Part shown: in pieces, positions 1 through 32,078 of the stretch
How the letters are laid out: every line of letters starts with the position of its first letter
How positions within the stretch are numbered: the first letter of the stretch is position 1
NCBI GenBank assembly: GCA_938049385.1
Contig: CALIBQ010000049.1
Coordinates: 1 to 32,078 of the forward strand
DNA length: 32,078 nucleotides
Source: an uncultured Anaerolineae bacterium
Lineage (GTDB): Bacteria > Chloroflexota > Anaerolineae > JACIWP01
Direction: 5' to 3'
Position numbers and translations under genes: made by a program
The notes under the pieces: generated by a model
What the model saw: the letters and a program-made list of their open reading frames with translations, nothing else
Told to the model about the DNA's origin: nothing
Database searches by the model: none

Positions 1-157
1 ACCGTCGAATGGCGCTTTACCACGACCGATGCTCGGCTTAAGTTCCATCGCCTATATCATCAATAATTATTGTGGTGAAGTACTATCATGATAGCAAACA
101 CCGTCAGAAAACACAAATGCGCTTTCTTAGAGCGTCAGCAAAGGGTGCCGGCAGTCA
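1..157. other. No gene recognised; AT-richer stretch downstream of the nuclease operon
   Basis: This stretch follows the stop of the minus-strand Cas4-like gene. Bases 50-110 are clearly more AT-rich than the rest of the window and hold a short palindrome, CTATCATGATAG at 93-104. I see no convincing hairpin followed by a T run on the minus strand, so the operon terminator is not evident. The upstream neighbour lies outside the window. Confidence 0.5.
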
Positions 158-664
158 TCATCGGGCGCAAATATCGGCGTAGCCGCAGTGCGCACAGCGC
201 GTGGTGGATAAGGACGGGGGCGGGGGCTCGCCGGCCAGCAAATGCCGGCGCATGGTCTCCAGCGCCTCCAGCAGTTCACGCCGCAGTGCATCATCATACG
301 GCACCCGGATAGGGCGATCGTCATAACGGATAATGCCGTACGGCGGCGCCTGGCCGGCAGTTTCTTCGATGAGCAGACAATAGGCCGCCAACTGCAGGCG
401 ATGGGAATCGTAGGGGACCGCCGGCGCATTGCCTGACTTCACTTCCACCGGGATGTGGTGCCGGCCTTCCTGCACCACATAGTCCGGCCGGCCTTGCAGA
501 GCGTAACGCCCGGAGCGCAGGAGAGGAGACCTGCCATCCCCCGCGTCAGCATAGCGGATGCCGCCGGCCGGCAGGCCGGCCCTCTGTCGAAGCCGGCGCG
601 CCCACAGCCACAGCACGGTGCCGGCAAGGGCGGAGAACAGCATCAGCGCAAGAAGGAACAGCAA
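158..664 (-). CDS. Cas4-like PD-(D/E)XK nuclease, catalytic C-terminal half, membrane-anchored
   Basis: With a TTG start at 664 the protein has 168 residues. An N-terminal membrane segment (about 2-21) is followed by basic ARRLRQR, which suggests a cytoplasmic C-terminus. The nuclease core then shows GRPD (Asp61), VEVKSG (Glu74, Lys76) and QLAAY (Gln91), the standard D...ExK...QxxxY pattern of the Cas4/RecB exonuclease family. The end carries Cys157, Cys160 and Cys166 (CAHCGYADIC), the last three ligands of a Cas4-type Fe-S cluster. The first cysteine ligand and the N-terminal His motif are missing here and lie in the preceding ORF. TTG was chosen because AGGAG (677-673) stands 8 nt upstream of it and overlaps the stop of that ORF; GTG at 682 is an alternative without a good ribosome binding site. 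The gene may be the second half of a split protein, or the downstream part of a frameshifted single gene. The nuclease assignment is strong; the substrate is unknown. Confidence 0.8.
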   Translation of the reverse strand: MLFLLALMLFSALAGTVLWLWARRLRQRAGLPAGGIRYADAGDGRSPLLRSGRYALQGRPDYVVQEGRHHIPVEVKSGNAPAVPYDSHRLQLAAYCLLIEETAGQAPPYGIIRYDDRPIRVPYDDALRRELLEALETMRRHLLAGEPPPPSLSTTRCAHCGYADICAR

Positions 665-675
665 CTCCCCATCTC

Positions 676-933
676 CTACCACAACCAGGAAAGGAGCAGT
701 ATCAGCCCTGCTAGACCAGCCGCTCCCCACAGCAGGAAAGCCAGCGTCCGCAGGAGTGACATGCGGCGCACACCCTGAAAGTGCCGGCGGTGAAGGGCCT
801 GCCCGCGGCGCAGGGCTTCGGTATCCTGCGGCTCCAGGCCTTCCACATGCCTCAGCCACCAGGCGCGCGGACAGTACGCGAAACTGCCTACCTCACTGGC
901 GTTAATGATGGGCATCTGCCGGCTCATACTCAC
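676..933 (-). CDS. Cas4-like nuclease, N-terminal half with C-terminal membrane anchor
   Basis: This 85-residue ORF starts with GTG at 933, overlapping the translin stop (GTGA); ATG at 927 is a second possible start. It contains INASEVGSFAYCPRAWWL (Cys21), the typical start of Cas4-like nucleases with the first Fe-S cysteine. It also has GQALHRRH (His48, His51), matching the RecB-family GxxxH motif. Residues 59-85 form one hydrophobic helix after a basic VRR, so the N-terminus is predicted to be cytoplasmic and the protein tail-anchored. The TAG stop sits inside the ribosome binding site of the following catalytic half. Neither half carries the full set of active-site and cluster residues, so a working nuclease would need both. 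The alternative is one gene broken by a -1 frameshift or a sequencing error, in which case the two helices would form a hairpin. I see no classic slippery heptamer in the overlap. Confidence 0.7.
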   Translation of the reverse strand: MSMSRQMPIINASEVGSFAYCPRAWWLRHVEGLEPQDTEALRRGQALHRRHFQGVRRMSLLRTLAFLLWGAAGLAGLILLLSWLW

Positions 934-1601
934 TGGGCCGCGTCCTTCCCCGTTTGATTCATCCCATGAAGATGGCCCTCGAAGGCGGCCAGCGCAGACT
1001 CCAGTTTCTCTTGGCGGGCGGCGATCATGAGGTCGCCGCGCGTGCGCTCGATGATGCCGCGGGCCACATCAGTGAGCCGGCGCAGGCCGGCGGTAATTGC
1101 GTCGGGATAATCCATGGTGACCAACACGTCGTAGATGTCATCCATCATTTCCATCAGGCGATCGCCGCGGGATAATTCGCCGGCGCGGATGCGGTCCACC
1201 ACATGCCGGCGCAGTTCACCGACGGCCTCGGCCAGGCCGGCCAGGTAGGTGTTGTACTCGATCCCCATAGCCTCGGGTTCAGGCAGAGGCCGGTCCTGGA
1301 CAAGGGCGAAGGTGGCGCTGGCCTCGACGAATTCCTTGAGGGCATCCTGGGTGTAGCCGGCGAAATACAGGTCAGGATGTCCCGCCAGGTCGGCCCGCAT
1401 GGCATCGGCCACTTGGCGCGCCTGCTCCAGCAGTTGCTGGGCCAGGTCAAACTCCTGGCGGTGGACGGCGCGGATGGACATGGCGCAGTAGCGGATGAGT
1501 TCCCGCGAGCGGGACAGCGCCTGGTCCCGGGCGGCGTTCTTGACCTCGAAGGCAGCGCGGATGCGCTCGCTGATGGCCTCCAGATTGGGAATCCCGGTCA
1601 T
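930..1601 (-). CDS. Translin/TRAX-family protein (putative metal-dependent RNase)
   Basis: The 223-residue, largely helical protein begins at ATG 1601, preceded by GAGGTG. Earlier in-frame codons are not conserved-looking and lie across the promoter. It carries the family pattern: RSRELIRYCAMSIRAVHRQEF near residues 31-51, HPDLYFAGYTQDALKEFVEA near 75-94, and LTDVARGIIERTRGDL in the C-terminal third. In TRAX, the catalytic partner of translin, two Glu spaced by two residues and a later Asp hold Mg2+. Here Glu90 and Glu93 fit the first pair and the Asp of LTDVARG fits the third, so RNase activity is a reasonable inference. Some database entries call such bacterial proteins haloacid dehalogenase, but I see no HAD motif. 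It is the first gene of the operon and its stop overlaps the start of the Cas4-like ORF by four bases. Confidence 0.85.
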   Translation of the reverse strand: MTGIPNLEAISERIRAAFEVKNAARDQALSRSRELIRYCAMSIRAVHRQEFDLAQQLLEQARQVADAMRADLAGHPDLYFAGYTQDALKEFVEASATFALVQDRPLPEPEAMGIEYNTYLAGLAEAVGELRRHVVDRIRAGELSRGDRLMEMMDDIYDVLVTMDYPDAITAGLRRLTDVARGIIERTRGDLMIAARQEKLESALAAFEGHLHGMNQTGKDAAQ

Positions 1602-1647
1602 AAGGTTCACCTCACGGGTCTGGTGTATGCGGCGGGAAGACGATGCC

Positions 1648-1676
1648 AGTCTAGCGCGAAAGACGAGCGGTGTCAA
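1648..1676 (-). promoter_or_regulatory. Promoter of the translin/Cas4-like operon
   Basis: On the minus strand TTGACA (1676-1671) is followed after 17 nt by TAGACT (1653-1648). The -35 box is perfect and the -10 box matches 4 of 6. The expected start point leaves a leader of about 40 nt before the ATG at 1601. Confidence 0.75.
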
Positions 1677-1753
1677 TTTTGGACGATGGATCACTGACCG
1701 CGGCTTATCGTCCATGGCCTGTCGCCCATAGTCTATGGTCCGCTGTCGCGTTG

Positions 1754-1782
1754 TTGCGTCGGCCGGCCATATAGGGTATGAT
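1754..1782 (+). promoter_or_regulatory. Promoter ahead of the two membrane-protein genes
   Basis: TTGCGT (1754-1759), a 17-nt spacer and TATGAT (1777-1782) precede the ATG at 1828 by about 45 nt. The -10 box is good (5 of 6) and the -35 box is weak (3 of 6). It is divergent from the translin promoter; the two -35 boxes are about 80 bp apart. Confidence 0.55.
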
Positions 1783-1827
1783 AATGGATGTTCTCAGCCG
1801 ATTTTCTGCCAACATGAGGAGGGCGAT

Positions 1828-2535
1828 ATGAATCGCGCGGCGCGATATCTGGTGGGAGCGACGGTGCTCATCGTTGTGGGTGTGCTCTTGCTACTGCAGA
1901 ACCTCGGGGTCATCGTCGGGGCCGAGAACGTGTTCTGGACGCTGGGGTTCGTCGCCGGCGGCATTGTTTTCCTGAGCATCTTTATCTTCAACCCGCGTTC
2001 TCAATGGTGGGCGGTCATCCCCGGCATGGTGCTGCTCGGGCTGGGCATCATGGTGGGCTTCGGGGACAGCCTGGGCCAGTTCGGCAGCGCGGTCTTTCTG
2101 ATTGTGCTGGCGCTGAGCTTCTGGCTGGTCCTGCTCACCAACCGTGCCCAGTGGTGGGCGGTGATACCCGCCGGCGTCCTCACCAGCCTGGCCGTCGTCA
2201 GCGTCCTCCCCGAGAAAATCGGCGGGTTCGAGAAGGGCGGCATCCTCTTTATCGGGCTAGCGGCGACCTTCGGGTTGGTAGCCCTGCTCTTCGGCAGAGA
2301 GCAGGCCCGCTGGGCCATGTGGCCGGCGGTCATCCTGCTCGTCGTCGGGCTGGCGACACTCCTTTCCAGCGCGCATCTGCTGAACTGGGTATGGGCGGTA
2401 GGCCTGATCCTGGTAGGCCTGTACCTGGTCGTCCGCGCTTTGCTCATCAGCGCGCGTCAGCCGAAGCCCGCACCGCCGGCCCCACCCGCTCCCGCCGAGC
2501 CTCCATCCCCATCGCAAGAACCGCCGGCCCAGTAA
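1828..2535 (+). CDS. Polytopic membrane protein with three internal repeats, unknown function
   Basis: The 235-residue protein starts at ATG 1828, preceded by GAGGAGG; the frame is open further upstream, but that part overlaps the promoter. I count about seven membrane segments between residues 8 and 206, followed by a Pro/Ala-rich cytoplasmic-type tail (211-235). A short motif recurs about every 50 residues: RSQWWAVIPG (57-66), RAQWWAVIPAG (106-116) and the degenerate QARWAMWPAVI (159-169). This indicates internal duplication of a two-helix unit. No catalytic or binding motif is visible. A similar overall pattern occurs in small stress-related membrane proteins of the LiaI/DUF5668 type, but I cannot assign it. 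The next gene follows after 24 nt on the same strand. Confidence 0.8.
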   Translation: MNRAARYLVGATVLIVVGVLLLLQNLGVIVGAENVFWTLGFVAGGIVFLSIFIFNPRSQWWAVIPGMVLLGLGIMVGFGDSLGQFGSAVFLIVLALSFWLVLLTNRAQWWAVIPAGVLTSLAVVSVLPEKIGGFEKGGILFIGLAATFGLVALLFGREQARWAMWPAVILLVVGLATLLSSAHLLNWVWAVGLILVGLYLVVRALLISARQPKPAPPAPPAPAEPPSPSQEPPAQ

Positions 2536-2559
2536 GCGTTTGGAGGCCCAGACTACATT

Positions 2560-3108
2560 ATGGCCAATGATGTGCTGTATCGGGTATACCGCCGGCGCTG
2601 GCCGATGGTGCCGGCGCTGTTCTTCGGGCTTCTACAGATGGCGGCCGGCGTGGACACGCTCTTCACCCACATCTTCCTGCCGGCCAGCCCCTCGCCCTTC
2701 ACCACGGTGACCTCCGTGCTGTTGATCCTGCTGGGGTTGGCATTGGTAGGCTTCGTCGCGGTTCAGCTCTTCTTTGTGCCTCCCCTGCTGGAAGTGCGTT
2801 CCTCCGGGCTGTATCTGTATATCACGGAGAGCGGCCAGCCGGTGCATATCCCCTGGGACACGCTGAAAGCGGTGGAGCTGGGCCGGCCGGGCAAGGACCC
2901 GTCCCGCCGTGAGGACCCGCTGTGCCTGGTCCTGCGCTTCACGGGCTCTCGCGTGGCACGGCCCTCCACGCTGGTGGGGGTGTTCCACAGCACCAAGGGT
3001 TCGCTGTATATCCGTGCATCGCATTTGCCGGGCGCACAGCACGTGGTCGAGCGGCTGAATGCGCTGTGGAAAGAGTACGGCGGGCCAGCCAACGATAAAG
3101 AAGACTGA
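2560..3108 (+). CDS. Membrane protein with two TM helices and a PH-like C-terminal domain
   Basis: The protein has 182 residues. Two hydrophobic segments (about 14-35 and 48-73) are followed by a soluble domain with alternating beta-type stretches (LLEVRSSGLYLYI, VHIPWDTLKAVELG, LCLVLRF). Such a layout is seen in STM3941-like proteins, where a PH-like domain follows two helices; the match here is by architecture only. A GGAGG lies 13 nt before the ATG, rather far, so the start is less certain. The gene probably shares a transcript with the membrane protein just upstream. It ends 15 nt from the convergent DUF2723 gene, and no terminator is visible between the two. Confidence 0.7.
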   Translation: MANDVLYRVYRRRWPMVPALFFGLLQMAAGVDTLFTHIFLPASPSPFTTVTSVLLILLGLALVGFVAVQLFFVPPLLEVRSSGLYLYITESGQPVHIPWDTLKAVELGRPGKDPSRREDPLCLVLRFTGSRVARPSTLVGVFHSTKGSLYIRASHLPGAQHVVERLNALWKEYGGPANDKED

Positions 3109-3123
3109 ACGGGCAGACAGGGT

Positions 3124-4644
3124 TCATTCCGCCAGTTGGAACAGCGGACCGGCCGGCGCCCAGCGGTACTCGGGCAGGGCAGAGGGTTCGCCGGCCAGGT
3201 ACACAGCACGCTGGGCACGCAGGTGCTGTATCAGCATCTCCAGGGTAGGAGGCGGGTCATCATCCTGCGAAAACAGGGCGGGAGTGTGCCGCGCCGTGCT
3301 TCGGCGGTACCAGTCGTACTGCCACAAAGATATCGTGATGAGCACCGCGTCCGGCCGCCGGCCCAGCGCATAATGCGCGTACCAGAGGGCGAACGCCGGC
3401 GCGTCCCCATGCGTAAGCAAGACCGCATCTGGCGCGACGGCAGACAGACATTCCTCCGCATATTCCAGCGCCATCCGATCACCGCTCACGTCCACGGCTC
3501 GCCAGTTCACAGAGAGGGAAACGGCCGGCAGGATGAGAACAGCGCTGGCCAGGAGCGGCCACAGCCGGCGCATCTTCCCCATAGATAGGATGTCCTGCGC
3601 CAGGCCGCCTATCCCCTGTACGATCCACAGGCTTGCCACCGCGTACGTCGGGATCAGGTACACGTACGAATCGGCAGTGTCATACCCCATCGCATACGCC
3701 ACGAACAGGACGTACGTCAGGCCGGCCAGCACGGTCCAGCGCCGGTACCCGTGCCAACCGTACCAGACGCCGGCCAACAGGAGCGCGATGCCGGCCAGGC
3801 CGAACTGCTCGCGCAGTAACGCCGCCCAGGCGGAAAGCCGGCCGGGCAGTGCCGCCAGCGGCAGGCGGAACAGGAAGCGTTGATACAGCCGACCGCTCAC
3901 CAGCCACCAGAAGCGCTCCGGCGTCGTCGGATCACCCCAGTTGACCGGCGGGTCGGAGGCAGCGCGTATGGGCAGTGCCAGATAGACCGACAGCCCCAGC
4001 AGGAACAGGCCAATGGCCGGGAGGAAGGCGCGCAGGGGCCGGCCGTCGTGCCGCCAGGTGCGGATAGCTGTCAGCATCAGCGCCGGCGCCATCAGGACCA
4101 GGGAAAGATGGTTGCCCAGCCCCAGCCCAAGGGCCAGCGCCGCAGGGAGGATAAATCTCCCGCCTCCGCCGGCCAGCTCACGAGTGATGAGCAGTAAAAG
4201 CAGGACCGCGAAGGCACTGTGCAGGGCGTATACCTCGGCGACCACTGCCTGCGACCACTGTGTGGGGGCGAAAGCGAAGGACAGGCCGCCGGCGGCGGCG
4301 ACGCCGGCACGCAGGATATCGGGCAGGGATGCATGCTCCAGCAGATGCCAGCCGGCCAGCGTCAGCAGGCCGGCGGCCAGCGCCGCACACAGGGCGGAAA
4401 AGAGGTTCACACCGCGCGCCGGCTCCCAGCCAGGCAAATGCGCAAAGGGTGTCGCCAGCAACAGGTAAGTGGGATAGCCGGGCGGATGCGGGACGCCGCC
4501 GGTGTACACGGCAGTAACCAGTTCGCCGCTGTCCGCCGCGTCGTGGCTCCAGGTGATGGTGGGAGCCAGGGTGGCAAGGTACACTCCCAGCGCCAGGGCG
4601 AAGACCGCGCCGGCGGTCAGCAGGGGAATCCAGCGTTGGTTCAT
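3124..4644 (-). CDS. DUF2723-family membrane protein (GT-C glycosyltransferase-like, protein O-mannosyltransferase-like)
   Basis: The 506-residue protein starts at ATG 4644, which overlaps the stop of the upstream gene (ATGA). It has about ten membrane helices. The first extracytoplasmic loop holds the family signature, TWSHDAADSGEL at 31-42 and GGVPHPPGYPTY at 49-60. In GT-C enzymes acidic residues of this loop act in catalysis, and the DSGEL acids fit that role. The soluble C-terminal part (roughly 380-506) looks like a periplasmic/extracellular domain with HGDAPAFALWYAHYALG and DAVLITISLWQYDWY. The family is thought to transfer sugars from polyprenyl donors on the outer face of the membrane; the acceptor cannot be told from sequence. 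Its operon mates are a flippase-like protein, a secreted glycosidase and a secreted wall-type protein, which supports an envelope glycosylation role. Confidence 0.85.
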   Translation of the reverse strand: MNQRWIPLLTAGAVFALALGVYLATLAPTITWSHDAADSGELVTAVYTGGVPHPPGYPTYLLLATPFAHLPGWEPARGVNLFSALCAALAAGLLTLAGWHLLEHASLPDILRAGVAAAGGLSFAFAPTQWSQAVVAEVYALHSAFAVLLLLLITRELAGGGGRFILPAALALGLGLGNHLSLVLMAPALMLTAIRTWRHDGRPLRAFLPAIGLFLLGLSVYLALPIRAASDPPVNWGDPTTPERFWWLVSGRLYQRFLFRLPLAALPGRLSAWAALLREQFGLAGIALLLAGVWYGWHGYRRWTVLAGLTYVLFVAYAMGYDTADSYVYLIPTYAVASLWIVQGIGGLAQDILSMGKMRRLWPLLASAVLILPAVSLSVNWRAVDVSGDRMALEYAEECLSAVAPDAVLLTHGDAPAFALWYAHYALGRRPDAVLITISLWQYDWYRRSTARHTPALFSQDDDPPPTLEMLIQHLRAQRAVYLAGEPSALPEYRWAPAGPLFQLAE

Positions 4645-5279
4645 CGCGCGGGCCGAGTACCCCCTGTCGGAGGAAGCTCGGCCGGCGGCAGAGCAACGGC
4701 GGCGGCCGGCGGCTTCCAGACCGCGCCGGCCCCGCTGACCTCCGCCCAAGCCTCCAGCACCATACCGGGAGGCGCGGACGGGTCCACCATCACGATGGTG
4801 ATGATGGTCCAACTCTGGCCGGCCGGCAGGCTCTCCAGCCAAGCGATGAGGGTATTCTTATCCTTCGGCCGGTACTGGCCGGCGGATAGGCGCGCCTCTT
4901 TTAGTTGGACCCACACCGGCAGTTGCAGTCGGGCTTCCAGCTGCTCCGCCGGCACTGTGCCGGCGTTGGTCACCTGCAGTTCATAGGTATACTGCCCGCC
5001 TGGCACCGTCATGGTCACGCTGGCGCGCCACTGTACTTCCAGGGTAAGGCCGGCCGGCGCTGTCGTGGGCGCCGGCGAAGGGGTGGCTGTGCCGGCGGCA
5101 GGCGGCCGGGGGGTGGGCGTTGCCGGCTGACGGGTCGGCGGCAGGGTGGGCACCGTTTGATAGGCCGGCTCCTGGCCAGGCCGCGCCCAGGCCGGCGCCG
5201 TGCTCCCCAGCAGGAGGATGCACAGCCAGGCTATCCCCCACCATGCCAGGGCAGATACTCTGCGTTGAGCGAGTTTCAT
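4641..5279 (-). CDS. Secreted protein with Pro/Thr-rich linker, DUF11-like domain and terminal LPPTG
   Basis: The ATG at 5279 is chosen because AAGGAGGT ends 4 nt before it; the ATG one codon earlier is too close. The 212-residue product has a signal peptide (basic start, hydrophobic 15-26, ending near APAWA), a Pro/Thr-rich linker (about 40-80), and a beta-rich domain (LTLEVQWRASVTMTVPGGQYTYELQVTNAGTVPAEQLEARL) resembling DUF11/CARDB repeats of bacterial surface proteins. It ends in ELPPTGGTRPAR. LPPTG fits the sortase LPxTG motif, but no hydrophobic helix or basic tail follows, because the stop comes six residues later, in the overlap with the DUF2723 start. Either the motif is fortuitous or the anchor has been lost. 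No enzymatic activity is suggested. Confidence 0.75.
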   Translation of the reverse strand: MKLAQRRVSALAWWGIAWLCILLLGSTAPAWARPGQEPAYQTVPTLPPTRQPATPTPRPPAAGTATPSPAPTTAPAGLTLEVQWRASVTMTVPGGQYTYELQVTNAGTVPAEQLEARLQLPVWVQLKEARLSAGQYRPKDKNTLIAWLESLPAGQSWTIITIVMVDPSAPPGMVLEAWAEVSGAGAVWKPPAAAVALPPAELPPTGGTRPAR

Positions 5280-5308
5280 CATGACCTCCTTACCGGGACA
5301 CCGCCGGC

Positions 5309-7105
5309 TCATGGCGCGGAAGCACCTTTGCGCAGAATCGGCCAGAACAGGCGGTGTGGTGCCGCCAGAACAGAGCCGACGGCCTGATTGTTCCCCTCGA
5401 AGCGCTCAATGATGGCGCCGGCCGGGTCCACCACCGCGCGTAGGTGATGCACACCGGCGCGCTCCAGCGTCCAGCCGCGCTCCACCACCGCGCTCTGGCC
5501 GGCGGCCAGGTAGGGTAGGATGACACAGCCGGCGGATTCCTCGCTTTCCCCCGGCGGTTGGACCCAGAAACAGACCTCCGTACCGGGAATATCCAGCGCG
5601 CCGGCGTTGCGCACCAGCGCTCTCAACTGCACCGGGGCGCTCTCCCCCGGGAGGATGGGCACACCGGATGATACCGCCCCCACCCGATCCAGCACCAGGT
5701 CCGCCCATACATCCAGCCGATGGAGGGCGGTATTGTTGGCGGGGTTCCACTCTGGCACAGCACCGTCCGGGTTCACATGAACGACGAAATCCACCGGCCC
5801 GGTAATGACGCTCTGCCAGGCCAGGGTAAGAGAAGCATCGCCGGCGTAGCGCCGGGGCAGGGCCGGCACCGCCCCGACTGCAGTGACCGCGCCAGCGCCT
5901 GTGGGAGCCTCCCGCCGCACCTGGACGGCGATGGGGCCGGCCGAGGCGGTATTGCCGCGGTTCTGGACAGTGATATGGGCAGTGAAGGCGGCCGGCTCAC
6001 CGTAGACCAGGGATGTCGGAGCGTCGAGCTGGAAGCGCGCCGGGACCAGGTCCACGTAGGGCACCACCAGCGCGCCGGCGTACCGTCCGAACTCTATCCC
6101 CAACGGCCGCACGGCATACGGTGGAAAGGGGTCATAGAGCGCTGACCAGGTTGGGTACTCGTCCTGTTCAAAGCTGGGGTCGTCCAGGCTGTACCATGCC
6201 CAGCGTTGGACCAGGCGGTAGCCGTCCGCCGGATACCCGATTTGCGGGTCTGCGGCATTCATGAAGTAGTCGAACGTAGCCAGCATGAAGCGCCGCACCC
6301 GCTCGTAATCATAACCCAATCCCTCGTGGAAAAGGATGCCGTACTCCGAGACGATCAGCGGCTTGTTCTGCTGGCCCTTTTCCGCCATCCAGCGCCGGAA
6401 GGCCTCGATCTGCTGGCGGAAGTAGGTCATGTTGTCATGGTCGTCAATGCCGTAGAGCATGCCGGCGGTGGCGTTGATGCCGGGCGGTATCTCGCACCCC
6501 CAGCTTCCCTTGCGTTCCTGGAGGATAAAGTTGTGCACGTTCCAGACATCCACTGGCATGGTCTCGCCGTAGCGCACCTGATACCAGTTCCAGACGCGCT
6601 CCAGCCACTGCAGGCGCAGGGGGGTCGCCTGCACGATGCCGCCGACAGCCACCTGACAGGTAGGGTCCGCCTCTTTGAGGGCGTAGTAGATGTCGTGATA
6701 CTGCTCCGCATAGGTCTCCGGCCAGACGTTGTCCTGCCAGATGCAGTCCGGCTCGTTGCCGACCAGCCACAGACTGCCCGGGTTGCGGGCGGCGATCTCG
6801 CGGAGCTGTGCCAGCCCCGGCTGGATGCTGGCGCCCACACGGATGATCTGGGCAAAATCCATGCCCTCCGGGTTGATCAGGTTGGCGGAGGTGCCCCAGT
6901 TGACGTACCAGCCGGCGTGCAGGAGGGAGAGGTCATAATTGCGGATATCGCCCACCACGCCGACGCCCAGACGCTCGTTCGCGGAAGGGTACAGGGTCGT
7001 CGGGCCCTCGGCATGCGCGCCGGCGCTCCCAACCAGTACGGCCAGGACGAGCAGAACGCCGGCGGTAATGCACCCCGTATTCATGGTTTTTCTCCATGTA
7101 CTCAT
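5309..7105 (-). CDS. Secreted clan GH-A glycoside hydrolase with two CARDB-like domains
   Basis: The 598-residue protein starts at ATG 7105, overlapping the stop of the upstream gene (ATGA); ATG 7084 is an alternative with its own GGAG. A signal peptide ends near AGAHA (about residue 32). The catalytic domain (about 40-345) is a TIM-barrel type with WLVGNEPD (Glu118, likely acid/base; the NEP motif is typical of clan GH-A) and LIVSEYG (Glu254, likely nucleophile). It resembles families such as GH39 or GH5, but I cannot fix the family or the substrate. Two Ig-like domains follow, starting near residues 351 and 472, each with CARDB-like wording (VQNRGNTASAGPIAVQV; LRALVRNAGALDIPGTEV) and ending in NNTALHRL / NNQAVGSV. 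The final LFWPILRKG resembles a short C-terminal motif seen on secreted Chloroflexota proteins. Confidence 0.85.
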   Translation of the reverse strand: MSTWRKTMNTGCITAGVLLVLAVLVGSAGAHAEGPTTLYPSANERLGVGVVGDIRNYDLSLLHAGWYVNWGTSANLINPEGMDFAQIIRVGASIQPGLAQLREIAARNPGSLWLVGNEPDCIWQDNVWPETYAEQYHDIYYALKEADPTCQVAVGGIVQATPLRLQWLERVWNWYQVRYGETMPVDVWNVHNFILQERKGSWGCEIPPGINATAGMLYGIDDHDNMTYFRQQIEAFRRWMAEKGQQNKPLIVSEYGILFHEGLGYDYERVRRFMLATFDYFMNAADPQIGYPADGYRLVQRWAWYSLDDPSFEQDEYPTWSALYDPFPPYAVRPLGIEFGRYAGALVVPYVDLVPARFQLDAPTSLVYGEPAAFTAHITVQNRGNTASAGPIAVQVRREAPTGAGAVTAVGAVPALPRRYAGDASLTLAWQSVITGPVDFVVHVNPDGAVPEWNPANNTALHRLDVWADLVLDRVGAVSSGVPILPGESAPVQLRALVRNAGALDIPGTEVCFWVQPPGESEESAGCVILPYLAAGQSAVVERGWTLERAGVHHLRAVVDPAGAIIERFEGNNQAVGSVLAAPHRLFWPILRKGASAP

Positions 7106-8172
7106 GATCCCTGTCTCCGGTTGGCGTTCCCCTGCAGTACTTGCAGGAGCAGTTCGCCCCAATGCAGGCTCTCGTGGCGCAGTGCCCATAGCCCCCACAG
7201 GATGGGCGGCAGAGTCACGCTGAGATGCAGGAACAGGCTGTAGGCGAAAGCCGTCTGGCGCGGCACGTTATAGGCATCCAGCACCCAGACGGTGATGGAA
7301 TGGAATATGCCGACCTGGCCGGGGGTGATGTTAACCAGCCGGCCGGCGTGCAGAGCCACCAGCAGGAGCACCGCCGCCGTCCAGGGAAGCATTAGGCCGA
7401 AGGAGCGGAAGGCCAGCACGTTGGTGCCGGCGGCCACCAGCCAGATAAGCAGGGTCTGGAGCCAGGGGAGCCAGTGCACCGGAGAGGCATCGGCCAGCCG
7501 GCGAAGCCCTTCCTGGACCCGCGCCGGCCAGGCCGCGCTCCAGCGCGCTAACAGCCGGCCGAGCAGGCCGGCCAGCCACCCCCGCAGGCGCGCCGTGCGC
7601 AGGGCCAGCAGACCTATCAGCATGATACCGCCGCCGCTTCCGAGAGCGATTACAGCGCGCCGGCTGTCCAGCCCGCCCAGATGCGGGGAGAGCGGTAATA
7701 TCACGGCCATCAGCACCACCAGCATCAGCGCGTCCAGCGCCTTCTCCGCGATGACGCTCCCCAGCGCGCCGGCATAACCGGGGGACGAATGCCGGCCCAG
7801 CACGGCCCAGCGCGCCAGGTCGCCGGCGCGGCCAGGAAGCAAAGCATTAGCGAACTGCCCAATGACAATGCCGTTCAGGAACGGGCCCCGGCCGATAGAA
7901 GGATAGCCGCACAGTGCCCGCCAGCGCTCCGCCTTGAGGAAAATGGTCAGCAGGACGCTGAGAAGGGTCAGCAAAATGAAGAGGATGCTGGCCTGGCGGA
8001 AGGTCTCCTGCAGGGCGCGCCAATCGGTGCCCCAGCCGCTGGCGGCCAGCAGAACTGCCCCCACTAGGGGGCCGGCGGCCTGCATGGCGGTGCGCCGCCA
8101 GGAGGCGCGCAGGTTGGAGCGCTGGGCGGGGATATGGTTGGCGGAATCTGCTGTCTGTGGGGCACCGTCCAT
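7102..8172 (-). CDS. Flippase-like membrane protein of the LPG-synthase TM / UPF0104 family
   Basis: The protein has about eight membrane helices and the family features: an early LKAERWRALCGY after the second helix, IVIGQFANALLPGRAGDLARWAVLGRHS, SVIAEKALDALMLV, and NITPGQVGIFHSITVWVLDAYNV towards the end. Members are the membrane domain of MprF and stand-alone AglD/UPF0104 proteins, linked with lipid or lipid-linked sugar translocation and transfer. I prefer ATG 8172 (356 residues, GGTGA 5 nt upstream); GTG 8220 would add 16 poorly conserved residues. It is the first gene of the glycan operon and overlaps the glycosidase gene by four bases. A second member of the family lies at 29125-30150 beside ugd. 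The family call is firm; the transported lipid is unknown. Confidence 0.82.
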   Translation of the reverse strand: MDGAPQTADSANHIPAQRSNLRASWRRTAMQAAGPLVGAVLLAASGWGTDWRALQETFRQASILFILLTLLSVLLTIFLKAERWRALCGYPSIGRGPFLNGIVIGQFANALLPGRAGDLARWAVLGRHSSPGYAGALGSVIAEKALDALMLVVLMAVILPLSPHLGGLDSRRAVIALGSGGGIMLIGLLALRTARLRGWLAGLLGRLLARWSAAWPARVQEGLRRLADASPVHWLPWLQTLLIWLVAAGTNVLAFRSFGLMLPWTAAVLLLVALHAGRLVNITPGQVGIFHSITVWVLDAYNVPRQTAFAYSLFLHLSVTLPPILWGLWALRHESLHWGELLLQVLQGNANRRQGS

Positions 8173-8249
8173 GGGCCTCACCGATGGCGCCGGCCGTGCC
8201 GGCGAATGTTCCTGGCCCACCCTGGGGAATATACCGCATACTGGGAGCT

Positions 8250-8278
8250 ATTATATGCTGGCACAGTGTTGGTGTCAA
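8250..8278 (-). promoter_or_regulatory. Consensus promoter of the glycan operon
   Basis: On the minus strand TTGACA (8278-8273), exactly 17 nt and TATAAT (8255-8250) form a perfect consensus promoter. It should start near 8243, giving a leader of about 70 nt to ATG 8172 or about 23 nt to GTG 8220. The MITE-like element inserted at 8290 lies directly behind its -35 box. Confidence 0.88.
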
Positions 8279-8283
8279 ACCAT

Positions 8284-8494
8284 CTTGATGAGGGTGTAGA
8301 AAAGGTCCAAACATACAATCGTGGAAGAGCGACCTGGCGGCTGAAGCCACGGTAGCAACTGCGAAACCTGCGCAGGCTTCGCGAAGTCGGCGCAGGCCGA
8401 CTTCGCAGGCACAGCCGCAGTTTCAACTGCCAGGCGATGGGCCAATACCCGCAAATCGAATGACAATCTTGACTTTTTCCACACTCTCCTTGAT
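8284..8494. mobile_element. MITE-like non-autonomous element with 6-bp target-site duplication
   Basis: The element proper spans 8290-8488 (199 bp). Its left end GAGGGTGTAGAAAAGGTC (8290-8307) and the reverse complement of its right end, GAGAGTGTGGAAAAAGTC (8471-8488), form an 18-bp terminal inverted repeat with three mismatches. Both ends are directly bordered by CTTGAT (8284-8289 and 8489-8494), a clean 6-bp target duplication. The inside has no ORF but holds palindromic modules, including a GAAACCTGCGCAGGCTTC near 8363-8380 and a GAAGTCGG...CCGACTTC stem just after it. Related copies occur at 15079-15262, 30582-30704 and 32000 to the window end. The structure suggests mobilisation in trans by a DDE transposase elsewhere in the genome. 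The insertion separates two divergent promoters without disrupting either. Confidence 0.82.
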
Positions 8495-8515
8495 CGAGGG
8501 CGCTCCAATAAGGCA

Positions 8516-8544
8516 TTGTCAGAAGCGCCCAGGCAGGGTATAAT
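8516..8544 (+). promoter_or_regulatory. Promoter of the alcohol dehydrogenase gene
   Basis: TTGTCA (8516-8521), 17 nt and TATAAT (8539-8544) match the consensus at 11 of 12 positions. The expected leader is about 35 nt and includes AAGGAG ahead of the ATG. Confidence 0.85.
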
Positions 8545-8586
8545 GACTCCTGTTCCACATCGTGCACGGACCGACAAGGAGCGCAC

Positions 8587-9747
8587 ATGGAATTCACCCT
8601 CTATTCACCGGTCAAGCTTATTTTCGGCCGGCCTGTCGCCCAGGCACTGCCCGAAGCCCTGGCAGAGCTGGGTGTCCGCCGCGTCCTGCTGGTGAGCGAC
8701 GCCGGCTTGGAAAAAACCGGCCTGGTGGACCAAGCGCGCGGCATCCTGTCGGCCGCCGGCTATGTGGTGCAGACCTTCGCGGAGGTCCGCTCCAACCCTA
8801 CTACCCAGGATGTCGAACGAGCGCTGAAAGCGGCAGAGAGCGCCGGCGCAGAGGCACTCGTCGCCCTGGGCGGGGGAAGCGTGATTGACGTGGCGAAGGC
8901 GGCCGGCCTGCTGATGGCCAACGGCGGCCGCTACCGCGATTATCAATGGGACGGCCGGCCCATCACCCGCCCCATCACACCGCTCATCGCCATCCCCACG
9001 ACCGCCGGCACCGGCAGTGAGATGACGCGCACCACCGTCATCGAGGATGAGGAGACACGCTTCAAAAAGGGGGTGGTCAGCCCATATCTCTACCCACGCG
9101 CCGCCGTGCTCGACCCTGCGCTGACCACCAGTCTCCCGCCGCGCCTGACCGCGGCCGTGGGCGCCGATGTGCTGGGCCATGCTGTGGAGGCCTACGTGGG
9201 CCGGCGCGCCAACCCCATTACCGACGCGCTGGCCATCATGGCCATACAGCGGGCTTGGCGGTATCTCCCCCGCGCTGTGCATGAAGGTCATGACCTGGAA
9301 GCACGGAGCGAGATGCTGTTGGCCAGCGCGCTCGCCGGCTGGGCCTTTGACCAGAGCGGCCTGGGCATTGTCCATGCGCTGGCCGGTCCACTGGCCGCCC
9401 GCTACGGACTGCATCACGGGCTGTGCATCGGGCTACTGCTCCCTTACGGGCTGGCTTTCAACCTGTCGGCCCTGGGCGAAAAGCGCGCCGGCTTGCTGGA
9501 TGCGCTGGGCTTACCGCAGGAAATGCCGGACGAACAAGTGGTAGAGCTGATGCGCGGCTGGCTGGCCGGCTTGGGAATTCCCTCCACCCTGCGAGAGCTG
9601 GACATCCCATCACCCACGGCGGAGGAACTCCATGCCATGGGGGAAGAAGCAAGCCGCATGGCCATGATGCCCAACAACCCCCGCCCGGCCTCGCCGGAGG
9701 ACTGCCGGCACATCCTGGAACAAGCGGCCGGCGCGCCGGCGTCATAG
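8587..9747 (+). CDS. Iron-containing alcohol dehydrogenase (group III)
   Basis: The 386-residue protein follows AAGGAG with a 5-nt spacing. Length and motifs match the Fe-ADH family: the NAD(P)-binding loop GGGSVID (95-101), IPTTAGTGSEMT (136-147), and the metal ligands Asp194, His198 (GADVLGHAVEAYV), His263 (GIVHALAGPL) and His277 (YGLHHGLC). The usual GMDALTHAIEA is here GADVLGHAVEA, with both ligands kept. Such cytoplasmic enzymes interconvert alcohols and aldehydes with NAD(P)H; substrate specificity cannot be read from sequence. It is probably a single-gene unit with its own strong promoter, and repeat-rich DNA follows the stop. Confidence 0.93.
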   Translation: MEFTLYSPVKLIFGRPVAQALPEALAELGVRRVLLVSDAGLEKTGLVDQARGILSAAGYVVQTFAEVRSNPTTQDVERALKAAESAGAEALVALGGGSVIDVAKAAGLLMANGGRYRDYQWDGRPITRPITPLIAIPTTAGTGSEMTRTTVIEDEETRFKKGVVSPYLYPRAAVLDPALTTSLPPRLTAAVGADVLGHAVEAYVGRRANPITDALAIMAIQRAWRYLPRAVHEGHDLEARSEMLLASALAGWAFDQSGLGIVHALAGPLAARYGLHHGLCIGLLLPYGLAFNLSALGEKRAGLLDALGLPQEMPDEQVVELMRGWLAGLGIPSTLRELDIPSPTAEELHAMGEEASRMAMMPNNPRPASPEDCRHILEQAAGAPAS

Positions 9748-10020
9748 GATTTGGGCACCCCGCCTGACGCTGAAGCACCAGGCTCATGAACCTGTTGCTT
9801 CAGCACCAGGCTTATGATATCAAGCCTCGCCGAGGCTTCGCTTCGTGGGTCGGCCTACAGCTCGCGGGTCCATGCGTACGAGAAGCGGCAGCACTGTCCA
9901 GCCTCAATGAGCGCCTGAGGCGACAGACTTGCTGCCAAAGTAAAATTCGGAACTGAAATGTCTGGCGAGGAGAGCAAACGGTATCAACACCCAAGGGGCG
10001 ATACTGAAAGGGCGGTAGCG
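9748..10020. repeat. Palindrome-rich spacer between the ADH and subtilase genes
   Basis: The 273-nt gap holds no gene. A 14-bp inverted repeat with one mismatch (GCTGAAGCACCAGG at 9769-9782 and CCTGTTGCTTCAGC at 9791-9804, 8-nt loop) lies 22 nt after the ADH stop. It is followed at 9822-9838 by AAGCCTCGCCGAGGCTT. The second palindrome is of the same GAAGCC/GGCTTC class as the other interspersed repeats of the window. The first hairpin could stop transcription but lacks a T run. No good promoter for the subtilase was found; a TAAAAT at 9940-9945 has no fitting -35 box. Confidence 0.6.
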
Positions 10021-12189
10021 ATGCGAAATCCTGCCGGATGGTATGCTCGTCTGGCGATGGCTGTTCTGGTTGCCGCCGGCACACTGGCTTTGCTGGCCTG
10101 GCTGGGCGGCATTAGGATGCTGCCCGCTGTCGCGCAGGAGCCGGCGCCGGCTTACGTGCCGGGTGAGATCATTGCCAAGCTCCGCGCGCCGACCGTGAAG
10201 CGTGACGTGACATTCATGCTGGCGGAGAAGGGAATCCAGCCGGTGCAGTCCATCCCCGACCTCGCCCTTTCCCGACTGCGCGCCCCCGCCGGCCGGGAGC
10301 AAGAGCTGGCTCGCTGGCTGGTAGAGAGCGGTCTGGCGGAGTACGCCGCGCCCAATTATTACGCCTACGCCGCCGGCATCCCCAATGACCCGTACTGGCC
10401 CCTGCAGTGGAACATGACGCTTATCAACGCGCCGGCCGGCTGGGATATCATCACCGGCACCCCTGCCATCACCATCGCGGTGCTGGACACCGGCGTGGAC
10501 CTTGACCATCCGGACCTAGCCGGCCGGCTGGTGGCCGGCTGGGATTATGTCAACAGCGACCCCTACCCCGACGATGACAACGGTCATGGGACCCATGTCG
10601 CCGGCATTATCGGCGCACTGGCCAACAACAGCATTGGCGTGGCCGGCGTGGACTGGCAGGCCCGGCTGATGCCCATCAAGGTGCTGAACGCCAGCGGTGT
10701 GGGCACCTACTTCAACATCATTGACGGCATCCGCTATGCGGCCAATGTGGCGAAAGTCATCAACCTGAGCCTGGTGGGCTGGGATGATTACCAGGGTCTG
10801 CATGATGCGGTCATTTATGCCGTTAACCGCGGCTGTCTGGTAGTAACAGCCGCCGGCAACTGCGGTGATGGGGGCGCCGGCTGTCCGGGGGTCAATCCCA
10901 TTGCCTATCCGGCGGCCTACACCGAGACTATCGCGGTGGCCGCGACCACCCGACAGGAGGGGCGGGCCTCCTATTCGGGATATCAGCCCTATGTGAACCT
11001 GGCCGCGCCGGGCGGCGACGCCGGCAGTCCTGTCTGGTCCACCGTACCCAACAATACCTACGGCGCCCGCAGTGGCACTTCCATGGCGGCGGCGCACGTC
11101 TCAGGCCTGGCCGGCCTCCTGTGGTCACTGAATCCATCTTTCTCCTCTGCGCAGGTTTGGCAGATCATGCGGGACAGCGCCCGCAAAATCGGCCCATATC
11201 CCTATGTGGATGGGCGGAATGATTACTTCGGCTACGGCTTGATCGACATCGCTGGGGCCCTGCAGTCCGCCGCGCCGACGCTGGAGGTTCAGCCGGCCGG
11301 CGTCTCGTTCCTAGCCGGCGGAAACCGCCCCGCCCCCTCTGCCCAGGTCACCCTGCGCAACGCCAGCCCATACCTGCCCCTGGAATGGCAGGCGTCCATC
11401 ATCCAAGGGACAGCATGGTTTCGGATCAGCGGTACCGCCGGCGGCCGGCTGGCACCCCGCGAAAGCGTTACGCTGACGGTTCAGCCGCTCACAGCCAGCA
11501 TGACGCCCGGAACCTATATCGGAACATTGATGATCTCCAGCCCAACGACTGCCGTGCAGAACAGCCCCGTCAGCATTCCCCTGACCGCCATGTACGTCGC
11601 CCAGCTCCGCACCGCCTTTCTGCCGGTGCAGGCGCTGAATGCCGGCGGTGCGTATGGGTACGAATGGCTGGATGCGCGGAGCGGTGGTATCGCCCTGACC
11701 CTGCCGGACGATGGCTCAGCGGCGGTCAATCTGCCGTTCGCCTTCCCCTTTTACGGCCGCACGTATACCCGTTTATGGGTCTCCTCCAACGGCTATGTGA
11801 GCTTCGGCGCGGGATACGAACCGGCACCCACCAATAGCTGTCTGCCCAATTCCGCGCCGCCAAACAATGCCATCTACGCCTTCTGGGACGACCTGGACCC
11901 ATCGCTGATCGGGGGAGTGTTCGTCAAGGCGTTCGGGGCAGACACTTTCGTGATTGAGTGGTATCAAGTGCCGCACGCGGGGAAAAGCGGCACAGCCGCC
12001 GGCCGCGAGACCTTCCAGATCGTCCTGCAAAAGGACGGGGGCATCAAACTGCAGTATCAGAGCATTGCCGATGCGGGTTCGGCGACCATCGGCGTGGAGA
12101 ATGCCGGCGGCACGAGCGGGGTCCAGCTTTGGTGCAACGGCGCCGGCCAGGCTCCCCGTGCGCCAGGGGTCTTCTGGCTGAAGCCGTAG
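10021..12189 (+). CDS. Secreted subtilisin-like serine protease (S8) with C-terminal beta domains
   Basis: With ATG 10021 (AGGGCGG upstream) the protein has 722 residues; ATG 9958 in the same frame would add 21 residues ahead of the signal peptide. Residues 1-39 form a signal peptide ending near PAVAQ. An inhibitor/chaperone-like prodomain (about 45-119, starting YVPGEIIAKL) resembles that of fervidolysin-type subtilases. The protease domain runs from about 125 to 415 with Asp156 (AVLDTGVDLDHPD), His189 (GHGTHVAG), oxyanion Asn280 (VTAAGN) and Ser354 (SGTSMAAAH), so it should be active. Next comes a beta domain (about 420-530, with ARVTLRNAS-type wording) and a C-terminal nidogen-like domain with FPFYGRTYTRLWVSSNGYVSFG and FWDDLDP. 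No membrane or wall anchor is seen, so a free extracellular protease is likely. It converges with a minus-strand gene 7 nt away. Confidence 0.93.
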   Translation: MRNPAGWYARLAMAVLVAAGTLALLAWLGGIRMLPAVAQEPAPAYVPGEIIAKLRAPTVKRDVTFMLAEKGIQPVQSIPDLALSRLRAPAGREQELARWLVESGLAEYAAPNYYAYAAGIPNDPYWPLQWNMTLINAPAGWDIITGTPAITIAVLDTGVDLDHPDLAGRLVAGWDYVNSDPYPDDDNGHGTHVAGIIGALANNSIGVAGVDWQARLMPIKVLNASGVGTYFNIIDGIRYAANVAKVINLSLVGWDDYQGLHDAVIYAVNRGCLVVTAAGNCGDGGAGCPGVNPIAYPAAYTETIAVAATTRQEGRASYSGYQPYVNLAAPGGDAGSPVWSTVPNNTYGARSGTSMAAAHVSGLAGLLWSLNPSFSSAQVWQIMRDSARKIGPYPYVDGRNDYFGYGLIDIAGALQSAAPTLEVQPAGVSFLAGGNRPAPSAQVTLRNASPYLPLEWQASIIQGTAWFRISGTAGGRLAPRESVTLTVQPLTASMTPGTYIGTLMISSPTTAVQNSPVSIPLTAMYVAQLRTAFLPVQALNAGGAYGYEWLDARSGGIALTLPDDGSAAVNLPFAFPFYGRTYTRLWVSSNGYVSFGAGYEPAPTNSCLPNSAPPNNAIYAFWDDLDPSLIGGVFVKAFGADTFVIEWYQVPHAGKSGTAAGRETFQIVLQKDGGIKLQYQSIADAGSATIGVENAGGTSGVQLWCNGAGQAPRAPGVFWLKP

Positions 12190-12196
12190 CCCTGCC

Positions 12197-12400
12197 CTAT
12201 TCCCAGTAGATGATCCAGACGCAGGCGCCGGCCAGCAGAACGGTGGAAACTGCCATTACCAACCGTTGGACCGGCGTCACGGACAGGTCCCGCGTCGCCC
12301 AGAAGAACACGGCCAGCATGCCGGCCGAAAGCACGGCCCAGGACGACAGACGGGGATAGCGTTCCCAAAAGCGCCGCAACTGCTCCAGCACACCGCGCAT
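12197..12400 (-). CDS. Small membrane protein with two TM helices, unknown function
   Basis: This 67-residue ORF starts one base after the coaE stop, with AAGGG five nt before the ATG. It has two hydrophobic segments (about 19-35 and 45-65) joined by a short charged loop, and a basic N-terminus (RRFWERYPR). I do not recognise the family. Its position as the last gene of the ABC-F/coaE operon and its ribosome binding site argue that it is translated. Its end lies 7 nt from the convergent subtilase stop. Confidence 0.6.
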   Translation of the reverse strand: MRGVLEQLRRFWERYPRLSSWAVLSAGMLAVFFWATRDLSVTPVQRLVMAVSTVLLAGACVWIIYWE

Positions 12401-12401
12401 C

Positions 12402-13028
12402 TTATCCCTTCTCCCCCGATGTTTGCTGGCGCGCCTTCCACACCGGCAGGGCGTTCCAAGCGTCCATCACCTGCCGGCGCGTCTCTTCCAGGTCGCCGGA
12501 ATTGTCAATCACCACGTCGGCGGCGGCGCGCTTCTCCGCCTGTGGAGTCTGCGTGGCCAACCGGCGGCGCGCTTCCTCCGCGCTGATGCCGCGGCCGGCG
12601 GCCAAGCGCGCCATGCAGACCTCCTCCGGCGCATCCACGACCCAGACCGCATCGCACAGCTCACGCGCCATGCCGGCCTCCAGCAGTTTGATGGCCTCCA
12701 CGACCACCACCGGCACCGTTGTGCCGGCGATTTCCTCCCGCACACGCGCTATAACGGCGGGGTGGACGATTTCCTCCAGCCGGCGCAGGGCCGCCGGGTC
12801 GGGAAAGACCCGCCGCGCCAGCGCGGCGCGATCCAGCTCGCCGTCCGGCCCCAGCACGTCCCGACCGAATGCCTCCACGATGGCGTCAAAGGCCGGCTCG
12901 CCCCGCCGCATCACCTGGCGCGTGATGGCGTCCGCGTCAATGACGTGTGCCCCCAGCTCACGGAGCATTCGCAGGACGGTGCTTTTGCCCGTGCCGATGT
13001 TGCCGGTCAGCCCGATGACGTACTTCAT
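12402..13028 (-). CDS. coaE: Dephospho-CoA kinase
   Basis: The 208-residue protein begins at ATG 13028, overlapping the ABC-F stop (ATGA). It catalyses the last step of CoA synthesis, ATP-dependent phosphorylation of the 3'-hydroxyl of dephospho-CoA, in the cytoplasm. Visible motifs are the P-loop GLTGNIGTGKS (7-16), the HVIDAD strand with Asp31 and Asp33, RRLEEIVHPAV in the CoA-binding lid region, and VVVEAIKLLEAG. VEAIKLLEAG replaces the more usual V.D.PLLFE wording, a variant known from other Chloroflexota-like sequences as far as I recall. Length is normal for the family. It sits between a translation-type ATPase and a small membrane protein. Confidence 0.93.
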   Translation of the reverse strand: MKYVIGLTGNIGTGKSTVLRMLRELGAHVIDADAITRQVMRRGEPAFDAIVEAFGRDVLGPDGELDRAALARRVFPDPAALRRLEEIVHPAVIARVREEIAGTTVPVVVVEAIKLLEAGMARELCDAVWVVDAPEEVCMARLAAGRGISAEEARRRLATQTPQAEKRAAADVVIDNSGDLEETRRQVMDAWNALPVWKARQQTSGEKG

Positions 13029-14923
13029 GCCAGTTCCGCCCACTCCTCCAGCACCTGGTCCAAGCGCGCTTTCAGCTCCTGGTACTCCTGCCCGAGACGG
13101 TACAGCTCCTCCACCTGGCCGGCCAGGCTGGCCGCCTCCAGGCGCCTTTCCAGCAGATGGATCTGCTCCTCCAGGGCTTGCGCCTCGGCCTCCAGCGCAT
13201 TGGCGCGCTCCTGGCGCCGGCGGGCTTCCAACTGCTGTCGGCGTTGGGCACGGCGTTGAGCTTCCCGCTCATCCTGCCCGGGGCGCGCGGCCGGCTCTTT
13301 GCCGGCGGGAGACTGCAGGAGCTGACGTGCCTGCCGGCTCTCCAGATACTCGCTGTAAGTGCCCTGGAACACCTGCAGAGTGCTGTCCTGGATGACCCAA
13401 ACCTGCGTGGCCAGGTTATCCACCAGGGCGCGGTCATGGGTCACCAGCAGAAGGGTACCTGGGAAATGTTCCAGCGCCTGCTCTAACTGCTCCTGGGCAT
13501 CCAGGTCCAGGTGATTGGTCGGCTCATCCAGCACCAACAGGTTGGCGCCGGCAAGCATGAGCTTGGCCAAGGCCACGCGGCTCCGTTCCCCGCCGCTGAG
13601 CTGTCCCACGCGCTTGTACACCTCGTCGCCGGAGAAGAGCATCTGCCCCAGCAGGTCCCGCGCCCGCTGGAGCGTGATATCGGCAGTGGAAATCAGCTCT
13701 TCCAACAGGGTGCGTTCGGGATTCAGGCCGGCATGTGCCTGGGCCAGATAGCCGATGCGCACATTGGCCCCGAGGAGCACCTCGCCGGCCAGCGGAGGAT
13801 GCTCCCCCACGATGGTGCGCACCAGGGTCGTCTTGCCGGCGCCGTTAGGGCCCAGGATGGCCACCCGCTCCCCGCGCTGGACCACCACATCCGGACAGTG
13901 GAGCAGTTCGGTGCGCGGCGGGCCGGCAAACCCGACCCGCAGACCGCGCAGTTGGAGGACGATATCCCCGCTCCGCAGTTCGGTGTGCAGGGGGAGATGA
14001 AGCCGTCGAAGCTCCGCCGGCGCGTCCACCCGCTCGAGCCGTTCCAGCCGGCGCAGACGGCCGCGTGCCTCACGTGCCCGCTGGCCGGCCTTATAGCGCT
14101 GGATGAAGGCCTCGGTGCGGGCAATCAGCTCCTGCTGGGCCTCGAACTCCGCCTGCCGGCGGGCCAAGCGCTCGGCCCGCTGGACCATGTAGCGCGAGTA
14201 GTTGCCGTCATAAGTCTCCAGCCGGCCGAAAGACAGCTCCCACATGCGTGTGACCAGCCGGTCCAGCAGGCGCCGGTCGTGGGCGACGATGATGAAACTG
14301 CCCTTCCACTGCTGAAGATGATCCTCGAGCCATTCGACGCCGGCCAAATCTAAGTGATTGGTCGGCTCGTCCAGCAGGAGCAAGTTCGGCTCTTCCAGCA
14401 AGTAGCGAGCCAGCAGGGCGCGCGTGCGCTGGCCGCCGCTGAGCTGGGCGATGGGCCGGCTGAAATCCTGGCGCGAGAAGCCGAGGCCGAGCAGTACAGC
14501 GCTGATGCGGGCTTCATAGGTGAAACCGCCGGCGCTCTCGAAACGGGCCTGCAGTGCGCCGTACTCCTCCAGCAGGTCTGCCGGGCAATCCGGCCGGCCC
14601 AGCTCCGCCTCAATTTGGCGCAGGCGTAGTTGGACAGCGCGCAGTTCAGCGAACGCCTCCTGCATGGCATCATACAGCGGCTGATCGACCTGCCAATCCG
14701 CCAGTTGGGGCAGATAGGCAGTGCGCAGGTCCAGGGCGCGCAGTACGCGGCCGGCGGTCGGCTCCTCCTGGCCGGCGATAATGCGCAAAAGGGTGCTTTT
14801 GCCGGCGCCGTTGGGACCGACAAGCCCGATGCGGTCACCCCGGCTGATTTGGGCGCGCAGACCGGCGAAAATCTCCTTTGCCCCGTAATATTTCCCGATA
14901 TCTTCCAGCGTGACGATGGACAT
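13025..14923 (-). CDS. ABC-F family ATPase (ribosome-associated type)
   Basis: The 632-residue protein has two ABC domains and no membrane segment. Domain 1 has Walker A GPNGAGKST (36-44), LSGGQ (161-165) and DEPTNHLD (185-192). A linker with many Arg/Glu (about 240-300, the P-site tRNA interaction motif region) follows. Domain 2 has Walker A GPNGAGKTT (358-366), LSGGE (442-446) and a second DEPTNHLD. A C-terminal coiled coil of about 80 residues ends the protein. ABC-F proteins bind the ribosomal E site and rescue or regulate translation, and some give antibiotic protection; which applies here cannot be told. ATG 14923 gives the usual MSIVTLEDIGKYYG start. There is no ribosome binding site, and the -10 box ends only 6 nt before the ATG, so the mRNA may be leaderless. 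Confidence 0.92.
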   Translation of the reverse strand: MSIVTLEDIGKYYGAKEIFAGLRAQISRGDRIGLVGPNGAGKSTLLRIIAGQEEPTAGRVLRALDLRTAYLPQLADWQVDQPLYDAMQEAFAELRAVQLRLRQIEAELGRPDCPADLLEEYGALQARFESAGGFTYEARISAVLLGLGFSRQDFSRPIAQLSGGQRTRALLARYLLEEPNLLLLDEPTNHLDLAGVEWLEDHLQQWKGSFIIVAHDRRLLDRLVTRMWELSFGRLETYDGNYSRYMVQRAERLARRQAEFEAQQELIARTEAFIQRYKAGQRAREARGRLRRLERLERVDAPAELRRLHLPLHTELRSGDIVLQLRGLRVGFAGPPRTELLHCPDVVVQRGERVAILGPNGAGKTTLVRTIVGEHPPLAGEVLLGANVRIGYLAQAHAGLNPERTLLEELISTADITLQRARDLLGQMLFSGDEVYKRVGQLSGGERSRVALAKLMLAGANLLVLDEPTNHLDLDAQEQLEQALEHFPGTLLLVTHDRALVDNLATQVWVIQDSTLQVFQGTYSEYLESRQARQLLQSPAGKEPAARPGQDEREAQRRAQRRQQLEARRRQERANALEAEAQALEEQIHLLERRLEAASLAGQVEELYRLGQEYQELKARLDQVLEEWAELA

Positions 14924-14929
14924 AGCCGT

Positions 14930-14935
14930 ATTATA
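14930..14935 (-). promoter_or_regulatory. -10 element of the ABC-F operon, probably giving a leaderless mRNA
   Basis: TATAAT on the minus strand (14935-14930) is separated from the ATG by six bases. With usual spacing, transcription would begin at or next to the A of the start codon. No clear -35 hexamer is seen 16-18 nt upstream. Confidence 0.55.
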
Positions 14936-15078
14936 GCACAGGGCAGGACAGGCGCCGAAAAACGCTGGCCCCAAAGAAATGAAGTACAGCGGTGCTGTGC
15001 CCCGGCAACGGTGACAGCCACTTGCTATTGGGCGCGCTTGACTTGGCCCAGGAGGTCGGTCGCGCTTGTCGGAAGTTC

Positions 15079-15262
15079 GCCGGCGGCTGAAGCCGCCGGC
15101 TCAAGAAACGAAGCCCCTATAGGGCTTGGAACCGTGAGCGAAGCGGCCGGCGGCTGAAGCCACGGCAACAACTGCGAAGCCTGCGCAGGCTTTGCGAAGT
15201 CGGCCCTCGCCGACTTCGCAAACACGGCCGCCGTTTCAACTGCCGGGTTTTTCCACACCCTC
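15079..15262. repeat. Interspersed palindromic repeat, partial or composite copy of the MITE-like family
   Basis: The right end (TTTTTCCACACCCTC, ending at 15262) matches the terminal repeat of the element at 8290-8488. The core (GCGGCTGAAGCCAC, then GAAGCCTGCGCAGGCTTTG, then a GAAGTCGG/CCGACTTC stem, then CGTTTCAACTGCC) is collinear with it. The left terminal repeat is missing. Instead there is a perfect 10-bp palindrome (GCCGGCGGCT/AGCCGCCGGC, 15079-15100) and an AAGCCC/GGGCTT palindrome (15111-15127). It thus looks like a decayed or composite copy. It fills much of the 413-nt gap between the ABC-F and MFS genes; no gene is seen there. Confidence 0.7.
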
Positions 15263-15274
15263 ACTGGATTGGTT

Positions 15275-15303
15275 TTGCTTCTTCTCCGTAAAAATGCTAC
15301 AAT
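15275..15303 (+). promoter_or_regulatory. Promoter of the MFS-to-lpd gene cluster
   Basis: TTGCTT (15275-15280), 17 nt and TACAAT (15298-15303) lie about 40 nt before the MFS start. The -10 box matches 5 of 6 and the -35 box 3 of 6. The nearby MITE-like right end stops 13 bp upstream. Confidence 0.55.
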
Positions 15304-15345
15304 TGCCGTTTATGAAATTACGCTCATCGTGAGGATATGCAACGT

Positions 15346-16572
15346 ATGTTTCGCGGAAGCTCCGAGGAAAAGCGCAACCTAATTATCCTGTTCTGCTCGC
15401 TGGTCATCATCATGCTGGGATTTGGCATCATTATTCCCATCCTGCCCTTCTATGTTGAGCGTATGGGCGCCAGCGGAGCGGACCTGGGGCTGATCATGGC
15501 CATCTTCGCCGCCATGCAGTTCATCTTCTCCTCGATGTGGGGCGATTTGTCGGACCGCATTGGCCGGCGGCCGGTCATCATGATCGGCATCATCGGCAAT
15601 GCCTTGGCGCAGGTGCTCTTCGGCCTGTCCACCCAGCTCTGGATGCTGTACGCAGCGCGCGCCCTTTCCGGCATCCTTTCCGCCGCAACCTTCCCTGCCG
15701 CCATGGCCTTTATCAGTGACACTACCTCGGAGGAGAACCGCGGCGGCGGTATGGGCATCCTGGGGGCGGCCATGGGCGTGGGAATGACGCTGGGGCCAGG
15801 TATCGGCGGAGTCATGGCGCGCTTTGGACTGTCCGCACCCTTCTTTGCCGCCGCCGGCATCTCCCTTATCATCCTGGCATTGGTGTATCTGTTCCTGCCG
15901 GAGTCCCTGCCGCCGGAACGGCGGGCAGGGAAGGCCGGCAGACTGCACACCGTGGACCTGGGCCAATTATGGAAGGCGCTCTTCAGCCCCATTGGGTATC
16001 TCCTGTTCCTGGCTTTCCTGCTCAGCTTTGCCCTGACCAACTTCGAGGCTATTTTCGGCCTGTATGCCCTGCGGCGCTACGGCTACGGCACCACCCAGGT
16101 GGGGATAATCATGACCGTCGTGGGCCTCACCACTGCCCTGGTGCAGGGCCTGCTGACCGGGCCGGTCACCCGCCGCTGGGGTGAGGTCTTGGTCATCCGT
16201 GTTTCGCTCATGCTGAGCGCCATCGGCTTCGCCGCCATGCTGGCCGCGACATCTATGCCTACGGTACTGCTGACCACATCGCTGTTCGTGTTCGGCAACG
16301 CGTTATTGCGGCCGGCGGTCTCATCGCTGATTTCCAAGCGCACCCACCTGCCCCAGGGAATCGCCATGGGGCTGAACAATGCCTATATGAGCCTGGGCCG
16401 CATCGCCGGCCCGATCGCCGCCGGCGCCCTGCTCGATGTCGCCCTGTTCCTCCCCTATCTCGCTGGCGCTGTCCTCATGCTCCTTGGGCTGTTGTCCACT
16501 GTCCCGGGCTTCGCCGGCCAAGAGCACCCGTCTACAGCCGTGCCGCGGGCAGATGCGCAGGCGGATTTCTGA
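15346..16572 (+). CDS. Major facilitator superfamily exporter (TetA/DHA1-like)
   Basis: The protein has about 408 residues and twelve predicted helices. Between helices 2 and 3 it carries the MFS motif A, GDLSDRIGRRPV. The wording FGIIIPILPFYVERMGASGADLG in helix 1 and ALSGILSAATFPAAMAFISD in helix 4 is typical of drug:H+ antiporters of the TetA/DHA1 group. AMGVGMTLGPGIGGVM in helix 5 is the antiporter motif C. The substrate is unknown. ATG 15346 has AGGA ten nt upstream; ATG 15337 is nearly on top of that site. It is the first gene of a same-strand cluster with the phospholipase-D lipoprotein. Confidence 0.9.
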   Translation: MFRGSSEEKRNLIILFCSLVIIMLGFGIIIPILPFYVERMGASGADLGLIMAIFAAMQFIFSSMWGDLSDRIGRRPVIMIGIIGNALAQVLFGLSTQLWMLYAARALSGILSAATFPAAMAFISDTTSEENRGGGMGILGAAMGVGMTLGPGIGGVMARFGLSAPFFAAAGISLIILALVYLFLPESLPPERRAGKAGRLHTVDLGQLWKALFSPIGYLLFLAFLLSFALTNFEAIFGLYALRRYGYGTTQVGIIMTVVGLTTALVQGLLTGPVTRRWGEVLVIRVSLMLSAIGFAAMLAATSMPTVLLTTSLFVFGNALLRPAVSSLISKRTHLPQGIAMGLNNAYMSLGRIAGPIAAGALLDVALFLPYLAGAVLMLLGLLSTVPGFAGQEHPSTAVPRADAQADF

Positions 16573-16615
16573 GGCTTCCGGGCAAATGTTTGCTACGACG
16601 CCGTACCCCTTTCCC

Positions 16616-18046
16616 ATGCATTTCAAGGGCATTGTCCGCTGGCTCTCGCTCGTCCTGGTCCTGGCGCTGATGGTAAGCGCCTGTCTGCCGGCCGATGTGC
16701 CGGGGACGCCGGCGCCCCAGCCCACCGTCCCGCCGGCCGCCTATACACCCACCACCCTACCCACCGCCGCACCGCCGGCCGCAGCGCGGCCATCGCCTAC
16801 GGATACGCCGGCGCCAACGCCGCCCCCGGCGCCGCAGTCCGCGCTCTGGGTATTCCCAGAGGCCGGCGCTTCCCCCATCCTGACGGAACTGGCGAGCGCC
16901 CGCTCTTCCATCCATATGTACATGTATCTGCTCAGCGACGCGAGGGTGATGGAAGCTCTTAAAGCCGCCGCGCACAGGGGGGTGGACGTGCGGGTCATCT
17001 TGGAGCAGGAACCGTTCGGCGGCGGTGCCGGCAGCGCCCAGGCCGCGCAGGAACTGCGAGAGGCCGGCGTCTCCGTGCAATGGGGCAACCCCGTGTTTCG
17101 CTATACGCACGCCAAGGCCATCATCATTGACCGCGCCCGGCTCATCATCCTGACCGGCAACCTGACGGCTTCCACATTCAGCAAGAACCGGGATTTCGCC
17201 CTGCTCGACCGCCATCCGGAAGACACGGCTGAGGTACTGCGGGTCTTCGAAGCGGACTGGCAGCGCGCCGGCATAGACCTGCGCGGCGCCCGGCTCATCT
17301 GGTCGCCGGACAACGGCCGCCAGCGCATCCTGGGCATGCTGAACGCCGCCCAACAGCGCATTGACCTAGAGGAGCAGTCCCTGCAGGACGAGGAAGTGAT
17401 TGCTGTGCTCCAGCGCTGTCTGGCCCGCGGCGTGCAGGTGCGCCTGATCTCTTCCCCCCAGACCCCTCTGGGGCAGGACCCGAACGAACCAGGCCGGCAG
17501 GCCTTGCGGAATGCCGGTGCCCAGGTGCGCTATTTGTCAACTCCGTACATTCATGCCAAAATGTTCATTGTGGACGACCGGGTGGCCTATCTGGGGTCGC
17601 ACAACCTGACCACTGCCGCGCTGGACTTTAATCGCGAACTAGGCCTGGCCGTCACCGACCCGGACACTATCGCGAAGCTGGGCGGGGTCTTTGCCGAGGA
17701 CTGGGCGCGTGCCAGAGTCAGCCTGCGCGAAGGAGCTGAGCCGGCGGAAATTGACCACATGCAGGCCGGCCGGTACATCGGACAGGAGGTCTGGGTGCGG
17801 CTCACCGTCGCGCACGTGTATAACAGCGGGAAGGTTATCTGGCTGATGGGGAACGCTGACCAGGAGCACAATTTCAAGGTAGTCATTTTCCCCAGCGATT
17901 ATCATAAATGGCCGGCACCGCCCGACCAGTACTACTTCGGCAAGACCATCCGGGTGCGGGGTGTGATCAAACTGTATCGGGGCTGGCCGGAGATCATCGT
18001 GGAAGGGCCGGCACAGGTCGAGATACTGGCGCCGGCCAGCGATTGA
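16616..18046 (+). CDS. Phospholipase-D superfamily lipoprotein with C-terminal OB-fold domain
   Basis: From ATG 16616 the product has 476 residues; ATG 16586 is possible, has a distant GAGG, and would lengthen the signal peptide by ten residues. The start is a lipoprotein signal (VSAC, Cys23) followed by a Pro/Thr-rich linker (about 30-75). Two HKD motifs are complete: His165/Lys167/Asp172 (HAKAIIID) and His313/Lys315/Asp320 (HAKMFIVD), each followed by a GN/GSHN strand. This predicts an active phosphodiesterase of the Nuc/cardiolipin-synthase type. The last 80 residues (GQEVWVRLTVAHVYNSGKVIWLMG to the end) look like an OB-fold, often a nucleic-acid-binding module. A surface-anchored nuclease is the best inference; a lipid-acting enzyme cannot be excluded. 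The next gene begins 8 nt later. Confidence 0.85.
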   Translation: MHFKGIVRWLSLVLVLALMVSACLPADVPGTPAPQPTVPPAAYTPTTLPTAAPPAAARPSPTDTPAPTPPPAPQSALWVFPEAGASPILTELASARSSIHMYMYLLSDARVMEALKAAAHRGVDVRVILEQEPFGGGAGSAQAAQELREAGVSVQWGNPVFRYTHAKAIIIDRARLIILTGNLTASTFSKNRDFALLDRHPEDTAEVLRVFEADWQRAGIDLRGARLIWSPDNGRQRILGMLNAAQQRIDLEEQSLQDEEVIAVLQRCLARGVQVRLISSPQTPLGQDPNEPGRQALRNAGAQVRYLSTPYIHAKMFIVDDRVAYLGSHNLTTAALDFNRELGLAVTDPDTIAKLGGVFAEDWARARVSLREGAEPAEIDHMQAGRYIGQEVWVRLTVAHVYNSGKVIWLMGNADQEHNFKVVIFPSDYHKWPAPPDQYYFGKTIRVRGVIKLYRGWPEIIVEGPAQVEILAPASD

Positions 18047-18054
18047 GGCGACGA

Positions 18055-18408
18055 ATGTCTGAGGAAGGTGCGGTCGAATTGGACTTAACAGCATGCGCCG
18101 GCGTGCTGAGCGAGGCCGGCTACGACGTGCAGACCGGCGGTGCTGTCATTGGCCGGCGGGACCGCGGGGACTACGTGCGGGAGATTGTGGTGGATGCCGG
18201 CGGGCGGGTGCGCCTCACCGAAACCCTGCTCACCATGCCGCCGCGCGGCCGGCGGTTCCAGCGCGCCGGCTTTGAATTTCGCTTCCTGCACGAGGAGCGG
18301 GAAATCACCACCGTGATCTGGACAGTCCGCTCGGCACAAGCCCTGCGCGAAAGCCTGAGCGTAGTGGAGGACCTGCTGGCAACCGGGCCGGCGGCCGGCG
18401 CCGGCTGA
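18055..18408 (+). CDS. Conserved-looking small protein of unknown function
   Basis: This 117-residue cytoplasmic-type protein begins at ATG 18055 after GAGGCG. It has no signal peptide or membrane helix. The pattern (LTACAGVLSEAGYDVQTGGAVIGRRDRGDYVREIVVDAGGRVRLTETLL) suggests an alpha/beta fold, with Arg-rich stretches (PRGRRFQRAGFEFRF) that might bind a polyanion. I do not recognise the family. It lies 8 nt after the PLD gene and 16 nt before the tRNA nucleotidyltransferase, so co-expression is likely. Confidence 0.7.
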   Translation: MSEEGAVELDLTACAGVLSEAGYDVQTGGAVIGRRDRGDYVREIVVDAGGRVRLTETLLTMPPRGRRFQRAGFEFRFLHEEREITTVIWTVRSAQALRESLSVVEDLLATGPAAGAG

Positions 18409-18424
18409 TATCAGGGTACATGCG

Positions 18425-21109
18425 ATGATCGTCATCCTGACCCACGAAAACACCGATTTTGACGCTATCGCCGCACAGCTCGGGGCGTGGAAACTGCACC
18501 CCACTGCCCTGCCCGTCGTGCCGCGCCACCCGAACCGCAATGTGCGGGACTTCCTGACACTGTATTGGGATGAACTGCCCTTCGTGCGGCTGGAGGACCT
18601 GCCGCGCCGGCCCATCGAAGAGGTCATCCTGGTGGATACGCAGGCCATCTCGCCTATCAAAGGGATGGGACCATCCACTCCAGTCCGCATTATTGACCAT
18701 CATCCGCTGGCGCAGGAGCTGAACGGCCGGGTTCAGGCGCATATTGAGGAGGTCGGCGCTACCACCACCATTTTCGTCGAGCAGATCGCCGGCGCGTCCA
18801 TCCCCGTTACCCCCATCGAGGCTACCCTCCTCCTGCTGGGCATCTACGAGGACACCGGCAACCTCACTTACGGCACCACCACGCCGCGTGATCTGCGCGC
18901 TGCCGCCTGGTTGTTGGACCGAGGGGCGAACCTGACGGTGGTCAACGACTTCATGCAGTATCCGCTCAGCCCGGAACAGCGGGAGCTGTACAACCGCCTG
19001 GTGCAGGAGGCGGAACCGTACCAGTTCGCCGGCCATACGGTCATCATCAGTATGGCGCGCGCCGGCACCCGCGTCGAAGAAGTCTCCACCCTGGCCCACA
19101 AACTGCGCGACCTCTTTGACCCGGATGCCCTTTTCATCCTGGTGCAGATGAACGAGCATATCCAGATGGTGGCGCGCAGTTCCACCGATGACATTGACGT
19201 GGGCCGCATTGCCTCTGCTTTTGAGGGCGGCGGCCACGGGCGCGCCGCGGCGGCCGTGATCCGCGGCCTATCCCTGGGAGAGGTGCGCGAACGTCTGCTG
19301 GAACTGCTGGAGCGACATATCCAGCCGGCCACCACTGTTGGCGAGATCATGTCCTTCGGTGTCCATACCCTCGATGCCAGCGCCACAGTCGCCGAAGCCG
19401 CGGCGCTGATGAGCCGGCTGGGCCACGAGGGCTTCCCAGTCCTGGAGAACGGCCGGGTGGTGGGCGTGCTGACCCGGCGCGAGATTGACCGCGCTATGCA
19501 ACTCAAGCTGGGAGATGCACCGGTCAGCCTATATATGACCCCCGGCGCCATCCAGGTAACCCCCGAAAGCTCGGTGGAGGAGCTTCAGCGCATCATGATG
19601 GAATACGGCGTCGGCCAGGTGCCGGTGGTCAAGGACGGCCGGCCCATCGGCATCGTTACCCGCACCGACCTCATCAAGCTGTGGAGCACACCGCGGCGCC
19701 GGCCGCCCCAGGCGCAGGACATGGCCCAGCGCCTGGCGCAGGCACTACCGCCCAAGCTGGAGGAAATCCTGCGGCTGGCCGGCCAGCTTGCCGACGAGAT
19801 GGGGTACTCGCTGTACGTGGTGGGCGGCTTTGTGCGCGACCTCCTGTTGGGCATCCCCAACCTGGACCTCGACCTAGTGGTGGAAGGCGATGCCATCAAA
19901 CTGGCGCGCCGGCTGGCCGAACGCATGGGCGGCCGCGTCCGCTCCCATGCCCGCTTCGGCACCGCCAAATGGCTCCCCGACCCCAATGACCCGGAGCTGA
20001 AGGCCATCGGCACGCTGGACTTCGCCACGGCGCGGGTCGAATTTTACGAACATCCCACTGCCCTGCCCCAGGTGGAGCGCAGTTCCATCCGGCAGGACCT
20101 GCACCGCCGCGACTTCACCATCAACACCCTGGCCATCTGCCTCAACGGCGAGCGCTACGGCGAACTGCTGGACTTTTTCGGCGGGCAGTCCGACCTGCGC
20201 AGAAAGCTGATCCGCGTCCTGCACAGCTTGAGCTTCGTCGAGGACCCGACCCGCATGCTGAGAGCGGTGCGGCTGGAACAGCGGCTGGGGTTCCGCATTG
20301 AACCCCGCACGGAGCAGTTGATGCGCAGCGCGCAGGACCTGCTGGCGCGCACCACACCGGAGCGCGTCCGCCACGAGCTGTACCTCATCCTGGCGGAGGC
20401 GGAGCCGGAGCGCGCCCTGCGCCGGCTGGATGAGCTGGGACTGCTCTCGCGCGTCCATCCGGCACTACAAGTGGACGACTGGTTCATGGAAATGGCCGGC
20501 AGACTGCGGCAGGAGCTGAAGCGCTTCAGCCCCCGCCCGGAACATCCCGACGACAATTCCCGCCTGTTCCATGTGGAGAGATACCGCCCTGAGGGGCTGT
20601 ACCTGGCGCTCCTGCTGTACCGCTCCCCGCGAGAGGACGCCGAATCCTTCCTGGAATCCCTGCGCATCATGCGCGGTGAGGTCATGCGGGTGCGGCAGGT
20701 GCTGGCCCTGCGCGAAGCCCTTCCTCAGCTTGAGGCCCAGCGCCTGAAGCGCAGTGAGATATACGCCCTGCTGGAACCCTTCGACGAGCCGGCGCTCTTC
20801 ATCGGATACGTGGTGCAGGATAGCTGGCTGGTGCGCCAGCGCATCGAGCTGTTCCTGCGCCGCCTGCGAGACGTCAAGCCGCTGGCCGACGGCCGCACCC
20901 TCAAGCAGTTAGGTATTATGCCCGGCCCCGTGTATCGGCAGATCCTGGAACGCCTGCGGGCGGCCTGGATGGATGGGGAGATTACGGATGCCGCCGGCGA
21001 GCGCGCCCTGCTGGAGCGGCTGGCGGCCGAGCTGTCCGCCGGCACCCAGCGTTCCACCCCTTCAACAAACAACCGAACATCTCCCACGAAGGAGGAGCAA
21101 ATATCATGA
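18425..21109 (+). CDS. cca: Long-form tRNA nucleotidyltransferase with DHH, DHHA1 and two CBS domains
   Basis: The 894-residue protein has an N-terminal DHH phosphoesterase domain with HENTDFDA (7-14) and DHH at 91-93, a DHHA1 part with GGGH (268-271), and two CBS domains (about 305-360 and 368-421). A class II nucleotidyltransferase head follows (VVGGFVRDLLLG at 465-476, the metal pair Asp481/Asp483, RRDFTIN at 561-567, EDPTR as the ATP/CTP selector motif), with the RNA-binding neck and body after it. Such long proteins are known from Aquifex, cyanobacteria and others, and there some only add the final A of the tRNA CCA end while a second enzyme adds CC. Whether this one adds CCA or only A is not decidable here. 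The DHH part may be a nanoRNase/exonuclease, and the CBS pair may sense adenine nucleotides. Its stop overlaps the lpd start (ATGA). Confidence 0.92.
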   Translation: MIVILTHENTDFDAIAAQLGAWKLHPTALPVVPRHPNRNVRDFLTLYWDELPFVRLEDLPRRPIEEVILVDTQAISPIKGMGPSTPVRIIDHHPLAQELNGRVQAHIEEVGATTTIFVEQIAGASIPVTPIEATLLLLGIYEDTGNLTYGTTTPRDLRAAAWLLDRGANLTVVNDFMQYPLSPEQRELYNRLVQEAEPYQFAGHTVIISMARAGTRVEEVSTLAHKLRDLFDPDALFILVQMNEHIQMVARSSTDDIDVGRIASAFEGGGHGRAAAAVIRGLSLGEVRERLLELLERHIQPATTVGEIMSFGVHTLDASATVAEAAALMSRLGHEGFPVLENGRVVGVLTRREIDRAMQLKLGDAPVSLYMTPGAIQVTPESSVEELQRIMMEYGVGQVPVVKDGRPIGIVTRTDLIKLWSTPRRRPPQAQDMAQRLAQALPPKLEEILRLAGQLADEMGYSLYVVGGFVRDLLLGIPNLDLDLVVEGDAIKLARRLAERMGGRVRSHARFGTAKWLPDPNDPELKAIGTLDFATARVEFYEHPTALPQVERSSIRQDLHRRDFTINTLAICLNGERYGELLDFFGGQSDLRRKLIRVLHSLSFVEDPTRMLRAVRLEQRLGFRIEPRTEQLMRSAQDLLARTTPERVRHELYLILAEAEPERALRRLDELGLLSRVHPALQVDDWFMEMAGRLRQELKRFSPRPEHPDDNSRLFHVERYRPEGLYLALLLYRSPREDAESFLESLRIMRGEVMRVRQVLALREALPQLEAQRLKRSEIYALLEPFDEPALFIGYVVQDSWLVRQRIELFLRRLRDVKPLADGRTLKQLGIMPGPVYRQILERLRAAWMDGEITDAAGERALLERLAAELSAGTQRSTPSTNNRTSPTKEEQIS

Positions 21110-22530
21110 CCACGGAGAGCACCGTGTACGACCTGGCCATCATCGGCGGGGGTCCGGGAGGATACGTCGCCGCCATCCGTGCCCGTCAGCTTGGCGCTCG
21201 AGTGGCCCTTATCGAAATGGACCGCATCGGGGGCACCTGCCTGAATCGCGGCTGTATCCCCACCAAAGCCATGGTCAGCCAGGCGGAGCTGTACCTGCAC
21301 GTCCAGCACCACGCCAGGGAATGGGGCATCGAGTTGGACGGCACCCCGCGGCTGGATTTCCAGCGCTTCATGGCGCGCAAAGATGAGGTCACGGAGACGC
21401 TGGTCAGCGGTGTGGAGCACTTGGTGGCCAGCCACGGCATCACCGTCATTAAGGGCAAGGGGCGCATCCTCTCCCCGAACAAGGTGCTGGTGAACGGTGA
21501 GACCGAAATAGAGTGCCGCAAGATCATCATCGCCACGGGAAGCGTGCCGGCGCGCCCGCCCATCCCCGGCGCCCAGCTTCCCGGAGTCATAACCTCGAAT
21601 GAGCTTCTCCGCCTCACCAAGCTTCCGGCATCCATGGTCGTCATTGGCTGTGGAATCATCGGCATCGAATTCACCAGCATTTTCACGGCATTAGGAACAA
21701 AGGTGACCGCCCTGGACTGCGAGTTTTTCCTCCGCGACGTGGACGAGCAAATCGCAAAGCGCTACCGTTCACTGCTCGCCCGTCAGGGTGCCAATTTCGC
21801 CGTTGGCGTCACCGTTCAACAGATCTCCCTGACCGAACAGGGACATCTGCGTGTGGAGTTTGAACAGCTTGGGCAGGGGAAGGTGGGCACTGCGGAGGGC
21901 GAGCTCGTACTGCTGGCCACCGGAAGATGGCCTAACACCAATGGATTGGGGTTGGAAGACCTTGGCATAGAGATGCAGGGGCGTTTCATCAAGGTAAACT
22001 CCCGCATGGAGACCAACGTCCCCGGCATTTACGCCGTCGGCGATGTTATCCCCACTGCCCAACTGGCCCATGTCGCCTCGTATGAAGGTGAGATCGCGGT
22101 GGAGAACGCGCTGGGGCACAGGCGCGAGGCCGATTACCGCGCTGTGCCGGCCTGCATCTTCACCATCCCTGAGATCGCCAGCGTCGGCTTGACCTCCACC
22201 GATGTGAAAGCGATGGGCATTGACGCCGTAGTGGAGCGCTTCCCCTTCAACATCAACGGCCGCGCCCTGGCCATGGGCGAGACCGAGGGCCAGATTCGCA
22301 TGATTTGTGAGCGGACGCCGGAGGGGCGCGGCGGCAAAGTCTTGGGCGTGCATATCATGGGCCCGCGCGCCTCGGACCTCATCGCCGAGGCCGCCCTGGC
22401 CATCCAGGCCGGCCTGACCGCCCGCGAGCTGGCGGAGACCATCCATGCCCACCCCACTATCCCTGAGGTCCTCATGGAGGTAGCCAAGGCCGCCGCTTTC
22501 GGCGAAGCCATACACTACCGTAAAGTGTAA
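21106..22530 (+). CDS. lpdA: Dihydrolipoamide dehydrogenase (E3)
   Basis: This 474-residue FAD enzyme reoxidises dihydrolipoyl groups of 2-oxoacid dehydrogenase or glycine cleavage complexes using NAD+. Seen are the FAD-binding GGGPGGYVAA (14-23), the redox disulfide Cys45/Cys50 in GGTCLNRGCIPTK, the NAD site GCGIIGIEF, the second FAD motif YAVGDV, and the catalytic His449 with Glu454 (HAHPTIPE). A strong AAGGAGGAG precedes ATG 21106, which overlaps the upstream stop. No E1 or E2 gene is in the window, so its complex is encoded elsewhere. Base composition is unusual for the region: GCCGGC occurs only 3 times in 1.4 kb against roughly once per 100-180 nt in other genes I counted. Confidence 0.95.
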   Translation: MTTESTVYDLAIIGGGPGGYVAAIRARQLGARVALIEMDRIGGTCLNRGCIPTKAMVSQAELYLHVQHHAREWGIELDGTPRLDFQRFMARKDEVTETLVSGVEHLVASHGITVIKGKGRILSPNKVLVNGETEIECRKIIIATGSVPARPPIPGAQLPGVITSNELLRLTKLPASMVVIGCGIIGIEFTSIFTALGTKVTALDCEFFLRDVDEQIAKRYRSLLARQGANFAVGVTVQQISLTEQGHLRVEFEQLGQGKVGTAEGELVLLATGRWPNTNGLGLEDLGIEMQGRFIKVNSRMETNVPGIYAVGDVIPTAQLAHVASYEGEIAVENALGHRREADYRAVPACIFTIPEIASVGLTSTDVKAMGIDAVVERFPFNINGRALAMGETEGQIRMICERTPEGRGGKVLGVHIMGPRASDLIAEAALAIQAGLTARELAETIHAHPTIPEVLMEVAKAAAFGEAIHYRKV

Positions 22531-22552
22531 GCCGGCCGGCATTCGGCTTCCT

Positions 22553-22599
22553 GGCCCTCCGGTCCGCGTCTCCGCCGGCGACGCTTTCCCCGGAGGGCC
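22553..22599 (+). terminator. Large stem-loop between lpd and the YitT-like gene
   Basis: A perfect 10-bp stem, GGCCCTCCGG (22553-22562) and CCGGAGGGCC (22590-22599), encloses a second small stem (GCGTC/GACGC). It lies 23 nt after the lpd stop. Only two T follow, so it is not a classic intrinsic terminator; it may end, slow or protect the transcript. It could equally be an interspersed palindrome. Confidence 0.4.
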
Positions 22600-22643
22600 T
22601 TACCATCTCCAGCAGTGACACCCCTTGCGACGGAGGGAGAGAT

Positions 22644-23540
22644 ATGGGGACGTTTCATATCGACGGCATCTCCTGGCGGTGGCAGGATGCGCCGCGCATC
22701 CTGCTGGAATACCTGATCATCACCGCCGGCGCCTTCCTGGTGGCGCTGGCGGCCGACGTCTTCCTCATCCCTAACCAGGTGGTCTCCGGCGGCATCACCG
22801 GCGTAGCCATCATCCTGTACTACCTCATCGGCACGCCGGTGGGCGTCGTGACCCTGCTGTTGAACATCCCGCTGTTCATTGCCGGCGTGCGTTGGGGCGG
22901 CGGCCTGACCACCGGCATCCGCACGGTATATGCGGTCATCATCATGTCCTTTTTCATAGACTTTCTGCAGGGTCGGGTGCCGGCGGTAACGCGCGACCCC
23001 CTGCTGTACACCATTTACGGCGGCATCATAGACGGCTTGGGGCTGGGGCTGGTGCTCCGCTTCCGCGGCACCACCGGCGGCACGGACATCATCGCCCGCC
23101 TGGCCAAACGCTTCATGGGGCTGAACTACGGCTTCACCCTGCTCATCACCAATGTCATCGTGCTGGGGGCCGCGGCATTTATCTTCGGGATGGAGCCGGC
23201 GATGTACGCCATCATCCTGGCCGCCATCTCCAGCAAGGTCATTGACCTAGTGCAGGAAGGCGTCCAATCAGCCCGCGCCGCCGTCATCGTCACCCATCGG
23301 CCGTATGAGGTGCGGCAGGCCATCCTGCGCGAGCTGGAGCGGGGCGTGACGGTGCTCGAAGGGCGCGGCGGATATACCGGCATACGGCGGGAGGTCCTGC
23401 TGTGCGCGGTCCAGCGCAACGAGATCAGCCGGCTGAAATACATCCTCCACCAAGTGGACCCCGATGCCTTTGTCATCATCCACGCCGTGCATGAGGTGTT
23501 GGGTGAAGGATTCCAGGATATCCGGCTGGCGGAACTGTAA
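22644..23540 (+). CDS. YitT-family membrane protein (YitT_membrane plus DUF2179)
   Basis: The 298-residue protein follows GGAGGGAG. It has five to six membrane helices (about 20-195). The typical wording is FLIPNQVVSGGITGVAIILYYL, LRFRGTTGGTDIIARL and KVIDLVQEGVQSARAAVIVT. The C-terminal soluble DUF2179 domain (about 205-290) contains LERGVTVLEGRGGYTGIRREVLLCAV and DPDAFVIIHAVHEVLGEGF. The family is widespread in bacteria, and its transport role is not established. It is probably transcribed alone or as the end of the upstream cluster, and a short GC-rich hairpin (GACGGT/ACCGTC, 23544-23564) follows the stop. Confidence 0.92.
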   Translation: MGTFHIDGISWRWQDAPRILLEYLIITAGAFLVALAADVFLIPNQVVSGGITGVAIILYYLIGTPVGVVTLLLNIPLFIAGVRWGGGLTTGIRTVYAVIIMSFFIDFLQGRVPAVTRDPLLYTIYGGIIDGLGLGLVLRFRGTTGGTDIIARLAKRFMGLNYGFTLLITNVIVLGAAAFIFGMEPAMYAIILAAISSKVIDLVQEGVQSARAAVIVTHRPYEVRQAILRELERGVTVLEGRGGYTGIRREVLLCAVQRNEISRLKYILHQVDPDAFVIIHAVHEVLGEGFQDIRLAEL

Positions 23541-23567
23541 CCCGACGGTCCCCGGTGAACCGTCCCC

Positions 23568-23596
23568 TTGCCGCGGAGCGCCGGCTGTGGTATCAT
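23568..23596 (+). promoter_or_regulatory. Promoter of the AmrS-type gene
   Basis: TTGCCG (23568-23573), 17 nt and TATCAT (23591-23596) stand about 40 nt before ATG 23636. The boxes match the consensus at 4 and 5 of 6 positions. Confidence 0.6.
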
Positions 23597-23635
23597 TTCT
23601 TCAGACGGCTTTGCGCAATCAGTTGGGGAGGCAAA

Positions 23636-24667
23636 ATGGACAGACAGAATCTTATCCCCAAAGAAGCGCGCTGGTACCACAAGCGAGAGGACGGGAAGGT
23701 CCAATGTTATCTGTGTGCCCACCGCTGTATCATCAGCGATGGCAAGCTCGGTGTCTGCCATGTGCGGAAGAACGAGGGGGGCACGCTGTACACCCTCGTC
23801 TATGGGCGCACCATCGCCCGCCATGTAGACCCCATCGAGAAAAAACCGCTCTTCCATGTGGCACCCGGGAGCACCTCCTATTCCATTGCCACGCCGGGGT
23901 GCAATTTCCGCTGTCTTTTCTGCCAGAACGCCGATATCTCGCAGATGCCGCGCGAACAGCACCTCATCATGGGGCATCCAATGTCGCCGGAGGAGATCGT
24001 GCGCGAAGCCCAGCGCTACGGCTGTGCCAGCGTATCGTACACCTATACCGAGCCGACCATTTTCTCGGAATATGCCTATGACGCGGCGGTGCTGGCCCAT
24101 GAAGCCGGCCTGCTCAATATCTATGTCACTAACGGCTATATGACCCCGGAGATGCTGGATGACTTTCATCCCTATCTCGACGCGGCCAATGTGGACCTGA
24201 AGGCCTTCCGCGATGAGTTTTACCGCGAGATGTGCGGCGCTCGGCTTCAGCCGGTGCTGGATGCCCTGCGCTATATGAAGCGGCTGGGCATTTGGGTGGA
24301 AGTGACCACGCTCATCATCCCGCGCGCCAACGATGACCCAGCCGAACTGCGCGATATCGCCGAGTTTATCCACAGCGAGCTGGGGCCGGAAACGCCCTGG
24401 CACGTCAGCCGCTTTCACCCCATGTACAAGCTCACCGGCCGGCCGCCCACGCCGACATCCACGCTGGAGATGGCGGTGCGCATCGGGAAAGAGGCCGGCC
24501 TGCGCTACGTCTATATGGGCAACGTCCCCGGCCAGGGGGAAGATACCTTCTGCCACCAGTGCGGCGCCCGCCTGATCGAGCGCTACGGCTTTCAGGTGCT
24601 GGCATATCGGCTGAAAGAGGGGAAATGCCCGGTCTGCGGCACGCCCGTCGCCGGCCGCAGTCTCTAA
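23636..24667 (+). CDS. amrS: AmrS-type radical SAM enzyme (AmmeMemoRadiSam system)
   Basis: ATG 23636 follows GGAGG; the 343-residue product matches the family length. The radical SAM cluster motif CxxxCxxC is Cys89/Cys93/Cys96 (CNFRCLFCQN). An N-terminal cysteine group (Cys24, Cys27, Cys31, Cys41: CYLCAHRC...GVC) and the C-terminal zinc-ribbon-like CHQC...CPVC (306-334) are characteristic of AmrS and its pyruvate-formate-lyase-activating relatives. SYTYTEPTIFSEY and MYKLTGRPPTP are also family wording. AmrS is normally linked with AMMECR1-type and Memo-type proteins. Neither partner is in this window, so the gene stands alone here. Its chemistry is not known to me with certainty. Confidence 0.92.
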   Translation: MDRQNLIPKEARWYHKREDGKVQCYLCAHRCIISDGKLGVCHVRKNEGGTLYTLVYGRTIARHVDPIEKKPLFHVAPGSTSYSIATPGCNFRCLFCQNADISQMPREQHLIMGHPMSPEEIVREAQRYGCASVSYTYTEPTIFSEYAYDAAVLAHEAGLLNIYVTNGYMTPEMLDDFHPYLDAANVDLKAFRDEFYREMCGARLQPVLDALRYMKRLGIWVEVTTLIIPRANDDPAELRDIAEFIHSELGPETPWHVSRFHPMYKLTGRPPTPTSTLEMAVRIGKEAGLRYVYMGNVPGQGEDTFCHQCGARLIERYGFQVLAYRLKEGKCPVCGTPVAGRSL

Positions 24668-24678
24668 CGCCAGCCAAT

Positions 24679-24706
24679 TTGACAGCCCAAACATCTTCCG
24701 TACAAT
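24679..24706 (+). promoter_or_regulatory. Strong promoter of the YabE-like/ksgA operon
   Basis: A perfect TTGACA (24679-24684), 16 nt and TACAAT (24701-24706) begin 12 nt after the amrS stop. The leader to the TTG start is about 73 nt, too short for a large riboswitch. Confidence 0.82.
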
Positions 24707-24785
24707 CTTGGCGTTGTTTTGCACACGATGACCAGCAATATTTCCTGAGCCAGACCTACATTTCATCAGAGGGATGTAACGGGCG

Positions 24786-26330
24786 TTGAATTTGCCAAGC
24801 CGTTGGGGTCCGCTGGGTCGCACTGCCGGCCTCGCCGGCCGGGGTATTCGAACCGTCAGCGCGCTCTCATTCATTATCCTCGGGCTTCTGGCCGTGTCCG
24901 TGGGACCGCTTTCGTCCCAGGCCGGCGTCCAGACCCTGCTCATCGTAGATCAGCATCCGCTGGTCGTCCATACATACGCTTCCCGCGTCGAAGGGCTACT
25001 GCATGAGGTGGGACTGCGGTTAGGGGCGCGCGACATCGTGGTGCCCCCACCGGAGACCCCTATTGCCGCCGGCACCACTATCCGGGTTTTCCGCGCCCGT
25101 CCCTTCCTGCTGGAAGTGGATGGACAAGCCATCTCGCTGGAGAGCCACGCCAGCCGGCTGGATGTACTGCTGGCGGAGGCCGGCATCGCGGTTGGCCCCC
25201 ATGACCAAATTTTCTTGGATGGACAGCCAGTCGGGGCAGATGCGGCGCTGACAGCGGGGAACGCCGGCCAGCAAGATGCGTCCCCAGCCCCCAAACAATC
25301 CCTCCGCCGACAGCGGATCATCTTCCCGACACCTGCACCACTGCGGATCTCCATCCGCCGCGCTCGCCCCTTCACCCTGCACGATGGGCAAGTCCACGGT
25401 GTTCTGTATTCGACGGCGGCCACGGTGGGGCAAGCTCTCTGGGAGCACGGCATCCTGCTGTATGCCGGCGACCGGGTCAGCCCGGACCTTTCCACGCCGC
25501 TACAAGCCGGCCTGAACGTCTACATCCAGCGCTCCCAGCCAGTGGAGATCGTTGTGGACGGGCGGCACATCCGCACCCGCACCCGGGCGGCCTCCGTCGG
25601 AGAACTGCTCTCCGAGCTGGGGATCGCGCTGGTGGGACAGGACCGCGTGGAGCCGGCGGAGGATGCGCTGGTGACCGAGGACCTGTCGGTGCGGGTCACC
25701 CGGGTGCGTGAGGAAGTGCTCGTCGAGGAAGAGGCGATCCCCTTCGAGACGCTGTGGCAGCCCGACGGCAACCTGGAGCTGGACCAGCAGGAGCTTCAGC
25801 AGGCCGGCGCAGAGGGTCTGCTCCGCCGGCGGGTGCGCGTCCGATATGAGGATGGCCAGGAGGTGGCTCACAGCCTGGAGGACGAATGGGTGGAGCGCGA
25901 GCCGACGGACAAGATCATCCGCTACGGCACTAAGATCGTCATCCGCGAGCTGGAGACGCCGGACGGAACGATCTATTACTGGCGGCGCATCCGCATGCTC
26001 GCCACGTCGTACACGGCCGCCACGTCCGGCAAGGCCCCGGACCATCCTGAGTACGGCATCACCTTCCTGGGCTGGCAAATGCGCGCCGGCATTGTGGCTG
26101 TGGACCCCACAGTGATTCCTTTACGTACCGAGGTGTATGTGCCGGGCTATGGCAAGGGAATAGCCGCCGACACAGGCGGGGGCATCAAGGGCCGGCGCAT
26201 TGACCTGGGATATGAGGAAGATAATCTGAAACACTGGTACAAGTGGGTGGATGTGTATTTGTTGGCGCCGCCGCCCCCCGCCAGCAAAATCCGCTGGGTG
26301 CTCCCCAATTGGCCCATGGAGCGAAGATGA
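24786..26330 (+). CDS. YabE-like cell-wall protein (DUF348 repeats, G5, 3D domain)
   Basis: The start is TTG 24786, the only reasonable one before the membrane segment; the ribosome binding site is weak (GAGGG at 12 nt). The 514-residue protein has an N-terminal helix (about 25-45), then DUF348-type repeats (LLIVDQHPLVVHTYASRVEGLLHEVGL; IRVFRARPFLLEVDGQ...; IRRARPFTLHDGQ...; IQRSQPVEIVVDGRHIRTRTRAASVGELLSELGI). A G5-type domain follows (about 300-380), and a C-terminal 3D domain with ATSYTAATSG, GIVAVDPTVIPLRTEVYVPGYG and DTGGGIKGRRIDLGY. The 3D domain is the catalytic core of lytic transglycosylases such as MltA and contains the conserved Asp residues. In Firmicutes yabE lies next to rnmV and ksgA; here ksgA follows directly with a 4-nt overlap and rnmV is absent. 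A peptidoglycan-remodelling role is likely. Confidence 0.9.
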   Translation: MNLPSRWGPLGRTAGLAGRGIRTVSALSFIILGLLAVSVGPLSSQAGVQTLLIVDQHPLVVHTYASRVEGLLHEVGLRLGARDIVVPPPETPIAAGTTIRVFRARPFLLEVDGQAISLESHASRLDVLLAEAGIAVGPHDQIFLDGQPVGADAALTAGNAGQQDASPAPKQSLRRQRIIFPTPAPLRISIRRARPFTLHDGQVHGVLYSTAATVGQALWEHGILLYAGDRVSPDLSTPLQAGLNVYIQRSQPVEIVVDGRHIRTRTRAASVGELLSELGIALVGQDRVEPAEDALVTEDLSVRVTRVREEVLVEEEAIPFETLWQPDGNLELDQQELQQAGAEGLLRRRVRVRYEDGQEVAHSLEDEWVEREPTDKIIRYGTKIVIRELETPDGTIYYWRRIRMLATSYTAATSGKAPDHPEYGITFLGWQMRAGIVAVDPTVIPLRTEVYVPGYGKGIAADTGGGIKGRRIDLGYEEDNLKHWYKWVDVYLLAPPPPASKIRWVLPNWPMERR

Positions 26331-27205
26331 GCAGTCCCCCTGATGCGAAGACCCCGAAACAGCTCCTGCGACGCTACGGCATTGCGCCGAAAAAGCAGTT
26401 GGGGCAGAATTTCATGATTGATTGGCGCGCCCTGGAGCGGGTGGTGCAGGCCGCAGAAATCACGCCGGCCGACGGTGTGCTGGAAATCGGCGCCGGCATC
26501 GGCACCCTTACGGAACGCCTGCTGGAGCATGCCGGCCGGGTGGTGGCGGTGGAGCTGGACCCACAGTTGGTGGACATCCTGCAGGAGCGGCTGGGCGGGC
26601 ACCCCCATCTGCAGGTGGTAGCCGGCGATATCCTGCGGTTCCAGCCGGCGGATTGGTTCACCGAACCCTATAAGGTGGTGGGCAACATCCCCTATTACAT
26701 CACCTCGGCCATCCTGCGCCATCTGCTGGAGGCACAGCCTCGCCCTACCGCGCTGGTGCTGACCATGCAGAAGGAGGTCGCCGCGCGCATCCTCTCCCGC
26801 GAGGGCTGGAGCTTGCTGGCGGTAAGTGTGCACTTTTACGGCCGGCCGCGCCTCATGGGGCACATCTCCCGCCATGCCTTCTATCCCATACCCAGGGTGG
26901 ACTCTGCCATCCTGCGGGTGGATGTGCTCCCCCAGCCGGCCGTGCCGGTGTCCGATACCCGCTGGTTCTTTCGTGTGGTCAGGGCCGGCTTCTCCGCACC
27001 GCGCAAACAACTGCGCAATACCCTGGCGCATGGGCTGGGCATTCCGCCAGAGGAGGTGGAGCGGGCGCTGAACACTGCCGGCATCGATCCCCGCCGACGC
27101 GCCGAGACCATCTCGCTGGAGGAATGGGGGAAAATCTATCAGGCCCTGGCCCCGCATTTGCCGGGCAGTATGCCAGCGGATGAGCTAAATATGAGGGAGC
27201 CGTAA
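26327..27205 (+). CDS. ksgA: 16S rRNA dimethyladenosine transferase
   Basis: ATG 26327 overlaps the YabE-like stop (ATGA) and follows GGAG. The 292-residue enzyme methylates two adjacent adenines near the 3' end of 16S rRNA (helix 45) with SAM during small-subunit maturation. Seen are PKKQLGQNFMID at the N-terminus, SAM-binding VLEIGAGIGTLTERLLE, VELDPQLVD, and the target-adenine motif NIPYYITSAIL. FYPIPRVDSAILR and VRAGFSAPRKQLRNTL complete the family pattern. Length and motif spacing are normal. Confidence 0.96.
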   Translation: MSSPPDAKTPKQLLRRYGIAPKKQLGQNFMIDWRALERVVQAAEITPADGVLEIGAGIGTLTERLLEHAGRVVAVELDPQLVDILQERLGGHPHLQVVAGDILRFQPADWFTEPYKVVGNIPYYITSAILRHLLEAQPRPTALVLTMQKEVAARILSREGWSLLAVSVHFYGRPRLMGHISRHAFYPIPRVDSAILRVDVLPQPAVPVSDTRWFFRVVRAGFSAPRKQLRNTLAHGLGIPPEEVERALNTAGIDPRRRAETISLEEWGKIYQALAPHLPGSMPADELNMREP

Positions 27206-27254
27206 CGGTCGGGGGTCCTGCCTTTTGGGATGGTGATGCCGCTTTGTTCTCTCC

Positions 27255-27356
27255 GCCAGGCGGTTCAGCGCCTGGCTCAGTATGCAAAGCCCCCTCGAGG
27301 GCTGGATGGAAGCCCTGCGGGCTTCGCTCTTTCAGCCCGAACGTTCACGTTCGGGC
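27255..27356. repeat. Cluster of hairpins between convergent ksgA and acpS
   Basis: The 182-nt convergent gap holds four stems in 100 nt: GCCAGGCG/CGCCTGGC (27255-27276), AGCCC/GGGCT (27288-27303), GAAGCCC TGC GGGCTTC (27309-27325) and a 9-bp perfect stem GCCCGAACG TTCA CGTTCGGGC (27335-27356). The third is of the same GAAGCC/GGCTTC class as the interspersed repeats. There is no T run, but the position suggests two-way transcription ending or blocking. No gene is seen. Confidence 0.65.
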
Positions 27357-27387
27357 GAAACCAGGTCGCCAACACTCTGCCGAGAGA

Positions 27388-27759
27388 CTACCTGATGTCG
27401 TATCCCACCGCGAAGGCAACCGCGTACTCGCGGCTGTGAGAAAGGCTGATCTCCACCTGCTGGATACCGAGCTGGGCGGCGCGTGCCTCCGCCCGACCGA
27501 GTAGCCGCACCATGGGCTTGCCGCGCGTATCGTTCAGAATCTCGATCTCGCGCCAGGAGATGCCGGCGAAGCCGGTCCCCAGCACCTTAGAGACGGCCTC
27601 TTTGCCAGCGAAGCGCACCGCCAGCTCTGCCGGAGCGCCGGCATAGCGCCGGCGCTCCTCTTCCGTGTACACCCTCTGCAGGAACCGCTCGCCGAAGCGC
27701 GCCAGGGCGCGCTTCACGCGCTCGATCTCCACGATGTCCACCCCGGCGTAGATGGGCAT
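27388..27759 (-). CDS. acpS: Holo-[acyl-carrier-protein] synthase
   Basis: The 123-residue protein transfers the 4'-phosphopantetheine arm from CoA to acyl carrier protein. GVDIVEIERV (Asp8 binds Mg2+), RFAGKEAVSKVLGTGFAGISW and LSHSREYAVAFAV are the standard motifs, and the length is typical. ATG 27759 follows GAGG and lies 9 nt after the ugd stop, so it is the last gene of the SWIM/flippase/ugd operon. Functionally it is also close to coaE at 12402-13028, but that is in a different operon. Confidence 0.95.
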   Translation of the reverse strand: MPIYAGVDIVEIERVKRALARFGERFLQRVYTEEERRRYAGAPAELAVRFAGKEAVSKVLGTGFAGISWREIEILNDTRGKPMVRLLGRAEARAAQLGIQQVEISLSHSREYAVAFAVGYDIR

Positions 27760-27768
27760 GGGCCGGCC

Positions 27769-29106
27769 TCACCCGCAGGAGCTTGGGTTGTTGATGGAAT
27801 TGGGGCCGTAGCCCCGCCCGACGCCGCGGTAAATGAAGCCCAGCCTCTGCATTTCCGCCGGCTCGTACATGTTGCGGCCGTCCACGAAGACCGGCCGGCG
27901 CATGGAGCGGGCGATGCGCGCCAGGTCCAAATGGCGGAACTCGTTCCATTCGGTGACCAGCACCAGCGCATCGCACCCTTCCGCCAGCTCATAGGGGTTC
28001 CGGCAGAATACCACGCCGTCGCCCAGCTCCTTGCGGGCATTCTCCATCGCCACGGGATCATAGGCTCGCACGATGGCGCCCTCGCTCTGCATCAGGCGGA
28101 TAATCTCAATGGCCGGCGCCTCGCGGATATCGTCGGTATTGGGCTTGAAGGAAAGCCCCAGCACGCCAATCACTTTTTCATGCAGGCCGCCCAGCAAATC
28201 ACGCACCTTGCGCACCAAGAGCCGGCGCTGGTCCTGGTTAATTTCCATTACGGCGCGCAGGAGCTGTGGGTGACATCCGTGGATGGCGGCCATATGCGCC
28301 AGCGCCTTGACATCCTTGGGGAAACAGCTACCGCCGTAGCCGACGCCGGCGTCCAGGAAATCGCGCCCGATGCGCTTGTCGTAGCCCATGCCGGCGGCGA
28401 CCTCTTTCACATCCGCCCCCAGCGCCTCGCAGATGTTAGCGATCTCGTTGATGAACGAGATGCGGTTGGCAAGGTAGGCATTGGAGGCGTACTTGATCAT
28501 CTCGGCCGTGCGCAGGTCCGTGATCATGATCGGGGCGCGCAGGGGCAGGTAAAGCTGTGCCACCTGGTTGGCCGCTTCCGGATGCAGGGACCCCAGCACT
28601 ACCCGGTCGGGGTGGAGAAAGTCGTTGACCGCCGAACCCTCGCGCAGAAACTCCGGGTTGGACACCACCCAGAACTCCACGTTGTTCTTGCGCGCCTTGC
28701 GGATAATGTCCGCCACCCAGTCGCCGGTGCCTACCGGCACGGTGGAGTTGTTGATGATGATCATCGGGTGGTCCATGACCTCGGCGATGGACTCGGCGGC
28801 GGCTCGCACATACTTCAGGTCGGCCTCGCCGTCCACGCCGGAGGGGGTGCCTACGGCGATGAAGACGAACTCGGCGTTTTTCAGGCCTTCGGCGTAGGAG
28901 GTGGTGAAGTGCAGGCGGCCGGCCTCGATGTTGCGCCGCACCATTTCCTCCAGCCCCGGCTCATAGATGGGAATCTGGCCGGCCTGCAGTTTGGCGATTT
29001 TCTCCTCGTTGATGTCAATGCAGGTCACATCGTTGCCCATGTCGGCGAAACAGGTGCCGGTCACCAATCCCACATAGCCCACACCAATGACCGAGATATA
29101 CCGCAT
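27769..29106 (-). CDS. ugd: UDP-glucose 6-dehydrogenase
   Basis: This 445-residue enzyme oxidises UDP-glucose twice to UDP-glucuronate with NAD+, feeding surface polysaccharide synthesis. Seen are the N-terminal Rossmann motif [26 protein letters not shown] (Glu152, Glu156), [17 protein letters not shown] (Lys205, Asn209), the catalytic GGSCFPKD (Cys261, Lys264, Asp265) and [16 protein letters not shown]. The usual KSTVPVGT appears as NNSTVPVGT, so the Lys before Ser is Asn120; the Ser and Thr are kept. GGAGG precedes the ATG. It lies 18 nt after the flippase-like gene, supporting a role in envelope glycans. The extreme C-terminus ([14 protein letters not shown]) is longer than in many members. 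Confidence 0.95.
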
Positions 29107-29124
29107 GTCGAACCTCCGTGAATG

Positions 29125-30150
29125 TTATCCGTGTAGTTTGGTAGGGGCATCCACCGCCGGCGCCGCCGGCACACCCTGCGCCGCCGCACCGAAATCGCGC
29201 CAGCTCACCTGCTCGCGCCACATGTAATAGGCGCCCAAAGCGGTGATGGGGAACCACAGTGCGCCGTGCAGTACCAGCGTATAGGCGGTGGCGACAGGGC
29301 GCAGAACCCCGTAGGTCACCAGGACCTCGATGCCCGGCAAGTCAAAGGTGCCCACATACCCGGGGGAGGAGGGGATAGTCGTGGCCAGGTTCACCACACC
29401 GTTCATCAGCATCAGCACATAGAACGGCACAGAGAAATCGAAGGCGTGCATGACGAACCAGTATTTGACGGTCTCCGCCAGCCAGATCACCAGGGAGGTG
29501 ACGAAGATCATCAGCACGTCGCGCCCACTGCGTAAGGAGGTCAGCCCTTCCATGAAACGGTCCATGATGCCGCGCAGGGGTGCCCGGAAGCGTGCCGGCA
29601 CCAACCGGTCAATAGCCCAGCCGTACACCCGTTGGGCCAGGTCGTGCCGCATCGCGATGATGAAGAAGAACCCCAGCGCGCCGAAGAAGGCCAGGCTGGC
29701 CACGACCACAATGCGCTGGAGCCATGCTTCCATAGGGGTAAAGGGCAGTGCAAAGAAGACGAACAGGAGCATGATGACGCCGTCGAAGATGCGCTCCACC
29801 AGCACAGTGGCCAGGCCGGCGCTCATGCTGACGGCCTCTTTGCGGCGCAGGACGTAACAGCGGATCACCTCGCCGGCGCGCGCCGGGTAGACGTTGTTGC
29901 CCATGTAGCCGATGGCCACCACAGGGAACAGATGCCGCAGGGGGACGCGCTTGATGGGTCTCAGCATGTAATGCCAGCGCCAGGTGCGCGCCCAGACGGC
30001 GAAGAAATAGACCGCCACCCCTGGCAGTATCCACCAGTAGCGGGCAGTCTGCAAAGCCTGCCACAGCTCGGGCAGATGGAGACCCCGCAGGGCGAGATAG
30101 AGGAAAAACGCGCTGATAATGAAGCCCAGCCAGACCTGCCAGCGTTTCAC
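29125..30150 (-). CDS. Flippase-like LPG-synthase TM family protein (second copy)
   Basis: The 341-residue protein starts with GTG 30150 after GGGAG. It has about eight helices with family wording: WARTWRWHYMLRP after the second helix, VVAIGYMGNNVYPARAGEVIRCYVLRRKE, SAGLATVLVERIFDGVIML, and TIPSSPGYVGTFDLPGIEVLVTYGV near the end. These match UPF0104/AglD-like proteins, also called lysylphosphatidylglycerol synthase TM region. It belongs to the same family as the protein at 7102-8172 but is clearly diverged from it. Placement directly before ugd suggests work on lipid-linked sugars, although the biochemical role is inferred. It follows the SWIM gene by 12 nt. Confidence 0.85.
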   Translation of the reverse strand: MKRWQVWLGFIISAFFLYLALRGLHLPELWQALQTARYWWILPGVAVYFFAVWARTWRWHYMLRPIKRVPLRHLFPVVAIGYMGNNVYPARAGEVIRCYVLRRKEAVSMSAGLATVLVERIFDGVIMLLFVFFALPFTPMEAWLQRIVVVASLAFFGALGFFFIIAMRHDLAQRVYGWAIDRLVPARFRAPLRGIMDRFMEGLTSLRSGRDVLMIFVTSLVIWLAETVKYWFVMHAFDFSVPFYVLMLMNGVVNLATTIPSSPGYVGTFDLPGIEVLVTYGVLRPVATAYTLVLHGALWFPITALGAYYMWREQVSWRDFGAAAQGVPAAPAVDAPTKLHG

Positions 30151-30162
30151 AATGCCGCTCCC

Positions 30163-30402
30163 TTATGCGCCGGCTTCCATCAACCGCTCGCCAAATATGC
30201 GTTCCAGTGCCATGGAATGACTGCAAACCCCTCGTTGGGAGAAGAAGTGACAGGTACAGCTCCATTTGCCCTGGTCAAACGTCACGATGTGCACATCATG
30301 GTCCCCTTTGAAACGCACCGTCATCTGGGTGATGGTCACCCGCTCCGGCTCCTCCGCATACCGCTTGGCCTTCTCGATCTTGCTCACCATCGCCGAATCC
30401 AT
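30163..30402 (-). CDS. Small SWIM zinc-finger protein
   Basis: This 79-residue protein begins at ATG 30402 after GGAGG with 7-nt spacing. Its second half shows the SWIM pattern CxC...CxH: CTCHFFSQRGVCSHSMALE (Cys50, Cys52, Cys60, His62). SWIM fingers bind Zn2+ and occur in DNA- and protein-binding contexts. No catalytic domain is present, so a regulator or adaptor is possible but unproven. Being the first gene of the flippase/ugd/acpS operon, behind a structured leader, it might act in control of the operon; this is inference only. Confidence 0.82.
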   Translation of the reverse strand: MDSAMVSKIEKAKRYAEEPERVTITQMTVRFKGDHDVHIVTFDQGKWSCTCHFFSQRGVCSHSMALERIFGERLMEAGA

Positions 30403-30424
30403 TTCCGCGCCTCCTATCGTGGCT

Positions 30425-30467
30425 GAAGAACAAGAAACGACACCAGGGCATACTCGCCCGGGTGTCG
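30425..30467 (-). terminator. Terminator-like hairpin in the 5' leader of the SWIM operon (possible attenuator)
   Basis: On the minus strand CGACACCCGGGC (30467-30456), a 6-nt loop and GCCCTGGTGTCG (30449-30438) form an 11-bp stem with one mismatch. It is followed at once by TTTCTTGTTCTT (30437-30426), eight T in twelve. This has the form of an intrinsic terminator. It lies between the promoter (30570-30542) and the SWIM start (30402), so read-through would be required for expression of the four downstream genes. Confidence 0.55.
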
Positions 30468-30506
30468 ACGACTCTCAGGTATATGCACATGGGCAGGAGC
30501 GCCCAT

Positions 30507-30540
30507 TCATCCCCCTCCGGCTTGGCGTGATTCCAAGGGG
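30507..30540 (-). promoter_or_regulatory. GC-rich stem near the start of the SWIM operon leader
   Basis: The first leader bases carry CCCCCT and, about 20 nt on, GAGGGGG (minus strand), which can pair. An alternative small hairpin, CTTGG/CCAAG, lies inside. The GGAGG at 30518-30514 could serve a small ORF starting at ATG 30506 (30 codons, TAG at 30414, just before the SWIM ribosome binding site), and the stem would hide that site. The ORF is supported only by position and spacing. Confidence 0.35.
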
Positions 30541-30541
30541 G

Positions 30542-30570
30542 AGTATACCGCCTTTGGGAGCGCCTGTCAA
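30542..30570 (-). promoter_or_regulatory. Promoter of the SWIM/flippase/ugd/acpS operon
   Basis: On the minus strand TTGACA (30570-30565), 17 nt and TATACT (30547-30542) match the consensus at 11 of 12 positions. Transcription should begin near 30535, giving a leader of about 130 nt. Confidence 0.85.
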
Positions 30571-30581
30571 GCCATTACAGC

Positions 30582-30704
30582 GAGGGTGTTGAAAAAGCCC
30601 TAATACAATCTGCGGAAGAGCGGCCTGGCGGCTGAAGCCACAGCAACGACTGCGAAGCCTGCCTAGGACCGCAGTTTCAACTGCCAGCCTTTTTCAATGC
30701 CCTC
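30582..30704. mobile_element. Short copy of the MITE-like element
   Basis: The left end GAGGGTGTTGAAAAAGCC starts at 30582. The reverse complement of the right end, GAGGGCATTGAAAAAGG, ends the 123-bp copy at 30704. The core keeps CCTGGCGGCTGAAGCCAC and GCAGTTTCAACTGCC in the order of the 199-bp copy at 8290-8488 but lacks most of its central palindromes. The flanks TACAGC and TATGGC agree at 4 of 6 positions, a possible worn target duplication. It lies 12 bp upstream of the -35 box of the SWIM operon promoter. Confidence 0.72.
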
Positions 30705-30717
30705 TATGGCGCCGAAG

Positions 30718-30734
30718 CAGGTGACTGTCACCTG
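30718..30734. other. Perfect 17-bp palindrome downstream of the nitroreductase genes
   Basis: CAGGTGAC T GTCACCTG has 8-bp arms around one base and lies 16 nt after the stop of the second nitroreductase gene. A one-base loop cannot form a good RNA hairpin, and no T run follows, so a protein-binding site is as likely as a terminator. Confidence 0.4.
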
Positions 30735-30749
30735 ACGGTTATGACGATA

Positions 30750-31310
30750 TCAACACGCCGGCGCTTTGCTCGAGGCATGGCGCACCTGCTCCAGATGCAC
30801 CCGGCTGGGTTCGTAGACCTCTTCGGCCCGATGCGCTGGCATCTCCTCTGCCGGGAACCCCACGGCCAAAATCACGGCCAGATGGACCCCCGCCGGCAGA
30901 CCCAGCAGTCGCTCCACCATCTCCAGAGCGTCCGGGTTGCCCAGCCACGGCATCAACCAGGCCGAGCCAAGGCCTAGGGCGGTGGCGGCGATCAACATGG
31001 ATTGGGCGGCCGCCGCGACGTCCAGGTCCCACGAGGCCGGCCCTTCTTCTTCCGCCACTACCGCGATCCAGACCGGCGCGCCGGCCAATGAGGGCTTTAG
31101 CCGCAGAGCCTCCGCAATCTCTCGCTTCGCTCCCTCATCCCGCAAAATGATGAAATGCCAGGGCCGCTGGTGAAACCGCGTGGGAGCCAGCATGCCGGCG
31201 GTCAGGATATGATTCAGTGCGCTCTCCGGGACAGGTGTATCCCGAAAGGCGTAATGGGTGCGGCGGGCCAAGATGGTTCGCAACATCTGCGTACCTTTTC
31301 GCGTTCTCAT
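30750..31310 (-). CDS. Nitroreductase-family flavoprotein (second of tandem pair)
   Basis: The 186-residue protein starts at ATG 31310, overlapping the upstream stop (ATGA) and preceded by GGAGGTGAG. The family pattern is seen: LRTILARRTHYAFRDTPVPESALNHILTAGMLAPTRFHQRPWHFIILRD at the N-terminus, ALGLGSAWL in the middle, and VILAVGFPAEE near the end. Such proteins bind FMN and use NAD(P)H to reduce nitro compounds, quinones or other acceptors. The usual Arg-Ser at the FMN phosphate site is ARRTHYAFRD, a variant. It is clearly a paralogue of the gene just upstream (both have PWHF..(I/V)RD and LAGAPVWIA). Substrate unknown. Confidence 0.88.
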   Translation of the reverse strand: MRTRKGTQMLRTILARRTHYAFRDTPVPESALNHILTAGMLAPTRFHQRPWHFIILRDEGAKREIAEALRLKPSLAGAPVWIAVVAEEEGPASWDLDVAAAAQSMLIAATALGLGSAWLMPWLGNPDALEMVERLLGLPAGVHLAVILAVGFPAEEMPAHRAEEVYEPSRVHLEQVRHASSKAPAC

Positions 31311-31879
31311 CGCTCACCTCCTTCCGGGCGGGACTGGTGGAAGGGTGCCTGCCGGCGGTTGTCCCATTGGCCCTCATGCACCCTCGTAGAAAAGATATAC
31401 GGGTCCAGCACGTGCGGCGGGCGCTGTTCGGCCGGCCTGCCCACTGCCACAAAGGCGAACAGTTCCCATCCCTCCGGGATATGTAGGGTCCGACAGGCTT
31501 CCACCTGCGCCGGCGTCCATTTCGAATCCACTGTGCCGATCCAGGTGGCACCCAGCCCCATGGCGGCGGCCTGCAGAAGGGTGTTCATAACCGCGGCGCT
31601 CAGGTCCATGCGCCAGGCCGGCGATGCACTTACATCGGCCAGGAACGCGATCCAGACCGGCGCGCCGGCCAACTGCGGGTGTACCCGAAAAGCCTCCGCA
31701 ATCCGCTTTTTGACCTCCGGGTCCCGGATGACTACGAAATGCCATGGTTTGCGCCCCATCAGAGAGGGAGCGGCCATAGCCGCGGTCAGCAGGTGCTGGA
31801 TGGTATCCTCGGATATATCCTCGGACGTAAAACGGCGCAGGGTGCGCCGCTGTTGAATGACCTCGATTGCGCTGTACAT
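31307..31879 (-). CDS. Nitroreductase-family flavoprotein (first of tandem pair)
   Basis: The 190-residue product begins at ATG 31879 after AGGAG. It shows IQQRRTLRRFTSEDISEDTIQHLLTAAMAAPSLMGRKPWHFVVIRD, LAGAPVWIAFLAD, AAAMGLGATWIG and FVAVGRPAEQRPP, the nitroreductase fold with an FMN site. It shares many motifs with the downstream gene, so the pair arose by tandem duplication. Family members often work as dimers; a heterodimer of the two is conceivable but untested. The C-terminal 25 residues are polar and probably disordered. Confidence 0.9.
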   Translation of the reverse strand: MYSAIEVIQQRRTLRRFTSEDISEDTIQHLLTAAMAAPSLMGRKPWHFVVIRDPEVKKRIAEAFRVHPQLAGAPVWIAFLADVSASPAWRMDLSAAVMNTLLQAAAMGLGATWIGTVDSKWTPAQVEACRTLHIPEGWELFAFVAVGRPAEQRPPHVLDPYIFSTRVHEGQWDNRRQAPFHQSRPEGGER

Positions 31880-31959
31880 GGTACGGTTCTCCTTGCCAAA
31901 TGTAGAGACCTAGGGGCTGGCGGTCGTGCGCCGGCGTACTGCCATCTACTCACGATAAT

Positions 31960-31988
31960 AGTATAGCACTTTTCTAAAGAATTGTCAA
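31960..31988 (-). promoter_or_regulatory. Promoter of the nitroreductase pair
   Basis: On the minus strand TTGACA (31988-31983), 17 nt and TATACT (31965-31960) match the consensus at 11 of 12 positions. The leader is about 75 nt. A MITE-like copy begins 12 bp upstream of the -35 box. Confidence 0.85.
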
Positions 31989-31999
31989 TAGTTGCGAGT

Positions 32000-32078
32000 G
32001 AGGGTGTTGAAAAAGTCCGAACATACAATCTGTGGAAGGGCGGCCTGGCGGCTGAAGCCACGGCAACAACTGCGAAGC
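32000..32078. mobile_element. MITE-like element, left part, cut by the window end
   Basis: GAGGGTGTTGAAAAAGTC at 32000-32017 is the terminal repeat. The following bases, including ACATACAATC and GGCCTGGCGGCTGAAGCCAC, are collinear with the copies at 8290 and 30582. The right end lies beyond the window, so neither length nor target duplication can be judged. Confidence 0.75.

Follow-up and report, generated by a model that had tools for sequence, protein, structure and literature searches.

Can a single Cas4-type nuclease be encoded by two short, membrane-anchored half-genes, and does the translin-like gene beside them belong to the same machinery? The question is raised by the window (the whole stretch of 32,078 nucleotides that was analysed), which comes from contig C49 of a 3.37 Mb genome (98% complete) of an uncultured Anaerolineae bacterium and begins at a contig end. 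The window contains three closely packed minus-strand genes in the order T-N-C, where T encodes a TRAX/translin-like protein, and N and C encode two parts of a Cas4-like domain (the N-half and the C-half). The features of the locus are as follows, all on the minus strand.

930..1601, minus: T, TRAX/translin-like protein of 223 aa, from ATG 1601 to TGA 932-930
1334-1332, 1325-1323, 1229-1227 and 1217-1215, minus: codons of the T acidic residues E90, E93, E125 and E129
676..933, minus: N-half, 83-85 aa, first part of the Cas4 domain and one C-terminal transmembrane (TM) helix, TAG stop at 678-676
873-871, 804-802 and 792-790, minus: N-half motif codons for Cys, Gly and His (alignment A1, 48 sequences)
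679..744, minus: predicted N-half TM helix, N-in, C-out (hydropathy and positive-inside count, 80 homologues)
673..677, minus: AGGAG ribosome-binding site of the C-half, overlapping the N-half TAG stop (from the sequence)
158..664, minus: C-half, one N-terminal TM helix, PD-(D/E)XK core and three Cys, TTG start at 664
484-482, 445-443, 439-437, 394-392 and 382-380, minus: C-half core codons for D, E, K, Q and Y (alignment A2, 61 sequences)
196-194, 187-185 and 169-167, minus: C-half Cys codons (alignment A2)
602..664, minus: predicted C-half TM helix, N-out, C-in (81 of 83 homologues with a TM helix, positive-inside 79:3)
1648..1676, minus: promoter-like site TTGACA-17-TAGACT upstream of T-N-C (consensus scan only, 10/12)

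Two candidate starts were considered for the N-half, GTG 933, which overlaps the T stop codon (GTGA), and ATG 927, which is likelier because the nearest relative starts there (MSRPLPLINASE). The AGGAG at 677-673 sits 8 nt ahead of TTG 664, which corresponds in the alignment to the C-half ATG in the closest relative. The N-half carries the Cys and the G-x3-H motif, while GxPD, ExK, Q and CxxCx5C are carried by the C-half. A split gene of this layout had been described in a first-pass annotation of the same DNA; all of its elements are present in the sequence, and the two half-genes are conserved across the phylum as separate ORFs.

The Two Halves Match Complementary Parts of Cas4

When compared with the Cas_Cas4 model, the N-half covered positions 3-44 and the C-half positions 53-159. 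Matches to TIGR00372 (cas4, NCBIfam, 180 positions) extended over 1-44 and 57-179, respectively, and those to PDDEXK_1 over 3-43 and 96-246. Since the two halves match complementary parts of the same models, the split is not due to chance. The C-half alone scores 86.8 on TIGR00372 (NCBI cut-off, 65), and the short N-half yields weak individual database scores. The C-half also matched the sequences of Cas4 structures 8d3l (102-201), 7mi4 (68-196), and 4r5q (119-214); the N-half profile reached 4r5q (59-109) and 8d3l (12-58) weakly, and these matches fall on the stretch that is absent from the C-half. The first Cys and the His-motif helix, which Cas4 enzymes carry, were not found in the C-half.

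Homologues were collected from a panel of 100 genomes of the class, taken as Anaerolineae. C, W, G, and H are invariant in the N-half (48 sequences, alignment A1), and GxPD, PxExK, Q, Y, and CxxCx5C are invariant in the C-half (61 class sequences, alignment A2). The four Cas4 cysteines, invariant in both class alignments, are divided one to the N-half and three to the C-half, and the Cas4 catalytic set is complete only in the pair, with G and H in the N-half and D, E, K, and Q in the C-half. A Cas4 is one polypeptide; here, N and C are separate in all loci examined, and neither chain alone can therefore be filed as a Cas4.

Predicted Membrane Topology and Joint Fold

A TM helix was predicted in 80 of 80 N-half and 81 of 83 C-half homologues, and positive-inside counts favoured a cytoplasmic location of the soluble part in both cases (77:0 for the N-half and 79:3 for the C-half). 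The arrangement suggested earlier, with one TM helix per half and both soluble parts predicted to be cytoplasmic, is thus conserved among homologues. With the N-half N-in/C-out and the C-half N-out/C-in, the gene would be split exactly at the outer turn of a two-helix hairpin.

For structure prediction with AF2, N and C of locus L033, which are in-frame, were joined by reading the single TAA as Ser, with no other alteration. The alignment comprised 120 rows, of which 7 were joined and the others N-only or C-only; trimmed single-half rows were used in folding alignments A5 and A7. The resulting model (pLDDT 94.2, pTM 0.89) was most similar, according to VIA-align, to the Cas4 domain in 7mi4, a Cas4/Cas1 fusion (Z 21.4; 181 residues superposed at 2.4 A; model range 2-256), followed by the I-C Cas4 8d3l (Z 19.9). 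Cas4 was again the best match (Z 15.1 over 159 residues) of the model of a distant independent pair, L133 (25 rows, pLDDT 85.2, pTM 0.68). Because the chains were joined covalently, with the stop read as Ser, and few rows were paired, these models speak for compatibility rather than binding. Modelled in this way, as a joined chain, the two halves are predicted to form one Cas4-type domain, as had been proposed, and are compatible with a single such domain that bears a two-helix membrane hairpin and whose gene is split at the outer turn.

We conclude that N and C are very probably the subunits, both obligate, of a single Cas4-superfamily Fe-S PD-(D/E)XK nuclease. In silico, there is good support for a nuclease assembled at the membrane, and its halves would associate physically, hold an Fe-S cluster, and have nuclease activity. 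Each half would be a single-pass inner-membrane protein, the N-half N-in/C-out and the C-half N-out/C-in, and pairing of the TM helices would bring the two together. Their cytoplasmic parts would then close into one Cas4 fold, where one Cys from the N-half and three from the C-half would bind one shared Fe-S cluster, and where the N-half helix with the His motif would complete the active site of the C-half D/ExK/Q core. The assembled enzyme would process DNA at the membrane.

The TRAX-Like Gene and Other Neighbours

T had been annotated at first as a translin gene, and its product as a C3PO-like RNase working together with the nuclease. The assignment to the translin superfamily stands, with a refinement: the closest solved structure is archaeal TRAX (AfTRAX 3zc1, E=1e-34, profile 10-202; NEQ131, E=4e-18), and the alignment is nearly end to end. 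Acidic residues E90, E93, E125, and E129 are invariant in T (35 sequences, alignment A3), and we take them to be the TRAX catalytic acidic positions. T resembles archaeal TRAX (AfTRAX 3zc0/3zc1; NEQ131) in conserving acidic residues and in being encoded by one translin-superfamily gene per genome. It differs from AfTRAX at E125, which is Asp in 3zc1 and Ala in 3zc0, and from archaeal TRAX generally in that it is often found beside a Cas4-type gene. C3PO, a hetero-oligomer of translin and TRAX, requires two paralogues, but nearly every genome contains a single translin-superfamily gene; a hetero-complex of this type is therefore unlikely. The NCBIfam PRK14562 models name the T family (window, 930-1601) "haloacid dehalogenase superfamily protein", which is apparently a misnomer.

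The partnership of T with the nuclease was supported only in part. T adjoins N (within 3 kb, same strand) in 50 of the 74 class genomes that have both genes, and does so even in some class genomes with C elsewhere. Outside the class, it was seen at one N-C locus (L129), most of the pairs examined there being without T nearby. T is also present in 18 of the 25 class genomes that lack N and in 220 of 400 genomes across the phylum, in many lineages, and is therefore not dedicated to N-C. We conclude that T, a frequent neighbour in the operon, has a role of its own and is not an essential partner.

The recurrent same-strand gene order is DUF3467-like - T - N - (L,D-transpeptidase) - C - (HisS) - NadK - (B-box-like) - RecN, where NadK and RecN are NCBIfam matches, and the names DUF3467, HisS, B-box, and L,D-transpeptidase are presumptive, being assigned by our own reading. 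A gene with L,D-transpeptidase-like sequence motifs and a Pro/Thr-rich linker lies precisely between N and C in ca. 15 loci, among them L041 (3602-4369), L050 (4676-5413), and L062 (1717-2451), and such a gene is found between N and C in another lineage as well (L129). In some other lineages, the gene before N encodes RseP protease or a protein with an HD domain. In several families, the C-half is followed by same-strand NadK and RecN genes (for example, L077, 4012-4917, and L040, 5862-7616), hinting at a DNA-repair neighbourhood. The recN link is one of gene neighbourhood only, seen in ca. 9 of about 45 families, and could be coincidental.

CRISPR, Mobile Elements and the Likely Role

No cas genes were found among the recurrent neighbours of the pair, and Cas1 was present in 40 of 76 genomes with the pair versus 11 of 24 without it (p=0.64). 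The location of the module outside any CRISPR locus was thereby borne out, and coupling to CRISPR was rejected. The pair was not found by tblastn against phages, a viral-contig scan revealed no copies of it, and matches on plasmids corresponded to ordinary Cas4-type genes only; a mobile or phage origin was rejected on these grounds. Among PADLOC models, only those for Cas4-type, Cas4-Cas1, and DruK PD-(D/E)XK proteins gave matches. ComEC is present in 92 of 100 genomes and, being near universal, is uninformative about a link to competence.

The presence of RecN, the lack of phage or viral copies, and the lack of a link to Cas1 weakly favour a housekeeping DNA role over defence. The conserved chromosomal neighbourhood, nadK-recN included, is consistent with housekeeping DNA processing, and we give a little under an even chance to the pair being a membrane-tethered nuclease that processes DNA ends or ssDNA. 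Alternatively, the pair could be a membrane sentinel against DNA that enters by transformation or from phages, gated by assembly of the halves and possibly forming a defence module together with the TRAX-like RNase. The predicted membrane position would suit such a sentinel, and a Cas4-like nuclease of a cyanobacterium is reported to lower plasmid transfer or maintenance (PMC10653904). Against it, the pair is chromosomal, occurs in most class members, forms one group in the tree, is absent from phage and viral collections, with plasmid matches that are ordinary Cas4-type genes, and is unrelated to Cas1. We therefore consider the sentinel unlikely, and the defence module of the first-pass annotation was not sustained.

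The Split Is Conserved and the Halves Are Inherited Together

Homologues of the C-half, aligned from within the TM region onward, were found in ca. 75 of the 100 class genomes, in some 45 families. At 48 of the 61 class C loci, N was present upstream, each time as a separate ORF. At strong scores, both halves were detected in 73 class genomes, C only in 1, N only in 2, and neither in 24 (n=100; Fisher p=1e-19 for co-occurrence). The genome with C and without N, G044, has a contamination estimate of 7%, and the two with N and without a full C, G045 and G099, have an incomplete assembly or a run of N. Families f15, f19, f37, f38, f39, and f42 contain both states, N and C changing together, though some of these absences may reflect incomplete genomes. 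In G079, which is 97% complete, C is absent, apparently lost jointly with N; a 22-codon N fossil follows T directly in this genome (L165, 3880-4400), and unrelated sequence comes after it.

N and C are non-adjacent in 17 of the 73 genomes: they are on different contigs in 15, are 5.5 kb apart in one, and are separated by 2.8 Mb in G012, a closed genome where C lies at 0.24 Mb, T at 2.37 Mb, and N at 3.05 Mb. Both halves recur in other Chloroflexota lineages, where examination of 20 loci revealed separate N and C ORFs in 19 of 19 genomes, with ca. 0.9 Mb between them in G371. A fused N-C ORF was found in none of the 61 class and 20 outside-class loci examined; an uninterrupted ORF in close relatives, which would have spoken against the split, was thus looked for without success. 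One candidate fusion, a long ORF of G412 (L163), was rejected, since it is an N-like start running on without the C part. At L136 (7488-8345), a second N-like match (25.7 bits) lies in a long ORF without a TM helix, ca. 4 kb from the N-C pair, and is possibly a decayed duplicate.

When 41 split C-halves were placed in a tree with 19 Cas4 proteins that Chloroflexota encode as single ORFs, many of the latter from the same genomes, the split forms made up one group (97/91), which was recovered in 96% of bootstrap trees. In most of the single-ORF proteins, N and C domains were both detected in one ORF, and several of these proteins are encoded beside cas1.

It could be argued that N and C are real genes that share no domain, N being a regulator or anchor acting elsewhere and C a nuclease that is self-sufficient or has a different partner. 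C alone does pass the NCBI Cas4 cut-off, and in gene order N is associated with the translin-like gene and C with nadK-recN, which holds even in some genomes that have the two halves apart. However, C is missing the first Cys and the His-motif helix, residues that are invariant in N, and co-occurrence is near perfect, the halves are apparently lost together, and a joint fold was predicted confidently; we regard separate functions as improbable. Similarly small is the probability that the halves, once assembled, act chiefly as a membrane sensor that binds Fe-S and DNA and not as a nuclease. In one lineage (L138, L169), the C-half lost GxPD and ExK and kept its TM helix, as a sensor would allow, but D, E, K, Q, and Y are invariant in 61 of 61 aligned class members. 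This loss indicates that catalysis is not needed everywhere, and a structural or DNA-binding function without cutting may persist in the lineage. The degenerate C-halves are at L138, 3352-3912, and L169, 2-517, and in L138 the partner N ORF persists, making a split pseudo-nuclease.

Synthesis of a full-length N-C protein by programmed frameshifting or stop readthrough is highly improbable: in six or more loci just one stop does separate N from an in-frame C, but the halves are found in every possible frame relation, TAA, TAG, and TGA are all used as stops, and this explanation was ruled out by pairs that are unlinked or interrupted by other genes. That a single Cas4-like gene was broken by a frameshift or sequencing error, leaving an artefact or a young pseudogene, can be dismissed almost entirely, since, although in the window the two halves, which are in different frames, overlap at a single junction, the same split is shared by ca. 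75 of the 100 genomes of the class and by other lineages, closed genomes included, in all frame combinations, the catalytic residues are invariant in the class alignments, and genes intervening between the halves or megabase separations rule out a frameshift or assembly error.

Relation to Known Nucleases and Significance

The obligate two-subunit nuclease proposed here shares with Cas4 (PF01930, TIGR00372, COG1468) the full PD-(D/E)XK core, G-x3-H, the four-Cys arrangement and, as predicted by AF2, the fold. It differs from Cas4 in consisting of two polypeptides with one TM helix each and in not being linked to CRISPR; ordinary Cas4 of the same genomes is one ORF, with N and C parts ca. 12 residues apart in the shorter forms. 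The Fe-S nuclease domains of AddB, AdnA, Dna2, and Exo5 also have the PD-(D/E)XK fold, with Cys on both sides of the nuclease core. Their structural similarity to the pair model is lower than that of Cas4, and, in contrast to the pair, their nuclease domain is in a single chain, often with a helicase.

Like the pair, solo-Cas4 genes are found outside CRISPR loci, and they were reported in "many Chloroflexi" (Hudaiberdiev et al. 2017, PMC5704561); these may include the C-half. Four cysteines were stated for all solo-Cas4 members in that work, short fragments were discarded, and the words "split" and "transmembrane" are absent from its main text. In the literature covered by our search, this was the single directly relevant paper, and neither a split or membrane-anchored Cas4 nor translin joined with Cas4 was described.

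Because the C-half alone is above the NCBI Cas4 threshold, surveys would count half an enzyme as a Cas4, whereas the N-half is too short and weak to be named; the present analysis corrects the annotation in this respect. The pair provides an example of a nuclease active site and a metal cluster that would be divided between chains. If true, an Fe-S nuclease that is well studied in its soluble form has a membrane-tethered version made of two chains, encoded by two genes found phylum-wide. We tentatively suggest that this Fe-S nuclease is naturally and permanently split, with an active site and a cluster that come into being only on contact of the two membrane proteins, and that its assembly, through TM pairing and the redox state of the shared cluster, could serve as an on/off gate at the inner membrane throughout the phylum.

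Follow-up and report, generated by a model that had tools for sequence, protein, structure and literature searches.

A candidate translation-dependent transcription attenuator in the leaders of small SWIM zinc-finger genes of Chloroflexota

Why would the gene of a small protein be approached through a near-perfect promoter and then, before its first codon is reached, through an intrinsic terminator? The question is raised by a SWIM zinc-finger gene encoding 79 amino acids (30163-30402, minus strand) in the window, by which we mean the whole stretch of 32,078 nucleotides analysed here. A preliminary description of its leader had proposed attenuation, in which translation of a small open reading frame (ORF) breaks a terminator hairpin, together with a stem that hides the Shine-Dalgarno sequence and joint control of envelope-sugar genes. 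Here, we compare the leader with those of related SWIM genes and argue that it probably acts as a translation-dependent attenuator of SWIM transcription, the terminator of which would be masked by a ribosome moving behind RNA polymerase. The proposed attenuation is supported by comparison beyond the window; the proposed stem is not conserved.

The promoter of the window leader is of the sigma-70 type, TTGACA-17-TATACT (30542-30570, minus strand). It agrees with the consensus at 11 of 12 positions, in line with the near-perfect match claimed for it, and its hexamers are identical in both sister species. The exact pattern TTGACA-N16-18-TATACT occurs at 27 sites in the 3.37-Mb genome, compared with 0 for a reversed-pattern control, and the motif is therefore probably used in this organism. 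At a looser limit, promoter-like sites between 27300 and 32078 are in no clear excess (2 found, 1.1 expected). Three of the 26 other consensus promoters of the genome have a terminator-like hairpin within 200 nt; by our reading of the sequence, two of these hairpins lie inside a frame starting just after the promoter and one stands directly before a tRNA-like stretch.

A second TTGACA-17-TATACT promoter in the window (31960-31988, minus strand), with a TG before its -10 box, is located upstream of a nitroreductase-like gene and has no terminator-like hairpin in the next 200 nt. This gene (31307-31879) and an adjacent one of the nitroreductase family (30750-31310), both on the minus strand, overlap by 4 nt. 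The pair is flanked by a dispersed repeat (30583-30705 and 32001-32078), for which there are at least 42 matches in its own genome including the query, the best 40 of 190 candidates having been scored.

Downstream of the leader promoter, a Shine-Dalgarno sequence GGAGG (30514-30518, minus strand), identical in all three species of the genus, stands 7 nt before an ATG at 30506, as the preliminary description had it. This ATG opens a frame of 30 codons, MGAPAHVHIPESRRHPGEYALVSFLVLQPR and a stop (30414-30506, minus strand), which spans the terminator and whose TAG at 30414 overlaps the Shine-Dalgarno sequence AGGAGG of the SWIM gene (30410-30415, minus strand). The frame is present as described and its conservation is partial: it is intact in two of the three genus species, and the third has a TAG within the loop of the hairpin that leaves 17 codons. 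Within it lies the intrinsic-terminator hairpin CGACACCCGGGC-GAGTAT-GCCCTGGTGTCG (30438-30467, minus strand; -20.2 kcal/mol), followed directly on its 3' side by the T-rich tail TTTCTTGTT (30429-30437, minus strand). A short transcript is predicted to end at an inferred position of about 30430.

Taken as a single sequence, the window hairpin is unremarkable. The fold of the whole leader gives z = 0.02, and a simple terminator scan that allowed no stem mismatch did not list the hairpin at 30467-30438. The support for it, and with it for the claim of a hairpin and T-rich run inside the 30-codon frame, comes from relatives: both arms are identical in the three genus species, and the stem covaries in a separate family described below. 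A smaller hairpin, ATGGGC/GCCCAT (30489-30506, minus strand), includes the leader start codon, and in an alignment of the three genus species its stem is kept and its loop is changing. The C5/G5 stem that was to hide the Shine-Dalgarno sequence has to be given up, as the C5 is absent from both sister species, which keep the G5. Since the C5 (30541-30537) abuts the -10 box, it probably lies upstream of the first transcribed base.

To see the leader in its relatives, we gathered 154 SWIM loci, 148 of them unique. The set was not sampled at random but consists of the homologues that matched best in each search, with the paralogue pair L005/L006 among them. A terminator with a dG of -15 or below is found within 200 nt upstream of 89 of the 148 SWIM genes, compared with 9.8 expected from dinucleotide shuffles. 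For the order of the elements we used 145 SWIM genes with 260 nt of upstream sequence, a terminator limit of dG <= -13 and a promoter score of at least 15. A terminator precedes 97 of these genes, a promoter 83, and both in the right order 79. The corresponding counts were 21, 6 and 0 for 89 other genes of the same loci, picked by a simple ORF rule, and 81, 4 and 0 for 725 shuffles (Fisher test for promoter plus terminator, SWIM against other genes, 4.7e-22). The window has this order as well, with its promoter, then an intrinsic terminator, then the SWIM gene. With 119 of the 148 loci placed in a family, the layout was found in 26 of the 34 families sampled within the class and in 3 of the 10 sampled elsewhere in the phylum, and the sequences of the terminator stems vary between families.

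The gap between the terminator and the start of the SWIM gene is short, 19-108 nt, and holds a promoter scoring 10 or more in 6 of the 79 loci. SWIM expression would therefore mostly need read-through. For these 79 loci, we also rejected the reading of the hairpin as the terminator of the upstream gene, as a promoter lies in between; that explanation may hold for loci outside the set. The layout is missing, at the thresholds used, from 66 of the 145 SWIM genes, among them all 13 sampled loci of one family and all 6 of another. SWIM can thus be expressed without it, and in some places the layout is lost, replaced or never gained.

The short gap bears on whether the leader could be something apart from the SWIM gene, namely an independent small RNA or very short gene that ends at this terminator, SWIM being expressed by leak or from another promoter. 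That a stop codon comes just before the terminator would be expected of an ordinary small gene as well. Gaps down to 19 nt in which a promoter is rarely found argue against a separate gene, however, as does a peptide that is not conserved, and no Rfam family that would point to a small RNA is found in the window or in 20 relatives. We regard such a separate unit as improbable. It could also be supposed that the terminator is a fixed, partial one that sets a low constant SWIM level, the small ORF keeping it partly open and nothing being regulated. Consistent with this, no changing signal is visible in the sequence; but a weaker promoter would do the same, and yet what is conserved is the combination of a strong terminator with a near-consensus promoter, so that we consider a merely fixed setting very unlikely.

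If a ribosome is to mask the terminator, a small ORF should lead to it. We read 83 leaders in detail, at looser limits (promoter score of at least 12, terminator of -11 or below). A Shine-Dalgarno sequence with a start codon is present in 69 of them, compared with 42% of shuffled leaders, and is missing by the rule used from 14. In 38 of the 69, the stop falls no more than 8 nt ahead of the hairpin and no further than slightly beyond its midpoint; the frame runs through the whole terminator in 24, and the stop lies in the 3' arm in 3 and earlier in 4. Counted together, the small ORFs of 65 of the 69 leaders end no more than 8 nt short of the hairpin. Shifted frames end early in 52 and 23 of the 69, the +1 frame being a biased control because ATGA gives TGA. 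In shuffled leaders that have a start codon, the shares are about 46% (0.197/0.424) for run-through frames, 22% for first-half stops and 30% for early ends. Run-through frames, the class to which the window frame belongs, are thus unenriched (24 of 69, or 35%, against about 46%), and the ORF signal is a scarcity of early stops together with an excess of first-half stops.

Binomial tests gave p-values of 6e-7 for the few early stops, 3e-9 for the first-half stops and 3e-14 for a Shine-Dalgarno sequence with a start, which treat the loci as independent and are too good because the loci are related. When one locus was drawn per group (34 groups, mean of 200 draws), 15.2 frames stopped in the first half, 11.2 ran through, 3.1 ended early, 1.3 stopped in the 3' arm and 3.2 leaders had no Shine-Dalgarno sequence; shifted frames ended early in 22.0 and 10.4. 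The pattern stays.

The small ORF usually has 10-17 codons; run-through frames, including that of the window, have about 30. In 12 overlapping pairs of relatives, 54 of 62 leader codon differences change the amino acid (by simple count), and the amino-acid composition of 35 frames (503 residues) is close to shuffled. Since the codon differences are mostly amino-acid-changing, the evidence that the frame is translated comes mostly from the frame and the position of its stop. With 54 of 62 differences nonsynonymous, a conserved bioactive leader peptide is unsupported, except in one family, whose frames share a conserved MR(V)(F/L) start. The peptide sequence and the use of particular codons both seem unimportant.

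For the window taken alone, the ORF is the weakest part of the case. An alternative, overlapping leader ORF of 11 codons, MNGRSCPCAYT and a stop (30475-30510, minus strand), keeps its stop in all three genus species; its ATG at 30510 has a spacing of just 3 nt after GGAGG, and it ends 10 nt short of the terminator hairpin. Because the run-through class is unenriched and the 11-codon frame stops 10 nt before the hairpin, the ORF evidence in the window is weak and leans on the relatives.

A separate large family, with 28 loci outside the main set and a match in 23 of 26 genera, presents the arrangement as well. The promoter is TTGACT or TTGACG-17-TATACT in all 28 loci, and a scored terminator follows in 27. 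In a test that did not require a Shine-Dalgarno sequence, the first-ATG frame meets the terminator in 27 of 27 and ends early in none, compared with early ends in 15 and 6 of the 27 for the shifted frames. The stop lies at -8 to +15 nt of the terminator start in 24 of these loci, and the frame runs through in the other 3. The gap from terminator to SWIM gene is 25-37 nt in 26 of 27, and nucleotide conservation tracks codon positions at codons 2-4. Of the 9 pairs in the terminator stem, 5 have changed on both sides (27 sequences), and 97.9% of the cells are paired, compared with 19-76% for slid controls.

The place of the stops invites another reading, a sensor of the stall type. Normal translation of the leader would end early, so that the terminator forms and SWIM is off; should an inhibitor of translation, slow release or a poor codon detain the ribosome close to the frame's end, the 5' arm would be masked and SWIM switched on, as with the upstream ORF (uORF) of whiB7. 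A ribosome on the stop codon would indeed mask the stem in the 38 of 69 leaders with a stop at or in the first half of the hairpin, the stop is near the hairpin in 24 of 27 leaders of the separate family, and whiB7 is induced by stalling in its own uORF (PMC13236596). The leaders nevertheless have no conserved stall peptide or codon, their composition being near shuffled and their changes mostly non-synonymous, and in the 24 of 69 where the frame spans the whole terminator a moving ribosome would suffice. That the leaders act by holding a ribosome therefore appears rather unlikely to us.

Other kinds of attenuator would leave different traces. The leaders are no more complementary to the terminator 5' arm than shuffled sequences are (mean z +0.41, n = 110), with only 2% of the 110 leaders at or below the 5% shuffle level, so that no antiterminator hairpin is seen. 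As there is neither antiterminator pairing above chance nor a one-amino-acid codon run in 35 frames, we rejected a classical amino-acid leader-peptide attenuator. A riboswitch or other known structured cis-regulatory RNA was rejected likewise, since Rfam at its gathering score gave 0 matches in the window and 0 in 20 relatives; a permissive search around the leader returned two chance-level matches (E 1.6 and 2.1).

The same results bear on control by a protein or ligand, for example by the SWIM protein on its own leader or by a riboswitch. Binding to nucleic acid or to protein is the role usually proposed for SWIM domains, and the hairpin at the leader start codon is kept in three of three genus species, both of which would suit such control. 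It is at odds, though, with stem sequences that vary between families, with antiterminator pairing that is not above chance and with the Rfam search, which has no match at the gathering score and chance-level ones below it; we find it hard to credit.

The protein whose gene the leader precedes is widespread. At E <= 1e-12 it has matches in 317 of 396 genomes of the class (Anaerolineae) and in 302 of 400 genomes of the phylum (Chloroflexota). It matches the Pfam SWIM model (PF04434) at 21.4 bits, with a cut-off of 19.6, and 14 of 28 homologues match this model at E <= 0.01. Of the CxC...CxH ligands, C49 is invariant and C51, C60 and H62 are kept in at least 90% of the 28 homologues; K11, A12, Y15, A16, E18, R21 and G33 are, like C49, invariant among the 28 sequences. 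The predicted structure has a model pLDDT of 88. A PDB sequence search gave no match at E <= 1, Foldseek with the model none at E <= 0.001, and VIA-align a Z of at most 3.1, with ZSWIM8 at Z 2.6. These structural matches are uninformative as to the function of the SWIM protein. Two NCBIfam families each have weak matches to 3 of 28 members, a plasmid search gave no match, and our literature search found no paper pairing the SWIM zinc finger with Chloroflexi or Chloroflexota. One homologue (L031:1669-1890) has three of its four zinc ligands replaced. The own genome holds a second small SWIM gene, L005 (C10:71051-71257), 41% identical, which is without the attenuator layout, its hairpin lying upstream of the best-scoring promoter.

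In the window, three genes follow close behind the SWIM gene, all on the minus strand: one for a flippase-like membrane protein (LPG_synthase_TM; 29125-30150), a ugd-like gene for a UDP-glucose/GDP-mannose dehydrogenase (27769-29106) and, last in the operon, an acpS-like phosphopantetheinyl transferase gene (27388-27759). By a crude ORF rule, a member of the flippase-like group comes next after SWIM in 28 of 169 loci, and the next ORF is on the opposite strand in 68 of 169. Joint control of flippase, ugd and acpS, as proposed in the preliminary description, is thus plausible only for the window operon and some relatives, and the conserved link is to SWIM. As far as the compared sequences indicate, the attenuator goes with the SWIM gene and not with the envelope-sugar genes. 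By eye, an acpS-like gene comes directly after SWIM in 2 of 169 loci, L039 and L128.

Comparison among relatives thus brings out a promoter, a terminator and a small frame, their order, and their association with SWIM. How these elements could work together may be pictured as follows. The strong, near-consensus promoter would start a leader of about 100 nt that ends in an intrinsic terminator, and the Shine-Dalgarno sequence would load a ribosome on a short frame that extends to, into or past this terminator. A ribosome close behind RNA polymerase could cover the 5' arm and block the hairpin, so that transcription would proceed into SWIM and, in the window, also into flippase, ugd and acpS. 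Where the ribosome is missing or too far behind, the terminator would form and a short RNA would be released, with an end near 30430 in the window. From the arrangement we infer that the short transcript begins and ends in the cell where its promoter and terminator place it, that a ribosome relieves the terminator, and what signal is read. As peptide and codons seem unimportant, this signal should be ribosome loading or translation status and not one amino acid.

Experiments in E. coli lend substance to such a relief of termination. According to PMC4824070, termination dropped from about 90% to less than 10% when the stop codon ahead of a terminator was shifted from a distance of 28 bp to one of 5 bp, and uncoupling translation abolished this repression of termination by stop-codon proximity. 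The same paper reports that a terminator lying less than 100 bp into a coding region usually goes unrepressed, the ribosome not having caught up. Since early terminators usually escape repression, a pause or fast ribosome loading would be needed here, and a short leader frame would amount to a race between ribosome loading and polymerase. Such a race could be what a sensor of ribosome availability needs. It is conceivable, as a tentative extension that we hold less likely than the attenuator itself, that the leaders form a peptide-independent ribosome-availability sensor across many Chloroflexota families, whose fixed output is one widespread small SWIM protein; this protein would then be a general effector of translation or growth status in the phylum, a part that whiB7 plays in Actinobacteria.

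The proposed mechanism would offer a concrete and testable regulatory switch for a protein with matches in 317 of the 396 class genomes and 302 of the 400 phylum genomes. If true, this would be an attenuator kept across many families with no conserved peptide or visible antiterminator. It would also provide an opening to ask how transcription couples to translation in Chloroflexota, where we found no Term-seq study. Among the titles and abstract openings searched, and in passages of PMC4833913, we found no report of such an attenuator in Chloroflexi, and the main text of a survey of premature terminators (PMC2965389) has none of the four Chloroflexota names searched.

Among known systems, the leader attenuators of trp, his and ilv have a promoter, a leader ORF and a terminator in common with the SWIM leaders; they differ in that the SWIM leaders are without above-chance antiterminator pairing or a regulatory codon run. 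The growth-rate attenuator of E. coli ampC involves hardly any peptide; a ribosome binding to its leader opens an intrinsic terminator and so reports how fast the cell grows. The SWIM leader differs from it in gene and phylum, in a frame that is usually 10-17 codons long, and in its recurrence across many families. In the pyrBI leader, described in part in PMC4824070, the ORF likewise covers an intrinsic terminator, a close ribosome prevents termination and the peptide is unimportant, but the system responds to UTP via polymerase pausing and has a leader gene of 135 bp, compared with mostly 10-17 codons here. Actinobacterial whiB7/wblC also has a short uORF and attenuation before a small regulator gene; it is induced by stalling in the uORF (PMC13236596), whereas the SWIM leaders are without visible stall codons or peptide. 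The DUF1127 gene of Sinorhizobium meliloti (PMC12218461) is another small protein gene under uORF-dependent attenuation, proposed to monitor ribosome availability. There, attenuation is Rho-dependent and uORF translation lowers expression; in the SWIM leader, the terminator is intrinsic and translation would raise expression.
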